Notes under the pieces: model-generated
Seen by the model: only the letters and a program-made list of their open reading frames with translations
Database searches by the model: none
What the model was told of the DNA's origin: nothing
Translations under genes and position numbers: made by a program
Part shown: positions 1 to 52,362 of the stretch, in pieces
Layout: the number at the start of each line of letters is the position of its first letter
Position numbering within the stretch: position 1 is the stretch's first letter
Source of the DNA: Candidatus Falkowiibacteriota bacterium
GTDB taxonomy: Bacteria > Patescibacteriota > Patescibacteriia > Patescibacteriales > VMTK01
DNA: 52,362 bases
Assembly: GCA_013791585.1 (NCBI GenBank)
Contig: VMTK01000019.1
Span: 1-52,362 of the forward strand
Direction of reading: 5' to 3'

Positions 1-146
1 TTAAGTAAAACTCACGGATTAAATTCTGTAAAATTTTTCTTGAAGTGGACCCAAGCATTAATGCTTTGCCGCAAAAAAATTATTTGCAAAGGAACAAGTT
101 TTCCACCAAATTAAGTTACTTATACCCAATATAACAATATATAAAT
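1..146. repeat. Repeat-bearing leader of the window
   Basis: No gene is seen. The stretch holds a short palindrome around positions 54-66 (GCATTAATGC) and one arm (99-133) of a 35-base perfect inverted repeat whose other arm is at 52225-52259, almost at the opposite end of the window. The AT-rich tail (130-146) resembles the TATAACAATATA-type repeat seen also near 6154-6190, 28163-28226 and 52200-52232. It runs directly into the start codon at 147. Confidence 0.7.
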
Positions 147-1922
147 ATGAATCAAGACAAAATAACAATTTTTGCTGAAACCACTTTTCGCAATAATCGC
201 AGAAAATTCGGCATCAAGAAGGATGACAGGCGCAGGCACATGTATTTAATCGGGAAAACAGGCATGGGCAAATCAACTATGCTGGAGAATATGGTGATAG
301 AAGATATTAAAGCGGGGAAAGGAGTGGCCTTAGTTGATCCGCATGGAGACTTGGCGGAAAAAATAATGCAGTATATACCGTCAAACCGCGTTAATGATGT
401 TATTTATTTCAATCCGGCGGACATAGAATATCCGATTGCTTTCAATGTGGTGGAGCAAGTGGAGCCGCATCTCAGGCATTTGGTGGCATCCGGGCTGATC
501 GGAGTTTTCCAAAAACTTTGGGTGGACAGCTGGGGCCCCAGATTGGAATATATTCTGCGCAATACTATTTTGGCTGTTTTGGATTATCCCAGCTCCACTC
601 TCTTGGCTGTCACGCGCATGCTTTCCGACAAGGCTTTTCGTAAAAAAGTAATAGAAAAAATTCAAGATCCGGTCGTGAAAGCTTTTTGGGTTAATGAATT
701 TGCCGGTTATGCCGATAAATTCGCGTCCGAAGCCGTTTCTCCAATACAAAATAAAGTAGGCCAGTTTCTTTCCACTTCTTTAATCAGAAACATTGTCGGA
801 CAAGTCAAATCATCCATAAATATGCTGGAAATTATGGACAAGGGCAAGATATTGATTATGAATTTAAGCAAAGGCAGAATAGGCGAAGACAGTTCCGCGC
901 TCCTTGGCGCTATGATGATTACTAAAATACAGCTGGCCGCCATGAGCCGCGTTAACGCGCCGGAAGAAAGCCGCAAAGATTTTTATCTTTATATTGATGA
1001 ATTCCAGAACTTCACCACGGACAGCTTTGCCAATATTTTATCGGAAGCAAGAAAATACCGGCTTAATCTGATAATGGCCCATCAATACATTGAACAGCTT
1101 GGCGATACGGTTAAGGCGGCTGTGTTCGGCAACATAGGAACATTGATAGTTTTCAGAGTCGGCGCGGCGGACGCGGAAGAATTAGTCAAGGAATTCACCC
1201 CAACTTTCATAGAGGAAGACTTGGTTAATTTGCCTAAATATGAAACATATTTAAAATTAATGATAGATGGCGTTGCTTCCAACCCTTTTTCAGCGCGCGG
1301 ACTTCCGCCTTTGTCCCGAGAGGAAGAAACCGATAATCTGGATAAGGTCATTAAGGTATCCCGCGAAAGGTATGCCAGAAAAAGAGAGATTGTTGAGGAT
1401 AAAATTAATCGCTGGCATAATAATGAAGATGACTACGCGGATGAAAGCAAGAATAAGAATGATAAAGCAACAAGAAGCGGCGTTGTATTTAATAAAAACA
1501 AAAATAATCCCCCGATCACCAGGATAACCGAGCAGAAAGATGATATAAAAGATGATATATACAAATACAGCGCCGTCTGCAGCCGGTGCGGAAAGGAAAC
1601 AAAACTTTCTTTTGAGCCGGATGGAATAAGGCCTGTATTCTGCAGAGACTGTTTGTCGCTGTCAAGAAATGAAAAAAGAAAAGAGTTTGAAGAAAGAAAA
1701 AAAAACAAACAAGCGGAGCTGAAAAAAATAACAGTGGAAGAGCAAATTAAAGAAAATAAAATCCAAGAATTGTCGCTTAATCAATTGCCGTTAAAAAAAC
1801 CGGTTGATTTTCAAGGCAGGGAATTAAGAAGCAAAATAGACGAAAAACAGACCGCGGCGAAGCAAAAGCAATATGATAAAAATGGCGGAGAATTGAAAGC
1901 GGGGCAAGAAATAAATTTTTAA
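147..1922 (+). CDS. VirD4/TraG-like (DUF87-type) DNA-translocating ATPase with C-terminal zinc ribbon
   Basis: A 591-residue P-loop ATPase of the FtsK/VirD4/TraG-like group. The Walker A motif GKTGMGKST lies at residues 36-44 and a Walker B-like segment (YLYIDEFQNF) near residue 280. These families couple ATP hydrolysis to DNA or protein transfer at the membrane. No transmembrane segment is evident here, so it is probably cytosolic or a peripheral partner. The C-terminal third is charged and low in complexity, and contains a CxxC...CxxC zinc-ribbon-like segment near residues 475-500, an arrangement I associate with CPR members of this family. The PHP gene follows after 11 bases, which suggests co-transcription. 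No other conjugation gene is nearby, so a role in conjugation is not supported; DNA uptake or pilus-linked transfer is possible. Confidence 0.8.
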   Translation: MNQDKITIFAETTFRNNRRKFGIKKDDRRRHMYLIGKTGMGKSTMLENMVIEDIKAGKGVALVDPHGDLAEKIMQYIPSNRVNDVIYFNPADIEYPIAFNVVEQVEPHLRHLVASGLIGVFQKLWVDSWGPRLEYILRNTILAVLDYPSSTLLAVTRMLSDKAFRKKVIEKIQDPVVKAFWVNEFAGYADKFASEAVSPIQNKVGQFLSTSLIRNIVGQVKSSINMLEIMDKGKILIMNLSKGRIGEDSSALLGAMMITKIQLAAMSRVNAPEESRKDFYLYIDEFQNFTTDSFANILSEARKYRLNLIMAHQYIEQLGDTVKAAVFGNIGTLIVFRVGAADAEELVKEFTPTFIEEDLVNLPKYETYLKLMIDGVASNPFSARGLPPLSREEETDNLDKVIKVSRERYARKREIVEDKINRWHNNEDDYADESKNKNDKATRSGVVFNKNKNNPPITRITEQKDDIKDDIYKYSAVCSRCGKETKLSFEPDGIRPVFCRDCLSLSRNEKRKEFEERKKNKQAELKKITVEEQIKENKIQELSLNQLPLKKPVDFQGRELRSKIDEKQTAAKQKQYDKNGGELKAGQEINF

Positions 1923-1933
1923 AAAGGCAATTT

Positions 1934-2671
1934 ATGGAGCTGAAATCAAGCCTGCACATACACACAACTGAAGACCGTTTTGACGGCGTTATTATAAAAT
2001 ATAATGTTTATCAGCTGATTGATAAGGCGAAAAAATTGGGTTTTAATGTCTTGGCTTTAACTTGCCACAGGAAATTTGTTTATAAAAAGGAATACGGGGA
2101 TTACGCGCGCCGCAAGGGAATATTGCTGATTCCCGGAGTTGAACTGGCAATAACCAAGTTTATTTTTTTTCATAGCGATATAGTTGTATTGAATTGCGGC
2201 AAAGACGCTGAACAAGTAAAAACTTTTGCACAATTGCGCGAATACAAAAAAAATAATCCGCGTATTTTCGTGATAGCTCCGCATCCTTTATTTGATTTTA
2301 AAAATTCAATCGGCCGAAATAAATTAATTGAATATATTGATATTTTTGACGCCGTTGAACACAGTTGGTTTTATTCAGATTTGATTAATTTTAATAAAAA
2401 AGCGAAAAGAATAGCGGAAAAATACAATAAGCCTTTTGTTGCCGATTCTGACGCGCATACGCTGGATTATTTCAATGTTGATTACGCGGTAATCAGCGCG
2501 GACGAGCTGACGGTTGAAAATGTATTTGAATCAATCAGGCAGAAAAAATTTAAAAACATAACCCGGCCGAAAAATATTTTTAAATTAATTTTTTATATTG
2601 CAATTTTTAAATTAAAAGTATATTTATCCTTGCCTTTTAGGCGCTCGCATAATGAAAAATTGAGTCGTTAG
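1934..2671 (+). CDS. PHP-domain phosphoesterase-like protein
   Basis: A 245-residue protein with the PHP metal-binding pattern: SLHIHT near the N terminus, LTCH, a GVEL segment around residue 70, APHPLF near residue 115, and DSDAH near residue 172. PHP proteins are metal-dependent phosphoesterases (histidinol-phosphatase-like or nucleoside 3',5'-phosphate-cleaving). The substrate cannot be told from the sequence. The first histidine pair is HIH rather than the common HxHT with downstream spacing, but the set of metal ligands looks complete. The gene begins 11 bases after the ATPase gene, so the two probably share a transcript. Confidence 0.75.
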   Translation: MELKSSLHIHTTEDRFDGVIIKYNVYQLIDKAKKLGFNVLALTCHRKFVYKKEYGDYARRKGILLIPGVELAITKFIFFHSDIVVLNCGKDAEQVKTFAQLREYKKNNPRIFVIAPHPLFDFKNSIGRNKLIEYIDIFDAVEHSWFYSDLINFNKKAKRIAEKYNKPFVADSDAHTLDYFNVDYAVISADELTVENVFESIRQKKFKNITRPKNIFKLIFYIAIFKLKVYLSLPFRRSHNEKLSR

Positions 2672-2690
2672 CGTTATTAATATTGGTTTA

Positions 2691-2796
2691 TAATGCGAAA
2701 CTACGAATTTTAATACGAATTCTGCAAACTTGCGAATGCGCGAATTAATAATTCGCAAGTTCGTAGAATTCGCATAATTCGTAGATTCGCATTATG
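2691..2796. repeat. GCGAATTCG-type palindromic repeat
   Basis: Two arms rich in TACGAATT and GCGAATTCTGC pair across the stretch (left arm from about 2694, right arm ending TTCGCATTATG). Similar sequence occurs at 50527-50628 between ftsE and ftsX, in part at 21836-21890, and in translated form at about 9319-9362. It fills nearly all the gap between the PHP gene and the next glycosyltransferase. Confidence 0.8.
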
Positions 2797-2801
2797 TTTA
2801 C

Positions 2802-4478
2802 ATGAATTATTTAAAAATCAGCAAAGCAACCGATCTGTCCGGAACAGACAGAAAAATATATCGGGCCCTGGAAATATTTCCGGGCTTTTTGTCGTGGACA
2901 ACTCTGCTGTCTTTATTGATTTTGTCTTATTTCCAGCCGGTTTGGGTAGCTTATTTCATTATCGCCTTTGATGTTTATTGGCTGCTCAGAGTGGTTTATT
3001 TGGCTATTCATTTGATAGCGTCTTATAGAAGATTAAAAAATAACGTAAAAGTTGATTGGCGCGCCAAATGCGAAGCGATTAAAGAATGGGAAGACATAAT
3101 ACATTTATTAATATTGCCTGTTTCCAGCGAAGGGCTGGAAATAATGAGAGCGACTTTTAAGGCGTTAGTAAACGATGGCTATCCAACAAATAAAATAATC
3201 ATTGCTTTGTCTATGGAGGGGAGAGAAGGCCCGTCAGCGCGGGAAAGGGCAGAGGAAATTAGAAAAGAATTTGGCCATAGGTTTAGAAATCTTTTTATCA
3301 CAATCCATCCGGAGAATATCGCCGGAGAGATAAAAGGCAAGGGCGCGAATCAGGCATGGGCGGCGAGAGAAGTGAAAAAAGAAATAATAGATAAAGGAAA
3401 TTTGGATTATAACAAAATTATTGTAAGCGTTTTTGATATTGACACTTGCGTAATTCCCGGTTATTTTCATTGCTTGACGCACAAATTTTTAACAGTTGCC
3501 AAACCGCACAGAGCAAGCTACCAGCCGATTCCCGTATACCACAATAATCTTTGGCAGGCGCCTTTTTTCGCCCGCACCACGGCGATTTCAAATACTTTTT
3601 GGCAGATGATGCAGCAGATCAGGCAGGAAAGATTGGCCACTTATTCTTCGCACGCCATGAGCTGGCGCGCTTTGGTTGAAATTGATTTTTGGTCAACAAA
3701 CATGGTAAGCGAGGATTCAAGGATTTTTTGGCATTGCCTTTGTTTTTATAACGGAGATTACCGGGTTGAGCCGCTGAATTTTCCGGTTTCCATGGATGTC
3801 TGCATGGACAAAAGCAAATTAAAAACTCTGAAGAATCTATATAAACAGCAGAGGCGCTGGGGCTGGGGCGTGGAAAACATACCCTTTGTTATTTTTAACT
3901 TTTTTCACCCCGCACCTTTTAAGCAGACCCCGCACCTTTTAGATAGAAATTATATAAACATAAATTTACTAGTGGATACAAAAGTGCGAAACTATCTAAA
4001 AGGTGCGGGGCAGAGCATCTTTGATGCAAAAAAACAACTGCTCAAAAGGTGCGGGGTAAAAGACAAATCAAAACAATTTCGCTGGCGGAAAAAACTTTTT
4101 TATATTTTTATGCAGATTGAGGGGTTTCATTCTTGGGCGACTAATGCTTTGATTATCGCGGTCATCGGCTGGATGCCCATGGTTTTGGGCGGAGACAGAT
4201 TCAACGCCACGGTTTTATCAAGCAATCTGCCGTCCGTCACCAGAATATTAATGACCATGGCCATGCTCGGCATGGTTGTGTCAGCCATTGTTTCAACTTT
4301 GCTTTTGCCTAAGCGGCCTCCCCAATATGGATTTTTCAAAACAGCTAAAATGGTTCTGCAATGGGCGTTTCTGCCCTTGACTATTATATTTTTCGGAGCC
4401 ATACCCGGGCTGGAGGCGCAGACACGTTTGATGCTCGGCAAGTATATGGGGTTTTGGGTTACTCCGAAGTCTAGGTGA
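2802..4478 (+). CDS. Processive GT2-family membrane glycosyltransferase carrying nested in-frame palindromic insertions
   Basis: A 558-residue family 2 glycosyltransferase with membrane segments near residues 30-70 and several more after residue 430. The glycosyl-transfer signature includes VFDIDTC (DxD-like) near residue 211, a SED segment near residue 304, and QQRRW near residue 348, as in cellulose- and hyaluronan-synthase-like enzymes. It probably extends or transfers a surface polysaccharide using a nucleotide sugar. Between about residues 369 and 418 the reading frame crosses two nested palindromic elements (3908-4056) that encode lysine-rich, family-unrelated sequence. They sit between the catalytic domain and the C-terminal membrane bundle, probably in a tolerant loop. 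The sugar and product are unknown. Confidence 0.85.
   Translation: MNYLKISKATDLSGTDRKIYRALEIFPGFLSWTTLLSLLILSYFQPVWVAYFIIAFDVYWLLRVVYLAIHLIASYRRLKNNVKVDWRAKCEAIKEWEDIIHLLILPVSSEGLEIMRATFKALVNDGYPTNKIIIALSMEGREGPSARERAEEIRKEFGHRFRNLFITIHPENIAGEIKGKGANQAWAAREVKKEIIDKGNLDYNKIIVSVFDIDTCVIPGYFHCLTHKFLTVAKPHRASYQPIPVYHNNLWQAPFFARTTAISNTFWQMMQQIRQERLATYSSHAMSWRALVEIDFWSTNMVSEDSRIFWHCLCFYNGDYRVEPLNFPVSMDVCMDKSKLKTLKNLYKQQRRWGWGVENIPFVIFNFFHPAPFKQTPHLLDRNYININLLVDTKVRNYLKGAGQSIFDAKKQLLKRCGVKDKSKQFRWRKKLFYIFMQIEGFHSWATNALIIAVIGWMPMVLGGDRFNATVLSSNLPSVTRILMTMAMLGMVVSAIVSTLLLPKRPPQYGFFKTAKMVLQWAFLPLTIIFFGAIPGLEAQTRLMLGKYMGFWVTPKSR
3908..4056. mobile_element. Nested CCCCGCACC-ended palindromic elements inside a glycosyltransferase gene
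   Basis: The outer element begins CCCCGCACCTTTTAAGCAG at 3908 and ends with its near-perfect inverse at 4056. The inner element (3928-4010, 83 bases) has its own ends CCCCGCACCTTTTAGATAG and the inverse. The inner copy is flanked by the direct repeat CAGA (3924-3927 and 4011-4014), a 4-base target duplication. Taking out the inner copy plus one duplication (87 bases) leaves a 62-base outer element containing GCATC...GATGC. With a 4-base duplication that would be 66 bases. Both sums are multiples of three, which explains why the reading frame stays open. The outer flanks (TTCA and TAAA) do not match. Confidence 0.85.
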
Positions 4479-4563
4479 TTTTCGCGTAACGCGTAACGAG
4501 TAACGCCTTTCCTGTCTCGCCGCAGTCTCTCAGCGGAGGACTGCGGCGATCCGCTTGACGAAT
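4479..4563. repeat. Intergenic palindromes (CGCGTAACG and CGCCGCAGTC)
   Basis: Tandem CGCGTAACG-like units (about 4483-4507) are followed by a hairpin whose arms are TCGCCGCAGTC and GACTGCGGCGA (about 4517-4551). No gene is seen. The hairpin lacks a T-run, so it is more likely a repeat element than a terminator. Confidence 0.65.
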
Positions 4564-4607
4564 AAAAAAAAGTCCGGCTTTTGTAAAGTCGGACTATCTT
4601 TTTTTAT
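4564..4607. terminator. Bidirectional intrinsic terminator
   Basis: The arms AGTCCGGCTT (4571-4580) and AAGTCGGACT (to 4595) form a hairpin with A7 on the left and T7 on the right. It lies between convergent genes ending at 4478 (+) and 4594 (-) and can serve both. Confidence 0.85.
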
Positions 4608-6618
4608 TATTTTGTGTTTTATAGTATTTAAACACAAAAACATCGCCATCCCCAATATCCTCCCAGCTGTCCGCTTCCAATTTGGCTTCTTCTAAAATCT
4701 TATCAAAAGCCCGCCAATATTTATTTAAAACAAAATAACCTTCGCTAACGCCCGCCAAGTCCATGGCTTTTGCCATTGTTTCGCGGCTTGGTTTTTCATA
4801 AACCATGTCAAGATAATACTGATATAGCGGACCGCCTGTCGGAACAGGGTAGTAGAAAACCTCACCCCCCGACCCCCTCTCCTTGTCAATGAGAGGGGGA
4901 GAATAATATTTCTTAAAGCCGAATTCGCGCAGGGCGGCCGCGCTTACTTGCTGGTTGGCGAGGACTATGTAATCGCTTTCAGTATTATTTTCTATCCAAT
5001 TAACCGCCTCAATGTCATTTTTTGAGGTTGAGAAGCAGCGCGAATTAAAGTAATGGTCAAACCGCGGATATGATAAATACAGAGAAGTTGAAATAAGAAT
5101 AGCGGCAAATATTAAAAATATTAGTTTTATAATTTTGTTCTGATTTAAAATTCTGCTAATCAGCCAGTAGAGAGATGTTAATAAAAACGGCGCTAGAAAA
5201 AAAATAGCGATTATCAATATTCGGTCAGGATAATCTCCTCTCTCATATTCAATTAAAAAGCCGAAAGACAGTTTTTTAGTTATTAAATATGAAGCCAGCA
5301 GGCTGATTGACATTATTAAATAAATCATAAACAGCTTGCAAAGTTTTAAACTGCGGCAGGCAATAATAATTCCGGCCGCTGAAATCAGCCCGATAATTAT
5401 TTTCAGATTAAACCAGTACAAATATATAAAATTTAATATGAAATTTTCTTGCTCAGGCAAGTTAAATTTTAAAAGCGGCAACATGCTCCCGGATGCTTCC
5501 ATGGCCATTTTCAAGGAGTTGGATATGTTGTATCCGTTTTCAAAAATCAAAAAAGCGATTGGCAGAGTTATTATTGACAAAAGAAAGATAAGCAAATATA
5601 AATATTTTTTTATTTTTACTTTATCGCCATGAAAAACAGTTAAAAGCGCGGCGAATAAAATAGCCGGAATTCCCGCTATCGGTTGTATTGCCAAAGCAGT
5701 AATGGCGAGCAGATATATAATTAATAATTCAAAAACATTCGAGCAAGTTAGGCCGAGAAAAATAATTAATATTAAAAGCAGATAAGCCAAGTTTTGCGGC
5801 GTAGTTAAAATAAAAAAAGAAAAAGGGAATATCAGCAAAGTTATGATCAATAATAGATTAGTTTTTTTGTCTTCAAACCATTTAGTAAGAGCATGATAGA
5901 TAGCTGCCGGCAGATAAACAGCCGCCAGAGCAGGCACTAATAATTTATTCAGCCATTCTATTGAAATAAAAGTAATTTTGTGAAGAATTATTATTAAGGA
6001 ATATTGGCCTAAATAATAAAACGGCTTCGGGTGAACTTCTCCTGCTTTATCGATTAAATCCATTGTCGCCTGATGAATAAACTGGTCAAATCCATAGCCG
6101 ATTTTGTAGACGATCCAACAAATAGAAAAAGACAGGAAATAATGGAGAGAGATTAATATTATATTGCTATATTGTTTTATGGCTATATTGCTGCCGGGGC
6201 GTTTGGCAATAATCATTATCAAAATAGCGGTTGCCAAGCCGTAAAAAATAAAGAAATAATTTGGCAGAACTTGCCAAGGGGAAATAATGGATTGTTCGGT
6301 TTGATGGGTTAATAAGACATAGAAACAGGAAGTAAGAAGTAAGAAGTAAGAAGTTAGAAGCAGGAAGTTAGAAGTAAGAAGTAAATTTTTAAAACTTGAA
6401 ACTTGAAACTTGAAACTTGAAATTTTTGTTTTTGGGGTATTGCCTGCCGTGTAAAATCGTTGTATGATAATAAATAAGACAATAGCCAAAATTAAGCTAA
6501 TCGCAACGCCGATATTATTAAGCGAATAAAAGCGATACACAATGGCTCCGCACAGCGAAATTAGGCAGAGTATTATGAGGGATAAGTATAGTGTTTTGTA
6601 ATTTAGGTATTTTTGCAT
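4594..6618 (-). CDS. Multi-pass membrane glycosyltransferase-like protein (GT39/PMT-like topology)
   Basis: About 674 residues, with a dozen or more hydrophobic helices followed by a soluble C-terminal domain of about 150 residues. This is the layout of lipid-linked-sugar-dependent GT39/GT83-type transferases or their relatives. No catalytic motif is certain, so the assignment rests on topology and context. The open frame extends to 6633, but those five codons lie in a CAAATC-type repeat, so the ATG at 6618 is preferred. Three translated repeat insertions are visible: a run of LLLTS/FLLLTS units with SFKFQVSSFK near residues 70-110 (6328-6425), SNIAIKQYSNI near residue 145 (about 6154-6190), and PLIDKERGSGGEVF near residue 580 (4858-4906). 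All preserve the frame. Confidence 0.65.
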   Translation of the reverse strand: MQKYLNYKTLYLSLIILCLISLCGAIVYRFYSLNNIGVAISLILAIVLFIIIQRFYTAGNTPKTKISSFKFQVSSFKNLLLTSNFLLLTSYFLLLTSCFYVLLTHQTEQSIISPWQVLPNYFFIFYGLATAILIMIIAKRPGSNIAIKQYSNIILISLHYFLSFSICWIVYKIGYGFDQFIHQATMDLIDKAGEVHPKPFYYLGQYSLIIILHKITFISIEWLNKLLVPALAAVYLPAAIYHALTKWFEDKKTNLLLIITLLIFPFSFFILTTPQNLAYLLLILIIFLGLTCSNVFELLIIYLLAITALAIQPIAGIPAILFAALLTVFHGDKVKIKKYLYLLIFLLSIITLPIAFLIFENGYNISNSLKMAMEASGSMLPLLKFNLPEQENFILNFIYLYWFNLKIIIGLISAAGIIIACRSLKLCKLFMIYLIMSISLLASYLITKKLSFGFLIEYERGDYPDRILIIAIFFLAPFLLTSLYWLISRILNQNKIIKLIFLIFAAILISTSLYLSYPRFDHYFNSRCFSTSKNDIEAVNWIENNTESDYIVLANQQVSAAALREFGFKKYYSPPLIDKERGSGGEVFYYPVPTGGPLYQYYLDMVYEKPSRETMAKAMDLAGVSEGYFVLNKYWRAFDKILEEAKLEADSWEDIGDGDVFVFKYYKTQNNKKR
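4858..4906. repeat. CCTCACCCC...GAGAGGGGG palindromic repeat inside a gene
   Basis: The plus-strand arms CCCCCTCTCC and GAGAGGGGGAG flank TTGTCAAT. The repeat is translated on the minus strand as LIDKERGSGGEV. The same type occurs in cysS (30136-30176 and 30703-30745) and dus (39050-39100). Confidence 0.75.
6328..6425. repeat. In-frame simple repeat array (GAAGTAAGAAGT / AACTTGAAACTTG)
   Basis: Tandem AGAAGTA-type heptamer-like units are followed by four near copies of AACTTGAA, all inside the coding sequence of the minus-strand membrane protein. A related AGAAGTTAGAAGTAAGAAG unit is in dus (39197-39228). Confidence 0.8.
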
Positions 6619-6624
6619 AATATG

Positions 6625-6722
6625 TCCCCACAAATCAACAAATCAGCTACAAATTTACAAATACTGTATAAATGTTTTAGATAATATTTGTAGATTTGTA
6701 ATGGATTTGTTGATTTGTGGGA
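6625..6722. repeat. CAAATCAACAAATC inverted repeat between divergent genes
   Basis: The left arm CCACAAATCAACAAATC and right arm GATTTGTTGATTTGTGG flank TACAAATTTACAAATA-type inner arms. The repeat lies exactly between the divergent starts at 6618 (-) and 6747 (+). Related copies lie before the starts at 24581 and 25948. Confidence 0.85.
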
Positions 6723-6746
6723 TATAGTATCATCATAGCAAATTAT

Positions 6747-7334
6747 ATGGCTAATACAAACTTTGAGCCGGCAGAGGAAATTTATTGGCATGACAGGATT
6801 CTCGCTAAAACTGTTTTAAGATTTTTTCCTAAATCTATTTTGCCGAATCATATAACTGTTTTTCGCTTTCTGACAACGCCTATTGTGGCTGTTTTAATGT
6901 TTTATGAGCATTATTATATCGGCTTATTTGCTTTTTTATTGGTGGCTTTCACGGACGCCTTGGACGGTTCAATGGCAAGAACCAGAAATCAGATTACGGA
7001 ATGGGGGAAAATTTATGATCCGCTGGCGGACAAAATTTTAATCGCCAGCATGGTGTTTATTATCGTGCTTCGCTATATTGATTTTTGGACAGCCATTATT
7101 ATCATCGGGCTGGAAATAATAATTATTTTTACGGCTTGGATTAGGATGAAAAAAGGAATAAAAATACAAGCTAATCTTTGGGGCAAGATAAAAATGTGGC
7201 TGCAAGTGATTGGCGTGGTTGTTTTACTTTTATCCATTATTTTTAATTGGGCGGCGCTCTTGCCGTTTGCTTCAGGCGTGTTGTATTTAGCCATTGCGTT
7301 TGCCATAGTCAGCTTGTTGACTTATGGGATATAA
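6747..7334 (+). CDS. CDP-alcohol phosphatidyltransferase (PgsA-like)
   Basis: An integral membrane enzyme of about 195 residues that transfers a phosphatidyl group from CDP-diacylglycerol (or a related CDP-lipid) to an alcohol. It has the full family signature D-x2-DG-x2-AR-x8-G-x3-D-x3-D (DALDGSMAR ... GKIYDPLAD) at about residues 69-95, plus four or five hydrophobic helices. The ATG at 6747 is chosen because the longer open frame from 6717 starts inside the CAAATC repeat. The acceptor (glycerol-3-phosphate, inositol phosphate or other) cannot be told. Confidence 0.88.
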   Translation: MANTNFEPAEEIYWHDRILAKTVLRFFPKSILPNHITVFRFLTTPIVAVLMFYEHYYIGLFAFLLVAFTDALDGSMARTRNQITEWGKIYDPLADKILIASMVFIIVLRYIDFWTAIIIIGLEIIIIFTAWIRMKKGIKIQANLWGKIKMWLQVIGVVVLLLSIIFNWAALLPFASGVLYLAIAFAIVSLLTYGI

Positions 7335-7382
7335 AAAAGTAATAAAATAATAAAATAACTAAAAAAACAAGGAGGTGCTATT

Positions 7383-7784
7383 TTGAAAATTGAAAATTGT
7401 AAAATGTTGATATTGCAAAAAATAAAGGAGACAAATGATTATTTGAAAACAGTGCTAGTTAGCTGCGGCGCTAAAGCGGAAAATATTTACACTACAAATT
7501 CTGTTGAAGTTGCCAAAATATTTATTTTTGGCGAGGCTCTTAGGCAAGGCGCAGTTAATTTTGTTATTACTGGAATCGGTTCTCAGGAAGAAATTGGACC
7601 AGTATTATTAAATTGGATAAAAAGCGAAGGAATAAAAGAAGAGATGCCCGTTGTATATTTTCATTCAGGAGGAGATGAAGCATGGGTAATGCAAAAAATC
7701 AAAGAATATGGCGCTGATGGCTTTTTACCACATGACGTTTATCTGCTTAAAGAAAAAATAATTAATGTCATAAAAGACATTTAA
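7383..7784 (+). CDS. Degenerate receiver-domain-like protein, TTG start
   Basis: A 133-residue protein whose C-terminal two thirds follow the alternating strand/helix pattern of CheY-like receiver domains. PVVYFHSGG sits where the conserved Thr/Ser strand would be, followed by a GADGFL segment. The usual phospho-acceptor Asp (here VITGI), the acidic pair and the conserved Lys (here PHD) are missing, so it is unlikely to be phosphorylated; a docking or scaffold role is possible. The start is set by GGAGGT at 7371-7376, six bases before a TTG codon at 7383; no ATG has a comparable site. It is followed by its own terminator, so it is probably monocistronic. Confidence 0.55.
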   Translation: MKIENCKMLILQKIKETNDYLKTVLVSCGAKAENIYTTNSVEVAKIFIFGEALRQGAVNFVITGIGSQEEIGPVLLNWIKSEGIKEEMPVVYFHSGGDEAWVMQKIKEYGADGFLPHDVYLLKEKIINVIKDI

Positions 7785-7810
7785 AACAAATTAATGCATT
7801 AAATGAATAC

Positions 7811-7841
7811 GGGCTGTTGTTAATCGCAATAGCCCTTTTTT
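7811..7841 (+). terminator. Intrinsic terminator after the receiver-like gene
   Basis: GGGCTGTTG and CGCAATAGCCC form an imperfect hairpin followed by six Ts. Confidence 0.8.
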
Positions 7842-7870
7842 CTTGCTTAAATTAGCATTGTTTGATAGGA

Positions 7871-7922
7871 TATAATCGCATAACACATAACACATAACAC
7901 ATAACACATAACACATAACACA
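7871..7922 (+). promoter_or_regulatory. Promoter -10 box and heptamer tandem repeat in the 5' leader
   Basis: TATAAT at 7871-7876 is followed by six perfect copies of TAACACA (7881-7922) directly before the ATG at 7924. Seven is not a multiple of three, so copy-number slippage would change leader length. No convincing -35 box was found. Confidence 0.6.
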
Positions 7923-7923
7923 T

Positions 7924-9816
7924 ATGCGTTATGAGAAAAAAATTTGGATGATAAAGCATTGGAGAGGATTAATATTATGTATTTTAGCCCTTGGTTTTTT
8001 CATTGGAACAAGCAGTTTTAATTATTTTACCCAAGACGCTGATTTTGTAAAATGGCTGTCGCCGGACGAAGCCGCCAATTACGCTTTTGCCAAGTTCTAC
8101 GGCCAGGAAGGGGAGCTGGCGATTTTTGAAAAGTATAATTTATACGCCGGCGATATAATGCATCCTCGCAGTATGCGATCTGATAATGGGTTTATAAAGC
8201 CAGTCAGCTTTCTCGGGATTATTTTAATTTATGGCAAAATAATCAGCTTGGCAAGCTATAAAATTCTGCCGTTTTTAACGCCTTTTTTTGCCGCCTTGGG
8301 AATTGTTTTTTATTATTTGATTGTTAAAAAGATTTTTGGCAAACGCAATGCGTTAATATCAGCTTTTTTGCTCGCTTGTTTCCCCGTTTATATTTATTAC
8401 AGCGCGCGGAGCATGTTTCATAATGTCTTGTTTTGCGTTTTGCTTGTAATGGGATTGTACTATGGCGTTTTGATGGCGAGGAGAAGAAATAAAGGGACTG
8501 TCCAAAAAGTATCCTTCTACCGAGCTTTAGCTCGGGTTCCCGTGGCTTCAGCCACTAATATTAGCGAAGCTAAAGCTTCAAAACCCGACTTAAAAGTCGG
8601 TAGAAGCAGTTTTCAGACAGTTCCTTGTTTATATGCGGCTTTGGCCGGCGGCTTTATCGGCCTGGCGGTTATAACGCGAACATCTGAATTAATTTGGCTG
8701 GCTCCCGCGTTATTAATTCTTTGGATTTTCAACATTAAGAAAGTCGGCTTAACAAAATTAATTGTGTTTTTGTGTTTTTGCGCTTTAATGTTTCTCCCTG
8801 TTTTTTGTTGGAATCAAATTTTATACGGAGCTTATTCCCAAGGCGGCTATCCTGAAATGAATCAATCTATTTTAGAAATAAAACAAGCCGGCGCTGATTT
8901 AATAAAATCAACTTTTGGAGAGCGCGTCCGCCGCTACAATGACTTGCTGGCTGATTTTAAAAATAATATATTTTATTTCGGTTTTCATCCCGGCCAGAGC
9001 TTGAAAGCTTTTTATAATTATTTTGTTAAAATGTTTTATTGGATATTCTGGCCGGCAGTTTTAGGCGGAATTTTGTTTTTGCAAAAATGGCGCAAGTGGA
9101 AACGCAAACATTGGGCATATTTGTCGTCTTATTTTATTATTTCTCTTATTTTGTTATTTTACTATGGCAGCTGGGGGCTTAACGACAATCCCGACCCGAG
9201 CCGATTTACCATAGGCAATTCCTACACCCGCTATTGGCTGCCGATTTACATGGGCGCTTTGCCTTTTGTAAGTTTTTTAATTATTAAGCTGACTAGGGTT
9301 TTATTTTTTTGGTATGATGCTAATCCGCGAATTAATGCGAATGTTGCGAATCGCGAATATACTAATATGGTTAAGAGGCCGAGTAAAATATTTTTAATTA
9401 ATTGCGCGCGGATTATAATAATTATTTTAATATCATTTATTTCAATCCAATTTGTTTTATTCGGCAGTGAGGAAGGATTGGTTTTTACGGCCCAGCGGCA
9501 GAGAGAAGCCAAAGCAGAATTGGAAAAAATTATAGAATTGACTGAAAACAATTCAGTTATAGTAACCCGTTACCATGACAAGCTGCTGTTCCCGGAGCGA
9601 AAAGTAATAGTAGGGCTTTTTGACAATAAAGAAATGGTGGAAAAATACTCTATTTTAGCAAAATATATTCCGGTTTATTATTATAATTTTACTTTTCCCC
9701 AAGCTGATATTGATTATTTAAACAACAGAAGATTAGCGGAAGCTGGTTTAAGTATTGAGAAGGTTGAACAGGTGACAGGAGAGTTTACGCTTTATAAGTT
9801 ATTAAAAAAGCAATAA
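7924..9816 (+). CDS. GT39-like integral membrane glycosyltransferase with in-frame repeat insertions
   Basis: A 630-residue protein with an N-terminal membrane helix, an extracytoplasmic loop with acidic residues (SPDEAANYAFAKF near residue 45), many further helices and a short C-terminal soluble tail. This matches GT39/ArnT-type transferases that use polyprenyl-phosphate sugars. Two translated repeats are embedded: residues about 191-234 (8494-8624; contains FYRALARVPVASATN and KPDLKVGRS) and residues about 466-480 (9319-9362; NPRINANVANRE). A second ATG at 7948 is possible because the first one abuts the heptamer repeat. Specificity is unknown. Confidence 0.7.
   Translation: MRYEKKIWMIKHWRGLILCILALGFFIGTSSFNYFTQDADFVKWLSPDEAANYAFAKFYGQEGELAIFEKYNLYAGDIMHPRSMRSDNGFIKPVSFLGIILIYGKIISLASYKILPFLTPFFAALGIVFYYLIVKKIFGKRNALISAFLLACFPVYIYYSARSMFHNVLFCVLLVMGLYYGVLMARRRNKGTVQKVSFYRALARVPVASATNISEAKASKPDLKVGRSSFQTVPCLYAALAGGFIGLAVITRTSELIWLAPALLILWIFNIKKVGLTKLIVFLCFCALMFLPVFCWNQILYGAYSQGGYPEMNQSILEIKQAGADLIKSTFGERVRRYNDLLADFKNNIFYFGFHPGQSLKAFYNYFVKMFYWIFWPAVLGGILFLQKWRKWKRKHWAYLSSYFIISLILLFYYGSWGLNDNPDPSRFTIGNSYTRYWLPIYMGALPFVSFLIIKLTRVLFFWYDANPRINANVANREYTNMVKRPSKIFLINCARIIIIILISFISIQFVLFGSEEGLVFTAQRQREAKAELEKIIELTENNSVIVTRYHDKLLFPERKVIVGLFDNKEMVEKYSILAKYIPVYYYNFTFPQADIDYLNNRRLAEAGLSIEKVEQVTGEFTLYKLLKKQ
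8494..8624. mobile_element. Palindromic element with GGGACTGTC ends, inserted in frame
   Basis: The ends GGGACTGTCCAAAAA and the inverse of TTTTCAGACAGTTCC enclose an inner inverted repeat, CTTCTACCGAG...CTCGGGTT against AAAACCCGACTTAAAAGTCGGTAGAAG. The inner part recurs between genes at 23490-23582. The element is 131 bases and the host frame is open across it. I see no clear flanking duplication. Confidence 0.75.
9319..9362. repeat. Translated GCGAATTAATGCGAAT repeat
   Basis: Units such as CCGCGAATTAATGCGAATGT resemble the palindromic repeats at 2691-2796 and 50527-50628. Here they lie inside the GT39-like gene and encode NPRINANVANRE. Confidence 0.65.
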
Positions 9817-9818
9817 GT

Positions 9819-9889
9819 ATCATATTAATCTTATAAATCCCTGCTTTTTATTTTTGCAGGGATTTATAAGATTAATATGATTTTTTTAT
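9819..9889. terminator. Strong intrinsic terminator with a 26-bp perfect stem
   Basis: The arms at 9819-9844 and 9856-9881 are perfectly complementary over 26 bases (ends ATCATATTAATC and CCCTGC), with an 11-base loop and a T-run after the right arm. It ends the upstream glycosyltransferase transcript. Confidence 0.9.
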
Positions 9890-9895
9890 TTATGC

Positions 9896-9901
9896 TATAA
9901 T
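9896..9901 (+). promoter_or_regulatory. Extended -10 promoter with probable leaderless start
   Basis: TGCTATAAT (TATAAT at 9896-9901) ends only six bases before the ATG at 9908. Transcription should begin at or next to the start codon, which implies a leaderless mRNA. Confidence 0.65.
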
Positions 9902-9907
9902 ATTTAT

Positions 9908-11185
9908 ATGACATGGAAGAAAAAGAAAATTAAAAAAATCGGCATTGACGCCAGGTTTTACGGGCCGATCGGCAAGGGTTTGGGCCGCTATACGCAGGAG
10001 ATAGCTGATAATGTGATTAAGATTGATCAAGCAAGCAAAGCGGAAAGCGGGCGTAATAAATATGTTGTATTTTTGCGCAAGGACAATTTTGATGAATTTG
10101 AAGCCGAAGCAGGCGTCCCGCCAGCGACATTGCAGAGCGGTTTAAACAAAAAGCCGGCTGCAGGCAATAGACCGGCGCCAACAGTTAAAAAAGTTTTAGC
10201 CGATGTTAAATGGTACAGCTTGGCCGAGCAGATTTTAATGCCTCTGCTTATTTGGCGCGAGCGCTTGGATTTAATGCATTTTCCGCATTTTAACGCGCCT
10301 GTTTTTTGTCCTGTCAAATTTGTTGTTACGATACACGATTTAATTTTAACAAAATTTCCAACAGCCAGAGCAACCACGCTCGGGCCTTTTTTGTATAAAA
10401 TAAAAAACCTGTTTTACAAAATAAATATTTGGCTGGCCGTGAAGCGGGCTAAACAAATTATCGCGGTTTCAGTTTTTACTAAAAATGATATTGTCAGGCA
10501 GTTCAAAGTCAAGCCGGATAAAGTGTCTGTTATTTACGAGGGCGTGGCAAATCTGGCCAAAGGCAGGGATTCTTTGTTTGCCGCGAAATTGGATGACAGA
10601 AAAACTCTTTTGGGGTATAATATAAACAATCCTTTCCTGCTTTATGTGGGCAACGCGTATCCGCATAAAAATTTGGAAGGGTTGATTGATGTTTTTGTTG
10701 GATTAAATAAACAACACCCTGATTTAAGATTGGTTTTAGTGGGGCAGGAAGATTATTTTTATAAAAGAATCAAGGATTATGCCAAGCAGTTTGGCTTGCG
10801 TGAAGAGAACAATGCTGATCCGGCAGTAATTTTCCCCGGGTATGTTCAGGATGCCGAGCTGGAAATATTATTCAAAAAAGCGCTGGCTTATGTTTTCCCT
10901 TCTTTTTACGAGGGGTTCGGTTTGCCGCCGCTGGAAGCAATGGCCAAGGGCTGTCCGGTTGTTAGTTCTGACAAATCAAGCATGCCGGAAGTTCTGGGCG
11001 GCGCGGCGATTTATTTTAACCCGGATGACAAGCAGGATATGAGGGATAAAATTGAGCAGGTTATTCAAGATGAAAATCTTCGCAAGGATTTAATCAAAAA
11101 GGGCTATGAGCAGGCGAAGAAATATAATTGGTGGGAATGCGCCAGAAAGACTCTGGAAGTTTATAATAGGATATTGCGGAAATAA
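9908..11185 (+). CDS. GT4-family glycosyltransferase
   Basis: A 425-residue retaining glycosyltransferase of the GT-B fold. The N-terminal domain starts with GIDARFYGPIGKGLGRYTQEI. The C-terminal donor domain has the GT4 signature PSFYEGFGLPPLEAMAKG with the E-x7-E pattern near residues 330-345. It transfers a sugar from a nucleotide-sugar donor on the cytoplasmic face, probably onto a lipid-linked or surface glycan as its neighbours suggest. Residues about 63-92 (about 10095-10185; GVPPATLQSG ... AAGNRPAPT) look like another translated repeat insertion in a loop of the N-terminal domain. It is transcribed from its own promoter just upstream. Confidence 0.85.
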   Translation: MTWKKKKIKKIGIDARFYGPIGKGLGRYTQEIADNVIKIDQASKAESGRNKYVVFLRKDNFDEFEAEAGVPPATLQSGLNKKPAAGNRPAPTVKKVLADVKWYSLAEQILMPLLIWRERLDLMHFPHFNAPVFCPVKFVVTIHDLILTKFPTARATTLGPFLYKIKNLFYKINIWLAVKRAKQIIAVSVFTKNDIVRQFKVKPDKVSVIYEGVANLAKGRDSLFAAKLDDRKTLLGYNINNPFLLYVGNAYPHKNLEGLIDVFVGLNKQHPDLRLVLVGQEDYFYKRIKDYAKQFGLREENNADPAVIFPGYVQDAELEILFKKALAYVFPSFYEGFGLPPLEAMAKGCPVVSSDKSSMPEVLGGAAIYFNPDDKQDMRDKIEQVIQDENLRKDLIKKGYEQAKKYNWWECARKTLEVYNRILRK

Positions 11186-11229
11186 AAAAAGACCTTATTA
11201 TAATCCATTGCTGAATTATAATAAGGTCT
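11183..11229 (-). terminator. Terminator between convergent genes
   Basis: Perfect 15-base arms, AGACCTTATTATAAT (11190-11204) and its inverse (11215-11229). The A7 run at 11183-11189 is a T-run for the minus-strand gene that ends at 11248. Confidence 0.85.
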
Positions 11230-11247
11230 GTCTGAGAGTTGAATTGC

Positions 11248-11703
11248 CTATTTTCTTTTGGCAAAGCCGATGTATGCTGGTGGTTTGCCATTGAAGGTCA
11301 TCTTTATGCAAGGCGCCCAAGATTCCAAAGTTGTGATCGTGTCGCGTATGGCGAACGATAGATTAGTTTTTGAACCCATGGTAATTTCAGCATCGAAATA
11401 ATATACCTTTGACAATCTGCTTGTTTCCAGACTTTTTATAGTTTTTTCCCAAAGAGTAAATTTGGCTGGTAACTTTTTACCAGCATCATCCGGTCTTGCT
11501 CCATAGACATTAATCATCACATAACCGCCCGGAATATTTCGAACGCAAATCAGCCTTTTTGGGATTGTTATTTTTTTGCCCAAGTTGTTAGTGAAACTTG
11601 TCTCAGAAAGGAAAGTTGGATTTTTGTCAATTTTGAATAGAGCCAAAATTGGATTTTCAAATATTTTTTTTCTGTCAATAACCTCACATTTTTGTTTTGC
11701 CAT
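11248..11703 (-). CDS. Uncharacterised 151-residue protein
   Basis: I do not recognise this family. It is a soluble, basic, mixed alpha/beta-looking protein with no signal peptide, membrane segment or cysteine cluster. The start is well supported: GGGAGG lies eight bases upstream of the ATG at 11703. It is a single-gene unit with its own terminator (11183-11229), flanked upstream by a dense palindrome region (11749-12038). The strong ribosome-binding site suggests it is well expressed. Confidence 0.6.
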   Translation of the reverse strand: MAKQKCEVIDRKKIFENPILALFKIDKNPTFLSETSFTNNLGKKITIPKRLICVRNIPGGYVMINVYGARPDDAGKKLPAKFTLWEKTIKSLETSRLSKVYYFDAEITMGSKTNLSFAIRDTITTLESWAPCIKMTFNGKPPAYIGFAKRK

Positions 11704-11804
11704 GATTTATCCTCCCTTTGTATTTTGAGTGTTTGTTTATATTAAATTAATTGCCAAATCAATAACCATAAAAAATTTACAGCCATGAATTTGGCAATTA
11801 AATA

Positions 11805-11934
11805 GGGGCTGGTGATTTTTTATATATTTTGCCTGACTTTAGTCAGAGTTAAAAAATAAAAACGCTGATATTCGCTAATTAATTCTCACTAAAGTGAGGC
11901 AGAAATATAAAATTATAAAAAAATCACCAGCCCC
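11805..11934. mobile_element. MITE-like element with GGGGCTGGTGATTTTTTA ends
   Basis: The terminal arm GGGGCTGGTGATTTTTTATA pairs with the inverse at 11915-11934. An inner pair, GCCTGACTTTAGTCAG and CTCACTAAAGTGAGGC, lies within. The element is flanked by the direct repeat TAAATA (11799-11804 and 11935-11940, 7 bases if the ambiguous G is counted), as expected of a target duplication. Confidence 0.7.
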
Positions 11935-12006
11935 TAAATAGAATTTTTTCAAAGAGCGGAAAATTTTATATTAAATTAATATATCATAGTTTATGATAAT
12001 TGTCAA

Positions 12007-12034
12007 CCCCGTTAGATAATTTATCTAAACGGGG
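12007..12034. mobile_element. Minimal 28-base CCCCG...CGGGG palindrome with TCAA duplication
   Basis: CCCCGTTAGATAA and TTATCTAAACGGGG form an almost perfect hairpin. It is flanked by the direct repeat TCAA (12003-12006 and 12035-12038). Same end type and same 4-base duplication as the larger elements at 3928, 35449, 39417 and 47563. Confidence 0.7.
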
Positions 12035-12075
12035 TCAATAGCAAGAGTAATTTCTTGGCTTAAATTAGTGAAAAA

Positions 12076-14616
12076 ATGAGAAAAAGAAATGAACAATTTA
12101 ATAATATTAATAATACGGACAAGCCGTCTAATTTTGTTATTGACTTAAAACAGCAGTTTATAAATAAAGAAGAGAAAAAGCAAGACAGACAGGGCATTAA
12201 AAATTTTTGGCACGGGGTTAAATCGCGAAAATATTTAAACACGAAAACACGAAAACACGAAAACACAAAAACACTGAAACACGAAAACACAAAACTTGTG
12301 CCGTACCGCGATACGGTAACACGAAAATATGATGAGGTGACGCGTGATTTTTTTCATAAGCTTAAAGATCTGCGCTTTAAATACAAGAAGAAAATAGGCA
12401 AACCGGCTTTGCTTAATAAATTTAAAAATTTATATTTAAAATATAAAAACAAACCCCGCGCAAAAAATGCCTCTAACGAAGCCCAGCGCCAAAAACTTTT
12501 GGCGCTGGGCGAAGTCGGAAGGTCAAATAATTTATCGCGGTCGGTTGCGCAAAGCAACCAAAAAGAGACGCCTTTTGTGCGGGGTTTAAGGCCGATATTG
12601 TATTTTGCCGCAATGCTGTTCATTTTAATACTGCCGTTTAAAGCTTTTGTTTATTACAAATCATTAAGCATAGCTGATTTGCGCGGCAAAGTGGTTGGCG
12701 CGTCTGAAGCCGCCATAAGCGAACTTTTTCAAGCCGGCAAAACAGTTTCTGAGTTTGATTTTACGCAAGCCGGCGCGTCTTTTTCCTCGGCGGGAAATAA
12801 TTTTTTAACAGCCCAAAATGAATTAAATGAAATCAGCGGTTTTCTTTTTGCGCTAGCCGGCTTGGCGCCCAGTGATGAATTAAAATTAGCTTCCTGCTCA
12901 AAAGATATTTTGGCGGCTGGCGAAACAGCTTCTAATTTGGGAATGAGCTTGAGCATGGCCATGGAAAGCTTAGTTGGCGGAGAAGATGATTTTTTGGCTG
13001 AATTTGAAAAAAACGCGCTGCAAGCGATAACATACGCGCATGATCTTGGCGAAAAATTAAAAAAAATAGATGCTGAAAATCTGCCGCAAGAATATCAAGA
13101 GCAATTTTTGTTGATGCGGGAAAAGTCGGAATTCTTGGAAGAATCGTTTAATGGATTTTCCGATTTGCTTTCCGGCATTAAAATTTTTGCCGGCGTTGAT
13201 CAAGATAAAAGATATTTATTAGTTTTTCAAAACAATACGGAAATGAGGGCCAGCGGCGGATTTATAGGAAGCTACGCATTAGTTGATTTTAAAAACGGCA
13301 AAATAAAAAACATTGAAGCGCCGGGCGGAGGAAGCTATGATACCGAAGCAGGATTGTACGCGCGAGTTGCCGCGCCAAAGCCGCTTCACTTGGTAAATCC
13401 TTTGTGGCATTTCTGGGACGCCAATTGGTGGCCTGATTGGCCTAAGTCAGCCAAGAAATTAATGTGGTTTTACGAGAAAAGCGACGGCCCGACTGTTGAC
13501 GGAGTTATAAGCTTCACCCCTACGGTTATTGAGGGGATATTGGAGGCAATCGGCCCGATTGATATGGCGGAGAAATATGGAGCGGTAATCAGCGCTGATA
13601 ATTTTTGGCTTACGGTCCAGGCCATTGCGGAAGAAAAGCCGGAGCCGGGATTGCTTGTGGCGGCCTCTGCGGATAACCGGCAAGAAGAAGAAAAACACGC
13701 TCCTAAGAAAATCATCGGAGATTTGCTGGAAGCGATATTGGCGGAATTGCCCAACAGATTGGATAAAGAAAGCATTGTTAATTTAATAAAAGTTTTGGAA
13801 AAAAATTTAAACGAAAAGCATATTTTATTTTATTTTGCTGATAATGAACTGCAAGAAAAAGTTGAAGAATACGGCTGGGACGGGAAAATCAAGCAAAGCC
13901 TTAAGGATTATTTGGCTGTAATCAACACCAATATAGCAGGAGGCAAAAGCGATAAAAAAATCAAAGAAACAATTAATCATAGCGCCGAAATAACGCAAGA
14001 CGGATCAATAATCAGCACAGTAACAATAAAGCGCGAGCATACAGGAGTTAAAAACGAGCCGTTTTCCGGAGTTCGCAATGTGAATTGGATGAGAGTTTAT
14101 GTCCCGCTTGGCAGCGAGCTTATTGAAGCGCGCGGCTTTGAACAGCCGGATGATATTTATTTTGAAGATCCTGACGCCGGCTGGCTCAAGGATCCTGATT
14201 TAGACAGAGAGGAAGCCGCGGCTCAAATCCATTTGCCCAGCAACACTAAAGTATATGAAGAATCTTGGAAGACGGTTTTTGCCAACTGGACAATGGTTGA
14301 TCCGGGCGAAACCGATGTTGTTTACCTTAAATACAAGCTGCCTTTTAAGCTGGAAAAAAAAGATAATAATAATATTATAGAAAAGATTAAAAGTTATTTT
14401 AGCGCGAGCCAAGAGCCGCTTTATCCTTATTCTATTTTAATCCAAAAGCAGTCCGGGTCGCTGGCCAGTTTTATAAATTCAAGCTTAACATTAGATGATA
14501 ATTTTAAAATAGTTTGGAAATATCCAGAAGAATTGAGCGCGGACAGCAATGGCTGGAATATAAACAGCGATTTATCCGTTGACAGATATTGGGCGGTGAT
14601 GATGGAGAAGGAATAG
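12076..14616 (+). CDS. DUF4012-domain membrane-anchored protein with two translated repeat insertions
   Basis: An 846-residue protein: a basic cytoplasmic N-terminal region of about 170 residues, one membrane helix (about 174-192, LYFAAMLFILILPF), then a large extracytoplasmic part with the DUF4012 domain at about residues 370-620 (recognisable by YLLVFQNNTEMRASGGFIG and DANWWPDWP). DUF4012 proteins are widespread in CPR and Gram-positive bacteria and occur near exopolysaccharide genes; their biochemical role is not established. The N-terminal region carries TRKHENTK-type sequence from an ACACGAAA array (12237-12334) and a 45-codon palindromic element (12454-12584) just before the membrane helix. 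Both keep the frame. Confidence 0.85.
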   Translation: MRKRNEQFNNINNTDKPSNFVIDLKQQFINKEEKKQDRQGIKNFWHGVKSRKYLNTKTRKHENTKTLKHENTKLVPYRDTVTRKYDEVTRDFFHKLKDLRFKYKKKIGKPALLNKFKNLYLKYKNKPRAKNASNEAQRQKLLALGEVGRSNNLSRSVAQSNQKETPFVRGLRPILYFAAMLFILILPFKAFVYYKSLSIADLRGKVVGASEAAISELFQAGKTVSEFDFTQAGASFSSAGNNFLTAQNELNEISGFLFALAGLAPSDELKLASCSKDILAAGETASNLGMSLSMAMESLVGGEDDFLAEFEKNALQAITYAHDLGEKLKKIDAENLPQEYQEQFLLMREKSEFLEESFNGFSDLLSGIKIFAGVDQDKRYLLVFQNNTEMRASGGFIGSYALVDFKNGKIKNIEAPGGGSYDTEAGLYARVAAPKPLHLVNPLWHFWDANWWPDWPKSAKKLMWFYEKSDGPTVDGVISFTPTVIEGILEAIGPIDMAEKYGAVISADNFWLTVQAIAEEKPEPGLLVAASADNRQEEEKHAPKKIIGDLLEAILAELPNRLDKESIVNLIKVLEKNLNEKHILFYFADNELQEKVEEYGWDGKIKQSLKDYLAVINTNIAGGKSDKKIKETINHSAEITQDGSIISTVTIKREHTGVKNEPFSGVRNVNWMRVYVPLGSELIEARGFEQPDDIYFEDPDAGWLKDPDLDREEAAAQIHLPSNTKVYEESWKTVFANWTMVDPGETDVVYLKYKLPFKLEKKDNNNIIEKIKSYFSASQEPLYPYSILIQKQSGSLASFINSSLTLDDNFKIVWKYPEELSADSNGWNINSDLSVDRYWAVMMEKE
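12237..12334. repeat. Translated AACACGAAA tandem array
   Basis: Repeated ACACGAAA units end in a small hairpin, GTACCGCGATACGGTAAC. The same arrangement occurs in a GT4 gene (about 26081-26140), and a longer array lies between genes at 14617-14776. It encodes TRKHENTKTLKHENTK. Confidence 0.8.
12454..12584. mobile_element. 131-base CCCCGCGC-ended palindromic element in the DUF4012 gene
   Basis: This is one of three near-identical 131-base copies (others at 35449-35579 and 39417-39547). Ends CCCCGCGCAAAA and inverse; internal hairpin GCCCAGCGCCAAAA...TTTTGGCGCTGGGC. 131 plus a 4-base duplication makes 135 bases, exactly 45 codons. The flanks here (CAAA and TTTA) no longer match. Confidence 0.9.
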
Positions 14617-14934
14617 AACACAAAAACACAAAAACACGAAAACACTCGGCTTCGCCTCAAAACACAAAAACATGAAAACACGAAAACACTCGGCTTCGCC
14701 TCAAAACACGAAAACACGAAAACACGAAAACACGAAAACACTCGGCTTCGCCTCAAAACACGAAAACACGAAAACACACTGCGTTGGCTCCATAGTTCCC
14801 CCGTAGTACTACGGGGGACTGTGGAGCCAGAATGCAAGCCGTTGATTTTTGCAAAACAGCTCCACAGCCCCAATTGCGATTGGGGACTATGGAGCCGACG
14901 TAGTTAATAAAATAATAAATTAATAAAATAAGCT
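14617..14934. repeat. Gene-free stretch: AACACGAAA array and GGCTCCATAGTCCCC hairpins
   Basis: 14617-14776 is a degenerate array of AAAACACG units interrupted three times by ACTCGGCTTCGCCTC. 14784-14829 is a hairpin with arms GGCTCCATAGTTCCCCC and GGGGGACTGTGGAGCC. About 14860-14896 is a second hairpin of the same type (CTCCACAGCCCC ... GGGGACTATGGAG). No gene or clear promoter is seen in these 318 bases. Confidence 0.8.
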
Positions 14935-17007
14935 ATGCCGAAAATAAATTTACAAAATCAAGATCAGGAAAATGACGATATAAGGATAAAAGAAGAAAGC
15001 GAGCCAAGCTTGGCTGAATTTATAAAAAGGCCTGTTCCCAGCGAAGAGGAGCTTGAAGATTTTGAAAATATGGTTGGCGAAGAGCATGGTTTTTCATCAG
15101 GCGGCCTTACGGAAGCGAAAGAAGATGAAATAGAAGAAAGTTTGTCGGAAATTTACAGAGACGAAAACGGCGGCTCGGTTAATGTAAGAAAATTAGACAT
15201 AAAAAAGAAGCATAGTTTTTTCTTTTTCGCGTTTTCTTTTTTGATTACAGCGGCTATTTTAGCCGGCGCGGCATTCGGCATTTATTCCTACTACGCGCAA
15301 TCCGGCTCCGGCTCCCGTTCTGTTGAGTTTTTTATTGAAAGCAAAAAAGAAGTTATCGCCGGCGAAGAATTTTTTTATGTCGTTAATTATAAAAACTTGG
15401 AAAGAGTGGATATTAAAAATGTTGAAATAAAATTAATTTATCCGCAAAATTTTATATTTCTGGACAGCGAGCCGGCAGCCGGCGGCAAAAAAGACACTTG
15501 GCGTTTTGATTCAATATCCGCCAACCGCGAAGGCATAGTAAAAATCAAAGGCAAGCTGATAGCCGCAACCGGCCAATCCAGCATAATTTTGGCAGACATA
15601 ACATGGACTCCGGCTAATTTTTCCAGTGAATTCAAAAAATCTTCCAGCTTTGAAACAGTTATAAAAAACAGCGGAATAGAATTCTCTTTTGTCAACCAAA
15701 ACAGCGCGCTGGTCGGAGATGAAAATGAAATAATCGTTAAGCATAAAGCCAAAGAAGAAAATTATATTAATAATTTTCGTTTAATTATCGATCCGGCTGA
15801 TAATATTGATTTTTCTCCGTCAGACGCTGTTTACAAAGAAAATAAAAGCGAATGGATTGAATATTCAGGCGGCGGCGCGTGGCAGATCAGCGAAGTTGCT
15901 GAAAAAGAAAAAGAAATTAAAATAAAGTTTAAATTTACCGATAAGAAATCGGATAATCAGGATATAGTTTTGAAGTTTGAGCATTTAATTATTGAAGAAG
16001 CAAAAGACGGGGTTAATGCTTTGAAAAAATATTATTTATTTCAAGAAGAAGCAATCGCCTATGAAGTTATAAAAAGCGATTTAAATTTAAGTTTAATCAT
16101 CAACGGCAATCAGTCGGATCAAGGAATAGATTTTGGCCAGACATTGAATTATTCAATTGTTTACGCCAATAAGGGCCAGTCAATCATGAAAGATATAGTG
16201 ATTATGGCGGTTCTGGAAAGCGAGTTTTTGGATTGGCCGTCATTGAGCGATAAAAATAGCGGCAAAATCAGCGATAACGCGATAATTTGGAGCAAGAAAG
16301 AAATACCATCGCTTGAATCTCTTGATATGAACGATGAAGGAATTATTGATTTTTCTATTCAAGCATCGCCTTTTTCAGAAATTGATTTAAGCAAAAAATA
16401 TCAAGTAAAAAGTTACGCGCAATACAGCATAGGAGCGGCTTCCGGCAGCGGGGAAGCAGCAAGCGGAGAAGCAACAGGCGCGGACAAGGATGACAAGCGC
16501 AGCAACACCATAATAAATAAAATCAACAGCGATCTGTCGCTGGATGAGCAGGTTCGGTATTTTAATGACGACAATATCGCCGTAGGAAGCGGCCCTTTGC
16601 CGCCTAAAGCCGGAGAAACCACCAGCTATAAAGTCTACTGGGCTTTGACTAATAATTTGCACGAGCTGTCCGGCTTGCAAGTTATCGCGAATTTGCCGAA
16701 TTACGTTAAGTGGGATAATAAAAACCGCGCTTCAGCCGGCAATATACAATATGACAGCGAGACAGGCAATGTTGTTTGGCAAATCGGCCGTTTGCCGAAT
16801 ACGGTTTATCGCGCTGACGCGGAATTCAATATCAGCATTACGCCCGCGGCCGATGATATTAATAAAATAATGGTGCTTCTGCCAGGAACAATCGCGCAGG
16901 CGGTTGATTATGAAACAAAAGATTCTATCAATAAAACAGGAAGCGCGAAAACCACAAAATTGGAAGATGACGATATCGTGGAGAGCGATGGGAGAGTGGT
17001 TGAATAA
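14935..17007 (+). CDS. Large surface protein with a single membrane anchor and Ig/DUF11-like repeats
   Basis: 690 residues: an acidic cytoplasmic N terminus, one membrane helix (about 94-118, FFFAFSFLITAAILAGAAFG), and a long extracytoplasmic region of beta-strand-rich modules. These resemble DUF11/CARDB-like domains (for example VNYKNLERVDIKNVEIKLIYP and YSIVYANKGQSIMKDI). No catalytic motif is seen. It is probably a cell-surface structural or adhesion protein, possibly working with the upstream DUF4012 protein. It is separated from that gene by a long repeat region, so a shared transcript is uncertain. The exact family is not recognised. Confidence 0.65.
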   Translation: MPKINLQNQDQENDDIRIKEESEPSLAEFIKRPVPSEEELEDFENMVGEEHGFSSGGLTEAKEDEIEESLSEIYRDENGGSVNVRKLDIKKKHSFFFFAFSFLITAAILAGAAFGIYSYYAQSGSGSRSVEFFIESKKEVIAGEEFFYVVNYKNLERVDIKNVEIKLIYPQNFIFLDSEPAAGGKKDTWRFDSISANREGIVKIKGKLIAATGQSSIILADITWTPANFSSEFKKSSSFETVIKNSGIEFSFVNQNSALVGDENEIIVKHKAKEENYINNFRLIIDPADNIDFSPSDAVYKENKSEWIEYSGGGAWQISEVAEKEKEIKIKFKFTDKKSDNQDIVLKFEHLIIEEAKDGVNALKKYYLFQEEAIAYEVIKSDLNLSLIINGNQSDQGIDFGQTLNYSIVYANKGQSIMKDIVIMAVLESEFLDWPSLSDKNSGKISDNAIIWSKKEIPSLESLDMNDEGIIDFSIQASPFSEIDLSKKYQVKSYAQYSIGAASGSGEAASGEATGADKDDKRSNTIINKINSDLSLDEQVRYFNDDNIAVGSGPLPPKAGETTSYKVYWALTNNLHELSGLQVIANLPNYVKWDNKNRASAGNIQYDSETGNVVWQIGRLPNTVYRADAEFNISITPAADDINKIMVLLPGTIAQAVDYETKDSINKTGSAKTTKLEDDDIVESDGRVVE

Positions 17008-17199
17008 TCGCGTAATCCATAACATAACTTATAAATAATTAAAATATTATTCGACTAAAGCATTATTTATTATTTAGTTAACGAATTAACGGGTTAACGA
17101 GTTATTTAATTTGTCTTGCCATGTTTCACGGCAGGGATCTCTGGCGAGGCCATTATCAGCACCGAGTGCTGCGCCAGCACCCGGTGCTGATAATGGCTT
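17008..17199. repeat. Intergenic repeats with a TTATCAGCAC hairpin
   Basis: Contains GTTAACG/GAATTAACGGGTTAACGAG-like units (about 17075-17105) and a hairpin at 17151-17195 with arms CATTATCAGCACCGAGTGCTG and its inverse. The hairpin type recurs at 20728-20775, 23946-24000 and 47886-47936. Confidence 0.8.
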
Positions 17200-17217
17200 A
17201 TGCGTTATGCTAAAGCA

Positions 17218-18420
17218 ATGTTTAAAATTATAAAAAAATCAAATAAATCGTTGGCGCGCTTAGGGGTGTTAAAGACTGCTCACGGCAATATTCAAACTCC
17301 GTTTTTTATGCCTTGCGCCACGCAAGGGGCGGTTAAGCATGTTTCAACAAAAGAAGTTGGCGAAATGGGAGCGCGAATATTGCTGGCCAACACTTATCAT
17401 TTAATGCTGCGGCCCGGGGAAAAATTAATAAAAAAAGCAGGCGGATTGCATGATTTCATGAATTGGCAAAAGCCGATTTTGACTGACAGCGGCGGTTTTC
17501 AGATTTTTTCATTATCCGGGGATAAAAGCAAATCAGGAAAAAGTTTGGTAAAACTGGAAAAAGACGGCGTAAGATTCAAATCATACATAGACGGCGAAGA
17601 ATATTATCTGACTCCGGAAAAAGCGTTGAAAATACAGATTGATCTCGGGGTTGATATCGCTGTTTGCCTGGATGTATGCCCTGCTTTGCCGGCCAAAAAA
17701 GAAGATTTGAAAAACGCGGTTGAATTAACGTCTTCTTGGGCGAAAAAAACAAAAAATTATGCTGTCCGAATCCGAGCCGGGTCTCTGGCCCGCGAGGCGC
17801 CGTCTGTTTTAAAATCTCCCGGCAAAGCCGTCCCGCAAGATTGCGGGGCTCCGGCGAAACCATTGGTATTCTGCGTTATACAAGGCGGTTTGGATAAAAA
17901 ATTAAGATTAAAAAGTTTGCGAGATTTAGTTAAAATCGGCTGGGACGGCTATAATATAGGCGGGCTGTCGGTAGGGGAGTCCAGCGCTGACATGTATAAA
18001 GTTTTGGATTATTTAGCTCCGGAAATTCCGGAAAACAAGCCAAGATATTTAATGGGAGCCGGGTATCCGGAAAATATAGTTGAAGCTGTCAAGCGGGGCG
18101 TTGATATGTTTGACTGCGTTATACCGACCAGAGAGGGAAGGCACGGGCGGCTATTTCAGATGTCGGATTTCGGATGTCGGATCTCGGACAATTTTTATAA
18201 CACAATTCATATAACAAGAGCAAAATTTGTTAAAGATTTTACACCAATAAACCCCGAGAGCAAACTGCCGGAGCTTCGCGGATATTCAAAAGCGTATTTG
18301 CGCTATTTATTTAAAATAAAAGAGCCGCTTGGGCAGAGATTGGCCAGCTTGAATAATTTGGAATTTTATTTTAATTTAATGGAGAATATAAGGCGCGGCA
18401 TTAAAAATGGCCGATTATAA
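17218..18420 (+). CDS. tgt: tRNA-guanine transglycosylase lacking the usual zinc ligands
   Basis: About 400 residues with the TGT barrel motifs: DSGGFQIFSL (active-site region), CLDVCPALP, VIQGG, GGLSVGE and FDCVIPTREGRHG. The enzyme exchanges guanine 34 of GUN-anticodon tRNAs for a queuine precursor. The C-terminal zinc site, normally CxCxxC with a later His, reads INPESKLPELRGYSKAYL here: the cysteines are gone. Two translated repeats are embedded: residues about 183-215 (17764-17862) and SDFGCRISD (18159-18192). The ATG at 17218 is preferred over 17200, which lies in a GCGTTATGC repeat. No queuosine synthesis gene is in the window, so the base may be salvaged. Activity without zinc is uncertain. 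Confidence 0.85.
   Translation: MFKIIKKSNKSLARLGVLKTAHGNIQTPFFMPCATQGAVKHVSTKEVGEMGARILLANTYHLMLRPGEKLIKKAGGLHDFMNWQKPILTDSGGFQIFSLSGDKSKSGKSLVKLEKDGVRFKSYIDGEEYYLTPEKALKIQIDLGVDIAVCLDVCPALPAKKEDLKNAVELTSSWAKKTKNYAVRIRAGSLAREAPSVLKSPGKAVPQDCGAPAKPLVFCVIQGGLDKKLRLKSLRDLVKIGWDGYNIGGLSVGESSADMYKVLDYLAPEIPENKPRYLMGAGYPENIVEAVKRGVDMFDCVIPTREGRHGRLFQMSDFGCRISDNFYNTIHITRAKFVKDFTPINPESKLPELRGYSKAYLRYLFKIKEPLGQRLASLNNLEFYFNLMENIRRGIKNGRL
17764..17862. repeat. Translated GC-rich palindromic insertion in tgt
   Basis: Contains hairpin halves such as CCCGCAAGATTGCGGG and GCCGGGTCTCTGGCCCGC. It encodes LAREAPSVLKSPGKAVPQDC, which lies between two conserved TGT motifs and is absent from typical family members as I know them. 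Confidence 0.6.
18159..18192. repeat. Translated GATGTCGGATTTCGG repeat in tgt
   Basis: Encodes SDFGCRISD. The same unit lies between tRNA genes at 27367-27452 and 47457-47520 and in dus at 38682-38714. Confidence 0.75.
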
Positions 18421-18486
18421 TCCTTTATTAACTATGGATTGCCGATGATTTAATGATAAAATAAATGCGTCTCGGCAATGGCAAGA

Positions 18487-18516
18487 GTTAAGCTGGGTTT
18501 TAAAACCCAGCTTAAC
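18487..18516. repeat. 30-base perfect palindrome GTTAAGCTGGGTTTT / inverse
   Basis: Perfect palindrome followed by TTAAAGATTGCAAGAG and then a promoter. A second copy with a longer palindrome is at 27140-27179 and is followed by nearly the same GGATTGCAAAAAG sequence. It may act as a terminator or insulator downstream of tgt. Confidence 0.8.
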
Positions 18517-18544
18517 CTTAAAGATTGCAAGAGAGCCCTTTTCC

Positions 18545-18574
18545 TTGAATATTATCAGGCGCTTATGTTATAAT
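18545..18574 (+). promoter_or_regulatory. Promoter TTGAAT-N18-TATAAT with extended -10
   Basis: TTGAAT at 18545-18550 and TATAAT at 18569-18574 are separated by 18 bases, with TG before the -10 box. The ATG at 18584 lies nine bases beyond the box, implying a very short leader or none. Confidence 0.7.
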
Positions 18575-18583
18575 AAAGATGTT

Positions 18584-20689
18584 ATGATCAAACGTATAAC
18601 ATCTTTTTTTATTAGCTTTTTATGCCTGTCTATTTTGCCGGCAAGTTTTTTATTATTAGCGGTTAACAGCGGGGAAGCGGAAAGCCGACAATTTACAAAT
18701 AGCGCCAGAAAAGCTGATGAGATATTGGTTAAATTTAAAGACAGCGATAAAATAAATACTGTTAAAATCGCGCAAGCCGATGATTTTTATAAAATAGCGG
18801 ATTATTTTAATAACAATCCGGAAGTAGAGTACGCGGAGCCGAATTATGTATATAATGCCGCTATTATTCCCAGCGATACATATTATAAAAATCAGTGGCA
18901 TTTAATTAAAATAAAAGCTCCACAGGCATGGGATTACATCAGGGAGAGTCCGGAAATTGTTATAGCCATTGTGGATTCCGGAGTGCAAATCAGCCATGCT
19001 GACTTAAGGGATAATATTTGGGAAAATAAAGATGAAATAGCGGATAACGGTATTGATGACGACAAGAACGGTTTTATTGACGATGTAAACGGCTGGGATT
19101 TTGTCAACAATACCGCTGATCCAAATCCTAAATTCAGCGATGGCTTTACTGAAGCGGGAATCTTGCACGGAACTATCGTGGCCGGCGTGGCGGCGGCTTC
19201 AGGGAACAATGCGACTGGAATTTCAGGGGTAACATGGAGAGCGAAGATAATGCCGCTTAAAGTTTTAGATGATAAGGGAGAAGGAAGCACGGACAAAGTA
19301 ATAAAAGCGATTGATTACGCCATAAACAACGGAGCGGATGTTATTAATTTAAGCTTTGTCGGATTTGGCTTTAGCAAAAGTTTGGATGCGGCTATCCGCA
19401 GAGCTTATGAATCAGGCATAGTTGTCGTGGCTGCCGCCGGCAATGAACAAGATCAGGGAGAAGGATATTCGCTTGATCAAACCCCCGTGTATCCTGCCTG
19501 CCATGACGGAAATGATGGCGAAAACATGGTAATAGGCGTTGTTGCCACTGATACTCTGGATCAAAAAGCAAGCTTTTCAAGCTATGGCTTTAATTGCGTT
19601 GATATTGCCGCGCCTGGCGTAAATATTTACAGCGCTTCTGTCTATTCGCCGGCGCAAAGCATAGAAGGATCTTTTTTTGATAAATATTATGACGGATATT
19701 GGTCAGGCACATCAATGGCCGCGCCGATAGTAAGCGCCGCCGTTGCTTTAGTGGAAGCGGCAAACCCGGCGCTTAACCGCGATCAAGTCATAGGTATTTT
19801 GATTAATAACGCGGATAACATAGACCGCCTTAATCCACAATTTTTAAATCAGCTGGGAAGCGGAAGAATTAATTTGGCCGGTTCAGTCAAAGAAGCCATG
19901 GTCTCCTTAACGGAAACTGTTGCCAAATTGTTAATTTCGCCGCGCGGCAACTACGACGCCATTGTTAAAATAACAGGAAAGAAGGGGAGTGTTGAGCAAG
20001 AATTTTTCGCTTACTCTTCCAATTTCCGCGGCGGCGTAAATGTGGCGGCCGGAGACGTGAACGGCGACGGTATTGACGAAATCATCACCGGAGCCGGCCC
20101 GGGCGGAGGCCCGCATGTCCGAATATTCAGCGCGGACGGCAAGGTTAAAGGCCAGTTTTTCGCTTACGCTTCCAGTTTCCGCGGCGGCGTAAATGTAGCG
20201 GTCGGAGATGTTGACGGCGACGGAGTTGACGAAATCATCACCGGAGCCGGTCCGGGCGGAGGCCCGCATGTAATGATATTTAATTCCAGCGGCAAAGCTG
20301 AAGGGCAATTTTTCGCTTACGATTCCGCTTTCCGCGGCGGCGTTAATGTCGCAGTCGGAGACGTTAACGGAGGCGCGAGAAACAAAAAAGATGAAATCAT
20401 CACCGGAGCCGGCCCGGGCGGAGGTCCGCATGTAAAAATATTTGACAATCACGCGCGCGTTTTGAGCCAATTTTTCGCCTACGACAGCAAATTCAACGGC
20501 GGAGTCAGTTTGGATTCCGCTGACATTAACAATGACGGCATTGATGAAATCATCACCGGAGCCGGCCCGGGAGGCGCTCCTCATGTGCGGACATTTAATT
20601 CAGACGGCAAACTTATCAGCTCATTTTACGCGCTTGAAGCCGCGTTTGAGGGAGGAGTGGATGTTAGCGCTATTGAAGTAAGAAATTAG
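18584..20689 (+). CDS. Secreted subtilisin-like (S8) protease with C-terminal FG-GAP-like repeats
   Basis: About 701 residues. A signal peptide (MIKRITSFFISFLCLSILP) precedes an I9/fervidolysin-like propeptide (EILVKFKD ... VEYAEPNYVY) and an S8 catalytic domain with Asp in AIVDSGVQISHADL, His in LHGTIVAGVAA and Ser in WSGTSMAAP. The last 230 residues are four to five units of about 47 residues containing FAY...FRGGVNVA.GDVNGDGIDEIITGAGPGGGPHV, an FG-GAP/integrin-alpha-like Ca-binding pattern. Units are nearly identical at DNA level. It is probably a secreted or surface protease for feeding or host contact. The start at 18584 is chosen because the promoter lies inside the longer frame from 18545. 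Confidence 0.9.
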   Translation: MIKRITSFFISFLCLSILPASFLLLAVNSGEAESRQFTNSARKADEILVKFKDSDKINTVKIAQADDFYKIADYFNNNPEVEYAEPNYVYNAAIIPSDTYYKNQWHLIKIKAPQAWDYIRESPEIVIAIVDSGVQISHADLRDNIWENKDEIADNGIDDDKNGFIDDVNGWDFVNNTADPNPKFSDGFTEAGILHGTIVAGVAAASGNNATGISGVTWRAKIMPLKVLDDKGEGSTDKVIKAIDYAINNGADVINLSFVGFGFSKSLDAAIRRAYESGIVVVAAAGNEQDQGEGYSLDQTPVYPACHDGNDGENMVIGVVATDTLDQKASFSSYGFNCVDIAAPGVNIYSASVYSPAQSIEGSFFDKYYDGYWSGTSMAAPIVSAAVALVEAANPALNRDQVIGILINNADNIDRLNPQFLNQLGSGRINLAGSVKEAMVSLTETVAKLLISPRGNYDAIVKITGKKGSVEQEFFAYSSNFRGGVNVAAGDVNGDGIDEIITGAGPGGGPHVRIFSADGKVKGQFFAYASSFRGGVNVAVGDVDGDGVDEIITGAGPGGGPHVMIFNSSGKAEGQFFAYDSAFRGGVNVAVGDVNGGARNKKDEIITGAGPGGGPHVKIFDNHARVLSQFFAYDSKFNGGVSLDSADINNDGIDEIITGAGPGGAPHVRTFNSDGKLISSFYALEAAFEGGVDVSAIEVRN

Positions 20690-20818
20690 AAATTTGAAAT
20701 TTGAAATTGGAAATTTGCAGTCTTTCGCCGTTATCAGCACCGAGTGCTGCCGCAGCACCCGGTGCTGATAACGGCACAGCCAAATTTCTAATTTCTAATT
20801 TCTAATTTCTTAATATTT
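20690..20818. repeat. AAATTTGAAATT arms around a TTATCAGCAC hairpin
   Basis: The left arm GAAATTTGAAATTGGAAATTTG and the right arm AAATTTCTAATTTCTAATTTC enclose the hairpin 20728-20775. Similar AAATTTGAAATT arms occur at 47226-47325 and 49660-49840. Confidence 0.8.
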
Positions 20819-21838
20819 ATGATCAAACGAACAATTTTTGACAAAAAAAATGTTTTAGTCACGGGAGGAGCCGGCTTTGCCGGATCCCATCTTTGCGATG
20901 AATTAATAAAAACCTGCAAGGTAATCTGTCTGGATAATTTTTCCACCGGCGATGAGAGAAATATTGACCACTTGCTGGAAGATCCTAATTTCGCGTTTAT
21001 CAAGCATGATATTTCAGAGCCGATTGATCTTGACAAACTGCCTGAACTGCAAAAATTTAAAATTCAATTTCAAGGCATTCAGGAAATTTACCATTTGGCC
21101 TGTCCGACTTCGCCTGTTCATTTTAAAAAGAATATTATCGCCACTATTTTGGCCAATTCTTACGGAGTTAAAAATGCTTTGGATTTGGCCAAAAAGCACG
21201 AGGCGAAATTTTTGCATTTTTCTTCCTCGGTTGTTTACGGCGCCAGACGGGACGGCAATTCCAAGATAAGCGAAGAAGATTTAGGAATTGTGGATTTTTT
21301 GTCAGACAGAAGCTCTTATGACGAGGGTAAGAGATTCGCGGAAACAATGGTGGTTAATTATAAAAAGTTTTATAATGTTGACGCAAAAATAGCGCGCTTA
21401 TTCAGAGTCTACGGGCCCAGAATGAAAATGGACGAAGGGCTGATGATACCGGATTTTATCAGCAACGGTTTAGACAATAAAGATTTGGAAATATTCGGCG
21501 ATAAGGATTTTTATTCATCTCTTTGCTATGTAAGCGATGCTGTTGACGCCAGCATAAAAATGATGGAATCTGAATCCGCCGGGCCCATAAATATCGGCTC
21601 TGATATTGACGTGAAGATCTCGGATGTGGCGCAAAAGATTATTTCCATGCTTGGCTCAAAGTCCAAAATTACTTACGCGGACAAACTGCTTTTCATGACG
21701 CCATTGTGCCTGCCGAATATCACCAAAGCCAGAGAAGAGCTTGGCTGGATGCCTGTGATGACCTTGGAAAAAGGGCTTGAAAAAACAGTAAATGATTTGC
21801 GCGCGAATAAGGGGTTGAAGGGGATGGGACGAATATAA
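20819..21838 (+). CDS. NAD-dependent sugar epimerase/dehydratase, UDP-glucuronate decarboxylase-like
   Basis: A 339-residue extended-SDR enzyme. The NAD-binding glycine motif TGGAGFAGSHL lies near the N terminus and the catalytic YxxxK reads SYDEGKR. The sequence YHLACPTSPVHF and RLFRVYGPRM resemble UDP-glucuronate decarboxylases (UXS), which make UDP-xylose, more than UDP-glucose 4-epimerases. It would supply a nucleotide sugar to the neighbouring glycosyltransferases. The repeat block immediately upstream leaves no visible ribosome-binding site. Confidence 0.85.
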   Translation: MIKRTIFDKKNVLVTGGAGFAGSHLCDELIKTCKVICLDNFSTGDERNIDHLLEDPNFAFIKHDISEPIDLDKLPELQKFKIQFQGIQEIYHLACPTSPVHFKKNIIATILANSYGVKNALDLAKKHEAKFLHFSSSVVYGARRDGNSKISEEDLGIVDFLSDRSSYDEGKRFAETMVVNYKKFYNVDAKIARLFRVYGPRMKMDEGLMIPDFISNGLDNKDLEIFGDKDFYSSLCYVSDAVDASIKMMESESAGPINIGSDIDVKISDVAQKIISMLGSKSKITYADKLLFMTPLCLPNITKAREELGWMPVMTLEKGLEKTVNDLRANKGLKGMGRI

Positions 21839-22007
21839 TGCGAATCCGCAAATTTATGCGAATACTGCAAATTTTAATAATGCGAATAATTAATAAGAAA
21901 TTCCAGCCGCGTCAGAGTCTTCCCGCAATACTGCGGGGGACTCTGACGGTGTAGCGCAATTATTTAATTTAATTTCGCAACATTTTAAATCTGGGAGGTA
22001 AGTTTAA
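21836..22007. repeat. Intergenic GCGAATCC repeat and GTCAGAGTC hairpin
   Basis: 21836-21890 holds ATGCGAATCCGCAAAT-like units. 21909-21949 is a hairpin with arms GTCAGAGTCTTCCCGCA and TGCGGGGGACTCTGAC. A second GTCAGAGTC hairpin follows the next gene (22673-22700), so the lipoprotein gene is bracketed by two copies. Confidence 0.75.
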
Positions 22008-22637
22008 TTGTTTGCTATAAACAAAATTATGAAAAAAAATACGCTATCAATAGCAATCTGCTTATTGTTTATTTTAACAGGATGCAGCCATCAACAAGCT
22101 AATCAAAATAAAAAAACCGATGTAAAAATAGATGCTGAAAAAAATCAAATTACTAATTTTCAAGAACAAGGGGAAAAGATTAAAAAAATACAAACTCAGG
22201 CATCAAACTCAAGTATCTACAAAAATGAAGAATACGGTTTTCAGATTACTTTAACAGATAATTGGAGGAATTATACAACAATACCAATGATGGGAAAAAT
22301 AATATTAAAAGATGGTGACATCTTTGGTATTGAATTTTGCATTCCTTTGTCAGCAGATAGTCATATGAGAACTAAGATGCCAGGATATGAATGTTTATTT
22401 AAAATTTCCATGCTAAACATAAGAGAAAAGGAAGAATATCAGAAGCGCGTGGATCTTTGCGAAAAAGAACAAAAAGAAACAGGGCGTGCTATGCACCTAT
22501 GCAATTCTGAAATCGGAAGAAGCAATGAATATATATTTTTAGGCAATATAATAGTGCAAGATTCTTCAGATGAAGGAGCGGTAGCGCTTAGAGATGTCGA
22601 AAAAATATTCAGTAGTTTTCAAGTCATTAAAAAATAA
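22008..22637 (+). CDS. Putative lipoprotein, TTG start
   Basis: About 209 residues. A signal peptide is followed by a lipobox (FILTGC, Cys near residue 27 from the TTG), so the mature protein should be lipid-anchored on the outer face of the membrane. The body begins with a charged linker, then a compact domain starting EEYGFQITLTDNW, a pattern seen in PsbP-like or DUF-type lipoproteins. GGGAGGT at about 21992-21998 is well placed for the TTG at 22008 but far from the ATG at 22029. A TTG start is therefore favoured, as in the gene at 7383. Function unknown. Confidence 0.65.
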   Translation: MFAINKIMKKNTLSIAICLLFILTGCSHQQANQNKKTDVKIDAEKNQITNFQEQGEKIKKIQTQASNSSIYKNEEYGFQITLTDNWRNYTTIPMMGKIILKDGDIFGIEFCIPLSADSHMRTKMPGYECLFKISMLNIREKEEYQKRVDLCEKEQKETGRAMHLCNSEIGRSNEYIFLGNIIVQDSSDEGAVALRDVEKIFSSFQVIKK

Positions 22638-22672
22638 AGTTGTGCATAATTTTTCTCCGCTATTCCCACCTC

Positions 22673-22700
22673 GTCAGAGTCCTTTTTCGGAGACTCTGAC
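22673..22700. repeat. GTCAGAGTC...GACTCTGAC hairpin
   Basis: Second copy of the hairpin type seen at 21909-21949, just downstream of the lipoprotein gene. Confidence 0.75.
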
Positions 22701-22778
22701 AAGGCGAAAATATAAATAATTTTCGCAATTCGCAATTCGCAAATTGGCATTTATTCGCCAGATTAGCATTATATTCTT

Positions 22779-23438
22779 ATGAAAACATTCTGCATCATTC
22801 CCGCATACAATGAAGAAAAAACAATTGTTGAGGTTATAACGCGGGTTAAGCCGTTAGTTGACTGCGTGGTGGTTGTTGATGATTGCTCTACTGACAAAAC
22901 ATACCGCTTGGCTAAAGCGCAGGGCGCGGATGTTTTAAGGCATATTGTGAACAGGGGGCAGGGAGCGGCTTTGGCGACAGGCAATGAATACGCGCTGAGG
23001 CGCGGCGCGGACGCGGTGGTTCATTTTGACGCGGACGGACAGTTTTTAGCCAGCGAGGTAAAAGATATTCTTAGCCCGATTATCGCGGAAGAATGCGATG
23101 TTGTTTTCGGTTCCAGATTCTTGGAAAAGAGATCTGAAATTCCGCGGATGAAAAAGAATATTATAATGCCCATAGCCCGCAAGATTAATTTAATATTTTT
23201 TAACATCAGATTAACAGATCCCCAGTGCGGCTTCAGGGCGATGTCAAGATACGCGCTGAAAAAAATTAAAATCAGGCAGGACGGCATGGCCCATTGCAGT
23301 GAAATAATGATAAAAGCGTTTGGCAATAATTTAAAAATAAAAGAAGTGCCGGTTACCATTATTTACCATAATTTCGGCCAGAAATTTTCCGGCGGAGTTA
23401 GAATTTTGAAGGATTTATTTTTGGAAAAGATATCGTAA
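22779..23438 (+). CDS. GT2-family glycosyltransferase (dolichol-phosphate-mannose-synthase-like)
   Basis: A 219-residue soluble GT-A enzyme with FCIIPAYNEEKTI at the N terminus, VVVDDCSTDKT (nucleotide binding) and HFDADGQF (DxD metal site). The short length and QCGFRAMSRYA segment match polyprenyl-phosphate sugar synthases of the DPM1/GtrB type, which load a sugar on a polyprenyl phosphate for use by GT39-like transferases such as those at 4594 and 7924. A TATATT box ends three bases before the ATG, so the mRNA may be leaderless. The next two small membrane-protein genes are downstream in the same direction. Confidence 0.85.
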   Translation: MKTFCIIPAYNEEKTIVEVITRVKPLVDCVVVVDDCSTDKTYRLAKAQGADVLRHIVNRGQGAALATGNEYALRRGADAVVHFDADGQFLASEVKDILSPIIAEECDVVFGSRFLEKRSEIPRMKKNIIMPIARKINLIFFNIRLTDPQCGFRAMSRYALKKIKIRQDGMAHCSEIMIKAFGNNLKIKEVPVTIIYHNFGQKFSGGVRILKDLFLEKIS

Positions 23439-23615
23439 CCAACAATAATTGCAGATTAAAACGGCAGAATCCTCTATGGAGCGGAAAAACTTCTACCGAC
23501 TTTTAAGTCGGGTTTTGAGGATTTATCCTCAATCACACTGGATGCTAAAGCATCCAAAGCCCGAGTTAAAACTCGGTAGAAGCCGTCAAGTCCCGCGCAT
23601 TACGCGTAAAATTTT
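23439..23615. repeat. CTTCTACCGAC palindromic element between genes
   Basis: Core 23490-23582 begins CTTCTACCGACTTTTAAGTCGGG and ends AACTCGGTAGAAG, with inner arms GAGGATTTATCCTC and GGATGCTAAAGCATCC. It is the intergenic counterpart of the element translated at 8494-8624. Confidence 0.8.
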
Positions 23616-23939
23616 ATGCAGCAAATAATCGCTTTAATAATAATAGCTTTCTTTCTGTCCCGCCTTTTTTGGCAAAAGCAGAAAAAGAAAATCAATGCCA
23701 ATGAATTTGTTTTTTGGCTGGTGTTTTGGATTTTGGCGGCCGCGGCGGTAATATTGCTGAAATGGATTGACAGGTTGGTGGCAGGCCTTGGCTTTTCCGG
23801 ATCAGGCATAGAAGTTTTGCTTTACCTCGGAGTGGTTATTTTGTTTTATTTTATTTTTAAATTAAGATTACGGCTGGAAAAGATGGAGAAAGACATTACC
23901 AAGGTGGTGAGGGAGATTAGCTTGAATAGCAAAAAATAA
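23616..23939 (+). CDS. DUF2304-domain membrane protein
   Basis: 107 residues with three hydrophobic helices (start, about 32-48 and about 65-83) and a charged, coiled-coil-like C terminus (LRLRLEKMEKDITKVVREI). This pattern matches DUF2304 proteins, often encoded next to GT2 polyprenyl-phosphate glycosyltransferases, as here. Their role is not established; a partner or flippase-like function for the lipid-linked sugar is plausible. Confidence 0.75.
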   Translation: MQQIIALIIIAFFLSRLFWQKQKKKINANEFVFWLVFWILAAAAVILLKWIDRLVAGLGFSGSGIEVLLYLGVVILFYFIFKLRLRLEKMEKDITKVVREISLNSKK

Positions 23940-23945
23940 TTTATT

Positions 23946-24000
23946 TATTTTATTATCAGCACCGAGTGCTGCCGCAGCACTCGGTGCTGATAATAAAATA
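23946..24000. repeat. TTATCAGCAC hairpin (55 bases)
   Basis: Near-perfect inverted repeat with arms TATTTTATTATCAGCACCGA and its inverse, central GTGCTGCCGCAGCAC. Third of four copies in the window. Confidence 0.85.
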
Positions 24001-24059
24001 ACAGTTTTGTTTTTTTTACACTCAAATGCGTAATTCCTAAAACTAATAAATAAAAACAT

Positions 24060-24470
24060 ATGTCCGCCAAAGATTTAATTATAGAGTTTTTAAATACGGT
24101 TTTTATAATCATTATTATTGGTTTTTTTATTGTTTTTTTTGTTGCCGGAGACCGCTTTGAGCAATTTGGAGAATTTATGGAGTCGTTAATACCTTTTGCT
24201 GTTTTTGGAATTCTTTTTTTGGTTAAATTAAGCGCCAATCGCTATCAGCTGAAAAAAAGAAGGAGAGAAGATAACTTGGAGATTGTTTTATATTTAACTT
24301 ATTCGCACAAATTAATTTCAGATATCGTTGTTTATTTATTGCCCGTGGCCGTAATTGCCATACCGATGATGGCGACAGGCAGAGTTGATTTTATTGACAT
24401 TCTGCAAGCCGCGGCTGCTTTATTAATGATATATTTTTGGCAGAGATTTTTATTCAAAAAGGAAAGATAA
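24060..24470 (+). CDS. Small uncharacterised membrane protein
   Basis: 136 residues with about four hydrophobic segments (about 12-30, 38-56, 88-104 and 110-125). A basic cytoplasmic stretch (YQLKKRRRED) lies in the middle. I do not recognise the family. It sits in the glycosyltransferase cluster in the same orientation and may be involved in surface glycan work, but that is only by location. Confidence 0.5.
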   Translation: MSAKDLIIEFLNTVFIIIIIGFFIVFFVAGDRFEQFGEFMESLIPFAVFGILFLVKLSANRYQLKKRRREDNLEIVLYLTYSHKLISDIVVYLLPVAVIAIPMMATGRVDFIDILQAAAALLMIYFWQRFLFKKER

Positions 24471-24476
24471 TTACTC

Positions 24477-24574
24477 CCGCAAATCAACAAATTCGCTACA
24501 AATTTACAAATACGAATTAGCGTTAATAGTTATAATTTGTAATATTTGTAAAATGATTTGTTGATTTGTGGGAT
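24477..24574. repeat. CAAATCAACAAATT inverted repeat abutting a start codon
   Basis: The left arm CCCGCAAATCAACAAATTCG and right arm GATTTGTTGATTTGTGGG are followed within a few bases by the ATG at 24581. Same family as 6625-6722 and 25754-25945. Confidence 0.85.
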
Positions 24575-24580
24575 ATAAAT

Positions 24581-25747
24581 ATGAAAATAGCCCATATTGT
24601 CTGCACATTCCCTCCGTATAAAGGCGGTATGGGAAACAGCGCCTATTGTTTCGCCAAATCTTTGGCCAAGCTCGGACATGAAATATCAGTTTTTACTCCG
24701 CATTATTCCAATGGTGATTTTGAAAATATTTTTTCCGCTGAAGAAAGCGAAAAAATAAAAATTTTCAGATTAAAGCCACTGTTTAAATATGGAAACGGCG
24801 CTTTTTTGCCTCAGCTTTTGTGGAAATTAAAGGGCTTTGACATAGCGCATTTGCATTACCCTTTTTACGGATCAGCTGAAATAGTATTGCTGAAAAAAAT
24901 TTTATCAGGCAAAAAAATGAAGCTGATAGTCCATTACCATATGGATTCAACGGCCGCGGGCATGAAAGGTTTTATTTTTAAATTATATAATATTTTTATT
25001 CTGCCCTTGATTGTCAGGGCGGCAAAAATAATAACTTGCGCTTCTTTTGATTATATAAACCATTCAGCATTGGCAGGTTATTACAACAAAAATAAAAAAA
25101 AGTTCAGGCAGACATTTTTTGGAGTTGATCTGGATCAATTCGTGGTGTATCGCGACCATAAAAACGAAGAAAGAAAAGAAAAAGTTATTTTATTCGTCGG
25201 CGGGCTTGACAAGGCGCATTATTTCAAAGGTTTGGAGAATTTGTTAAAAGCGGTTAACTTATTAAAAAAAGATTTCGCGGATGGCATCAAATTAAATATA
25301 GTGGGCGAGGGCGATATGAAGCCGTATTATAAAGATTTGTCCAAGAGTTTAAAAATAGAAAAATATGTTAATTTCGCGGAAGGGATTGATGACAGCAAAT
25401 TGGTAAGCTATTATAATTACTGCGATGTCGCGGTTTTGCCGTCCGTTAACAAAGGAGAAGCGTTCGGCTTGGTTCTGCTTGAAGCCATGGCTTGCGCCAA
25501 GCCGGTAGTCGCGTCTAATCTGCCGGGCGTCAGAAGCGTTTTTAAAAAAGGCAGGCACGGCTTGCTGGCAAAGCCGAATGACGTTGTTGACTTGGCGAAC
25601 AAATTACGAACTATTTTAAATGATAAGAAATTGGCGCGGGAAATGGGCGAACGCGGCAGAGAGTTCGTGGAAAATAGGTATTCGTGGAAAAAAATCGGAA
25701 AAAAATTGGATGTTATTTATCATTATGTAAAATATACTCCGAAATAA
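24581..25747 (+). CDS. GT4-family glycosyltransferase
   Basis: About 388 residues, GT-B fold. It starts MKIAHIVCTFPPYKGGMGN (acceptor-side loop). The donor domain contains EGDMKPYY, NKGEAFGLVLLEAMACAKPVVAS (E-x7-E) and GLLAKPND. It probably adds a sugar to the growing surface glycan. The longer frame from 24566 begins in the repeat, and a TATAAA sequence sits immediately before the ATG at 24581, so this start is preferred. Confidence 0.85.
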   Translation: MKIAHIVCTFPPYKGGMGNSAYCFAKSLAKLGHEISVFTPHYSNGDFENIFSAEESEKIKIFRLKPLFKYGNGAFLPQLLWKLKGFDIAHLHYPFYGSAEIVLLKKILSGKKMKLIVHYHMDSTAAGMKGFIFKLYNIFILPLIVRAAKIITCASFDYINHSALAGYYNKNKKKFRQTFFGVDLDQFVVYRDHKNEERKEKVILFVGGLDKAHYFKGLENLLKAVNLLKKDFADGIKLNIVGEGDMKPYYKDLSKSLKIEKYVNFAEGIDDSKLVSYYNYCDVAVLPSVNKGEAFGLVLLEAMACAKPVVASNLPGVRSVFKKGRHGLLAKPNDVVDLANKLRTILNDKKLAREMGERGREFVENRYSWKKIGKKLDVIYHYVKYTPK

Positions 25748-25947
25748 GATTCTCCCACAAATCAACAAATCCACTACAAATCTACAAATATATTTTAATA
25801 AAATTCAGAATGTAAAAAATAGTTAATAAGACGGCGGCTTTGGAGGAATCATTTCATTTTTAACCATCTTAATCTTTCTTTGCATTTTTTCCTCTAAATC
25901 GGATTTGTTGATTTGTGAAAAGATTTGTTGATTTGCTGGAATATATT
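25748..25947. repeat. CAAATCAACAAATCC repeat arms around a non-repeat core
   Basis: The left arm (25754-25799) and right arms (25903-25945) belong to the CAAATC family. The core (about 25823-25891) carries a minus-strand micro-frame of 20 codons with a GAGGA sequence before its ATG. I see no other gene. Confidence 0.7.
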
Positions 25948-27135
25948 ATGAAGATTTGCCTAATAAACAATTTATACAAGCCATATAATCGCGGCGGCGC
26001 CGAGAATATCGTAGAGATGATAGCGCGCGGATTAGTAAAAGCCGGTCACGATGTTTTTGTAATCACTACAAAGCCATTTACACAAAAACACAAAAACACA
26101 AAAACACAAAGCTTGTCCAGTACTCCGATACGGGAACACAAAATCTATTATGTAAATTCTTTATATTATAATTTAAATAAGCTGCCGAAGTTTTTAAGAT
26201 TGTTTTGGCATTTGATTGATGTGTTTGATGTTGGCAGTTATTTTCAGGTTAAGCGAATTTTAAAAATAGAAAAGCCGGCTGTTGTGATGACCCATAATTT
26301 GAAAGGCGCTGGATATTTAATTCCCCGCGCTATAAAAAAATTAAAAATTAAGCACATCCATACGCTTCATGACATTCAATTGCTGCATCCTTCCGGCTTG
26401 ATGATTTATAAAAAAGAAAAAGCAATAGATAGTTTATTCTCTAAAATTTATGCATGGCCTTGCTGTTTGCTTTTTGGAAATCCGGATGTTGTTATCTCTC
26501 CGTCTGATTGGCTGATGAAGATGCATGAGGATAGGGGATTTTTCGCAAAATCAGAAAAAATAATCTTGCCTAATCCGGTTGAAGCTATCACGGCGGATTT
26601 AAATATAGCAAAGCGTAAAAGCGATGAAGTATTCCGCTTTTTTTACGCCGGGCAGATTGAAGAGCATAAAGGGGTTTTGTTTTTAATAAATGCTTTTAGA
26701 AAACTAAAAGATCATTGCGAATTGATAATAGCGGGCGGAGGCGTGAAATTAAATCAAGCCAAAAAATTGGCGAGAGATAATAAAAATATTAAGTTTATCG
26801 GCAGAATTGGCAAGAGCGAAGTTTTAGATATGATGAAAAGAGCAGACGCTTTGATCATGCCTTCATTATGCTATGAAAATTCGCCTGCTGTCATGTACGA
26901 AGCGCTTGCGGCCGGCCTGCCGGTTATTGCCTCGCGAATCGGAGGAGCAGAGGAGCTGGTACGCAATGCCGCGGGAATTTTATTTGAGCCGAGCAATGAA
27001 AAAGATTTGATTGATAAAATTAAATTCGCGCGAGAGAATAGGGAGAAATTGTTTAATATAAGCCAAAAAGGATTGGAAAAAATAAAACGATTCGGTATTG
27101 ATAATTATGTTAACAGATTAGTGAATTTATTGTGA
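25948..27135 (+). CDS. GT4-family glycosyltransferase with translated repeat insertion
   Basis: About 395 residues. It starts MKICLINNLYKPYNRGGAENIVEMIARGL (typical GT4 N terminus). The donor domain has FFYAGQIEEHKG, SLCYENSPAVMYEALAAGLPVIASRIGG and an E-x7-E pattern. Residues about 45-65 (26081-26140; TQKHKNTKTQS) are an in-frame ACAAAAACAC array ending in the hairpin AGTACTCCGATACGG, like that in the DUF4012 gene. The start at 25948 avoids codons in the CAAATC repeat. The sugar specificity is unknown. Confidence 0.83.
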   Translation: MKICLINNLYKPYNRGGAENIVEMIARGLVKAGHDVFVITTKPFTQKHKNTKTQSLSSTPIREHKIYYVNSLYYNLNKLPKFLRLFWHLIDVFDVGSYFQVKRILKIEKPAVVMTHNLKGAGYLIPRAIKKLKIKHIHTLHDIQLLHPSGLMIYKKEKAIDSLFSKIYAWPCCLLFGNPDVVISPSDWLMKMHEDRGFFAKSEKIILPNPVEAITADLNIAKRKSDEVFRFFYAGQIEEHKGVLFLINAFRKLKDHCELIIAGGGVKLNQAKKLARDNKNIKFIGRIGKSEVLDMMKRADALIMPSLCYENSPAVMYEALAAGLPVIASRIGGAEELVRNAAGILFEPSNEKDLIDKIKFARENREKLFNISQKGLEKIKRFGIDNYVNRLVNLL

Positions 27136-27139
27136 ATCT

Positions 27140-27179
27140 TTAAAGTTAAGCTGGGTTTTAAAACCCAGCTTAACTTTAA
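27140..27179. repeat. 40-base palindrome TTAAAGTTAAGCTGGGTTTT / inverse
   Basis: Second copy of the 18487-18516 palindrome. It is followed by GGATTGCAAAAAG and TTTCCTTGCAT, nearly the same as the sequence after the first copy. It lies after the last gene of the glycosyltransferase cluster and before the tRNA genes. Confidence 0.85.
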
Positions 27180-27292
27180 GGATTGCAAAAAGTCAAATTT
27201 CCTTGCATTTTTTTTGTTTTTCTGTTAGTATTTTTATAATATCCGTTGAACGGATTTTTATTTTGTTTGCCCCGCAGTATTGCGGTAAGCGG

Positions 27293-27365
27293 GCGCCTAT
27301 AGCTCAGTCGGTAGAGCAGCTGCCTTTTAAGCAGACGGTCGCAGGTTCAAATCCTGCTGGGCGCA
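27293..27365 (+). tRNA. tRNA-Lys (anticodon TTT)
   Basis: Acceptor arms GCGCCTA and TGGGCGC pair, the D arm is GCTC/GAGC, the anticodon loop CTTTTAA gives TTT, and the T arm is GCAGG TTCAAAT CCTGC. There is one probable mismatch at the base of the anticodon stem. CCA is not encoded (ACATTT follows). Confidence 0.93.
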
Positions 27366-27366
27366 C

Positions 27367-27452
27367 ATTTCGGATGTCGGATTTCGGATGTCGGATTTCG
27401 GACTATAAAATATTTAATATCCGATATCCGAAATCTGATATCTGATATCCGA
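27367..27452. repeat. GATGTCGGATTTCGG inverted repeat between tRNA genes
   Basis: Tandem units TTTCGGATGTCGGA on the left pair with ATATCCGATATCCGAAATC on the right. Same family as 18159-18192, 38682-38714 and 47457-47520. Confidence 0.85.
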
Positions 27453-27455
27453 AAA

Positions 27456-27528
27456 GCCGAGGTAGCTCAGTTGGTAGAGCAGTAGTTTTGTAAACTATTG
27501 GTCGGGGGTTCGAGTCCTCTCCTCGGCT
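27456..27528 (+). tRNA. tRNA-Thr (anticodon TGT)
   Basis: Acceptor arms GCCGAGG and CCTCGGC pair, the D arm is GCTC/GAGC, the anticodon arm GTAGT TTTGTAA ACTAT gives TGT, and the T arm is GGGGG TTCGAGT CCTCT (two G-U pairs). Its 3' end is repeated twice downstream. Confidence 0.93.
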
Positions 27529-27726
27529 CACTTTAAAAAAGAGCAGTCCCGCCTAAGCGGGATTGGTCGCCCCGTTCTCCGTTAAGACCGACCGGCGCCG
27601 AGGAGCTTCGAGTCCTCTCCTCGGCTCACTTTAAAAAAGAGCAGTCCCGCCTAAGCGGGATTGGTCGCCCCGTTCTCCGTTAAGACCGACCGGCGCCGAG
27701 GAGCTTCGAGTCCTCTCCTCGGCTCA
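27509..27726 (+). repeat. 98-base tandem repeat derived from tRNA-Thr
   Basis: TTCGAGTCCTCTCCTCGGCT starts at 27509 (inside the tRNA), 27607 and 27705, giving two full 98-base units and a partial third. Each unit has GAGCAG and TTGGTC like the tRNA, but the anticodon arm is replaced by the hairpin TCCCGCCTAAGCGGGA. A further helix (GGTCG...CGACC) follows, then a minihelix GCCGAGGAG/CTCCTCGGC. The units look like truncated or remodelled tRNA-Thr copies. Confidence 0.85.
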
Positions 27727-27829
27727 GGGAATTTACGATTTTCGATTGATGATTTTCGATTTGTTTTTTGAGTATTCGTCGAGATTTTAAAATAAAAAAT
27801 TAAGAAAACGAAAAAAAGGAGGGAATATT
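27727..27829. other. Intergenic region before the zinc-ribbon gene
   Basis: About 100 bases. Contains GATTTTCGATTGATGATTTTCGAT units (about 27735-27762), a further simple repeat. No promoter is clear. GGAGGG at about 27818-27823 serves the next gene. Confidence 0.5.
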
Positions 27830-28033
27830 ATGGGATTATCACTATGTCCATTAGAATGTGAAAGATGCGAATCTCGCAACACAGAAATGGTTAAGGTGTT
27901 TGAGCACAAATGTAATGATTGCGGCCATGAGTGGATGGAGCCGAGAGCAGAGATTGCAATAAGCATAAATGAAATTATTGATAAGCACGCTCCAATTTTA
28001 GCAGAAAGATTCCCCAATTTATTTAAACCATAA
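27830..28033 (+). CDS. Small zinc-ribbon protein
   Basis: 67 residues with two CxxC pairs (CERCESRN and CNDCGHEW) that should bind one zinc ion, and a helical acidic C terminus. Such ribbons bind nucleic acid or protein, but no family can be named. The ribosome-binding site GGAGGG is well spaced and it is followed by its own terminator, so it looks like a real single-gene unit. Confidence 0.7.
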   Translation: MGLSLCPLECERCESRNTEMVKVFEHKCNDCGHEWMEPRAEIAISINEIIDKHAPILAERFPNLFKP

Positions 28034-28060
28034 TCGCGGTCCGTATAGCTAATCGTTTAA

Positions 28061-28101
28061 AGGGGATTTGCATGTAATGTACTGCAAGTCCCTATTTTTT
28101 T
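28061..28101 (+). terminator. Intrinsic terminator after the zinc-ribbon gene
   Basis: AGGGGATTTGCA and TGCAAGTCCCT form the stem, followed by seven Ts. Confidence 0.85.
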
Positions 28102-28162
28102 AATTTAGGATTTTATTTTTTTGCCCTTGATGTTTTGTTAAAATTGCTGTAAATTTTAATTA

Positions 28163-28226
28163 TATGAATATGGCTATATTGCTATAAAATTTTATAACAA
28201 TATAACAATATAACCATATTTGCAGG
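28163..28226. repeat. AATATGGCTATATTGCTATA inverted repeat
   Basis: Arms ATGGCTATATTGCTATAAAAT and ATAACAATATAACCAT. Related sequence lies at both window ends, and in translated form in the membrane protein at about 6154-6190. Nothing else is seen between 28102 and 28293. Confidence 0.7.
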
Positions 28227-28293
28227 AATATTTTAGGCAGGAAAAAAATAGTATTTTAAAATTTAGTTTTTAAACGAGCAGAGCAAAAATTAT

Positions 28294-29208
28294 ATGATTT
28301 ACAAAAATATACTTCAAACAATCGGCAATACTCCGATTGTGAAGATAAGCAAATTAAATCCCAACAAAGATGTTAATATTTACGCCAAGATTGAAGGAGT
28401 AAATCCGGGCGGGAGCATTAAGGACAGAATTGCTTTGAAGATGATAGAGCAGGCGGAAGCAGAGGGAAGTTTGAATAAAAATAAAATCATCATAGAAGCT
28501 ACCAGCGGAAACACCGGCATTGCGCTTGCGATGATTGGAGTTGTCAAAGGATATAAAGTTGAAATAGTAATGAGCGAGGCGGTTTCAATTGAGAGGCAGA
28601 AAATGATAAAGGCGTTTGGCGCTAAAATCATTTTAACTGACGGAAAGTTGGGGACTGACGGGGCCATAACAAGATGCAAAGAATTGGTAGAAAAATATCC
28701 GGATAAATATTTCAGGCCGGATCAGTTTTCAAATCAATACAATAAAATAGCCCATTACGAGGGAACAGCGCAGGAAATGTGGAAACAGATGAACGGCGAG
28801 ATAGATTATTTTGTATCAGCTGTCGGCACTTCAGGCACTTTGATGGGGGTGGCTTCTTATTTAAAAAAGTATAATCCAAAAGTAAAAATAGTCAGCGCCG
28901 AGCCGACCAAGGGCCATTATATCCAAGGGTTAAAAAATATGGAAGAGGCATTGGTGCCGGCGATTTATGATCGAGGGCTGTTGGATGATATTATAATGAT
29001 AGACACTAAAAAGGCGCTTGAAACTGCCAGGCAGATTGTAAAGCAAGAAGGAATATTTGTCGGCATGTCCAGCGGCGCCGCAATGTTGGCGGCTTTGGAA
29101 ATTGCCAAGAAAATAAAATCCGGCCGCCGCCAAAGCGGGACAGGCAATATTGTAACTATTTTTCCGGACAGGGGAGAGAAGTATTTGAGCACGGATTTGT
29201 TCGCGTAA
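28294..29208 (+). CDS. cysK: Cysteine synthase (O-acetylserine sulfhydrylase)
   Basis: 304 residues, fold type II PLP enzyme. PLP-lysine in NPGGSIKDRIALKM (near residue 43), the substrate/phosphate loop EATSGNTGIALA, and the glycine-rich SAVGTSGTLMG segment are all present. It makes cysteine from O-acetylserine and sulfide. CysK and CysM cannot be separated by eye. It stands upstream of cysS with a toxin-antitoxin pair between them, so a cysteine-related cluster is plausible but may be chance. Confidence 0.9.
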   Translation: MIYKNILQTIGNTPIVKISKLNPNKDVNIYAKIEGVNPGGSIKDRIALKMIEQAEAEGSLNKNKIIIEATSGNTGIALAMIGVVKGYKVEIVMSEAVSIERQKMIKAFGAKIILTDGKLGTDGAITRCKELVEKYPDKYFRPDQFSNQYNKIAHYEGTAQEMWKQMNGEIDYFVSAVGTSGTLMGVASYLKKYNPKVKIVSAEPTKGHYIQGLKNMEEALVPAIYDRGLLDDIIMIDTKKALETARQIVKQEGIFVGMSSGAAMLAALEIAKKIKSGRRQSGTGNIVTIFPDRGEKYLSTDLFA

Positions 29209-29235
29209 AATTGTTTAATAAGCTAAACTATAAAT

Positions 29236-29640
29236 ATGAAACTATCCATAAAACAAAGCCAAGAATTAAAAAAAATAGCTAAGAAATATGATTTAAAATT
29301 AATTATGCTTTTTGGCTCTTTTGCCAATGGAACAAATAGGCAGGAAAGCGATTTTGATTTAGCGGTATCGGCAAAGAAAGAAATAGAATTTAAAAATGAA
29401 TTAAAATTAATCAGCGAATTATCAGCTGTTTTTAAAAAAAATGTGGATTTGTCCGTCATGAACAAAGCCAATCCTCTGCTTTTAGAGCAGGTGAGCAAGA
29501 GAGCGATGCTTTTACACGGCGCAAAAAGCGATTTTATAAAATTCAAATTATACGCTTTCCATAGATATAATGATTACAGCCCTTATTTTACAATGGAAAG
29601 CCAATTTGTTAAAAAAGAAATTAAACAATATGCCTGTTGA
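29236..29640 (+). CDS. Minimal nucleotidyltransferase (MntA-type antitoxin)
   Basis: 134 residues. The nucleotidyltransferase motif G-S-x10-D-x-D reads GSFANGTNRQESDFD at about residues 26-40, with a later Asp in NVDLSVM. In established MntA/HepT modules this protein transfers AMP groups to a tyrosine of the HEPN toxin and so neutralises it. Its end overlaps the next gene by 11 bases, as expected for a co-translated pair. Confidence 0.85.
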   Translation: MKLSIKQSQELKKIAKKYDLKLIMLFGSFANGTNRQESDFDLAVSAKKEIEFKNELKLISELSAVFKKNVDLSVMNKANPLLLEQVSKRAMLLHGAKSDFIKFKLYAFHRYNDYSPYFTMESQFVKKEIKQYAC

Positions 29641-30076
29641 TAAAAAAATAATATACAGAAAAATAAAATTTATAAATAAAGATCTATCCAGTTTGATGCC
29701 GTTTAGTCAGATGCCATTAGAAGAGTACTTGGCAAAAGGCGAATATGAAGTTTTAGCGGAAAGATATTTAGAGCGGATTATCGGCAGAATGATTGATATT
29801 AATTACCATATTCTGTCAGAAGCTGAGAATCAAATGCCGGATGATTATTTTAATTCTTTTATTGATATGGGCAAGAAAAATTATTTGCCGATGGGCTTGG
29901 CTGAAAGTTTAAAAAATTCAGCAGGATTAAGAAATAGATTAGCGCATGAATATGACGAGATAGATGAAAAAAAAATTCTTAAAGCAATTAAAATGTGTTT
30001 AAAGGAAGTGCCTGAATACTTAAAATATATTATAGATTTTATTGAAAAAGGAGCAAAACAAAAGAAAATGATATGA
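29630..30076 (+). CDS. HEPN-domain toxin (HepT/DUF86-type)
   Basis: About 148 residues, all-helical. The HEPN RNase motif R-x4-H-x-Y reads RNRLAHEYD near residue 106; the Tyr is the residue AMPylated by the partner in known HepT/MntA pairs. The ATG at 29630 is chosen because it follows the MntA end closely and the longer frame (29570) would overlap it by 71 bases. It ends in a 4-base overlap with cysS (ATGA at 30073), so cysS may be translationally coupled to a toxin gene. Confidence 0.82.
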
Positions 30077-31551
30077 GAAAACTTTATTTATACAATACAT
30101 TAACTCGCAAAAAGGAGGAATTTAAACCGATCAAGACCTCACCCCAGCCCTCTCCTTCGCAAGGAGAGGGAGATGCTGTTGGCCTGTATACCTGCGGGCC
30201 GACTGTTTATGATTACGCGCATATCGGCAATTTGCGGACTTATATTTTTGAAGATATATTAAAGCGCGTTTTAATTTATAACGGATACCAAGTAAAGCAT
30301 GTTATGAATATTACTGATGTAGGGCATTTAACAGGGGATAGAGACATGGGCGAGGACAAACTGGAAAAAGGCGCGAAAAGAGAAGGGAAGACCGCATGGG
30401 AAATAGCGGAATTTTATACTGAGGCGTTTGAAAAGGATATAAAATTATTAAATATTATTGAACCGAATATTTGGTGCAAAGCGACTGATAATATTTCCGA
30501 GCAGATTGATTTGATAGAAAAATTAGAAAAGAAGGGATATACATATAAAACAAGCGACGGCATTTATTTTAATACAGCCAAGTTTAAAGATTATAATAAA
30601 CTTTCACGCTTAGATTTGGAAACCTTGCGAGAAGGAGCTCGAGTTGAGAAAAATGAAGAAAAGAAAAATCCGACTGATTTTGCTTTATGGAAGTTTTCTA
30701 AACCTCACCCCGACCCTCTCCTTAGTAAGGAGAGGGAGAAAATTGAAAAACGGCAGATGGAGTGGGAAAGTCCTTGGGGTGTTGGCTTTCCGGGCTGGCA
30801 CATTGAATGTTCTGCCATGAGCATGAAATATTTAGGCGATCAATTGGATATTCATTGCGGCGGCATTGACCATATTAATGTGCACCATACGAATGAAATC
30901 GCGCAAAGCGAAGCCGCGACCGGCAAAAAATTTTTTAATTATTGGATGCATGGAGCTTTTTTAAACATTGCCGGCGGCAAAAAAATGGCCAAGAGCGATG
31001 AGAATTTTTTAACGCTGGAAAATGCTTTTATTAAAAAAGGAATTAATCCGCTTGTTTATGGGTTTGCCGCTTTGCAGACGCATTATAGAAAGCCGATGGA
31101 GTATAGTGAGGTAATTATAAAGAACGCGCAAAATGGATTGGAGCATTTATATAATCAAATAAGGGAATTAGGAATTAGGAATTATGAATTAGGGGAAGTA
31201 AGCGAAGAATATAAAAATAATTTTTTATATGCAATTAATGATGATTTGAATATGCCGCAAGCTTTGGCTGTTGTTCAAGAATTATTAAAATCTGATTTAA
31301 GCAGTGAAAATAAATTAGCAACAGTTTTAAATTTTGATAAAGTTTTAGGATTGAATTTGGATAAAGCCGGCGATACAGGGGAGCTGGATATAGATATTAA
31401 AAAATTAATTAAAGGCAGAGAAAAAGCGCGGGCTGAAAAAAATTATCAAGAGTCTGATAGATTAAGAGAGGAAATAGAAAAGAAAGGTTATGTTGTTGAA
31501 GACTCCAAGGACGGCATGAGAGTTTACCCAGCACCAAAAAGAAATATTTAA
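30073..31551 (+). CDS. cysS: Cysteinyl-tRNA synthetase with three translated repeat insertions
   Basis: 492 residues, class I synthetase. [19 protein letters not shown] holds the first zinc-ligand Cys and the HIGH-type motif (HIGN); KMAKSDEN is the KMSKS loop near residue 305; further zinc ligands are in WHIECSAMS and HCGGIDH. It charges tRNA-Cys. Insertions: residues about 22-35 (30136-30176; [21 protein letters not shown] palindrome), residues about 211-224 (30703-30745; [13 protein letters not shown], same family), and about residues 364-375 (31163-31196; [26 protein letters not shown] repeat). All preserve the frame. The start overlaps hepT by four bases. Confidence 0.92.
30136..30176. 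repeat. CCCTCTCC...GGAGAGGG palindrome in cysS (copy 1)
   Basis: Arms CCCTCTCCTTCG and CAAGGAGAGGG. Translated as [12 protein letters not shown]. Confidence 0.8.
30703..30745. repeat. CCCTCTCC...GGAGAGGG palindrome in cysS (copy 2)
   Basis: Arms GACCCTCTCCTTA and TAAGGAGAGGG. Translated in a different frame from copy 1, as [11 protein letters not shown]. Confidence 0.8.
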
Positions 31552-31654
31552 CAAATTTGGAAATATTAAATTATATATGGTTGTACAGAATTTATAAAGT
31601 TAATTTTAGTTACTTTTTTGGTGTCTGGGTTTATGAAAAATAATTTTAATAACA

Positions 31655-32152
31655 ATGAAAATACTTGTAGTTGGAACATGGCAAAAGCATAAAGCTGCTC
31701 CATTCAGAAAAGAGGCTGAAGAGCTGGGTCGTTTGCTTGCCGAGGGCGGGCATACTTTGATTTCCGGCGGAGGAGAGGGCATTTCTGAAATGGTTGTTGA
31801 TTCTTATAAATCGAACAACGGTAAAAAATATATTGCTTATTTACCAGCATTGAAATATATGAGGGAAGTTGGAGAAGAAATAGGGTCCAAGCCGGATAAA
31901 ATAGTAAAAACAAATTTGGATTATCCGATGAGAGACGCGCTAATAGTAAAAAATTGCGATGGAATTGTCGCGCTTCAAGGAGGATTAGGGTCATTAACGG
32001 AAATAATTCATGCCGTGAAGGATTATAATAAAAAAGTTTCCGTGATTAACAAAGGAGATTTGGCCAAGTGGGTAAAAGCAATTCCCGAGTTGAAGAATAA
32101 AGTATTGCTGGCTGCCGACATTAAAAAAGCATTAGAAAATTTAGAGAAGTAG
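31655..32152 (+). CDS. LOG/SLOG-family Rossmann-fold protein
   Basis: 165 residues with SGGGEGISEMVV near residue 42 and the family motif LQGGLGSLTEI near residue 110, as in LOG-type nucleotide 5'-monophosphate-binding proteins. Known members hydrolyse cytokinin ribotides to base and ribose phosphate, or sense nucleotides. The substrate cannot be told here. It could matter that a nucleotide cyclase locus follows on the other strand. It has its own leader (31552-31654) and shares a terminator with the convergent gene. Confidence 0.75.
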   Translation: MKILVVGTWQKHKAAPFRKEAEELGRLLAEGGHTLISGGGEGISEMVVDSYKSNNGKKYIAYLPALKYMREVGEEIGSKPDKIVKTNLDYPMRDALIVKNCDGIVALQGGLGSLTEIIHAVKDYNKKVSVINKGDLAKWVKAIPELKNKVLLAADIKKALENLEK

Positions 32153-32185
32153 ATTTTATAAAAAATTTTAAAATAAAAAAATAAT

Positions 32186-32219
32186 AGCCAAGGCATTTTT
32201 ACGCCTTGGCTGTTTTTTT
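32186..32219. terminator. Intrinsic terminator between convergent genes
   Basis: Arms AGCCAAGGC (32186-32194) and GCCTTGGCT (32203-32211), followed by seven Ts on the plus strand and preceded by an A-run. Confidence 0.88.
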
Positions 32220-33831
32220 AATTGGTTATGTCAATTGTAAATGAAAAGTTTCTTAACTTTTCAGCATTGAAAACATGGATTTCCTTGTTTTCGTCCAGAA
32301 TGATTATTTTTGTTTTTCTTAGCTGTGTTAAGAATAGTTCAATGTCCTTAAACTCATAGCCAAGCGACTGCGCCACCCACTCAATATCGCGCGTCTCTTC
32401 GCTGCCGTCAGCAAAATAATCATCAAACTCTCGCTCATTTTGCATTCTAACCAGCAAATCAATAATGTTTTGGCCGATTTTTCGCTTAATGTCCGCATCC
32501 GCAAGCTTTTCGTTCATTTCTCTAATTCTATTGCATAGAATCAGAAAAAAATATTTTACTGTTTCCGGTTCGCTTAGCATGTTAAGAAGTATTTTTTTAG
32601 GTATTTTCCTAGCTTCAGTTTCAGAAGATGCGATAACAGTAGCTGTGCGTATGCCGTTGCCAAGGGCGGCCATTTCTCCGAAAATAGAATTTTTAAAAAG
32701 CGCTGCGACGCGAGTGTTGTCAATATAAACTTCAACTTTACCTTTTTCAATAATATAAGCAGTATTTCCCTTGTTGCCTTGTTTGCAGATAATTTGGCCA
32801 GCTTTAAATTTTTCGCGTTTTAATTTTTGTATAAAAAATAAAAGCTTTTTTGGCATGGGAATTGCTTTTTTTGCTTTAACGCGGCTGCAAATATCAGCAT
32901 TGGATTTTACGCAGCTGTTTAGTAAATCAATTCTTTCCATTAATACTTTAGATAGAGACAATGCCTTTTCATGGTCTTTGAGAGCTTCCGAGAAATCGTT
33001 TTTACTTAAAGCTTTGAAAACAGTGCCGGTAATATTCGCGCGGACAGTAGCGGATCGTTTTGTGTTTTTTCCTACAAGAGCCATTTCGCCGATAATACTT
33101 CCGGGTCCAAGCATGGCTATTTTATATTCTGATCCCTTGCCGTGCTTTTTGTAAACGCTAACACTGCCGTTTGTTATAACATAGAATTCATTTCCGATGT
33201 CTCCTTCTTTGCATAAATTTTCATTTTTATTCAATACTATTCTTCTAAAGCTCTCGCCGAACATGGCGAATTCAAGAGATGTTTTCTCATACAAAAAATC
33301 AGACAGCATTTCCTTGGCAGCATACATCGGAACAACATAATTTTTAATTTCATCCGACCAAAATTCTTTGCCAATTCTTTTAAGCCCAAGCTTGTTCATT
33401 ATAGATTCTTGGCTGGAGTTCACAATCGCAACAGCATCTCTTAGGCCGCGCTGGTTTGCCAAAGTAAAAAGAAATCCGAAAAGATTTTTGAGCATCCCCA
33501 GGCTTTTATACCGCACATCTTCGGCTAACATGCCTACGCAATATAAGGGCTTATTATATTTTCGCGTTTCGCGTATTTTATTGATGTCATAATGCCTATC
33601 AATGGGCAGGCCTATCTCGGGAATATCTTCCGTGCAGCGTATTGTTCCTATCGGAATATCGTCTTTAATAGCGATTAAAATAATGCTGTGCGCATCAAAT
33701 TTATCGCTCATCATTCCATCAGGAAAGTCTTCTGGGTTGAATTTGCCATCTCGTTTAACATAAGTATCGTGGCGCAATTTATATACCGCCTCTAAATCCT
33801 CTTTGCTTTTCGCGACTCTTATTTCTATCAT
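32218..33831 (-). CDS. Acyltransferase-like protein with two cyclic-nucleotide-binding domains and a C-terminal helix-turn-helix
   Basis: 537 residues in four parts. Residues 1-180 form a GNAT/LuxI/FeeM-like N-acyltransferase-type domain (LRHDTYVKRDG, IPIGTIRCTED). Domain 1 (about 190-300) is a cNMP-binding fold with phosphate cassette GEMALVGKNTKRSATV. Domain 2 (about 335-455) has FGEMAALGNGIRTATV, with the Glu, Arg and Thr typical of cAMP-binding cassettes. The C terminus (about 480-530, RDIEWVAQSLGYEFKDIELFL) resembles a Crp-type winged helix. It is likely an acyltransferase, or a regulator, controlled by cyclic nucleotide. A putative cyclase is encoded two genes upstream. A promoter-like TTGACA and a poly-G leader precede it. 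Confidence 0.78.
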   Translation of the reverse strand: MIEIRVAKSKEDLEAVYKLRHDTYVKRDGKFNPEDFPDGMMSDKFDAHSIILIAIKDDIPIGTIRCTEDIPEIGLPIDRHYDINKIRETRKYNKPLYCVGMLAEDVRYKSLGMLKNLFGFLFTLANQRGLRDAVAIVNSSQESIMNKLGLKRIGKEFWSDEIKNYVVPMYAAKEMLSDFLYEKTSLEFAMFGESFRRIVLNKNENLCKEGDIGNEFYVITNGSVSVYKKHGKGSEYKIAMLGPGSIIGEMALVGKNTKRSATVRANITGTVFKALSKNDFSEALKDHEKALSLSKVLMERIDLLNSCVKSNADICSRVKAKKAIPMPKKLLFFIQKLKREKFKAGQIICKQGNKGNTAYIIEKGKVEVYIDNTRVAALFKNSIFGEMAALGNGIRTATVIASSETEARKIPKKILLNMLSEPETVKYFFLILCNRIREMNEKLADADIKRKIGQNIIDLLVRMQNEREFDDYFADGSEETRDIEWVAQSLGYEFKDIELFLTQLRKTKIIILDENKEIHVFNAEKLRNFSFTIDITN

Positions 33832-33920
33832 TTTTGTTCACCCCCCCTTTTTTTTATTTTGTTTTCAATGTGCGTCCTCCTTGATAGCTATAAGTTAATC
33901 CTTGGCAATGCATTTGTCAA
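33832..33920 (-). promoter_or_regulatory. Leader with TTGACA box and poly-G tract
   Basis: On the minus strand, TTGACA (33920-33915) is followed by weak -10 candidates, then GGAGG, a four-codon frame TTG-AAA-ACA-AAA-TAA, and a GGGGGGGTGA tract ahead of the ATG at 33831. The tract and the preceding TTGAAAACA resemble the leader of the gene at 37627 (ATGAAGACA ... GGGGGGGGTGA). Confidence 0.55.
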
Positions 33921-35594
33921 TTATATTTCCAATATTTCGCAGTTATGCTTTTTGCCGTATTTTTTCAAATCTTTTTCAGGGTTGACCAATGTTTTGTATT
34001 TTACCAGTTTTAACATCGGCAGATCGTCATAGTCATGGCCGTAGGCGAAACTTTGGCCTAATTCAAATTTTAGAATTTTTTTTAATTCCAAGACCTGCTT
34101 GCTTTTTTCATTGTTCATGTATTTTTTAATCAGCTTGCCGGTGTATTTTAGCTTTTTTTCTTCCAAATATAAAGACACCCAGTAATCCGCGCCTACATAG
34201 TCGGCGAAGCATTTTGCCAGCGGCGCGACCATGTGCGTTATCAAGATGATTTTATGCCCCTTTTCCTTATGGTCTTTTATGATTGCCCGCATTTTTTCAT
34301 AAACATTGTATTTTAAGTTTTTGTTGAAAATCAGTTTATTTAATCTATACAATTTATCCGCCCTCCAGCCCTTTAATATTAAAATTGAATAATTAAACGA
34401 ATCAAAATAAGAAATAATTTTGCATTTTGACAACATGTAATAATAAAATACCGCGAGCAAATATTTTATTTCTATACTGCCTCTTTTCCATGAATAATAG
34501 ATGAAATCTTTTTGGGCGTTTCCGTCATATAACGTATTGTCAATATTAAACAAGACAGCTGTTTTTTCCGGCGATTTTTCATCATAGCCAAGCGAATAAT
34601 ATTTTTTTAGCAGCAAGCTCCTTACTTCTTTTTTTAATTTTTCCGATGTTTTTTTAATAGTTGATTTATTGTTTTTATAATATTCAACTAAATCAATCGG
34701 TTCGCCAAAAATCACTTTTATTGTGCCGGGAAGAAAAGTGAATTTGCTTAAAGTTATTTTGTCCGTCCCGATAATCCCTATCGGTGTTATTTTCTTGTCG
34801 GCGGCCAATGCTATCCTGGCGGCTCCGGTATGGAAATAAAGCAATTTATGCTGGGGAGAAATATGGCCTTCAGGGAAAATAAGGATTGAATGCCCGCTTT
34901 TTAATTCTTTGATGGCCTTTTTAATCGCTTGATGCGGCTCGTAGGATGTTCGGTATTTTTCTTTTTCTATATCGCTTCTCTGCACATCAATATATTCCAT
35001 TTTGCCAAACCAATAAGAATAGGGGAAAGGGAAATATTTTACCGGAGCCATCAAGGGAGTAATATCGGGGCCCAGCAGATAAATTAAAATAAAGCCGTCT
35101 ATCCCGCTTAAATGGTTTGCGATGTAAATCATTGGTTTTTTATTGGAAATTTTTTTCATTCCCTCAACCTTGATTTTTAATCCGGATAAATAAAAATACC
35201 AGCCAATGTTGAATATCGCGGCCTTTCTCCATAAAAATTTTCTTGACTTCTTTTTTACCGGCAAGCAGAATATTTCAATAATCGGGATTAAAACAATATT
35301 GCAAAAAATAAATAACGAAGTTACCGAGCAATTTTTGCATTTTTTAAATAAAATATATTCCCGCTCGGCAGCTGATTCGCTTGCTTGATGTTTTTCAGCG
35401 GAAAACAAGCCATGCAGCTTTTTTCTTCGTTTATTTTTTAAAAATTTACCCCGCGCAAAAAATGCCTCTGACGAAGCCCCGTACCAAAAACTTTTGGTGC
35501 TGGGCGAAGTCGGATGGTTAAATAATTTGCCGCGGTCGGCGGTATAATGCCACTGGCAAGCAACACCTTTTGCGCGGGGTTTATGTTTAATCAT
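33921..35594 (-). CDS. PlsC-type acyltransferase fused to a HAD-like domain, with palindromic element at its N terminus
   Basis: About 557 residues. The acyltransferase part has NHLSGID (NHx4D) near residue 158 and FPEGHIS near residue 240; it should acylate a lysophosphatidate-like or other acceptor at the membrane. The C-terminal part (from about residue 350) is HAD-like with ITHM and GHDYDDLPML, but the first motif reads FNIDNTLYDG: the usual Asp nucleophile is Asn. The ATG at 35594 overlaps the cyclase stop (ATGATTAA), indicating coupling. Codons 6-50 are a 131-base element plus a 4-base duplication; joining around it restores MIKHKFLKNKRRKK, so the original gene is still readable. The frame also extends to 35633. 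Confidence 0.8.
   Translation of the reverse strand: MIKHKPRAKGVACQWHYTADRGKLFNHPTSPSTKSFWYGASSEAFFARGKFLKNKRRKKLHGLFSAEKHQASESAAEREYILFKKCKNCSVTSLFIFCNIVLIPIIEIFCLPVKKKSRKFLWRKAAIFNIGWYFYLSGLKIKVEGMKKISNKKPMIYIANHLSGIDGFILIYLLGPDITPLMAPVKYFPFPYSYWFGKMEYIDVQRSDIEKEKYRTSYEPHQAIKKAIKELKSGHSILIFPEGHISPQHKLLYFHTGAARIALAADKKITPIGIIGTDKITLSKFTFLPGTIKVIFGEPIDLVEYYKNNKSTIKKTSEKLKKEVRSLLLKKYYSLGYDEKSPEKTAVLFNIDNTLYDGNAQKDFIYYSWKRGSIEIKYLLAVFYYYMLSKCKIISYFDSFNYSILILKGWRADKLYRLNKLIFNKNLKYNVYEKMRAIIKDHKEKGHKIILITHMVAPLAKCFADYVGADYWVSLYLEEKKLKYTGKLIKKYMNNEKSKQVLELKKILKFELGQSFAYGHDYDDLPMLKLVKYKTLVNPEKDLKKYGKKHNCEILEI
35449..35579. mobile_element. 131-base CCCCGCGC-ended palindromic element at the start of the PlsC-HAD gene
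   Basis: Copy 2 of the 131-base family, flanked by the exact 4-base duplication TTTA (35445-35448 and 35580-35583). It lies in the opposite translational sense to copy 1: the host reads the reverse strand (RAKGVACQWHYTADRGKLF ... SEAFFARG). The opposite strand of copy 1 also has an open frame of the same kind. Confidence 0.92.
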
Positions 35595-37416
35595 ATTTAT
35601 TATTTTTCGCGACAACTTCTCCCACAATATCAATATGGAGGTAATCCCTAATCGCTATGTTATGTTTTTTTAAATCAATGATTTTTACTCCATAGTTTGG
35701 ATTGCCGCGGCTGCCCGCGAAATTAGCGGCGGCAGGCCCGAGAAAAATTCCGTTTTTTCCTCCTCGGCCTTCTTTTATCAGTATTTCTTTCGCCAGCTCC
35801 TCAATTCTTTTCGCGATGTTGATTGAATGGCCGTCAGTGTCAAATATTCTTAGGGTGCCAAGATCAATTTCTTGTTCAAGGTTTTCAATATCCTGTTCGT
35901 ATGCTTCTCCAATTTCAACTTGCCCGGTTTCTATGCCAATCCTAATATAAAAATTATCAAAGATTTGTTTGTTTGCCTGTTCGTTTTTTATGCGGTTAAT
36001 TTCATTAATTAATTTTAAGCTGAAATCTATCGCTGTTTCAATGTGGCGGTTGTCTTGATCATCTTTAAAATAATTATACGCGCCGAAAACTATATAGCAG
36101 CCGTCGCCCATCATTTTGTTTAGCCAGCCCCATTCGCCGGCCGTATCTCGCAGGCATTTTTTAATCAATTTTAATAGTATATTTTTGCCTTTCCTAAACG
36201 CTTCATCCCCGATATTTTTTCTTAATTTCGTTGACTGGTGAATATCCAGAAAAATATTCGTTACCGATATATTTTTAAACGGTATTAAGCCGATTTTGGC
36301 GCGCTTTATAAAATTCGGATGGATATAATTTTTTAGCAGCAGCTGATAAAATTCCTTTTCCATTTTTTGCCGCTCCGCCCTTTGCTTAACAGCTTCCTGC
36401 TCCTTGGCCAAGCGCTCTTGTATCAATTTGGCGTAGCCGCGGCTAAGAGGGGATATGCGGCTCATTTTTGAATGTAAAATCCTGGAGGCGGACTTTAGAT
36501 AGTTTAATTTATCCCATGATATGACAGTTATAAAATACGGCGCGTTGTAAAGTTCGCCCTCTTTTAAAACAAGATATTTATTATCCATGTAAATATTTTT
36601 TTTGATTCTCCATGCCCAATTGCCGCCGTCTTTATTGTAAGGCCGGATTTTTCCAAGATAAAAATAATCCTTATTGATTTTTTCTTCAATTAAAATTACT
36701 TTTTCTGCGATTATTTCATCGTCAAGGAAAAAAAATTTTTCTTCTTCCCGGCATTTTTGCTTTATATGCTTGAATTTTTCTTCAATCAGCAGCTGTAAAT
36801 CATATTCTTTCAATATGGTGGAAATCTTTCCTTCGTTCACTTCAAACAAATCAAGTATTGAGTTAAAAATTCCTTCAATATGCATTTCAGACACGAAGTC
36901 AAACACCGGGTTGATATTTTCTTTGAATTTTATTTTTATAACGCATTTGCCGTTGCGGCCTTGCACAAAAGACATGTCTTTTGTATTATTAAAGAAGTGG
37001 TTCAAGGAGCTGATTTGCTTAAAAATATTCGCCGGGCCAAAGAAAAAAGCGCCTAAATTCTGCAAAGCCGCTTCTTTGAATTCTTGCAGTTTGTATTCTT
37101 TTTGGTATTGAGTCAGCAGCGAGCCGACTATCTTGGGCAGTTCAAAGTTATTCGTGATTTTTATCGCTTTTTCCACAATATCAACATAGTCTTCCAATGC
37201 GCACCATTCATCTTTGTTCAGGAAAAATTTTTCTTCTTGCTTGTCTTTAAATAAATAATGGCAAGGATTGCTTTTTTCATTGCCATGGTATAAGTTTTTT
37301 AAATAGTAGTAATATAAGATGACATTTTTATTTGACACCAATGCCTGCCGCGTTTCTTCCGAGAAGCAGTTGCCGCGGCGCTCTTTAAAATTGATTTTGC
37401 TATTTAAATTATGCAT
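35587..37416 (-). CDS. Class III nucleotide cyclase (putative adenylate cyclase)
   Basis: 609 residues. The first 380 residues are helical and charged and are not recognised. The catalytic domain (about 385-590) has both metal-binding Asp residues (NIFLDIHQST and MMGDGCYIVF), the base-recognition Lys in LNKMMGDG, an Asp in FDTDGHSINIAKR consistent with adenine preference, and the transition-state Asn and Arg in the same segment (N-x3-R). It should make cAMP from ATP. No membrane segment is visible, so it is probably cytosolic and regulated by its N-terminal part. The downstream PlsC-HAD gene overlaps its stop codon and the cNMP-binding gene follows. Confidence 0.85.
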   Translation of the reverse strand: MHNLNSKINFKERRGNCFSEETRQALVSNKNVILYYYYLKNLYHGNEKSNPCHYLFKDKQEEKFFLNKDEWCALEDYVDIVEKAIKITNNFELPKIVGSLLTQYQKEYKLQEFKEAALQNLGAFFFGPANIFKQISSLNHFFNNTKDMSFVQGRNGKCVIKIKFKENINPVFDFVSEMHIEGIFNSILDLFEVNEGKISTILKEYDLQLLIEEKFKHIKQKCREEEKFFFLDDEIIAEKVILIEEKINKDYFYLGKIRPYNKDGGNWAWRIKKNIYMDNKYLVLKEGELYNAPYFITVISWDKLNYLKSASRILHSKMSRISPLSRGYAKLIQERLAKEQEAVKQRAERQKMEKEFYQLLLKNYIHPNFIKRAKIGLIPFKNISVTNIFLDIHQSTKLRKNIGDEAFRKGKNILLKLIKKCLRDTAGEWGWLNKMMGDGCYIVFGAYNYFKDDQDNRHIETAIDFSLKLINEINRIKNEQANKQIFDNFYIRIGIETGQVEIGEAYEQDIENLEQEIDLGTLRIFDTDGHSINIAKRIEELAKEILIKEGRGGKNGIFLGPAAANFAGSRGNPNYGVKIIDLKKHNIAIRDYLHIDIVGEVVAKNNKYD

Positions 37417-37626
37417 AATTTAAGCTAAATTTGACAAAATCACATTTTTCATCTTTAGTTGTGTATAAAATATTTTTTCACTAATTTCACCGCTATTTGA
37501 TATTTGTATTATATAGCAAATAATAAAATTTAACAACTTAACGCGATTAAAACGATTTGGATAAAAAAAGCGGGCAAACTTTGGTTAAGTTTGCCCGGAT
37601 GTATGTTAATTTATATTTATCTATAC
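37417..37626. terminator. Gap with intrinsic terminator for the 37627 gene
   Basis: On the minus strand, the arms CGGGCAAACTT and AAGTTTGCCCG (37571-37597) are followed by seven Ts (37563-37569), ending the transcript of the gene above. The remaining 140 bases must hold the cyclase promoter; none is clear. Confidence 0.8.
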
Positions 37627-38184
37627 TTAATTAAAAACAACCGTGTTATTAATTAAGTATAGTTTTGGATCTTCCTTGATGTAAAAGCACCTGCTTTGTT
37701 CAGGCACTTTTTCTAAGTCTGCCTTGGCATTAATTTTCAGTAAAGAATTTTTGCCGAGAATGAATTGGACTATTCTCAGCAAACAGTCTCTGGTTTCTAT
37801 GAAGAAGTTATAGTCCTTATATTCAGGAGCATTGAAAAATTCAACCATTGAATTTATCAATATTGTTGTTATTCTTGCCCCAAACTTTGGTTTATTAAGT
37901 ACTTCTTTAGTGAAAGAAAACCTGCCAATTTCAGCGGCTGACTTATCTACATGGCAAGAGTAGATTGTTTCAAAAGCGAGATTTTCCTTGTCGGATTCTT
38001 TTTTGATTGCAGCCGCCATAGTGGCTATTATTTTGTTGTCTTTAATGACAACAAAATAAATATCCGGCAGTCCCGCGAATTCTTTGTCTTTTTCCAAATA
38101 TTCTTTTTTCCAATAATGACTTTTGCAAAAGCTATTTGCATCGGTAAATAATTTTTCCCCTTTGTAAGTTATTTCTACTTTCAT
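37627..38184 (-). CDS. Putative N-acyltransferase (LuxI/thermostable-hemolysin-like fold)
   Basis: 185 residues, probably GNAT-like, with FVVIKDNKIIATMAAAI and a HVDKSAAEIGRFSF segment that resembles the E-(I/L)-x-R-F pattern of LuxI- and thermostable-hemolysin-type proteins. Assignment is by eye and moderate. It forms a separate transcript (promoter and terminator visible). Its leader shares an unusual poly-G sequence with the gene at 32218, which also has an acyltransferase-like domain, so the two may be co-regulated. Confidence 0.5.
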   Translation of the reverse strand: MKVEITYKGEKLFTDANSFCKSHYWKKEYLEKDKEFAGLPDIYFVVIKDNKIIATMAAAIKKESDKENLAFETIYSCHVDKSAAEIGRFSFTKEVLNKPKFGARITTILINSMVEFFNAPEYKDYNFFIETRDCLLRIVQFILGKNSLLKINAKADLEKVPEQSRCFYIKEDPKLYLINNTVVFN

Positions 38185-38395
38185 GGCTCACCCCCCCCTC
38201 TTTCTGTCTTCATTAGACAAATCTTTTATAGATTGGCCCTTGAAGCAAAAAGATTGGCAAGAGCCAACCCGTTAATTTTTTAATGAACTTTGAATTGGAT
38301 TACAATTTATCATAGTATCTTAACATACTAATTATCTTTGTCAATAGCTAATTTTTAAGCTAATTTTAGCAAGATTATAAGAAAATTAGAAAAAA
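38185..38395 (-). promoter_or_regulatory. Promoter and poly-G leader of the 37627 gene
   Basis: On the minus strand, TTGACA (38344-38339) and TAAGAT (38322-38317) are 16 bases apart. The leader contains a ten-codon frame starting ATG-AAG-ACA, running through G8 and ending in TGA that overlaps the gene's ATG (ATGA). Slippage in the G tract would alter this overlap. The plus-strand dus gene begins at the other end; its promoter is not clear. Confidence 0.6.
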
Positions 38396-39415
38396 ATGAA
38401 AAATAATTTCTGGGAAAAATTAAAAAAAAGCAATAAATTGATATACGCTTTAGCGCCTATGGCAGGCATAACTGACAGCGCGTTCAGGCAGATTTGCAAG
38501 GAATTCGGCGCTGATGTTGTCTACAGCGAAATGGCTAGCGCTACCGCTTTGGCTTATAATCCTAAAAAAACATTAGAAATGCTGCAGTCCAGCAAAAAAG
38601 AAGCGCCTTATATTATTCAATTATTCGGCAACAACCCAAAACATTTTGAAATCGCAACAAAACTTATTACGAAAAAAAAATTAATATCCGATATCCGAAG
38701 TCCGATATCCGAAGTCCGAAATGGCATTGACATAAATTTCGGCTGTCCGGTTAAAAAAGTTATTAAGCAAGGAGCCGGCGCCGCATTGATGCAGGATTTA
38801 AAATTATCTAAAGAAGTGATAAAAAGCGTATTGAATAATACTGATTTGCCAATATCAATAAAATTGCGCGGTAAATCCGGAAACATTGATTGTTTGCAAT
38901 TTTTAAATTATATGAAAGATTTGCCAATCAGCGCTGTTATGATCCATGGCAGAACATTTGCGCAGGGTTTTTCAGGGCCGGTTGATACGGAAATAATAAA
39001 AAAAGCCCGTAATTATTTTAACGGGATTATTTTGGCAAATGGGGGAGTTGGAACCCTCACCCCCAGCCACTCTCCCCAAAATGCGTTGCGGGAGAGGGGA
39101 GTTAAGGAATATGCTGAATGTTTGCTTAAAGAAACTGGCGCGGACGGAATCGGCATTGCGCGGGGAGCGCTGGGCAAGCCATGGATATTTAGCGAAGTTA
39201 GAAGTAAGAAGTTAGAAGTAAGAAGTAATGATGAAATATTTAGAGTTGCTTTAAAGCATGCGAAGCTGGCGGAGAAATTAAAGGGCAGGCAGGGGATTAT
39301 TGAAATGCGAAAGCATTTATGCTGGTATGTTCATGGTTTGCCTGGCGCCAGAGAGATGCGGCAGAGATTAGTTAAAGTTGAGACGATTAAAGATATAGAG
39401 AAGATATTAAAGTAA
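38396..39415 (+). CDS. dus: tRNA-dihydrouridine synthase with three translated repeat insertions
   Basis: 339 residues, FMN-dependent TIM barrel. APMAGITDSAFRQICKEFGAD, the catalytic Cys in INFGCPVKKVIKQGAG, KLRGKSG, IHGRTFAQGFSGP and GIGIARGALGKPWIF are all diagnostic. It reduces specific uridines of tRNA to dihydrouridine. Insertions: LISDIRSPISEVRNG (38682-38714), TLTPSHSPQNALRERG (39050-39100) and SEVRSKKLEVRS (39197-39228), each from a repeat family seen elsewhere in the window. The stop codon lies in the left 4-base duplication of a palindromic element (39417-39547). Confidence 0.9.
   Translation: MKNNFWEKLKKSNKLIYALAPMAGITDSAFRQICKEFGADVVYSEMASATALAYNPKKTLEMLQSSKKEAPYIIQLFGNNPKHFEIATKLITKKKLISDIRSPISEVRNGIDINFGCPVKKVIKQGAGAALMQDLKLSKEVIKSVLNNTDLPISIKLRGKSGNIDCLQFLNYMKDLPISAVMIHGRTFAQGFSGPVDTEIIKKARNYFNGIILANGGVGTLTPSHSPQNALRERGVKEYAECLLKETGADGIGIARGALGKPWIFSEVRSKKLEVRSNDEIFRVALKHAKLAEKLKGRQGIIEMRKHLCWYVHGLPGAREMRQRLVKVETIKDIEKILK
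39050..39100. repeat. CACCCCCAGCCACTCTCCCC palindrome in dus
   Basis: Arms ACTCTCCCC and GGGAGAGGGGAGT. Same family as the cysS and 4858-4906 copies. Translated as LTPSHSPQNALRERG. Confidence 0.75.
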
Positions 39416-39416
39416 A

Positions 39417-39547
39417 CCCCGCGCAAAAGGTGTCGCCAGTCGGTGGCATTATACCACCGACTGCGACAGATTATCTAACCATCCGACTTCGCCCGGCACC
39501 AAAAATTTTTGGTGCCGGGCTTCGTCAGAGGCATTTTTTGCGCGGGG
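39417..39547. mobile_element. 131-base CCCCGCGC-ended palindromic element downstream of dus
   Basis: Copy 3 of the 131-base family, in inverse orientation to copies 1 and 2. It is flanked by the exact duplication TAAA (39413-39416 and 39548-39551). The left duplication includes the dus stop codon, so insertion did not extend dus. Confidence 0.92.
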
Positions 39548-39583
39548 TAAAAAATAAAATTTGCTACGCTATATAGTATATAT

Positions 39584-40645
39584 TTAATTGAGTTTATTTA
39601 TTTTTTTTAAAGGCAATCCGAGAATAACTTTTCCGTTTTTTATTTCTGCTCCTCCTTGAGTAGGATCATCATAAAAATCCAAATGCCCACTATCTAAATC
39701 AATATAATCAATATGGAGTCCTAACGCTAAATTTACTCCCATCGTAATTGAAATGTTTGATTCATACATACAGCCAATCATAATTTTTTTCCCTAGTTTT
39801 TTTGTGAGACGAAAAATTTTTATGAAATTTATTGGTCCGCCGCATTTCATTAATTTTATATTTACCCCGGAAACATAATTCTGCGATAAAAGCGTAAAAG
39901 CATCTTCAAAAGTAATAACCGATTCATCGGCAATAATAGGAATTGGCGATTCTTGGTGGAGAATTTTTAATTCTTCCCAATTTTTCGCTTTGACAGGTTG
40001 TTCAAAAAAAGCAATCGATGTTTCTTTAAGCTCTTTTACCATTTTTTTAGCTCCAGAAAGAGAATATCCCTGATTAGCATCCAACGCGAGCTTCACATTT
40101 GAAGGAAGAATTTTTAGCACTTGTTGTATTTTTTTAAGATCATCCTCTATGTTTAATCCGCATTTTAATTTTATAACCTGAAAATCTTCCGAAAGTCGTT
40201 TTTTTACTTCTTGAAGTGTCTGCTTTAACGGCTGAATTCCGATAGTAACCATAGTATTGCAACTTTTTCTATATCCTCCAAAAAAACAAGAAAGAGGTAT
40301 CTTATGAAGCTGAGACCAAAGGTTTAAATACGCTTCTTCTATAGCGGCTTGAGCTGAGGGGAATCCGGCAAAAACATGTTGGATTTTTTTATGATATTCA
40401 TACCAACTGTTGAAATTGTTTGCAAAAAAATTATTAGTTAGTTTTTCATTTAATATTTGAGACACTTTATCTAGTGTTTCTCCTGTTACTTCTGTGTCTG
40501 GAGAAGCGCTTCCTAGTCCTATATTCCCTTGACTATCGATAAGTTGGATAATGATTATTTCAGTTTCCGTTACTTCTTCATAGGCAATTTTAAAAGGCGC
40601 GCGAAAATGCAACGTTTCTTTATTGATGAAAATTTTGGAAATCAT
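39584..40645 (-). CDS. Enolase-superfamily dipeptide epimerase (L-Ala-D/L-Glu epimerase-like)
   Basis: 353 residues with the muconate-lactonizing subgroup layout. Catalytic KxK appears as VIKLKCG near residue 151. The metal ligands are DANQGY, FFEQPV and IADES, and the second catalytic Lys is in NIKLMKCGG. Such enzymes epimerise the C-terminal residue of dipeptides, classically L-Ala-D-Glu from peptidoglycan, though specificity varies. It is the last gene of a five-gene minus-strand cluster and starts 39 bases after the GNAT gene. Confidence 0.85.
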   Translation of the reverse strand: MISKIFINKETLHFRAPFKIAYEEVTETEIIIIQLIDSQGNIGLGSASPDTEVTGETLDKVSQILNEKLTNNFFANNFNSWYEYHKKIQHVFAGFPSAQAAIEEAYLNLWSQLHKIPLSCFFGGYRKSCNTMVTIGIQPLKQTLQEVKKRLSEDFQVIKLKCGLNIEDDLKKIQQVLKILPSNVKLALDANQGYSLSGAKKMVKELKETSIAFFEQPVKAKNWEELKILHQESPIPIIADESVITFEDAFTLLSQNYVSGVNIKLMKCGGPINFIKIFRLTKKLGKKIMIGCMYESNISITMGVNLALGLHIDYIDLDSGHLDFYDDPTQGGAEIKNGKVILGLPLKKINKLN

Positions 40646-40684
40646 AAAAAGAATTTTTTAGTATTTTATAGATAACAAGAATAT

Positions 40685-41140
40685 CTACAACTTTTTATAC
40701 AGATGCACCTGGCAAATTCCCGGTATAAATTCATGAATTACTGTTCCAGAAATAATAAAACCGTTTTTTAAATAGAATTGAATAACTTCATTATTATTTT
40801 CCGCATCAGTAACTACGTTAAGTAAAGCAGCCTTTTCGTTATAAGCTTCTTTTTCAACCATTTTTAAAAACATTGAACCAATTCCTTTTCTTCTGTATTC
40901 AGGTTCAATTATAATTGTTTCCATGTAAGCAACTTCCATTTTTTTGCGCCAACTCACAAAGCCGACAAATTTTCCGGTTGACATACGGCAAACGGTTCCA
41001 TAATATTTTTTTCTTTTTAAACATAAATGAAATTCTTCCACGAATTCTTCCGCATAACCTGCTCCCATTTCATTTTTCATGAGAGCAAATGCGGAAGAAA
41101 AATCTTCTTTTTTTGTAATGTGAAAAGTAAAAGAGTTCAT
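40685..41140 (-). CDS. GNAT-family N-acetyltransferase
   Basis: 151 residues with YRRKGIGSMFLKMV (acetyl-CoA pyrophosphate-binding Q/RxxGxG/A motif) near residue 80 and the typical C-terminal NNNEVIQFYLKNGF. It probably acetylates an amino group of a small molecule or peptide. The start overlaps the stop of the upstream gene by four bases, showing tight coupling with the aminotransferase-like gene. Confidence 0.85.
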   Translation of the reverse strand: MNSFTFHITKKEDFSSAFALMKNEMGAGYAEEFVEEFHLCLKRKKYYGTVCRMSTGKFVGFVSWRKKMEVAYMETIIIEPEYRRKGIGSMFLKMVEKEAYNEKAALLNVVTDAENNNEVIQFYLKNGFIISGTVIHEFIPGICQVHLYKKL

Positions 41141-42258
41141 TGTTTGTGGTTTTGAAAAAATTCTTTCATTTTTTTATAAGAATAAATAATTTCTTTTTCC
41201 TGAATTAACCAGGTCAATGGGAAAACAATAAAAGAGTCATAGAGATTCTCGTTTAAACCAGAATAGTAATTTTCAATTTTCCATAATTGACTTGCGAAAA
41301 TACCATTTTTTTCCAAATATTGCTCCAATAATCGCAAAATTGATTTTTCAACAAAAAGAGGATAGTAGCTGGTAAGCCGACTTTTTTTAATAACTTCATT
41401 TGGTAAAGTTTTGATAAGCGGCGTTTTGAGTTTCTGAAAATAATGGTTGTATATTAAAGCCAAATTTTTATTGTGTTTTCTTATTTTTTGCAAATCAAGC
41501 AACCCATATCCAAAATAGGAAACATTTTCTCCAAGCGTTGGTCTTGAGTAATTGCCAATAATGTCATTTAAGGTTAGAAATATGTTATTTCCCAAAATAG
41601 AAAACAATTTTGCATTTGAAAAATAGAAACAGAAATCTATAAAATTTTGCGTTAATCGATAAAAGCAAGCTTTTGTTTTATAGATATTCCAATTTTCTAC
41701 CATATCTTTTTGGGGAATAAAGTTCGCATTAATTAAATGTGATCCGAGAAAAGAAGAATGTTTTCTGATACTGTCTATATAAAAATGATGAGAGTTGATA
41801 GCGTGTATTTCTTCTTGATGAAGAATGTAGTGAGCGGCATCTTCAATAATAATGGTTTCTTCCGCGCAAAGATCTTTTATTTTTTTTCTTTCCGCTTCAG
41901 TAAAGGGTATTCCTAAAAAGTTATAATTCCAGATAACTCGCGGCTTATGTCGCTCTATTTGTTCAAAGTAGTTTTTTGTATCTATGGAAAAATCATCATT
42001 TATTTTATAAAAAACAATGTTTAAAAAACGACTAATGACAGTTAAAGTTTCTGTACAAAAGAAATTTGGCATAAGCACAATATCTTTCTCCGGGGAACAT
42101 TTATATTGTTTCAAAATACAAGTTATTGCATCTCCAAAAGACAAAAAAAACTTTTTTCTGCTCCTTGTTGTTAAAAAATTATTCCCTTTCCAGCATAAAG
42201 GCTGTAAGATAAAAGGACGAATTAAATCAATGGGGTGTTTTATTTTATAACGGAACAT
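41137..42258 (-). CDS. DegT/DnrJ-like PLP-dependent enzyme
   Basis: 373 residues. IVLMPNFFCTETLTVIS, IIIEDAAHYIL and DSIRKHSSFLGSHLIN line up with the sugar-aminotransferase (DegT/DnrJ/EryC1) pattern, where the last segment carries the PLP-lysine. Conservation is weak and the glycine-rich loop after the Lys is altered, so activity is uncertain. It overlaps the upstream gene by 19 bases and the downstream gene by 4, so it belongs to the cluster. A peptide- or amino-acid-modifying role is inferred from context. Confidence 0.6.
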   Translation of the reverse strand: MFRYKIKHPIDLIRPFILQPLCWKGNNFLTTRSRKKFFLSFGDAITCILKQYKCSPEKDIVLMPNFFCTETLTVISRFLNIVFYKINDDFSIDTKNYFEQIERHKPRVIWNYNFLGIPFTEAERKKIKDLCAEETIIIEDAAHYILHQEEIHAINSHHFYIDSIRKHSSFLGSHLINANFIPQKDMVENWNIYKTKACFYRLTQNFIDFCFYFSNAKLFSILGNNIFLTLNDIIGNYSRPTLGENVSYFGYGLLDLQKIRKHNKNLALIYNHYFQKLKTPLIKTLPNEVIKKSRLTSYYPLFVEKSILRLLEQYLEKNGIFASQLWKIENYYSGLNENLYDSFIVFPLTWLIQEKEIIYSYKKMKEFFQNHKQ

Positions 42259-43616
42259 AAAGTTTTTTTTAAAAAATAATCAATTTCTTCTTGTTCAATA
42301 GCTATAATTTTTTCAGAAAAATCCGGAGGTAAATTGGAAGCCGGCTTTAATTTAGAAAAATAATTTTTATACCAGAGGAAATCGTGGATTTTTCCAATTT
42401 TTTCTTTTTCAAAGAGGTCAATAATAGAATTTTTGATTCCCTTTTCTTTCATTATGTAAAAAGCACAATCACTATCAATATCCTGATATCCAGAAAAATA
42501 CTCATCTAAAATTTTTTCTTTTTTAAAAAGATCTCTCGAAAATCCCATTTCTCGAAAAGAGTATCCCATAGCTGCTCCTATAATAAACATTTTTTCGCAT
42601 TTATAACAGTTGCCACACCAGGCAGTTTTCTCTTTAAAAGAAGAAAGACCAAAGCATGAAGAATGATACTTGCTCAGTTTCGGATATCGATGATAAAGAG
42701 CAGATTGAGTATTTATTTCCTCCATAGATTCCAGCAAGGCATATGTGTGAGTATTTTTGTTTGTCAATAATTGGGTTATAATATTTTGTTGTTGTGTCCA
42801 AAACGAAGTTTGATCAAAGGAAGGAAAACGATTCCATTCTTCCCATGTGTCATAGCTGTTATTTGAAAACTCATTTCCAAAGAATATAAACGCGGCTTCA
42901 TGCGCAAAAGCAAATGGTATCATTAAAAGATTTAGAATAGTAGTTTGTGTCCCCCAGCCGATTTCCGTGTTATTCCATTCTCCGAAAGCAGCAGCATGCC
43001 GAAAAAGACCAGGATCGTTTTTTAAAAAATAAGTAGTTATTCCCAAATCTTCAGAAAGCTCTTTTAATCGCTTGCGCTTAAATTTTTCTTCATAGCGTTG
43101 GGATGGTTCTTGGCAATAAACCAGTATAGGCTCTATTCCCAACTCCATGCAGATGCCAACCACCAATAAACTTTCTTTACCAAAAGAAAAAGGAACAATA
43201 GCCTTCTTTTTTTTAATATCGAACTCGGAAATTTCAGCATTGTTAGGAAGCGCGCTTTGAATTGAAGCAAACTGGAATTCTAAATTATAAAAATGTTTCA
43301 AATAAGACAGGCTTTCCGCGCCATCCGCCTTTTCGCAATAATGGAGATCGTATAATTGGTTACGAAAGAAAAAGCTTTCCAAAAAAGGAAGAGCTGTTTC
43401 GTAGCTCACCCCCCCTGTTTTTAATATAAGCGGTAAAAAATGCGTGTTAGCATAGGAAAGATTTTCCAATAAGCATTGCCGTATTGAAGAAGGAGTTTTT
43501 TGCCATATATTTTTCGGATATTCGATTGAAAATTTTTGATCAGAAATAATATCAAGAATAATAGTAATACCATTTTTGTCTTCTCTCGTCCGGACTTTAA
43601 GATGAGATTTTTTCAT
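42240..43616 (-). CDS. MurL-like PP-loop protein (putative glutamyl epimerase)
   Basis: 458 residues. IVPFSFGKESLL near residue 143 resembles the adenylating PP-loop (SGGKDS). FFGNEFSNNSYDTW and a late CGNCYKCEKM near residue 342 match what I recall of MurL, the enzyme of Xanthomonas that adenylates and epimerises the terminal L-Glu of UDP-MurNAc-L-Ala-L-Glu. The exact substrate here is unknown. It is adjacent to an ATP-grasp ligase and near a dipeptide epimerase, both consistent with peptide stereochemistry. The gene begins one base after the ligase gene ends. Confidence 0.65.
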   Translation of the reverse strand: MKKSHLKVRTREDKNGITIILDIISDQKFSIEYPKNIWQKTPSSIRQCLLENLSYANTHFLPLILKTGGVSYETALPFLESFFFRNQLYDLHYCEKADGAESLSYLKHFYNLEFQFASIQSALPNNAEISEFDIKKKKAIVPFSFGKESLLVVGICMELGIEPILVYCQEPSQRYEEKFKRKRLKELSEDLGITTYFLKNDPGLFRHAAAFGEWNNTEIGWGTQTTILNLLMIPFAFAHEAAFIFFGNEFSNNSYDTWEEWNRFPSFDQTSFWTQQQNIITQLLTNKNTHTYALLESMEEINTQSALYHRYPKLSKYHSSCFGLSSFKEKTAWCGNCYKCEKMFIIGAAMGYSFREMGFSRDLFKKEKILDEYFSGYQDIDSDCAFYIMKEKGIKNSIIDLFEKEKIGKIHDFLWYKNYFSKLKPASNLPPDFSEKIIAIEQEEIDYFLKKTLCSVIK

Positions 43617-43617
43617 T

Positions 43618-46098
43618 TTAATATTGCAAGTGATAAAAAGGCGGATTTTTTTTATACCGCTCTATGGTCATGCGAATTATTTCTTCCAGAAAATCCCCAT
43701 AACTCATTCCTACCAGTTTTGAGAGTCGGGGGAAAGCGTAGTTTTTATCAATGGAAGGATTCGGGTTAAGTTCAAGCACAAAAGGATTGTTGTTCCGATC
43801 CACTTTGATTTCTACTCGTCCGTAATCGTGGCAATCCAGAATATTGTAGGTGTCCAAAGCAATTTCAGCAAGAAGAGATTTGAGTTTTTGGCTGATTCCT
43901 TTAGCCGGCTCTTGAACTACAATGCTTTTATACGCTTCATTAGCGTCCCACTTGGAATCATAAGCGTAAATATGCCAATAGCCTTCAGGCATTTTATTGA
44001 ATATGGAGCGTGAAAGCGGCAATACGCGGAGATCGTCATAATCGCTTCCCATAATCGCCACATCATATTCATCGCCGTCAATATACTCTTCAATCAGCGC
44101 CGGGCGCTTATATTCAAGGATTATTTTTTCCAGTTGTTTTTTTAAGCCAATTTTATCAGTAACCACCGAGTCATTCGTAATGCCGATGGAATTATCGGTA
44201 TTAGCGGGCTTGACGATCAGCGGATATTTTAAATCATCTCTGATGCTGTCGTTGAGCGTATGCGCATAGTCCCATTTTGCAGTGGGAATATTGTGGTAAG
44301 TTAAGAGTTTTTTGACCCGAATCTTATCAATGCAAAGCCCGAGCGTTAAAGGGTTTGAGCCGGTGTAGGGAATTTGCAGGACGTCAAAAATGGAGGCCGC
44401 GTGCGGCTCCAGCAAGCTGGACTCGTTAATCCTTTCACAAACATTAAAGACAAGATCAATATCGCTGTTGATGAGATTATTGATCGCGTTGGGCGCGTTA
44501 TTAAAATCAATAAAGGCGGTGCGATAACCTAAGCCCTGCAAAGTAGTTTGAATATTTTGTCCCACGGCATTTAATTCTTTTTCCACAGCCATAGTTTGAT
44601 CATCGGACTGATAACCGTTGCACGCAATTCCGATGCGCAGGTTTCTTTGATGGCTGATGGACATTTGCCGAATTTTTTCGATTTTGGCTTTTTGGCGGAT
44701 AGACGGGCTTTTTTTTAGCGAGGAGAAGGAAATATCGCTTTTTCGGTATGTCTTGCCGATGGAAGAGGCATGTTGAAAACGCGCTATATCGTATTTGATG
44801 TGCTTCAGGGCATTTTTGAGATTATCTTGCGCGTCCAGAATATTGTCTCCAGCAGTTGTAATCCACCCCAAGTATTCATATCCTTCCGGCGGCACCAAGA
44901 CCGTATCGCCGATTTTTTTAAAAAAGACGATTTCTTCAACGGATTTTTGTTTTTTGATTTGATGATCGTTAATGTCTAATTGAGTAATGATTCCGGAATA
45001 GTCAGTAAGGAAATAGTGTCCGGTGAGATATTTTTTCGGGTGTGCCGGTTTTTTGATTTTGACATAAATTCCGAAAGCGATTTTTACGGCGTTTTCAATA
45101 AGATCAACTCCCCATGCTCCTTTCACGAATGAATACACTTCATCTCCGCCCATTCGTAAGTTTACTTCAATCGGAACAGGCCCGTTTTTCGTTGATTTCG
45201 CTTCAAAATGAATACAGCCGTTTTGAACTCCCATTTTTTCCAAAGTTTCTTCCGCCATCTCAATAAGCCCTGTTTGCTCTTCGGGCGGCAAACCGGACGG
45301 AATGCTTTGTCCGGTTTCAACAAAAAAAGGCTCTTTGGTTTGGCAGTTATCCGTTATGGAATAAAACTTCACTTTGCCGTTTTGCATCAAGATATCAATG
45401 TCCACCTCATCGCCGTCAATATATTCTTCAACCAAAATATCCAGACCGTCGGTAAGCGCCGATTCAATATTTTCAGAAATTGATTTTTTAATATATTCAA
45501 AACTATTCCTTAGTTCTTCCTCGTTTTCCACCTTCATCACATACGCGCTGCTGGAGCCGAAAACCGGTTTAATGACAAAGGGGAATTTGAGGTTTTGGAG
45601 AATGCCTTTGATGTCTTGCTCGGAACGAATATAAGCATACCGGGGGGTCGGGAGCCCGTTTTTGGCGCAAAATTCCCGAAAAAGAAATTTATTTCTGGCT
45701 TTTTTAGCTACTGACAGAGGGATCCCGATAAATTTAAATCTATCGCAGATTCGCGAGCAAAGCAAGACATCGTCCTCCCAAAAAGTAACCGCGCCATTGA
45801 TTTTGATTGCCGGATGCGCGGCGATAAAATTATGCGCCGCCTGAACCGCTTCGGCGTGATTGGAGTTGTCAGCCAAAATCCAATGGTCAACATACGCCTT
45901 TGCCCAAGTTTCCGCTTTTTTATTGACAACAATAGTCGTTAAACCGAGCTTTTTGATTTTTTGTAAAATAAAGCGCTTTTTTTGCGATCCCGCGTTAACG
46001 ATAAGAATCGCCATATTGTTGAGAGTATTTGGTTTTCGGACTGTTTTTCCGCTATCCGGAGGGTCGTCGTTGTTACTGGTAGGTTGGCTGTTTTTCAT
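43618..46098 (-). CDS. Two-domain ATP-grasp ligase
   Basis: 826 residues. The N-terminal ATP-grasp (about 30-440) has FPFVIKPVFGSSSAYV, VEEYIDGDEVDID and PIEVNLRMGGDEV, like BacD/carbamoyl-phosphate-synthase-type amino-acid ligases. A linker (about 445-505) leads to a second ATP-grasp (about 510-815) with YPLIVKPANTDNSIGI, IEEYIDGDEYDVAI and FVLELNPNPSID, like D-Ala-D-Ala ligase. Both sites look complete. It could join two amino acids or extend a peptide in two steps. Met 29 (46014) is an alternative start. It is the first gene of the cluster. Confidence 0.85.
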   Translation of the reverse strand: MKNSQPTSNNDDPPDSGKTVRKPNTLNNMAILIVNAGSQKKRFILQKIKKLGLTTIVVNKKAETWAKAYVDHWILADNSNHAEAVQAAHNFIAAHPAIKINGAVTFWEDDVLLCSRICDRFKFIGIPLSVAKKARNKFLFREFCAKNGLPTPRYAYIRSEQDIKGILQNLKFPFVIKPVFGSSSAYVMKVENEEELRNSFEYIKKSISENIESALTDGLDILVEEYIDGDEVDIDILMQNGKVKFYSITDNCQTKEPFFVETGQSIPSGLPPEEQTGLIEMAEETLEKMGVQNGCIHFEAKSTKNGPVPIEVNLRMGGDEVYSFVKGAWGVDLIENAVKIAFGIYVKIKKPAHPKKYLTGHYFLTDYSGIITQLDINDHQIKKQKSVEEIVFFKKIGDTVLVPPEGYEYLGWITTAGDNILDAQDNLKNALKHIKYDIARFQHASSIGKTYRKSDISFSSLKKSPSIRQKAKIEKIRQMSISHQRNLRIGIACNGYQSDDQTMAVEKELNAVGQNIQTTLQGLGYRTAFIDFNNAPNAINNLINSDIDLVFNVCERINESSLLEPHAASIFDVLQIPYTGSNPLTLGLCIDKIRVKKLLTYHNIPTAKWDYAHTLNDSIRDDLKYPLIVKPANTDNSIGITNDSVVTDKIGLKKQLEKIILEYKRPALIEEYIDGDEYDVAIMGSDYDDLRVLPLSRSIFNKMPEGYWHIYAYDSKWDANEAYKSIVVQEPAKGISQKLKSLLAEIALDTYNILDCHDYGRVEIKVDRNNNPFVLELNPNPSIDKNYAFPRLSKLVGMSYGDFLEEIIRMTIERYKKNPPFYHLQY

Positions 46099-46197
46099 AA
46101 TTGAAGAATGGATTTTAATTATTTCATCTAACGACTTATATACGAACTTATTAAAATTTTATTTAATTTTAGACAAAAAATTTTATTATATTTCAAT

Positions 46198-47217
46198 TCA
46201 CAGCCATTTTTTCTTTTTGAAAAACAGCAGCATGCAGAAACAGCCGAGAAGCATTATGGCGATAATTATCCAAAAGCCGTCTTTGCTTTCAGTAAAAGGC
46301 ATGCCGCCCATTATATTCATGCCGAATATCGCGGCCAGCAAAGTAAGAGGGAACACTATTACGGAGAAAATCGTCAAAGTTTTCATTATATCGCTAAGCC
46401 GGTAATTTAACAGGGATTCATTTGTATTGTTCAGCACATTTATCATGTCTTTTTGGTTTTCTAAAATTTCCCAAATTCTTTTTGAATGGTCAAGCAGTTC
46501 AATATAATATTTTTTGATTTTTTCTTGGGGTATGAGTTCGTTTTCCATTTGCATTAATTTTTTGATTATGTTTTTATGGTTTTGCATTATTTTCCTGAAA
46601 TTTATAATATTGTGCCTTAGGGACAAAATATGCGATACCGCCTGTTTTTGCATTTGCTGGAAAATTATTTCTTCAACTTTTAATATTTCTATGCTGTTTT
46701 GATCAAGAAACTTAAAGCAGAATTGCATTAATCTTTCCAGCAGTTCATACAGCAGAACCGCCGGAGATTCAAATTTGTAGGCCAGGAGCGAATCGCCGTC
46801 TTTTTTGCAAAGATTAAAAAAGTCGTTTAACGCCTTAATATTGTCGTTGTGCAGAGTTATCAGATAGCCCTTGCCCATGAAAAATTCAATTTCCCCCGGG
46901 ACAATAGTATATTCAATGTTCCGGCTTTTCGCTTTTTTATTATTTTCACTGCTTTTTTCCCGCGCCGCCTGCAAAACAGGGAAATGCAGAATCATAAATA
47001 AATAATCTTTTTTCTGTTCAACAGTCGGCCTTTGCGCCATGGATTTGGCGGATGACGCCTGCAAGTCCGATAAATCAAAACTATAATTTTTGCGCAGATA
47101 TTCTATTTCTTTTTTTCCGGCATTGCGTATGTTAAGCCAGATTAATTTATCCTTCGTGTCTGGATTATCAATGGTTATTTGCTGTATTGTATCTGAAATT
47201 TTATTGTATTTAGGCAT
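46198..47217 (-). CDS. corA: CorA-type magnesium/divalent cation transporter
   Basis: 339 residues with a soluble N-terminal alpha/beta domain, a long helix, and two C-terminal membrane helices. The GMN signature reads AIFGMNIMGGMP between the helices. It should form a pentameric channel for Mg2+ or Co2+. The upstream gap (47218-47383) is an AAATTTGAAATT-type inverted repeat. Confidence 0.9.
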   Translation of the reverse strand: MPKYNKISDTIQQITIDNPDTKDKLIWLNIRNAGKKEIEYLRKNYSFDLSDLQASSAKSMAQRPTVEQKKDYLFMILHFPVLQAAREKSSENNKKAKSRNIEYTIVPGEIEFFMGKGYLITLHNDNIKALNDFFNLCKKDGDSLLAYKFESPAVLLYELLERLMQFCFKFLDQNSIEILKVEEIIFQQMQKQAVSHILSLRHNIINFRKIMQNHKNIIKKLMQMENELIPQEKIKKYYIELLDHSKRIWEILENQKDMINVLNNTNESLLNYRLSDIMKTLTIFSVIVFPLTLLAAIFGMNIMGGMPFTESKDGFWIIIAIMLLGCFCMLLFFKKKKWL

Positions 47218-47383
47218 AAATTTTGGTAATTAGAAATTAGAAATTAGAAATTTGGAAATATTTTTTTAAACTTTCATTTTCTTTTTATATTCCCAAATTT
47301 CTAATTTCAAATTTCAAATTTCAAAGAATTGATAATGTTATTTTCATTATAACACAAAATTAATATTTTGGACAAAAAACTTG
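47218..47383. repeat. AAATTAGAAATT inverted repeat upstream of corA
   Basis: Left arm AATTAGAAATTAGAAATTTGG (about 47228-47250), right arm CCCAAATTTCTAATTTC (about 47293-47325). Same family as 20690-20818 and 49660-49840. No gene is seen. Confidence 0.75.
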
Positions 47384-47456
47384 AGCCGACTATCGGAGTT
47401 GAACCGATAACCTACGGTTTACGATACCGTTGCTCTACCAATTGAGCTAAGTCGGC
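47384..47456 (-). tRNA. tRNA-Thr (anticodon CGT)
   Basis: On the minus strand: acceptor GCCGACT/AGTCGGC, D arm GCTC/GAGC, anticodon arm ACGGT ATCGTAA ACCGT giving CGT, T arm ATCGG TTCAACT CCGAT, discriminator T. CCA is not encoded. Confidence 0.93.
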
Positions 47457-47520
47457 TATTTCGGATTTCGGATTTCTGATGTCAGATTTCGGATTTCGGA
47501 CATCTGGCATCTGGCATACG
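47457..47520. repeat. TTTCGGATTTCGGA repeat between tRNA genes
   Basis: Tandem GGATTTCGGATTTC units, then CATCTGGCATCTGGCAT. Same family as 27367-27452; both lie between tRNA genes. Confidence 0.8.
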
Positions 47521-47634
47521 GAATGAGCGAGTAACGGGAATCGGACCCGTGCCTCAACCTTGCCCCGCACCAAATAAAGATTATGCCTACAAGATTGAGC
47601 GGAATACGAGAATCGAACTCGCGCTTCTTGCTTG

Positions 47635-47780
47635 CCCCGCACCAAAAAAGAATTGTTTGTTTAATTATGAGCGGATGATGGGAATCGAACCCACGCTTTA
47701 ACCTTGGGAAGGTCATGTACTACCATTATACTACACCCGCAGATATAAGCTGATATAATTTATTCTTATTTGGTGCGGGG
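47635..47780. mobile_element. tRNA-Gly-carrying palindromic element (inner)
   Basis: 146 bases with ends CCCCGCACCAAAT and a matching inverse, flanked by CTTG (47631-47634 and 47781-47784). It carries the intact tRNA-Gly at 47670-47740. The 35-base arm at one end has the same length in both copies. Confidence 0.88.
47670..47740 (-). tRNA. Inner intact tRNA-Gly (anticodon CCC)
   Basis: On the minus strand: acceptor GCGGGTG/CATCCGC (one G-U), D arm GTAT/GTAC, anticodon arm TGACC TTCCCAA GGTTA giving CCC, T arm GTGGG TTCGATT CCCAT, discriminator T. It is uninterrupted and is likely the functional copy. Confidence 0.92.
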
Positions 47781-47885
47781 CTTGGGAAGCAAGCGTACTA
47801 CCACTATACTAATTCCGCAGAATTTATCTTTAATTTGGTGCGGGGCTTGGGAAGGTCGCGTACTGCCATTATACTATACTCGCGG

Positions 47886-47936
47886 ATTTATTATCAGCAC
47901 AGAGTGCTGCCGCAGCACTAGGTGCTGATAATAAAT
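47886..47936. repeat. TTATCAGCAC hairpin upstream of the RlpA/DD-carboxypeptidase gene
   Basis: Fourth copy of the hairpin, with two mismatches (CACAGAG and CACTAGG). It lies between the tRNA cluster and the promoter at 47965. Confidence 0.85.
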
Positions 47937-47964
47937 AGTAATTCTATTTTAATTTGATGTGTGC

Positions 47965-47970
47965 TATAAT
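47965..47970 (+). promoter_or_regulatory. Extended -10 promoter
   Basis: TGCTATAAT with TATAAT at 47965-47970. The ATG at 47998 lies 28 bases beyond it, so it is preferred over the in-frame ATG at 47959, which precedes the box. Confidence 0.65.
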
Positions 47971-47997
47971 TATATTGTAAAAACTAAGTTAAATCAA

Positions 47998-49674
47998 ATG
48001 TGGAAAAAAAAAGCAAAAATTTTATATTTTTTATTATTGAATATAGCTGTTTTGTGCGGACTAACTCTTGTTTTATTGGGAGACCCCGGATCCGCGCTTG
48101 GGGATTCAGTCCAAGCAGACAACAATCCGACCATTGATTCCATAAGCCATAGTTACCATATAAATTTAGATCAAGCAACTATTGCCAAGGGCTATACGGT
48201 AAGCGCGTTCAATACCAGAACATCCGGCCTGAAACTGTCGCTTGTTCCGGAAATATTGGGCGAGCAAACAGGAGTTGATATGGCGCTGCTTGACGAGAAT
48301 ATGGAAATGCCATGGCAGGTTGAGCGCGTAAGCGAAATATATCAGTTTGAATTTTTAAACAAGCAGGCCTATGACAATCATAAGCCGTTTTATATCCAGC
48401 TGGCTTATGATGAAAGAGAAGCAGAGGAAGAAAATTTATTGAATTGCTATAAGCAAATATTTTTTTATGACAAAAATTATTCCGCCTGGCGGCCGTTGCC
48501 GACCAAAGATTATCCGGAGGAAAAGTTTGTCCGTTCACTCATACATCTTCCGTTCGCGCGCATAGCTGTTTTTTCTTATCCAAACATTTTAACCAGCGGC
48601 AAGGCCAGCTGGTACGCTTATAAGGGCGGCAACTTTACCGCTTCGCCTGATTTTCCCAAGGGTTCAAGATTAAGGGTTTATAATCTGGAAAACAATACTT
48701 TCGTTGATGTGGAAGTGAATGACTACGGGCCTGACAGAGGATTGCATCCGGACAGGGCGGTTGATTTGGACAAGGTTGCTTTTTCCCGCTTGGCGCCGGC
48801 ATGGCAGGGGACAATAGCCGTAAAAGTGGAGCCGCTTTACATAGCTTCCGCGTCCGGCAAAGTTTTGGGCATTGGCGGACAGGGAGCATTGCCGAAGCCG
48901 TCCGCCGCGGCTAAATCAGCGGTAATTATGAGCGAGGGCTCGGGAGAAATATTGTTTGAAAAAAATGCAACCTCAACTTTGCCTATTGCCAGCTTGACCA
49001 AATTGGCGGCTATTAAGACATTTCTGGATACCAGGCCGAGCTTGGACAGGGTAGTGGCTTATAGCGCTCAAGACGAAGAATATAATTATGAATATTGCGC
49101 TAAATGGGAATCGGCGCGGCTGAAGGTCCGAGACGGAGACACTATGACTATAGAAGATTTATTGTACGCGTCCCTGGTTGGTTCAGCCAATAACGCGATT
49201 GAAACTCTGGTTCGCGTGAGCGGCTTGCCGCGGGATGAATTTATAAAAAAGATGAATGAGTTCGCGCTTAAATACGGAGCAGTATCAACTAATTTTATTG
49301 AGCCGACCGGCCTGTCAGCGCGCAATGTAAGCTCTGCCATGGATTATGCCGTTATAACCAAAGAAATTTTTACCCATCCCATTATTCAGAAAGCAAGCAC
49401 CATGGCTGAGTATAAATTTTCTACAATTAATACCAAAGAAAACCACACCATAAGAAATACCAATCAATTAATAACAACAAATAATTTTAACATAACAGGC
49501 AGTAAAACCGGCTACTTGGAGGAAGCGGGATATTGCTTGATGACTCGCGCGAAAAATGGCAATGGAGAACAGGTTATCGCGGTAATTTTGGGGGCCGATA
49601 CAAGAGAGCAGAGCTTTTCAGAAACCGAGGAATTGTTAAAGTATGGATTGCGGAAATTTGAAATTGGAAATTAG
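47998..49674 (+). CDS. Exported RlpA-like domain fused to a D-alanyl-D-alanine carboxypeptidase
   Basis: About 558 residues. An N-terminal signal anchor (ILYFLLLNIAVLCGLTLVLL) is followed by a poorly defined 150-residue region, a double-psi barrel RlpA-like domain (ASWYAYKGGNFTAS, VEVNDYGPDRGLHPDRAVDLDKVAF) and an S11-type penicillin-binding domain. The S11 part has SxxK in IASLTKL, SxN in VGSANNA and KTG in GSKTGY. RlpA domains bind or cleave denuded glycan; S11 enzymes trim the D-Ala from peptidoglycan stems. The fusion joins glycan and peptide remodelling outside the membrane. The last codons (KFEIGN) come from the AAATTTGAAATT repeat, which also supplies the stop. Confidence 0.88.
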   Translation: MWKKKAKILYFLLLNIAVLCGLTLVLLGDPGSALGDSVQADNNPTIDSISHSYHINLDQATIAKGYTVSAFNTRTSGLKLSLVPEILGEQTGVDMALLDENMEMPWQVERVSEIYQFEFLNKQAYDNHKPFYIQLAYDEREAEEENLLNCYKQIFFYDKNYSAWRPLPTKDYPEEKFVRSLIHLPFARIAVFSYPNILTSGKASWYAYKGGNFTASPDFPKGSRLRVYNLENNTFVDVEVNDYGPDRGLHPDRAVDLDKVAFSRLAPAWQGTIAVKVEPLYIASASGKVLGIGGQGALPKPSAAAKSAVIMSEGSGEILFEKNATSTLPIASLTKLAAIKTFLDTRPSLDRVVAYSAQDEEYNYEYCAKWESARLKVRDGDTMTIEDLLYASLVGSANNAIETLVRVSGLPRDEFIKKMNEFALKYGAVSTNFIEPTGLSARNVSSAMDYAVITKEIFTHPIIQKASTMAEYKFSTINTKENHTIRNTNQLITTNNFNITGSKTGYLEEAGYCLMTRAKNGNGEQVIAVILGADTREQSFSETEELLKYGLRKFEIGN

Positions 49675-49845
49675 AAATATGATAGAAATTTGAAATTTGA
49701 AATTTGGTATTAGTTTTTGCTTGATAAATAATATTCGTATAACTGCCAAATTTTAGTAATTCAAAGTAATTCATTTAAGGTTTTTATAAACTTTTTACAT
49801 TTTACAAATCCAAATTTCCAATTTCTAATTTCAAGTTTCAAAATT
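49660..49845. repeat. AAATTTGAAATT repeat arms between genes
   Basis: Left units GGAAATTTGAAATTGGAAATT (from about 49660, overlapping the end of the preceding gene) and the right arm CCAAATTTCCAATTTCTAAT (about 49809-49832). Separated by non-repeat AT-rich sequence with no gene. Confidence 0.75.
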
Positions 49846-50526
49846 ATGATCAAATTAATTAATATTTCAAAAATTTACCCTCCTAACATAGCGGCTTTAA
49901 GGAAAATTAACCTGCACATCAAGCCGGGAGAATTTGTTTCAATCGTGGGCCAATCAGGCACAGGCAAGACAACTTTGGTAAAAACTTTAATCGGCGAGGA
50001 AAAAGTAAGCGGAGGAAAGATTATAATAGGCGGCTGGGATATTACCAATATTGGACGGCGCGAGGTGCCTTTTTTGCGGCGCCAGATCGGCGTAGTGTTT
50101 CAGGATTTCAAGCTTTTGGACAAAAAAACTTTATTTGAAAATGTGGCTTTTGCTTTGCAGGTATGCGGGCAGACGGCTAAAAAAATAAGAAATATCGTGC
50201 CGCATGTTTTAAAAATAGTGGGGCTGGAAGGAAAGATGAAGCGCTACCCTTATGAAATTTCCGGCGGAGAACAGCAAAGAGTTGTTATCGCCCGCGCTCT
50301 TGTGCATAGGCCCAAGATACTTTTGGCTGACGAGCCGACCGGCAACTTGGATTCAATAAACGCGGAAGAAATTATTGAATTGCTGCAAAAAATAAATAAA
50401 TTCGGCACTACCATTGTTTTAGTCACCCACAACAGGGAAGCCGTGAACAGGCTGCGCAAAAGAGTTATCACCTTGGACAAAGGAACGGTTTCCGGCGATC
50501 AGGCGGTGGGAAAATACATATTATGA
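49846..50526 (+). CDS. ftsE: Cell-division ATP-binding protein FtsE
   Basis: 226-residue ABC ATPase. Walker [10 protein letters not shown] near residue 36, Q-loop [13 protein letters not shown], signature SGGEQQR near residue 140, Walker [13 protein letters not shown]. It works with FtsX to transmit ATP-driven signals to peptidoglycan hydrolases at the septum. The preceding gene encodes a peptidoglycan-remodelling enzyme, consistent with that role. Confidence 0.93.
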
Positions 50527-50628
50527 CGCGAAGCTACGAATTAGTATGCGAAACTACAAATTTGCGAATTAGCTAATTTGCATAATTCGTGAGTTTGTAG
50601 AATTTGCATAATTTGTAGGTTCGCATTA
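50527..50628. repeat. GCGAATTCG-type palindromic repeat between ftsE and ftsX
   Basis: Arms CGCGAAGCTACGAATT and AATTTGTAGGTTCGC with inner TGCGAAACTACAAATTTGCG. Close to the repeat at 2691-2796. It separates two genes that normally overlap or abut. Confidence 0.8.
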
Positions 50629-50633
50629 CTCCT

Positions 50634-51548
50634 ATGTTTTTATTATCATTCTTTCGCGTAATAAAATTCAGCTTTCAGGATATTGGGCGCAATATCTGGC
50701 TTTCTGTTATAACCATAACTATTTTAATATTGGCTTTGTTTTCGGTTAATATGCTTTTAACCGTTAATATGATAAGCAATTCGGCCATTGAAGCCGTGAA
50801 AGAAAAAATTGATGTGATTTTATACCTAAAAGAAGACGCGGAGGAAGATAAGGCGGCGGCGCTGAAAATTAAAATAAGCAATTTAAGCCAGGTGAAAGAG
50901 GTTAGTTATATTTCCAAAGCGGAAGCCCTAAAAAGCTTTAAGCTTAAACACCGGGACAATCCGGAAATTCTGGAAGCATTGCGCGAATTAGGCAAAAATC
51001 CGTTAACCCCCAGCTTGGTTATCAAGCCGCAAAACGCGGATGATTACCAGGCGCTGATGGACAGTTTGAGCGGCATTGATGATGACATAATTGAATCCAG
51101 AAATTTTGACGATCATAAATCAATGCTGGAAAAGATCAACAGCATTACCGATAAAATAAGCGAAGTGGGCGTGTTTATCAGCTTTATTTTTGTTTTGATA
51201 ACTTTGCTTTTAGTGTATAACAGCATCCGCGTGGCGATTTATACGCACCGAAGAGAAATAAAAATAATGAGATTGGTAGGGGCTTCAAATTGGTTTATCC
51301 GCGCGCCGTTTTTATTCTCAAGCATAATATATACTTTGGCTGGCATTTTATCCATAATAATAATTTATTATTTTTTCCTAAGCTTGCTTCAGCCGTATTT
51401 GGAAACATTTTTTATCGGCTATGACATAAATTTGCTTACTTATTTTAAGGATAATTTTGTTTTTATTTTCGGCCTGCAATTCATTATTTCCCTTATCGTG
51501 AATGTTGTCGCCAGCTTGTTCGCGGTAGGCAAGTATTCAAAGGTTTGA
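50634..51548 (+). CDS. ftsX: Cell-division protein FtsX
   Basis: 304 residues with the FtsX layout: one N-terminal membrane helix (about 24-44), an extracellular domain (about 50-165; VKEVSYISKAEALKSFK), then three helices (about 178-200, 232-252 and 275-300). It pairs with FtsE and recruits or activates a hydrolase. It is followed by a terminator at 51571-51606. Confidence 0.92.
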   Translation: MFLLSFFRVIKFSFQDIGRNIWLSVITITILILALFSVNMLLTVNMISNSAIEAVKEKIDVILYLKEDAEEDKAAALKIKISNLSQVKEVSYISKAEALKSFKLKHRDNPEILEALRELGKNPLTPSLVIKPQNADDYQALMDSLSGIDDDIIESRNFDDHKSMLEKINSITDKISEVGVFISFIFVLITLLLVYNSIRVAIYTHRREIKIMRLVGASNWFIRAPFLFSSIIYTLAGILSIIIIYYFFLSLLQPYLETFFIGYDINLLTYFKDNFVFIFGLQFIISLIVNVVASLFAVGKYSKV

Positions 51549-51570
51549 AAATTTTAAATTGATTAAAATC

Positions 51571-51606
51571 AAGGACTGCTTGCAATGAAAACAGCAGTCC
51601 TTTTTT
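51571..51606 (+). terminator. Intrinsic terminator after ftsX
   Basis: Arms AAGGACTGCT and AGCAGTCCTT followed by a T-run. Confidence 0.88.
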
Positions 51607-51717
51607 CATATTCGCTCAACCCCCTTTATTTTATTCGCAAAGTGTGATAAAATAAAGGCAAATAAAGCTAAAATTGATTATAGATGTGGTTAAAAGCTGT
51701 TTTTTGTTTAATATTAG

Positions 51718-51798
51718 CCCCGCGTCTTTTAAGCAGAATAGTGAATTATTAAAATATAAACAATAATTATAGAATTAAACTGCTTAAAAGGCGCGGGG
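51718..51798. mobile_element. 81-base CCCCGCG-ended palindromic element
   Basis: Ends CCCCGCGTCTTTTAAGCAG and near-inverse CTGCTTAAAAGGCGCGGGG, very like the nested elements in the GT2 gene at 3908-4056. The flanks TTAG and CTAG match at three of four positions. Being intergenic, it is under no frame constraint: 81+4 is not a multiple of three. Confidence 0.82.
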
Positions 51799-51871
51799 CT
51801 AGCTAAATTTATTAATTAATTTTATTTATTGCCTGTGCTTGTAAGCTCGGCTAATAAATAATAATAAAATT

Positions 51872-52054
51872 ATGGAAGACAATAAAGCAGTCGCGGTAAT
51901 CGCGTATTGCGTAAAATGCAAAGCGAAACAAGAAATGGTTGATGCCCAGGAAGTTGAAATGAAAGGCAAAGGCGGCATGAAAAGAAGGGCAATGAAAGGC
52001 AAATGCCCTGTATGCGGAACCACAATGTTTAGGATTATGCCTAACAAGGTATAA
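51872..52054 (+). CDS. DUF5679 zinc-ribbon protein
   Basis: 60 residues. CVKCKAKQEM and CPVCGTTMF form a zinc ribbon separated by a basic stretch (KGKGGMKRRAMKG). This is the DUF5679 pattern, small proteins frequent in CPR and archaea that resemble ribosomal or nucleic-acid-binding ribbons. Function is not established. It is followed by a long terminator. Confidence 0.8.
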   Translation: MEDNKAVAVIAYCVKCKAKQEMVDAQEVEMKGKGGMKRRAMKGKCPVCGTTMFRIMPNKV

Positions 52055-52075
52055 GTCTTAAACAAGACTTTCATC

Positions 52076-52171
52076 AACACAAAAAAACATCCTATTTTAC
52101 GTTATTGCCTTCGGCAACCCGCGCTACAAATGCGGGACATACGAATAATGATAAAGGATGTTTTTTTGTTG
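52076..52171 (+). terminator. Long branched terminator
   Basis: Outer arms AACATCCT and AGGATGTT (T-run follows), enclosing small hairpins TTGCCTTCGGCAA and CCCGCGCTACAAATGCGGG. Confidence 0.75.
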
Positions 52172-52224
52172 AAAAAATTATTTGTTTCTGTTATGATTAT
52201 TATATTGTTATAGGGTTATATGGC

Positions 52225-52259
52225 TATATTGGGTATAAGTAACTTAATTTGGTGGAAAA
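52225..52259. repeat. Right arm of the 35-base inverted repeat
   Basis: Perfect inverse of 99-133. Both sit close to the window ends. Confidence 0.9.
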
Positions 52260-52362
52260 TTTATTAAAATTTTATCTAACACTAAAGACAAAATAGTAGT
52301 TTTATGGGAAAATTCATGTGTATGTCTAAAAAACACGTGAAATCCCCCTGCTGTCAGGGAAA

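Follow-up and report, generated by a model that had tools for sequence, protein, structure and literature searches.

We propose, with a probability of roughly 0.6, that the five-gene operon at positions 39584-46098 of the window (the whole 52,362-nucleotide stretch of DNA that was analysed) encodes an NRPS-independent route to a short peptide carrying at least one D-residue, in which two epimerases would act at different stages of the chain. The host is a Patescibacterium with a genome of 1.34 Mb, a very small and probably host-dependent type of bacterium. The features are as follows:

43618-46098, minus strand: AG2, double ATP-grasp ligase, 826 aa, 5'-most gene of the operon
AG2 residues about 30-440: N half, L-amino-acid-ligase type with LAL_C2 (Pfam and PDB matches)
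AG2 residues about 490-815: C half, Ddl-like (PF07478 and PDB match)
42240-43616, minus strand: PPL, MurL-like PP-loop protein, 458 aa, second gene
41137-42258, minus strand: PLP, DegT-like PLP enzyme by its model, 373 aa, third gene
40685-41140, minus strand: GNAT, N-acyltransferase, 151 aa, fourth gene
39584-40645, minus strand: ENO, enolase-superfamily dipeptide epimerase homologue, 353 aa, last gene
39551-47194, no strand: largest stretch of the window free of the local repeats, with the operon and corA inside it (P about 0.04)

The five ORFs overlap or abut and, read 5' to 3', are joined by a 1-base gap, a 19-base overlap, a 4-base overlap and a 39-base gap, in agreement with an earlier note on this DNA, whose claim of a single operon held in coordinates and all four junctions. 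Promoter and terminator scans gave no more matches than shuffles, and no obvious exporter or resistance gene lies beside it in the window. In the proposed route, the LAL half of AG2 would join two L-amino acids at the cost of ATP to ADP, and ENO would then take up the free dipeptide and reversibly invert its C-terminal residue, gripping the free alpha-ammonium with the DxD motif. The Ddl-like half of AG2 would add a further residue, the DegT-like enzyme would make or modify one building block, GNAT would cap an amine, and PPL is predicted to be an ATP-dependent peptide epimerase. The analysis shows the homologies and folds of the parts, the conservation of catalytic residues, the structure of the operon, the recurrence of the gene set and module swapping; we infer the reactions, their order and their substrates, and likewise a product that serves as a specialised or surface metabolite and not as a wall precursor. 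The parts are related to, yet distinct from, cell-wall enzymes.

Peptide assembly by ATP-grasp ligases is already known, and both halves of AG2 resemble such enzymes. The N half matched PF13535 (111.8 bits) and PF18603, the LAL C-terminal domain (35.3 bits), both above cut-off, and contains EVNLRMGGD, the E-x-N-x-R-x-G-G-D stretch of L-amino acid ligases. The C half of the window copy, besides its PF07478 match, carries the Ddl catalytic Arg and N-x-x-P (in DYGRVE and ELNPNP), and the nearest PDB entries were 3vot (BL00235, 5e-27) and the Ddl 3r23 (2e-22). The domain and structure matches thus bear out the two halves of the putative peptide-bond-forming enzyme that the earlier note had described. 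Twelve other copies, spread across classes, are full-length homologues with 37-62% identity to AG2; since the Ddl-type residues are partly lost in those of loci L053 and L047, ligase activity may not extend to every C half. In the window, the C half is not the Ddl of the host, whose genome encodes a separate 321-aa Ddl (C69:18587-19186, 194 bits). No match covering at least 80% of AG2 was found on 72,556 plasmids, and no relative occurred in viral contigs, so that there is no phage link. The fused form was also absent from three Spirochaete genomes reached through the loci, in which the Ddl-like gene is separate and the LAL-like half lies elsewhere.

The two tailoring genes are in line with the earlier note. 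GNAT matched PF00583 (3.7e-14). The PLP protein had no match in Pfam or NCBIfam and so falls short of the DegT cut-off, which a homologue at L043 approaches with a weak match (17 bits versus 19.8). However, its model (pLDDT 73) matches PLP fold-type-I/DegT aminotransferases (PseC, DesI and Spr1654, TM 0.58-0.60), and the Asp and PLP-Lys of this fold type, D140 and K166, are invariant; judged by this model, PLP is a DegT-like fold-type-I enzyme. DegT and GNAT form a usual sugar-modifying pair, and the PDB structures near PLP include sugar aminotransferases, which would suit a surface glycan or lipid decorated with a peptide or acyl-amino group: the DegT-like enzyme and GNAT would modify a nucleotide-linked sugar, and the attached peptide would be built by AG2, ENO and PPL. 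In three genomes belonging to one family, a PPL has Wzy, flippase and nucleotidyltransferase genes around it, but the PPLs of that family are long-branched and have no AG2 alongside. Neither in the operon of the window nor among the recurring partners did we recognise a glycosyltransferase or nucleotide-sugar gene, and we regard such a decoration as unlikely.

The proposed peptide route gains from its recurrence. AG2, the core of the system, is present in 16 of 380 genomes of a phylum-wide sample (about 4%), and at least 12 further loci hold combinations of these genes, which is more than chance would give. The operon is thus no one-off but belongs to a modular family spread across Patescibacteria, a point that the earlier note had missed. 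PPL, ENO and the PLP enzyme stand beside AG2 in most loci where they occur. Among the sampled loci, PLP was found only with ENO (5/5) and ENO only with PPL and AG2 (7/7), while none of 10 inspected AG2 loci without PPL contained ENO; this nesting is partly ascertainment, because most loci were reached through PPL. The partners of AG2 vary: besides PPL, ENO and PLP proteins they include a third ATP-grasp and a LysA-like decarboxylase, and further genes of its loci encode a FemX/FemAB-like GNAT, a KamA-type aminomutase, a C45 acyltransferase, and SET and class-I methyltransferases, a tailoring repertoire that fits peptide chemistry. Two loci have transporters next to AG2, MacB/HlyD in L136 and MFS in L141. 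AG2 stands alone in several genomes (L133, L134, L137 and L140), which counts against the proposed route and suggests that the core product is simpler. The recurrence of AG2 alone would also suit a small neutral peptide serving osmotic balance as a compatible solute, for which N-acetylglutaminylglutamine amide, made with an ATP-grasp enzyme, is a precedent, and by-eye reading of translations placed AG2 beside OtsA-/TreT-like (trehalose synthesis-like) genes in L132 and L133. Such neighbours are, however, absent from the window and most loci, and epimerases, a decarboxylase and an aminomutase are unneeded for a known osmolyte, which makes this explanation distinctly improbable.

Returning to the operon as a peptide assembly line, its composition indicates that its modules have been exchanged. 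The four distal genes have a GC3 of 0.24-0.28, whereas 25 others in the window have 0.34-0.49 and AG2 has 0.455. A foreign composition is thus supported for four of the five genes. The lack of local repeat (palindromic) insertions, from which the earlier note had argued for recent acquisition, was confirmed and is on its own a weak sign (P about 0.04); composition is the stronger one. The GC3 of accessory genes differs from that of AG2 in the window, L132 and L054, and the AG2 and PPL trees disagree, which together argue for module swapping.

PPL, a PP-loop protein (ATP pyrophosphatase fold), contains an SFGKES loop and the motifs GNE and SC/WC..C..C. It had no match in Pfam, and its sole NCBIfam match, to MurL, scored 28.5 bits where the cut-off is 700 (E 5e-7) and spanned positions 131-341 only; the CPR MurL proteins of MurD pairs also score below 700 (243-398 bits), yet cover nearly the whole model. 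Profile-profile comparison (hhalign) of PPL and MurL returned 99.2% and E 2.9e-19 over about 350 columns, and the MurL resemblance proposed before is therefore genuine though distant, with a shared PP-loop core. A PDB sequence search with PPL gave nothing significant, and only the fold search placed it, as a QueC-like PP-loop, with QueC as the nearest PDB entry to its model (pLDDT 81). No plasmid match to PPL was found. Two parts of the operon have MurL and Ddl as their closest relatives among wall enzymes. The earlier note had considered a cell-wall stem or wall-peptide role. However, a 100/100 branch splits the PPL clade from the MurL clade, true MurL of the phylum is encoded beside MurD or fused to it, and some genomes that hold PPL have 0-1 Mur ligase matches; among the recurring partners of AG2 and PPL we recognised no mur gene. 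Moreover, the host has MurI (C6:2408-3169, 205 bits versus a cut-off of 146.65), which together with the separate Ddl renders the operon redundant for the wall. A stem-peptide pathway or alternative D-Glu supply is thus highly improbable, and we rejected it on MurI, the separate Ddl and the tree placement of PPL.

ENO is a dipeptide-epimerase-type MR_MLE enzyme. Its catalytic K161/K264 align with K162/K268 of YkfB and its D316xD318 with D321xD323, the metal ligands are likewise kept, and the Lys pair and DxD are invariant in 7 homologues, in keeping with the earlier assignment. A function as L-Ala-D/L-Glu epimerase, and with it the wall link, is not supported: ENO scores 213 bits against NF041118 (cut-off 500), and its E23, a Glu in all 7 homologues, occupies the position of Arg24 of the Bacillus enzyme YkfB, the residue that binds the Glu side chain. 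Since an invariant Tyr-Glu replaces Leu-Arg24 of YkfB, Glu is an unlikely substrate of ENO, as judged from the alignment; with E23, a basic or polar residue would be predicted to be preferred to Glu. Salvage of imported wall peptides, in which D-residues are epimerised before degradation, is barely credible even though ENO belongs to the family of L-Ala-D/L-Glu recycling epimerases, since the Glu-binding Arg is replaced, the operon contains no peptidase or peptide transporter and its lead enzyme is an ATP-consuming ligase. For the proposed biosynthetic route, the two putative epimerases are better described as probably acting at different chain lengths than, as in the earlier note, as two chemistries for the same kind of bond.

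More broadly, it is possible, at slightly short of even odds, that Patescibacteria possess a family of combinatorial peptide assembly lines that need neither an NRPS nor a precursor, have spread through the exchange of modules, and for which a MurL-type ATP-driven epimerase was recruited outside the wall. If true, this would be nonribosomal peptide chemistry so far unrecognised in genome-reduced bacteria. Streamlined Patescibacteria are held to carry few biosynthetic clusters (PMC12455944, PMC7298704), a picture that AG2, in about 4% of sampled genomes and with changing partners, would alter. The operon also bears on whether MurL chemistry extends to free peptides and on whether these epibionts produce small peptides with effects on their hosts or neighbours.

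We found no description in the open-access literature of a fused LAL-Ddl ligase with enolase-type and MurL-type epimerases, and the known systems each resemble the operon in part. MurL (Feng et al. 2017; covered by reviews PMC8788868 and PMC5808125) shares with PPL the PP-loop core, the GK(D/E)S, NE and SC/C..C motifs and a similar length, whereas PPL lies outside the MurL clade, is partnered by a LAL/Ddl ligase instead of MurD2 and occurs in a host with MurI. YkfB and the wider dipeptide epimerases (PDB 1jpm, 2zad, 3rit and 3jva) have the Lys pair, metal ligands and DxD in common with ENO, which differs from YkfB in adjoining ligases rather than wall hydrolases and in having Glu in place of Arg24. 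L-amino acid ligases (BL00235, BacD and TabS) and Ddl each match one half of AG2, in which the two are fused into a single polypeptide of about 800 aa. A designed route to L-Cys-D-Val (PMC13338154) likewise places an enolase-type dipeptide epimerase after an ATP-grasp ligase (LAL), but is engineered from unrelated sources and has no MurL-type second epimerase. Finally, the LAP (YcaO) clusters of CPR bacteria (PMC7298704) are, like the proposed route, peptide biosynthesis in Patescibacteria, but use a ribosomal precursor and YcaO chemistry, neither of which was recognised at the operon.

An ORF reading of the window confirmed the five genes that the earlier note had placed at 39584-46098. All are on the minus strand, and their successive junctions are a gap of 1 base, overlaps of 19 and 4 bases, and a gap of 39 bases. 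The host assembly (73 contigs, 1.34 Mb, 97.8% complete) belongs to a group whose genomes are small (0.6-1.7 Mb).

Genes of the operon in transcription order
AG2 (double ATP-grasp ligase): 1st, minus strand, 826 aa
PPL (PP-loop protein): 2nd, minus strand, 458 aa
PLP (DegT-like PLP enzyme): 3rd, minus strand, 373 aa
GNAT (N-acyltransferase): 4th, minus strand, 151 aa
ENO (enolase-superfamily protein): 5th, minus strand, 353 aa

AG2 joins two unlike ATP-grasp halves in one chain: the N-terminal half, which contains LAL_C2, matches the L-amino acid ligase (LAL) BL00235 (PDB 3vot, 5e-27), and the C-terminal half resembles D-Ala-D-Ala ligases (3r23, 2e-22), with the terminal DYGRVE / ELNPNP stretch retained. 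GNAT is an ordinary acyltransferase. PLP had no match in family-model searches, its Asp140 and Lys166 are invariant, and its structure model matches fold-type-I aminotransferases, the top TM-scores listed being to the DegT-type PseC, Spr1654 and DesI (0.58-0.60). Judged by sequence, ENO is a homologue of dipeptide epimerases such as YkfB: in the alignment K161 and K264 occupy the positions of the catalytic K162 and K268, and D316xD318 those of D321xD323. In YkfB, Arg24 binds the substrate Glu, whereas ENO has at this position E23, which is invariant in seven cluster homologues.

The proposed MurL likeness of PPL (42240-43616) appeared in a direct search as a weak match (5e-7), but at 28.5 bits against a cut-off of 700, and a Pfam search of PPL gave no match. 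A profile built from 21 PPL proteins found five MurL-type proteins of the phylum (1e-27 to 3e-17), and hhalign of PPL against MurL gave 99.2% (E 2.9e-19, 353 columns), with a GK(D/E)S loop, an NE pair and an SC ... C..C..C set conserved in both families. The closest PDB structures to the AlphaFold model of PPL (pLDDT 81) are QueC-type PP-loop enzymes, and in the tree a 100/100 branch parts PPL from MurL proteins. True MurL occurs elsewhere in the phylum, where it is fused to MurD or adjoins it in five loci:

MurL-type proteins adjoining MurD or fused with it
L061, 5871-8575
L062, 6996-9607
L063, 7563-10248
L064, 6626-9154
L065, 6756-9407

A MurI search of the genome holding L064 gave no match, which suggests that part of the phylum uses the MurD/MurL route to D-Glu, carried on a single chain. 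In another, single-contig genome, two PPL genes lie tail to tail (L056, 8967-11820) without an adjoining AG2, and a MurL-like match adjoins a Mur ligase.

The earlier note had listed wall-related roles among the possibilities for the operon. The host genome contains MurI, scoring above its cut-off, a 321-aa Ddl separate from AG2 and three Mur-ligase domains (assembly gaps may hide others), and PPL is likewise present in a family in which the three genomes sampled show 0-1 Mur-ligase matches. Because of this MurI and Ddl, the split between PPL and MurL and the occurrence of PPL with so few Mur ligases, the cluster is not required for D-Glu or D-Ala-D-Ala, and the wall reading is disfavoured.

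AG2 was found in 16 of 380 genomes of the phylum, and the named contigs carrying the homologous cluster are almost all from Patescibacteria.

Gene order or partners at homologous loci
L044 (= L008), Falkowbacteria: AG2-PPL-GNAT-ENO-PLP-third ATP-grasp-LysA-like
L043: AG2-PPL-ENO-PLP-ATP-grasp-LysA-like-C45 acyltransferase
L045, Peribacteraceae: AG2-PPL-ENO-PLP-ATP-grasp-LysA-like
L047, Roizmanbacteria: AG2-PPL-ENO, then FemX-like (opposite strand), ATP-grasp, LysA-like
L042, L050: AG2-PPL-ATP-grasp-LysA-like
L041, Peregrinibacteria: AG2-PPL-ENO
L053: AG2-ENO-methyltransferase-PPL-PLP
L055: AG2-PPL-KamA aminomutase-AG2
L052: AG2-PPL-SET (SET by eye)
L054: AG2-PPL
L051: PPL-AG2-SET-FemX
L132, L138, L139: AG2 without PPL, with ATP-grasp and LysA-like genes
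L135, L136: AG2 without PPL, with FemX-like genes
L141: AG2 without PPL, with methyltransferase and MFS transporter
L133, L134, L137, L140: AG2 without PPL, alone

In the sampled loci every PLP came with ENO, and every ENO with both PPL and AG2; as PPL was the route to most of these loci, the nesting is no more than suggestive. L136 runs on into an HlyD/ABC/MacB exporter, and Spirochaete relatives of PPL have a ThrC/SbnA-like PLP enzyme on one side and a single Ddl-like ligase on the other. In two genomes from the same family (L132, 7542-11731; L133, 4485-7899), AG2 has neighbours resembling trehalose-synthesis genes (OtsA-like and TreT-like by eye), a possible link to osmotic stress.

Gene trees and GC3 point to an exchange of modules within this family. 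The nearest relatives of the window's AG2, by tree path, are Falkowbacteria L044, L140 and L051; its PPL groups with L041, L052, L054 and L055 (100/100), and the PPL of L051 pairs instead with L057. GC3 in the window is 0.24-0.28 for PPL, PLP, GNAT and ENO, 0.455 for AG2 and 0.34-0.49 for 25 neighbours; in L132 it is 0.40-0.42 for the ATP-grasp and LysA-like genes, 0.56 for AG2 and 0.62 (sd 0.02) for neighbours, and in L054 0.36 for PPL against 0.56 (sd 0.09). Not every copy is recent, because in several other loci, e.g. L047 and L051, cluster GC3 resembles the surroundings. As the earlier note had observed, the operon lacks local repeat insertions: the window's repeat families are absent from 39551-47194, their largest gap (P about 0.04), just past which lie two tRNA genes (47383-47740). 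A 49-nt near-perfect palindrome (TTATCAGCACCGAGTGCTGC...) has four copies in the window, all intergenic (17149, 20727, 23949, 47887). Two or three 98-nt units (98% alike) at 27456-27726 repeat the 3' end of tRNA-Thr(tgt), which may mark an integration site or a duplicated tRNA end. Two minus-strand genes near the operon encode a 609-aa protein (35587-37416) whose C-terminal part resembles, by eye, a class III nucleotide cyclase, and a 185-aa protein (37627-38184) whose EIGRF stretch recalls, by eye, autoinducer-synthase/GNAT folds and for which a family search found nothing significant.

In the pathway we propose, the LAL half of AG2 would form an L,L-dipeptide, ENO would reversibly invert its second residue via the free amino group, and the Ddl-like half would extend the chain. 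PPL would then use ATP to activate the C-terminal carboxylate before a one-way inversion, as reported for MurL, where the adenylate itself is a proposal (PMC8788868, PMC5808125), and PLP and GNAT may supply or cap building blocks. The two epimerases would then have different jobs, one requiring a free dipeptide and the other able to take a longer or capped chain.

In the open-access literature searched we found no description of a fused LAL-Ddl ligase, of its pairing with a MurL-like epimerase, or of the spread of the AG2 family with changing partners in Patescibacteria. Biosynthetic clusters have been described as uncommon in streamlined genomes (PMC12455944), and those reported from CPR are chiefly LAPs (PMC7298704). 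ATP-grasp peptide pathways, MurL and dipeptide epimerases are already known, and a designed route to L-Cys-D-Val, with an enolase-type epimerase acting after a ligase, has proved workable (PMC13338154).
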